A DNA stretch of 8,301 nucleotides from assembly GCA_016735355.1 (NCBI GenBank), contig JAERRQ010000377.1, forward strand, positions 1 to 8,301, written 5' to 3'. This stretch comes from Desulfobacterales bacterium (GTDB taxonomy: Bacteria; Desulfobacterota; Desulfobacteria; Desulfobacterales; BuS5). The translations under genes and the position numbers were made by a program. The notes below the pieces were generated by a model. That model made no database searches. It was not told the DNA's origin and saw only the letters and a list, made by a program, of their open reading frames with translations. This document shows, piece after piece, positions 1 through 8,301 of this stretch. Within the stretch, counting starts at the first letter, position 1; the number at the start of each line of letters is the position of its first letter.

Positions 1-777
1 TACCCGGCTTCCTTTCATGCCCACACAAGCGCCGACAGGGTCTATGTCCGGATCATGAGATGAGACGGCAATTTTTGCTCTGACTCCCGGCTCGCGTACT
101 ACGCCCATAATATCCACGATTCCTTCATTAATTTCAGGGACTTCTGTCTTGAAGAGATTTATAAGAAAATTAGGATGTGTTCTTGATAATATAATTTGTG
201 GTCCACGTGTTTCATGGAGAACATCAATTATGCATGCTCTGATACGGTCGCCGCGTTTATAAGTTTCTCCGGGAATCTGATCTCGATTGGGAAGTATACT
301 CTCTGCATTGCCGAGATTTACAATTATGCTGCCTCGTTCAAAACGCTGGACAATTCCGTTTATGATTTCACCCTTACGCCCTATGAAGTCGGCATAAACA
401 GCGTCCTTTTCTGCGTCCTTCATTTTTTGGATTATAACCTGTTTTGCTGATTGCGCAGCAATTCGGCCGAAAGTTGTTGTGTCCATCTTCGTGCCCAGAC
501 TGTCGCCTATCTCACATTCAGGATCGAGCTTTTGCCCTTCTTCAAAATCGATCTGTGTATTAGGATCGGTTATTTTTTCCACTACCTCTTTAAACTGGAA
601 CACCTCAATTTCACCGATCTCTTCATTATACTGTATTTCCGCGTCGACCTTTTCGCCGAATTTTTTCTTTACAGCGGATTTCAAAGCTTCTTCAAGCGCT
701 CTTATAAGGGTTATACGATCAATACCTTTTTCTCGGCTTACCTGATCTATAACACGTTTAATGTCTGATATCAGCAT
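1..777 (-). CDS. nusA: Transcription termination/antitermination factor NusA, N-terminal part (runs off left edge)
   Basis: NusA binds RNA polymerase near the RNA exit channel and modulates pausing, intrinsic termination and antitermination. The visible 259 residues start MLISDIKRVIDQVSREKGID, a typical NusA opening. The N-terminal polymerase-binding domain covers about residues 1-130 and includes FGRIAAQSAKQVIIQK (103-118). An S1 RNA-binding domain follows at about 135-200 (GEIINGIVQRFERG, then ILPNRDQIPGE). The first KH domain begins after about 205 (VPEINEGIVDI, REPGVRAKIAV, GACVGMKGSRV). The ATG at 777 has GGAG seven bases upstream. The frame is open to the window edge, so the C-terminal KH part and the expected downstream infB lie outside. 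rimP, the usual upstream partner, is absent; a tRNA gene and a terminator-bearing leader take its place. Confidence 0.97.
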   Translation of the reverse strand, partial: MLISDIKRVIDQVSREKGIDRITLIRALEEALKSAVKKKFGEKVDAEIQYNEEIGEIEVFQFKEVVEKITDPNTQIDFEEGQKLDPECEIGDSLGTKMDTTTFGRIAAQSAKQVIIQKMKDAEKDAVYADFIGRKGEIINGIVQRFERGSIIVNLGNAESILPNRDQIPGETYKRGDRIRACIIDVLHETRGPQIILSRTHPNFLINLFKTEVPEINEGIVDIMGVVREPGVRAKIAVSSHDPDIDPVGACVGMKGSRV

Positions 778-803
778 CTCTATTCTCCATTTGAGCTGGG
801 CCC

Positions 804-835
804 TTAAAAACAAAAAACGGGCTTTTGCCCGTTTT
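804..835 (-). terminator. Strong intrinsic terminator in the nusA leader
   Basis: A perfect 9-bp stem pairs 814-822 (aaaacgggc) with 827-835 (gcccgtttt) around a TTTT loop. On the minus strand it is followed by a T-rich tail (TTTTGTTTTTAAGG) and preceded by A-rich sequence, so it has terminator form; the plus strand also has a short T tract. It ends about 30 bases before the nusA start, inside the likely leader. It may end tRNA-Gly transcription. It may also be a site where NusA controls its own gene, as is known for terminators in nusA operon leaders of some bacteria; that second role is inference. Confidence 0.75.
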
Positions 836-964
836 CCTTTTTATTGCAGGTAGATCTTTTGAACCCGATCGAAAATTTTATCCGGTCATTCAAATATTCA
901 TAAAAGATTTAATCCTCAACTCAATAACCACTTTATATAGAAGCAAAGAAAAAAGTTCTACCTG

Positions 965-988
965 AAAAAACCTTTACACCGGAAAAGG
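965..988 (-). terminator. Weak terminator-like hairpin downstream of tRNA-Gly
   Basis: On the minus strand CCTTT (988-984) and AAAGG (975-971) form a 5-bp stem with an 8-base loop, followed directly by six T (970-965). The stem is short and AT-rich, so termination would be inefficient. It lies about 46 bases past the tRNA 3' end. The rest of the 257-bp gap 778-1034 contains no open gene. I saw no convincing nusA promoter there, only weak -10-like boxes. Confidence 0.35.
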
Positions 989-1034
989 CTGATTTTTCAA
1001 TAAGTTATCCCACTATTCCATAACCATTTCATAG

Positions 1035-1110
1035 TGGAGCGGGCAACGAGATTCGAACTCGCGACACCAAGCTTGGGAAGCTTGTACTCTACCAACTGAG
1101 CTATGCCCGC
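1035..1110 (-). tRNA. tRNA-Gly, anticodon CCC, with encoded CCA end
   Basis: A 76-base cloverleaf folds completely on the minus strand. The acceptor stem GCGGGCA pairs with TGCCCGC. The D stem GCTC/GAGT has one G-T pair. The anticodon stem CAAGC/GCTTG encloses TTCCCAA, giving anticodon CCC at 1077-1075 (reads GGG). The T arm GCGAG-TTCGAAT-CTCGT has the standard loop. The discriminator base is T, as usual for bacterial tRNA-Gly, and CCA is encoded. The neighbouring MerR-like gene ends 82 bases upstream. Confidence 0.96.
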
Positions 1111-1146
1111 AGCCCGAGTTCCTTTCAAAGACCTCAGGTTGCAAAT

Positions 1147-1175
1147 CGTTTACGCTAAAATAATAATAATGTCAA
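1147..1175 (-). promoter_or_regulatory. Likely sigma-70 promoter for tRNA-Gly
   Basis: A perfect TTGACA -35 box (1175-1170) is followed after 17 bases by TAAACG (1152-1147), a weak -10 match (3 of 6). Transcription would start near 1140, about 30 bases before the tRNA 5' end. The box lies just after the MerR-like stop codon, where I see no terminator, so read-through from the phe operon into the tRNA is also possible. Confidence 0.5.
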
Positions 1176-1192
1176 TATTTTTTTAGCAGTAT

Positions 1193-1540
1193 TTATCTTA
1201 GAATATCAAGAATTTTTTTAAGCTCTATACGGATATGGTTCAGTGCTTTCCGCGAAGACGTGTCCGGCTGATTGTCTGCTGCTGATTTTAAGTATTGGCG
1301 TGCGCCCTGGATGGTAAATTTTTTTTTATAGAGCAGGTATTTAATTTTGAGGATCAGCTCAACATCTTCTTTTTTATACAGTCTTTGACCGGAAGGTGTA
1401 CGCTTTGGTTTTATTTTTTTAAATTCGGTTTCCCAGAATCTGAGTACATAGGCTGGAACATCTGCAAGTTCGCTGACTTCGCCGACTTTGAAATAGAACT
1501 TGTCCGGGAGTTCTGGTGAAATGGGTATTTCTTTTGGCAT
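1193..1540 (-). CDS. Small MerR-family DNA-binding protein downstream of pheT
   Basis: A 115-residue protein with an N-terminal MerR-type winged helix-turn-helix at about residues 16-85: FKVGEVSELADVPAYVLRFW, then RTPSGQRLYKKEDVELILKI and the helix YLLYKKKFTIQGARQYL. After that only about 30 residues remain (SSRKALNHIRIELKKILDIL), probably a short dimerising helix. There is no ligand-binding domain and no cysteine for metal sensing. Short MerR-like genes of this kind commonly follow pheT, often with ihfA, in proteobacteria; their target is not generally known. The gap to pheT is 145 bp and is mostly filled by a palindromic repeat. The ATG at 1540 lacks a clear Shine-Dalgarno. It may bind DNA as a nucleoid-type or local regulator, but the sequence does not say which sites. 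Confidence 0.85.
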   Translation of the reverse strand: MPKEIPISPELPDKFYFKVGEVSELADVPAYVLRFWETEFKKIKPKRTPSGQRLYKKEDVELILKIKYLLYKKKFTIQGARQYLKSAADNQPDTSSRKALNHIRIELKKILDILR

Positions 1541-1586
1541 TTTATAAGCAGAAATCGTTACCTGTGAATGGTTACTCTATTCAATT

Positions 1587-1683
1587 GTCTGAACTGTGAT
1601 TTGTTTGATTTCAGGATTTCCCTAATTCTTTCCGGTTGTTAAATCATAGCCCATCATTTAATCAGGTGAATCACAGTTCAGAC
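1587..1683. repeat. 97-bp palindromic element after pheT (MITE/REP-like hairpin)
   Basis: Perfect 15-bp inverted repeats, 1587-1601 (gtctgaactgtgatt) and 1669-1683 (aatcacagttcagac), bound a 67-base interior. Inward pairing continues for another 8 positions (1602-1609 with 1661-1668), but half of these are G-T pairs that work only in a plus-strand transcript. The element ends two bases from the pheT stop codon. The TCTGAACTGTGATT end resembles interspersed hairpin repeats I recall from several anaerobe genomes; that is recollection, not a search result. It has no coding capacity. Confidence 0.75.
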
Positions 1684-1685
1684 TA

Positions 1686-4136
1686 TCATTCAGGAAGCGT
1701 TGCATTAAACTCGGTTATCAGCTTATCGGAAAGTTTTTTATGGATTGCATTGATTTTATTGTCTTCCAGTGTCTCGTGGGCAGATCTGTAAGTTATTCTG
1801 AAAGATAGGCTTTTTTTATTTATCGGAACAGGTTCACCTTCAAAAGCTGCAAGGAGTTGCAGCTTTTCTACAAGCTTTTCTCCAAAAAGATTTAATTGTT
1901 CAAGTATGTTTGCCGATTCGAGATTTTTATCAACAATCATTGTAATATCTCTGGAAACTGCGGGGAATCTGGGGATTGGTTCAGCAAATATGGTTTCCGG
2001 TATGAGTTTGTAAAGCTCCGTGAGGTTGATTTCAAATATAAAAGCATTTGCTGAAAGGTTAAAATTTTTTAAAACATGATGATTGACCTCTCCTATAATT
2101 CCTGATGTTTTGTTTCCTGAAATAATTCGTGCAGTATATCCGGGTTTTGTATAAACGCATTGATTGTCCGGCAGCCTGGTAAATCTGATAGAAGTTGTTT
2201 TGTTAATTTTAAGCGCGTCAAACAGTGCTTCAACAGCTCCCTTAATATCATAAAAATCGACAGGGATATCATTGTCATGCCATGTTGATGCCTGCCTTGT
2301 TCCGGTCCATAAGCCCGTTATTATTTCCTTTTCATTAGGCAGAGTATCTTCTCCCTTGTGAATGAATATTTTGCCGATTTCAAATAGTTTTAAATTATGC
2401 ATACTTCGCGTAATGTTTCTACGCATGGTTTCAAGCAATCCCGGAACAAGAGAAGACCGCATAGCGGCATGGTCTTTAGACAAAGGATTCAAGAGCCTGA
2501 TCATGTTATACCGTGCATCGTCACGCTCAAGATTCAGGCGGGCTGCAGATTTATTATTGATAAAGCTGTAGTTGATACACTCTGAAAAACCTAAACCGGT
2601 CATAAGTCTTTTGATCTGTTTTTTATGAGCTATATGTATGGAAGAAGCTTTTGCCTGAACAGGAACAACAGGGAATGTTACCGGGATCTTGTTATAACCG
2701 TAAAGCCGGGCTATTTCTTCCATAATATCGACCGGCCTTTTTATGTCGACCCTGTAAGATGGTGGAGTTATTAATAATAAATCGTCTGCTTCGTCTTTTT
2801 TTTTATTTTTAACAGAGAATTCTATGTCTTCAAGCAGTTTTATAATTTTGTCGCGTTTTATCTCTGTTCCCAGAAGGGAATTTATCTCTTCAGTTTTTAC
2901 ATATATTGACAACGGTTCATAGGGTACGGGGTTTTCATCGATTGTTCCGTTTACGGCGTAGCCGCATCCTATTTTTTCTATAAGCAGCGCTGCTCTGTTT
3001 AATGCTTTAATCGTACCTGCGGGATCAACGCCCCGTTCAAAACGGTGGGCGGAATCTGTATTCAATCCGAGTTTTTTTGATGTTTTTCTTATACATACCG
3101 GGTCGAAATATGCGCTTTCCAGGAGAACGGATCTTGTCGTATCCGTGACCTCTGAATTGAGTCCTCCCATGACACCTGCAATGGCAACCGGTTTTTCTCC
3201 ATCGCAAATCATAAGCATCCGGCTGGAGAGCCTTTGTTCCTTATTGTCAAGGGTAGTAATATTTTCCCCTTGTTTTGCGGTACGAACGACGATTTTTTTT
3301 TCTGCCAGTTTATCCAAATCAAAGGCATGGAGCGGCTGGCCTGTTTCCATCATAACATAATTTGTTATATCGACAAAGTTGTTGACCGGCCGGATTCCTG
3401 TTGATATCAAGCGGTCTTTCAGCCAGAAAGGGGAAGGAGCGATTTTAACATTCTTAAAAAGCTTTGCGCCATATCTTGGGCACAGGTCAGTATTTTTTAA
3501 TGTTACAGATGTAAGATTGATAATGTTTTCCGGTGTATCCGGTATGCCGGAAGCAATGTACTTGCTTGAGGGGTATTGAACCGGCTTGTTGTTAAAAGCT
3601 GCAATTTCTCTTGCAACTCCTATCATGCTCAGGCAGTCCGGCCTGTTTGGAGTAAGATCGATTTCAAGCACATGATCGGTAAGTTTAAGCGCACCGGCAA
3701 GATTCTCTCCCGGAGTAAGGTTATCCGGAAGGTTCATAATTCCTTTTTTGTCTTCGCCTATGCCAAGCTCGGTTGCGCTGCAGAGCATACCACCCGATGC
3801 CTCGCCGCGGATTACACTTTTTTCGATGATAAGAGATCCTGGTAGTTCGGTTCCCGGCAGGGCCAGCGGAACATGCATACCTGTTTTGATATTGTCCGCC
3901 CCGCAAACTACATTTACAAGGTTATCTCCGGTGTTTACAGCGCAAAGCCTTAACCGGTCGGCATTGGGATGCGGTCTGATTTCGATTATGCATCCGACAA
4001 TGACTTTGTCAAGATAATCATATCTGTCATAAATATTATCTACTTCAAGGCCTGCCATTGTAAGTGCGTCGGCAAGCGCAGAAATTTCCATATCAACGGG
4101 AATATATTTTTCGAGCCAGCTTAAACTTACCTTCAT
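1686..4136 (-). CDS. pheT: Phenylalanyl-tRNA synthetase beta subunit
   Basis: Beta subunit of the cytoplasmic (alpha-beta)2 enzyme that charges tRNA-Phe; it supplies tRNA binding and editing. The protein is 816 residues (E. coli 795) from the conserved start MKVSLSWLEKYIPV. An OB-fold tRNA-binding domain lies at about 40-150 (RPHPNADRLRLCAVN, VVCGADNIKTG). The B3/B4 editing region follows at about 200-400 (TPNRPDCLSMIGVAREIAA, RPVNNFVDITNYVMMETGQP, IAGVMGGLNSEV, AHRFERGVDP), then B5 and the catalytic-like core. The C-terminal anticodon-binding (FDX-ACB) domain begins near PRFPAVSRDITMIVD. The frame stays open upstream to a TTG at 4205, but those extra 23 codons lie mostly in a palindromic repeat and match no PheT N-terminus, so I chose ATG 4136. 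No Shine-Dalgarno directly precedes this ATG; a good one lies 155 bases upstream. Confidence 0.97.
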   Translation of the reverse strand: MKVSLSWLEKYIPVDMEISALADALTMAGLEVDNIYDRYDYLDKVIVGCIIEIRPHPNADRLRLCAVNTGDNLVNVVCGADNIKTGMHVPLALPGTELPGSLIIEKSVIRGEASGGMLCSATELGIGEDKKGIMNLPDNLTPGENLAGALKLTDHVLEIDLTPNRPDCLSMIGVAREIAAFNNKPVQYPSSKYIASGIPDTPENIINLTSVTLKNTDLCPRYGAKLFKNVKIAPSPFWLKDRLISTGIRPVNNFVDITNYVMMETGQPLHAFDLDKLAEKKIVVRTAKQGENITTLDNKEQRLSSRMLMICDGEKPVAIAGVMGGLNSEVTDTTRSVLLESAYFDPVCIRKTSKKLGLNTDSAHRFERGVDPAGTIKALNRAALLIEKIGCGYAVNGTIDENPVPYEPLSIYVKTEEINSLLGTEIKRDKIIKLLEDIEFSVKNKKKDEADDLLLITPPSYRVDIKRPVDIMEEIARLYGYNKIPVTFPVVPVQAKASSIHIAHKKQIKRLMTGLGFSECINYSFINNKSAARLNLERDDARYNMIRLLNPLSKDHAAMRSSLVPGLLETMRRNITRSMHNLKLFEIGKIFIHKGEDTLPNEKEIITGLWTGTRQASTWHDNDIPVDFYDIKGAVEALFDALKINKTTSIRFTRLPDNQCVYTKPGYTARIISGNKTSGIIGEVNHHVLKNFNLSANAFIFEINLTELYKLIPETIFAEPIPRFPAVSRDITMIVDKNLESANILEQLNLFGEKLVEKLQLLAAFEGEPVPINKKSLSFRITYRSAHETLEDNKINAIHKKLSDKLITEFNATLPE

Positions 4137-4145
4137 CTTGGTCGT

Positions 4146-4291
4146 CAAGTAAAAATAACTTGCACACCTTGCTTGTCCTTTTGCTTGTTTTTTGTGTTGC
4201 GTCAAGGCTTACATAACTCGTTATGCGAGCCTTAACGCGCCTTGAAAACAAACAAAATTACGGCGCAATCTGTACAACTTCTTTGTACTTG
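4146..4291. repeat. 146-bp imperfect palindrome (MITE-like) between pheS and pheT
   Basis: The arms 4146-4208 and 4239-4291 are imperfect inverted repeats. Both outer ends read CAAGTA inward, and the outer 27 bases of each arm match at 21 positions. The arms share TTTTG and TTGTTTT blocks and end inside with tcaaggc (4202-4208) and gccttga (4239-4245). The centre can instead fold as aaggct (4204-4209) with agcctt (4228-4233), enclosing cataa/ttatg; the two central stems exclude each other. No target-site duplication is clear (CAAG next to each end is a weak candidate). It fills almost all of the 160-bp pheS-pheT gap and contains no gene or transposase. Confidence 0.75.
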
Positions 4292-4296
4292 CCTCC
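4292..4296 (-). promoter_or_regulatory. Displaced Shine-Dalgarno of pheT
   Basis: GGAGG follows the pheS TAA stop immediately and has no start codon at normal distance. The palindromic element begins at the next base. If the element (4146-4291) were absent, GGAGG would be followed by ACGACCAAG and then the pheT ATG, a spacing of 9 bases. This suggests the site was the original pheT ribosome-binding site before an insertion. Confidence 0.6.
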
Positions 4297-5304
4297 TTAG
4301 AATTGCCTTAAAAATCTGAGATCATTTTCAAAATATTTTCTGATATCGTCAATCCTGTATTTCAGCATGGCGATCCGTTCTATACCCATTCCGAATGCGA
4401 ATCCTTTATATAGATCGGTATCGTAGCCCGCATTTTCAAAGACCGCCGGGTGCACCATGCCGCAACCGAGAACTTCCAGCCAGCCTGTTCCTGAACAGAC
4501 CCTGCACCCTTTGCCCCGACAGATTACGCAAAGGATATCGACTTCTGCGCTCGGTTCTGTAAAAGGGAAGAAACTGGGGCGGAACCTTAATGATATTTGA
4601 TCATCAAATATTTGATGAATAAAAAGAGTAAGCATTCCTTTAAGGTCGCCGAATGTGGCCTTTTTATCAACCAGCAAACCCTCTACCTGGTGAAACATTG
4701 GAGTATGGGTCAGATCGGAATCGCACCGGTAGACTTTTCCCGGCGCAATGATTCTGACCGGGGGAGCCTGCTGCTCCATTATTCTTACCTGAATCGGGGA
4801 GGTATGTGTTCTGAGAACAATATTATCCGATATGTAAAAGGTGTCCTGCATGTCTCTGGCAGGATGGTTTTTTTGAATGTTCAGAGCTTCAAAATTATAA
4901 TAATCAGTCTCTACCTCCGGCCCCTCCGCAATATTAAAACCGAATTTGACGAAAATATCACAAATCCGGTCTGTAATCCGGGTAATTGGATGCAGGGAAC
5001 CTATAGCAGGCGATCTGCCGGGAAGTGAAACATCGATTCGATCTTCTGTTTGAATAGCTTTACGTTCGATATACAGGCGCTTTTTTTGGAAGGCTGCATC
5101 CAGACTCTTCTTCGCAAGGTTGGCCTTTTTTCCGGCTTCCGGCCTTTCGCCCGGAGGAAGCTTTGAAATATTTCTTAAAAATTGGGTGACACGTCCCTTT
5201 CGGCCGAGATATTTTACAAAGAGAGATTCCAGGCTCTTTTTGCAGTCGGCCGATTCCAGTTCCTGTAAAGCGTTTTCTTTTATTTGGTCAATATTATATT
5301 TCAC
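4297..5304 (-). CDS. pheS: Phenylalanyl-tRNA synthetase alpha subunit
   Basis: Catalytic alpha subunit of class II PheRS; it forms phenylalanyl-adenylate and transfers Phe to tRNA-Phe in the cytoplasm. At 335 residues it is close to the E. coli length (327). The N-terminal coiled-coil tRNA-binding domain spans about 1-85 (VKYLGRKGRVTQFL, KLPPGERPEAG). The core follows: DVSLPGR; HPITRITDRICDIFVKFGF; RDMQDTFYI; motif 2 region RTHTSPIQVRIME with GKVYRCDSDLTHTPMFHQVE; FFPFTEPSAEVD; motif 3 FAFGMGIERIAMLKY. A four-cysteine cluster (CVICRGKGCRVCSGTGW) precedes LGCGMVHP, as in many non-enteric PheS. The start is GTG at 5304: an in-frame TAA lies two codons upstream and no other start fits. No Shine-Dalgarno is visible, so coupling to rplT, 31 bases upstream, is likely. 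Confidence 0.97.
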   Translation of the reverse strand: MKYNIDQIKENALQELESADCKKSLESLFVKYLGRKGRVTQFLRNISKLPPGERPEAGKKANLAKKSLDAAFQKKRLYIERKAIQTEDRIDVSLPGRSPAIGSLHPITRITDRICDIFVKFGFNIAEGPEVETDYYNFEALNIQKNHPARDMQDTFYISDNIVLRTHTSPIQVRIMEQQAPPVRIIAPGKVYRCDSDLTHTPMFHQVEGLLVDKKATFGDLKGMLTLFIHQIFDDQISLRFRPSFFPFTEPSAEVDILCVICRGKGCRVCSGTGWLEVLGCGMVHPAVFENAGYDTDLYKGFAFGMGIERIAMLKYRIDDIRKYFENDLRFLRQF

Positions 5305-5335
5305 AATATGTTAAACAAATTTTACTGAATTTATT

Positions 5336-5686
5336 TTAAAGTTGCATGGATGCCGTTGTTGCCAGTTGGGTGAAGCCTGGAGGATCGGATATGGCCAAAT
5401 CTGCGAGAACTTTGCGGTCAAGTTCAATGTCCGCAAGTTTCAGGCCATGCATGAATTTACTGTAAGAAAGATTGTTTAAACGTGCTGCTGCATTTATTCT
5501 TGCAATCCATAGCTTACGGAACTCTCGTTTTTTGACCTTTCGATCACGATAAGCGTACATAAGCGCTTTGTCTACTGCATCTGCGGCAGTTCTGTAGAGC
5601 TTGCTGCGGCCCCCGCGGAATCCTTTTGCAAGCTTTAAAACTTTTTTTCTGCGTCGTCTTGCTTTATAACCTCTTTTTACTCGCAT
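5336..5686 (-). CDS. rplT: 50S ribosomal protein L20
   Basis: L20 binds 23S rRNA early in 50S assembly and in several bacteria represses its own operon by binding mRNA. The 116-residue protein has the very basic N-terminal tail ([20 protein letters not shown], then [14 protein letters not shown]) and the globular part ([47 protein letters not shown]), all typical of the family; E. coli L20 is 118 residues. The ATG at 5686 has an AAGGA-type Shine-Dalgarno eight bases upstream. It is 31 bases from both rpmI and pheS, consistent with one transcript. Confidence 0.98.
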
Positions 5687-5717
5687 AATTTTATTCCTTA
5701 TTTCTCAATAGCAATGA

Positions 5718-5915
5718 CTACTTGTTAGGTAAAAGCAGTCTTATTTCCCTCATATCACTTTTAGAAGCAATTTGTCCTTTTCTTAAAGATCGTTTTCTCT
5801 TGGTTGTCTTTTTTGTTAAAATATGGTTGGAATGTGATTTTGAAAAAGCTATTTTTCCGGTGCCTGTTTTCCGGAAACGCTTTGCGGCTGATCTATTTGT
5901 TTTTATTTTCGGCAT
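5718..5915 (-). CDS. rpmI: 50S ribosomal protein L35
   Basis: A small, very basic 50S protein of 65 residues, the usual family length. It starts [20 protein letters not shown] and continues [20 protein letters not shown], ending [10 protein letters not shown]. The frame is open seven codons further upstream to 5936, but the conserved L35 start MPKIKT and the AGGAG six bases before the ATG at 5915 fix the start. It lies between infC and rplT in the classic infC-rpmI-rplT order. A terminator-like hairpin and a palindromic element in the 233-bp leader separate it from infC, so its expression may be set apart from that of infC. Confidence 0.97.
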
Positions 5916-5942
5916 CTCCTGCTCCTTGATGAACAATAGGGA

Positions 5943-5984
5943 TTAAAAATAGAAGGCGCGAGCTGTCAAGAAACAGCACACGCC
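5943..5984 (-). terminator. Candidate attenuator/terminator hairpin upstream of rpmI
   Basis: On the minus strand GGCGTG (5984-5979), a T/T mismatch, GCTGT (5977-5973), loop TTCTTG, ACAGC (5966-5962) and CGCGCC (5960-5955) form an 11-bp GC-rich stem with one mismatch and one G-T pair. TTCTATTTTTAAT follows at once. This is the form of an intrinsic terminator. It lies only about 40 bases before the rpmI start, too close for a full separate promoter after it, so partial read-through (attenuation of rpmI-rplT-pheST) is the simplest role. No competing antiterminator was established. Confidence 0.55.
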
Positions 5985-5989
5985 ATATG

Positions 5990-6090
5990 TATAGACCGTC
6001 AGATAAATAATCTCACTGCGTTATCGGTCGTTGGAGTATTATAATCCGCCTCCCTCTGGCCTTGTGAAATTGCTTATCTGGCGGTCTATA
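5990..6090. repeat. 101-bp inverted-repeat element in the infC-rpmI gap
   Basis: The 17-base arms 5990-6006 (tatagaccgtcagataa) and 6074-6090 (ttatctggcggtctata) pair with a single mismatch, which is a G-T pair on one strand. After a 2x2 internal loop the pairing resumes for 8 more bases (6009-6016 with 6064-6071, one mismatch), leaving a 47-base loop. The TATAGACC/GGTCTATA ends could represent TA target duplications around a MITE, but this is not decisive. Alternatively it is a native long leader hairpin. It has no coding capacity and no sequence in common with the other palindromes in the window. Confidence 0.7.
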
Positions 6091-6091
6091 A

Positions 6092-6133
6092 ACCTTTGAA
6101 AGAAGACCTTTGAAAGATTATTCTGAAAGACTT
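6092..6133. repeat. Three 14-bp tandem repeats after infC
   Basis: acctttgaaagaag (6092-6105), acctttgaaagatt (6106-6119) and attctgaaagactt (6120-6133) run head to tail. The first two share 12 of 14 bases and the third is more diverged. They fill the space between the infC stop and the 101-bp element. No function is evident; simple slippage duplication would explain them. Confidence 0.6.
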
Positions 6134-6148
6134 TTTATGGGTTTAATA

Positions 6149-6688
6149 CTATTTGGGAGCCAGTATCATAATCATTGTTCGACCTTCAAATTTAGGGTAT
6201 GATTCCACTGTTGCGATTTCGTTTACACTCTCGGCAATTCTGCTTAACATATCCCTTCCCTGCTGGGAAAGTGTTATTTCGCGTCCTCGAAACATGACTG
6301 TAACCTTTACCTTATCCTTGTTGCCTATAAATTTTGTTATATGGCCTATCTTGGTCTGTAAATCATGCGCACCTGTTTTGGGACGAACCTTTATCTCTTT
6401 GACCTGGACTGTGCTCTGTTTTTTTTTTGCTTCCTGTTTTTTTTTGGTCTGTTCATATTTATAACGACCATAATCCATTATTTTGCAAACAGGCGGCTTG
6501 GCGTTGGGAGAGACCTCCACAAGGTCAAGCCCGTGGTCATTGGCAATTGCGAGCGCCTGGTGGATTTGCAGTATACCCAACTGGTTTCCTTCGGGATCAA
6601 TAACGCGAACCTCTTTAGCTCTTATGTCCCGATTAATAAAAGTTCTATCCTTTTTATCGGATTTTGAAAATCTTCTGTGTATAGCTAT
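6149..6688 (-). CDS. infC: Translation initiation factor IF-3, probable ATA start
   Basis: IF3 binds the 30S subunit, prevents premature 50S joining and enforces correct start-codon choice. The frame encodes 179 residues from ATA 6688 (E. coli 180): a lysine-rich tail, the N-domain (FINRDIRAKEVRVIDPEGNQ, LGILQIHQALAIANDHGLDL, VEVSPNAKPPVCKIMDYGRY), a lysine-rich linker (EQTKKKQEAKKKQ) and the C-domain (VKEIKVRPKTGAHDLQTKI, MFRGREITLSQQG, ESYPKFEGRTMIMILAPK). Between an in-frame TAA at 6693-6691 and the first TTG at 6580 there is no ATG, GTG or TTG; starting at that TTG would delete half the N-domain. ATA at 6688 sits six bases from GGGAGG and gives MAIHRRFSKS. A second ATA (6682) and an ATT (6637) are less well placed. 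infC is known for non-canonical starts that IF3 itself discriminates against. No clean promoter was found in the 105-bp AT-rich leader. Confidence 0.95.
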   Translation of the reverse strand: MAIHRRFSKSDKKDRTFINRDIRAKEVRVIDPEGNQLGILQIHQALAIANDHGLDLVEVSPNAKPPVCKIMDYGRYKYEQTKKKQEAKKKQSTVQVKEIKVRPKTGAHDLQTKIGHITKFIGNKDKVKVTVMFRGREITLSQQGRDMLSRIAESVNEIATVESYPKFEGRTMIMILAPK

Positions 6689-6694
6689 GCTTTA

Positions 6695-6700
6695 CCTCCC
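6695..6700 (-). promoter_or_regulatory. infC: infC ribosome-binding site that fixes a non-canonical start
   Basis: GGGAGG is followed by TAAAGC and then ATA. It is the only good Shine-Dalgarno upstream of the IF3 N-domain. The six-base spacing points to ATA 6688 rather than the second ATA six bases further on. Confidence 0.75.
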
Positions 6701-6793
6701 TGTGAACCTTTGATTAAGTCTTTTTTTCATATAAATTAAAATCTAATAAACTAATTAATGATTCAATGAAATGCAAGAAAAAAATGTTTATTT

Positions 6794-7303
6794 TTACTGT
6801 TGGAGTGTATATGCGGAGAGTAGACTTTTTTTCCAATAATTATTTTTTGGGTTTGCGAAGAAGTCTTTAAAGAGTTTCAGACTCTCCTCACGCAATATTC
6901 CCGGAAGTATAGAAATCGTACTGTTTTTATAAAGAGGCGTCAGCTTTTCAAGGTCGCATCTTGTGCCTCCGCCCATTATATCCTCATAAGCATAGACTAT
7001 TCGGCCTGTTCCACTTAATATGATTGCACCGAAGCACATGAGGCATGGTTCGAGTGTGCAGAAAAGAGTTGTTTTGAGTCTATCTATGCCCCGTCCAAGA
7101 TCAACAGAATCTCTTAAACATATCATCTCGGCATGATTTATTTCATCAGGCGTTCCTCCTGAAGAGCCTCTTCTCGAACCTGTTGCAATTATTTCGTTCT
7201 TATACACCATCACTGCCCCTACCGGGAATTCGCCATGCGATAGCGCTTCTTCTGCAAGCTGCAGAGCCTTTTCCATAAAGAAATTATCATCTAAATCGAT
7301 CAT
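6794..7303 (-). CDS. TadA-like zinc-dependent nucleoside/tRNA deaminase
   Basis: A 169-residue cytidine/deoxycytidylate deaminase-fold protein. The zinc site is complete: H57-A-E59 (NHAEMICL) with the catalytic glutamate, and PC-LM-C with C87 and C90 (TLEPCLMCFGAI). GEFPVGAVMV near residue 24 is the usual N-terminal substrate-pocket motif. The family includes TadA, which converts A34 of tRNA-Arg to inosine, and free-base or nucleoside deaminases. Here the segment before HAE is longer than in TadA (SRRGSSGGTPDEIN), HAE is preceded by Asn, and MGGGTRCD replaces the usual TadA K-GA motif, so the tRNA role is uncertain. I chose ATG 7303 (MIDLDDNFFMEKAL); the frame extends to a TTG at 7339 that lies inside a repeat, and ATG 7276 is an alternative. 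It ends 105 bases before infC, where thrS is often found. Confidence 0.88.
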   Translation of the reverse strand: MIDLDDNFFMEKALQLAEEALSHGEFPVGAVMVYKNEIIATGSRRGSSGGTPDEINHAEMICLRDSVDLGRGIDRLKTTLFCTLEPCLMCFGAIILSGTGRIVYAYEDIMGGGTRCDLEKLTPLYKNSTISILPGILREESLKLFKDFFANPKNNYWKKSLLSAYTLQQ

Positions 7304-7338
7304 CGCCCGGAATCCAACCCTTTGTGAATTGTCAGCCA

Positions 7339-7367
7339 ATTATAGAATATATATTGCTTTCCAATAA
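7339..7367 (-). promoter_or_regulatory. Possible sigma-70 promoter for the deaminase gene, inside repeat copy 1
   Basis: A perfect TATAAT (7344-7339) lies 17 bases after TTATTG (7367-7362), a poor -35 match. A start near 7332 would give a leader of about 29 bases to ATG 7303. In repeat copy 2 the same hexamer is CATAAT. Confidence 0.4.
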
Positions 7368-7389
7368 TTACACATCTCTTCAATAGATT

Positions 7390-7406
7390 ATCAGTATATT
7401 ACTGAT
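7390..7406. promoter_or_regulatory. 17-bp palindrome, possible operator
   Basis: ATCAGTA-TAT-TACTGAT is a perfect inverted repeat (7-bp arms) inside repeat copy 1, about 90 bases upstream of the deaminase start. The equivalent stretch of copy 2 has lost the symmetry. The form would suit a dimeric DNA-binding protein, but no particular regulator is indicated, and AT-rich DNA yields such sites by chance. Confidence 0.25.
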
Positions 7407-7513
7407 GCCGGTAATATCAAGCTTTATTATTTATAGTCCTATTGTCATATTCGTTCATAAAATTTCATCAGTGAAGCACTTTCCGTACCAACGTCCCGGT
7501 TCACGCTTCCCGG

Positions 7514-7630
7514 TTTGTGAATTGTCAGCCAATTATGGCATATATATTGCTTTCCAATAATTGAGCATATCTTCAATATATTCTCCGCATATTAATGATG
7601 CCGGCAATATCAAGTTTTATTATTTATAGT
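7514..7630. repeat. 117-bp direct repeat, copy 2
   Basis: Direct-orientation copy of 7321-7437, starting 193 bases after it, 89 percent identical by direct count (13 substitutions, no gaps). It lies upstream of the response-regulator gene and carries a sigma-54-like motif absent from copy 1. Together with copy 1 it occupies most of the 399-bp non-coding region 7304-7702. Confidence 0.9.
7536..7551 (+). promoter_or_regulatory. Candidate sigma-54 (-24/-12) promoter toward the response-regulator gene
   Basis: TGGCATATATATTGCT matches the consensus TGGCAYR-N4-TTGCW, with GG and GC separated by exactly 10 bases. Transcription would start near 7562 and run toward the plus-strand gene. Copy 1 of the repeat has TAGAA in place of TGGCA, so it lacks the -24 GG. 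No enhancer-binding site was identified upstream. Confidence 0.4.
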
Positions 7631-7702
7631 TAGCCATTCGTGGACGAGACCTTACGAAAACAGATGACTTTTAATGGGTAGTGATAAATATCTTAATTAA
7701 TA

Positions 7703-8301
7703 GTGGACGACAATCCGGTTAACCTGATGTTGTTAAAGGCTACGCTTGTCAAAGCGGGTTATCATATTTTAATGGTCAATAACGGTACTGAGGCGCGCGC
7801 TATGGCAGCGAAGTGCAGGCCTGATCTTATCCTGCTTGACATTATTATGCCCGGCGAAGACGGGTTTGAAGTAATTCGGCGGTTAAGGGAAAATCCTAAA
7901 ACCGTTGCTATTCCAATAATTTTTCTCAGAGCTCTGGATGATCCGAAAGCAAAAATGGAGAGCTTTAAATTAGGCGCGGTGGACTATATTACCAAACCTT
8001 TTTATGTGCCCGAGCTTCTGGCCCGGGTGAAACTTCACCTGAAACTGTCGATTGCAACCAATTCGCTCATCACCAGTCAGGCGCAAAAATTAAAACAGAT
8101 TGAAAGCGCCCAGCAATCCATGCTGGTTAGTCCTGCTGAAATTCCCGAGGCAAATTTTGCTGTCTGGTATAATTCCCTCCAGGAAGCAGGCGGCGATATT
8201 TATGATGTATTCCGGATTTCAAAAGATATTTGCGGTTATTTTGTGGGAGATGTATCCGGACATGACATAGCCACAAGTTACATTACGGCTTCGGTAAAGG
8301 C
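7703..8301 (+). CDS. Response regulator-PP2C (RsbU/SpoIIE-type) phosphatase fusion, 5' frameshifted, runs off right edge
   Basis: A receiver domain (about residues 1-115) is joined by a helical linker (QAQKLKQIESAQQS) to the start of a PP2C/SpoIIE-type Ser/Thr phosphatase domain. The receiver shows acidic DD (2-3), phospho-acceptor D46 (LILLDIIMPGEDGFEV) and K98 (DYITKPF). The phosphatase metal motifs are EAGGDIYD (161-168) and GDVSGHD (182-188). Such proteins usually dephosphorylate anti-anti-sigma factors in partner-switching systems. The first receiver strand is missing: GTG ATA AAT ATC TTA at 7681-7695 would supply MINIL, but TAATTAAT at 7694-7701 shifts the frame. Removing one TAAT gives MINILIVDDNPVNL. 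As it stands, an in-frame TAA at 7694-7696 leaves GTG 7703 as the earliest usual start. R76 occupies the usual Thr/Ser switch position. It may be a recent pseudogene, a shortened gene or a sequence error. Confidence 0.8.
   Translation, partial: MDDNPVNLMLLKATLVKAGYHILMVNNGTEARAMAAKCRPDLILLDIIMPGEDGFEVIRRLRENPKTVAIPIIFLRALDDPKAKMESFKLGAVDYITKPFYVPELLARVKLHLKLSIATNSLITSQAQKLKQIESAQQSMLVSPAEIPEANFAVWYNSLQEAGGDIYDVFRISKDICGYFVGDVSGHDIATSYITASVK

Follow-up and report, generated by a model that had tools for sequence, protein, structure and literature searches.

A MITE-like palindromic element in the pheS stop codon and a predicted hairpin-bridged Shine-Dalgarno sequence for pheT

In phage T4, the ribosome-binding sites (RBSs) of genes 38 and 25 are split by a folded spacer, which shortens the distance from the Shine-Dalgarno (SD) sequence to the AUG from 22 to 5 nt and from 27 to 11 nt, respectively. 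This structure was tested by mutation and with reporters, and that of gene 25 is common to close T-even phages (PMC3014915). Among dispersed bacterial repeats, the YPAL/RU-2 elements of Yersinia are described as having target duplications that range from 3 to 26 bp and inverted repeats that are internal (PMC2229807). In pneumococci, the BOX repeat encodes the 3' stop codon in 36 of 58 overlapping CDSs (PMC3049150). Here, we describe a palindromic element that lies in the stop codon of pheS and upstream of the start of pheT.

The palindrome at the pheS-pheT junction

The window, which is the whole stretch of 8,301 nucleotides analysed here, is one of the contigs of a Desulfobacterales MAG of 2.2 Mb (411 contigs, 83% complete). 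The order of genes on its minus strand is infC-rpmI-rplT-pheS-palindrome-pheT-merR-like gene-tRNA-nusA. The identities of pheS, pheT and the merR-like gene were obtained with Pfam and that of the tRNA with Rfam, and infC, rpmI, rplT and nusA are the names that we presume from the ORF sequences. The PheT protein is stop-free and 95% identical to PheT of G002, a genome of the same genus. Coordinates of the features are collected in Table 1.

As claimed in the first-pass annotation, GGAGG on the minus strand (4296-4292) abuts the pheS TAA (4299-4297), and nine bases, ACGACCAAG, lead from the palindrome to the pheT ATG (4136-4134), with no SD-like 4-mer in the 18 bases upstream of this ATG. The minus-strand RNA has a predicted folding energy of -64.1 kcal/mol, compared with a shuffled mean of -38.6 kcal/mol (z -7.58; none of 200 shuffles as good), and ungapped self-complementarity extends to 98 of 156 positions, compared with a mean of 40 and a maximum of 68 in 1000 shuffles. 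The palindrome is real and well beyond chance. It is indeed strong from the base after GGAGG, but the 146 bp proposed at first (4146-4291) are not the inserted unit, which is 4141-4296 (156 bp), since related copies show GGAGG and GACGAC to be termini of the element itself. The ends were set by 18 aligned 156-bp readings of the subfamily (one locus being included twice, the second time as the other strand), by the ends and flanking repeats of relatives and by the empty site in G002. The consensus of these readings starts with GGAGGCAAGT and finishes with ACTTGACGAC, and 7 of its 156 positions are different in the window copy.

Table 1. Features at the pheS-pheT junction of the window
Feature	Coordinates	Strand	Evidence or remark
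pheS (Phe-tRNA synthetase alpha)	4297..5304	-	Pfam tRNA-synt_2d, E 9.7e-104; GTG start as listed
pheT (Phe-tRNA synthetase beta)	1686..4136	-	ATG 4136-4134; Pfam B3_4, B5, FDX-ACB, tRNA_bind
TAA, pheS stop codon and left target-site repeat	4297..4299	-	
CAA, right target-site repeat	4138..4140	-	One substitution from TAA; AAG/AAG one base on equally readable
AAGG, native SD-like site within pheS	4306..4309	-	10 nt from ATG in the empty site
MITE-like palindromic element, GGAGG-ended subfamily, 156 bp	4141..4296	-	Subfamily alignment, ends and repeats of relatives, G002 empty site
GGAGG, left terminus of the element, predicted pheT SD	4292..4296	-	Start of the subfamily consensus; bridged spacing 9 nt
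Hairpin base, 5' arm CAAGT	4287..4291	-	Pair probabilities 0.97-0.99 with 4146-4150
Hairpin base, 3' arm ACTTG	4146..4150	-	Pairs with 4287-4291
Central stem-loop, including stem 4228-4233/4204-4209	4204..4233	-	Pair probability 0.97-1.0

Two mutually exclusive central stems had been suggested for the palindrome. Only one of them is predicted to form, the probability being 0.97-1.0 for 4228-4233 with 4204-4209 and 0.0 for 4239-4245 with 4202-4208. A two-state central switch was rejected on this account, and the alternative pairing is also missing from the sister-subfamily sequences inspected by eye. No promoter or terminator was found in the element sequence, and a covariance-model search of the window matched, at the gathering score, only one Rfam RNA, the tRNA at 1038-1110. 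The window contains other repeats. A second, different palindrome of 101 bp lies between infC and rpmI (5990-6090, TATAGACCGTC...GGCGGTCTATA, fold of -38.9 kcal/mol), and palindromes resembling it interrupt first-family copies in G002 (three loci) and G049 (one locus). Direct repeats of 117 nt each, 89% identical and with starts 193 nt apart, are found at 7321-7437 and 7514-7630, between ORFs that we take to be deaminase-like and response-regulator-like.

Comparison between genomes shows that the palindrome belongs to a family, that this family has ends and 3-bp flanking repeats of its own, that the site is empty in G002 and that the pheS stop has been retained. PheT was found in 39 of 40 genomes (the source MAG included), and 30 pheS-pheT junctions were read, among which the element is present only in the window's and in none of the 29 relatives (one of them, L028, covered over just 30 upstream bases). 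The window-G002 alignment is interrupted exactly at the element, its two sides (95.3% identity over 3968 bases, 96.2% over 1503) overlapping by three bases of G002, which places the element in the pheS stop codon. The left repeat retains TAA and the right one has a single substitution, and an exact AAG/AAG repeat one base further on is an equally readable form of the duplication.

The first-pass annotation had taken GGAGG for the SD sequence of pheT, separated from its start codon by the insertion, and had expected an empty site with GGAGG-N9-ATG in close relatives. The insertion does lie between an RBS and the ATG, and an empty site does exist in the same genus, but it reads AAGGCAATTC-TAA-G-ATG. 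GGAGG is therefore not the original SD sequence of pheT and came with the element, as the terminus of the subfamily. Removing 4146-4291 gives the GGAGG-N9-ATG spacing on paper and a junction unlike that of relatives. An SD-like 4-mer stands 9-11 nt before the pheT ATG in 22 of the 29 relatives. Judging from the empty site, the displaced native SD sequence is AAGG in the 3' end of pheS.

Distribution, ends and target sites of the family

A search with the junction returned matches in 7 of 58 genomes (the source MAG included), the best one outside the window being a 90% identical copy at a different location in G002. The conserved left-arm pattern gave at least 118 matching stretches in the genome collection, of which 80 became loci. 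Among the matches listed, these are mostly from Desulfobacterota MAGs (Desulfobacteraceae, Desulfobacterales, Desulfosarcina, Syntrophobacterales and others) and also from Methylococcaceae, methanotrophic symbionts of Bathymodiolus, Nitrosomonas, a Chromatiaceae MAG and an alphaproteobacterial MAG, with taxon labels of MAG copies that may hide contamination. In an order-wide search, the GGAGG subfamily was detected in 12 of 291 genomes, the source MAG included, with E-values of 1e-15 or better. G224 contains 16 copies, and G002 has 30 matches to the sister-subfamily end (core present in 20 of the 21 inspected), numbers that are lower bounds, few candidates having been scored per genome in the many-genome searches. 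Six contigs of G224 start inside the element, so copy numbers are underestimated and assemblies are broken at the repeat. The further genomic copies that the first reading of the window had called for are present in other genomes. In the source MAG itself, searches with the core pattern and the terminal pattern, each with up to three mismatches, found the window's copy only (411 contigs, 83% complete).

Intact copies share a common core, and their length is mostly about 156-160 bp. The outer ~30 bp vary among subfamilies, yet they pair as matching inverted ends; in the window's subfamily, the terminal inverted repeats are weaker over the outermost 5-6 bp (GGAGG / GTCGTC). Across loci L051-L130, Desulfobacterota and Gammaproteobacteria have a conserved core in common, and the outer ~30 bp are exchanged for dissimilar sequences that still match each other as inverted ends, which looks as if different transposases mobilise one core. 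For the analysis of flanks, 63 of 86 parsed copies passed as intact on the criteria of length, end score and end base. Identical trinucleotides flank 51 of these 63 copies (29 TTA, 21 TAA and 1 TCA), compared with a mean of 26 and a maximum of 40 in 10,000 shuffles, and the next base outward agrees in just 20 and 27 of the 63 copies on the two sides. In an enlarged set of 95 copies, from which duplicates were removed by their flanks, the 3-bp flanks (mostly TTA/TAA) are identical in 80; those of the window, TAA/CAA, have one mismatch. The element is short and transposase-free, with terminal inverted repeats, a fixed 3-bp duplication, dispersed copies and empty sites. Judged by these features, it is MITE-like with a 3-bp target duplication.

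An autonomous partner with the same ends was found neither among the truncated copies nor among the terminal-pattern matches inspected. Four loci (L056, L066, L112 and L127) are truncated or interrupted copies, and the transposase at L127, presumably IS30-like, is not flanked by the right arm of the element. Five further loci matching the terminal pattern and lacking the core (L207, L213, L221, L227 and L255) contained no recognisable transposase in the parts inspected. At one of them (L255, near 1500; G002:C1:1289540), an isolated element terminus, GGGAACTGGAAGGAAATAA, immediately precedes the start of an ORF and supplies it with an SD-like GGAAGG. Searches of viral contigs and plasmids gave no match to the element, and the G107 family search for extra copies, over four genomes, brought nothing new.

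Open frames of 70 codons or more have a TAA repeat as their stop in 16 of the 63 intact copies. In the same loci, 190 of 3225 intergenic TAA/TTA are such stops (Fisher p 8e-7; 3e-6 without the window), and the enlarged set has 18 of 95 copies at stop codons (p 1.6e-5). A 3-bp TAA duplication leaves the stop intact, and therefore such sites may simply be tolerated ones.

Copies before gene starts and initiation at pheT

Other copies are found immediately upstream of genes. In G224, AGGA and the ATG of a POR-domain (PF01558) gene are separated by a copy that has the subfamily and orientation of the window's, and the junction reads AAAAACAGGAT-TAA-(element)-TAA-CATA-ATG. The seven start regions read in relatives are all element-free and have AGGA 6-8 nt before the ATG, and the nearest relative reads ACAGGAC-TAA-CATA-ATG. 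The POR gene is an independent second case of an SD-ATG split, comparable to that of pheT and in another bacterial family. At L111, the rimM GTG follows at 4 nt from a copy situated in the TAA of a khpA-like KH gene. A 46-bp internally deleted copy is present between argC-like and truA genes; it was rejected as a clean SD split and counts only as placement, because junctions of relatives vary there and have no clear SD. Copies in three genomes (L014, L110 and L111) lie in or beside the same operon (ffh-rpsP-KH-rimM-trmD, in which ffh and rpsP are presumed names), one at the stop of ffh, one ahead of an ffh-like start and one at the stop of the KH gene.

Placement before starts was counted for the 95 copies, using the 178 of 190 ends with at least 320 nt beyond them, homology-supported starts and a limit of 12 nt. 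Up to two mismatches per end were allowed for the GGAG type, and all four near-start cases of this type begin with GGAGG. SD-less starts within 12 nt follow 4 of 21 GGAG-type forward ends (pheT, the POR gene, rimM and truA), and near starts follow none of the 25 GGAG-type reverse ends. In the other subfamilies, near starts are found at 0 of 65 forward and 1 of 67 reverse ends, and SD-less ones at 0 of 132; the single near-start gene, at L014 and presumably rpsP, retains its own GGAG. The probability that at least four of the five near starts fall in the GGAG-type forward class is 0.0007 (0.005 without the window), in a test that is exploratory, framed after seeing the data, based on few cases and uncorrected for relatedness or insertion-tolerant sites. 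Both the limit of 12 nt and the exclusion of TTG frames were chosen by us; set aside were TTG frames at forward GGAG-type ends (L069, twice, and L172) and an 85-codon GTG frame (L078). With every raw near-start match counted, the figures are 6 elements of 21 versus 2 of 157. Past the limit, SD-less ATG starts follow the GGAATC-ended subfamily, 14 nt from a forward end (L110) and 22 nt from a reverse end (L054).

In agreement with the T4-like hairpin that the first-pass annotation had offered as one explanation, the predicted fold brings GGAGG beside the ATG, with a base stem of probability 0.97-0.99 and a bridged distance of 9 nt. Our main reading, to which we assign a probability of roughly 0.5, is that the GGAGG terminus, placed 9 nt from the ATG via the hairpin of the element, would act as the new SD sequence of pheT. 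This prediction is backed by the orientation of the copies and by the second split site. For a T4-type spacing of about 5-11 nt, the predicted distance at pheT fits, and those of the other three cases (12, 12 and, at truA, 16 nt) are outside it and exceed both T4 spacings (5 and 11 nt). Opening the SD, spacer and start codon is predicted to cost 4.9 kcal/mol at pheT, and the cost is high at rimM (7.9 kcal/mol) and truA (10.7 kcal/mol). In the unconstrained ensemble, the five bases of GGAGG have unpaired probabilities of 0.21, 0.28, 0.82, 0.68 and 0.39; the first two and the last G are mostly paired, which counts against a bridged SD.

Under the bridged reading, the 156-bp element of the dispersed family, which sits in the pheS TAA between the native AAGG and the pheT ATG, was presumably moved there by a transposase acting in trans. 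Ochre stop codons may be chosen as targets or tolerated as such, with a duplication that keeps the stop. The hairpin would form in the mRNA, and a 30S subunit bound to GGAGG would initiate at the old ATG, as in phage T4 genes 38 and 25. Ribosomes finishing pheS at the TAA beside GGAGG could feed re-initiation.

Alternatively, the element may be a tolerated selfish insertion with an idle GGAGG, pheT being translated SD-free, either through re-initiation once pheS has ended or with 30S subunits binding directly at the ATG. Starts without an SD may be the norm here, because pheS (GTG start, 5304) and the merR-like gene of the same window also have no SD-like site upstream. The same is seen in the pheT starts of 7 of the 29 relatives, which lack an SD-like 4-mer, and the SD-less starts at L110 and L054, next to copies of another subfamily (14 and 22 nt), also favour this account. 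With 95-96% identity to G002 in its flanks, the insertion looks recent, and a drop in expression could be temporary. However, SD-less starts within 12 nt occur at GGAG-type forward ends only (4/21 versus 0/157), and it would be unusual for re-initiation to span 155 nt that include a hairpin of about -64 kcal/mol. We consider translation of this kind unlikely, and we find it considerably less probable that translation begins at a TTG in the 3' arm of the element and gives the downstream protein a short N-terminal extension. No SD-like site is suitably spaced from either TTG. Open frames do lead from TTG codons in the element into pheT (ORF 1686-4205) and likewise into rimM (ORF 5476-6057), and the open frame of the POR gene has 223 instead of 198 codons, so that the three full-length cases are all in frame. 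This agreement is weak evidence, because three random frames would all agree once in 27 trials, or once in 9 if the first is taken as given. The truA case is out of frame, the frame of the element closing with TAG.

A shade more improbable still, in our judgement, is a role of the element mainly in the mRNA, as a hairpin for processing or stability by which pheS and pheT are uncoupled, with pheT translated from the processed 3' fragment. The long and stable predicted hairpin would suit such a role, but the 3' fragment would still be SD-less, and the element showed no promoter- or terminator-like site inside it. Hardly any weight is given to an assembly artefact, in which the element would have been wrongly joined into the contig. 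The copy is single in a 411-contig MAG, and contigs of another MAG begin inside the repeat; nevertheless, both flanks stay co-linear with G002 over the whole of the 4.0 and 1.5 kb compared, and the 3-base overlap where they meet is what a real insertion should leave.

Returning to the bridged SD, a broader reading can be put forward tentatively, as somewhat doubtful: the GGAGG-ended copies may form a self-accommodating MITE subfamily, whose TAA target would be an ochre stop, with the stop preserved and with GGAGG and the bridging hairpin re-creating the downstream RBS, in one orientation. If this were true, such an element would enter tight housekeeping operon junctions (pheS-pheT, khpA-rimM) with neither gene broken. 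Overlapping stop/SD/start junctions would be expected to be closed to insertions, and a stop-keeping element that provides an SD of its own, together with a bridging hairpin, would show how they can be invaded by mobile DNA. The split distances, 155-158 nt and 52 nt in the deleted version at truA, would also give a natural split-RBS series for testing 30S bridging of structured mRNA, in a family that spans genomes and MAGs of Desulfobacterota and other Proteobacteria.

Comparison with described systems

No description of this element family was seen among the papers that literature searches listed. It is a palindromic MITE family, an ordinary kind of thing in an unusual place. Its members resemble YPAL/RU-2, which are also palindromic (about 168 bp), dispersed and intergenic, and for which target duplications and both occupied and empty sites are described (PMC2229807). 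In contrast to YPAL/RU-2, the inverted repeats here are terminal and the flanking repeat is of 3 bp, mostly TTA/TAA; identical in 80 of 95 copies, it does not have the variable length of the Yersinia duplications. Short length, terminal inverted repeats, target duplication and multiple copies are shared with the MITEs Correia, RUP and Nezha, although an SD-like terminus goes unmentioned in what those accounts say of them (PMC2229807, PMC3049150). The family differs from MITEs at large in that its parental transposase was not found among the copies and terminal-pattern matches inspected.

Pneumococcal BOX elements are likewise small interspersed repeats, some of them at gene stop codons (PMC3049150). 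BOX, as described there, supplies the stop, whereas the element at pheS duplicates the host's own TAA. In phage T4 genes 38 and 25, as at pheT, a structured spacer separates the SD sequence from the AUG, and here the distance would be shortened from 155 to 9 nt according to the predicted fold. Compared with the T4 structures as described, the hairpin at pheT is a 146-nt palindrome that, in this prediction, a mobile element would have brought along together with the SD sequence.
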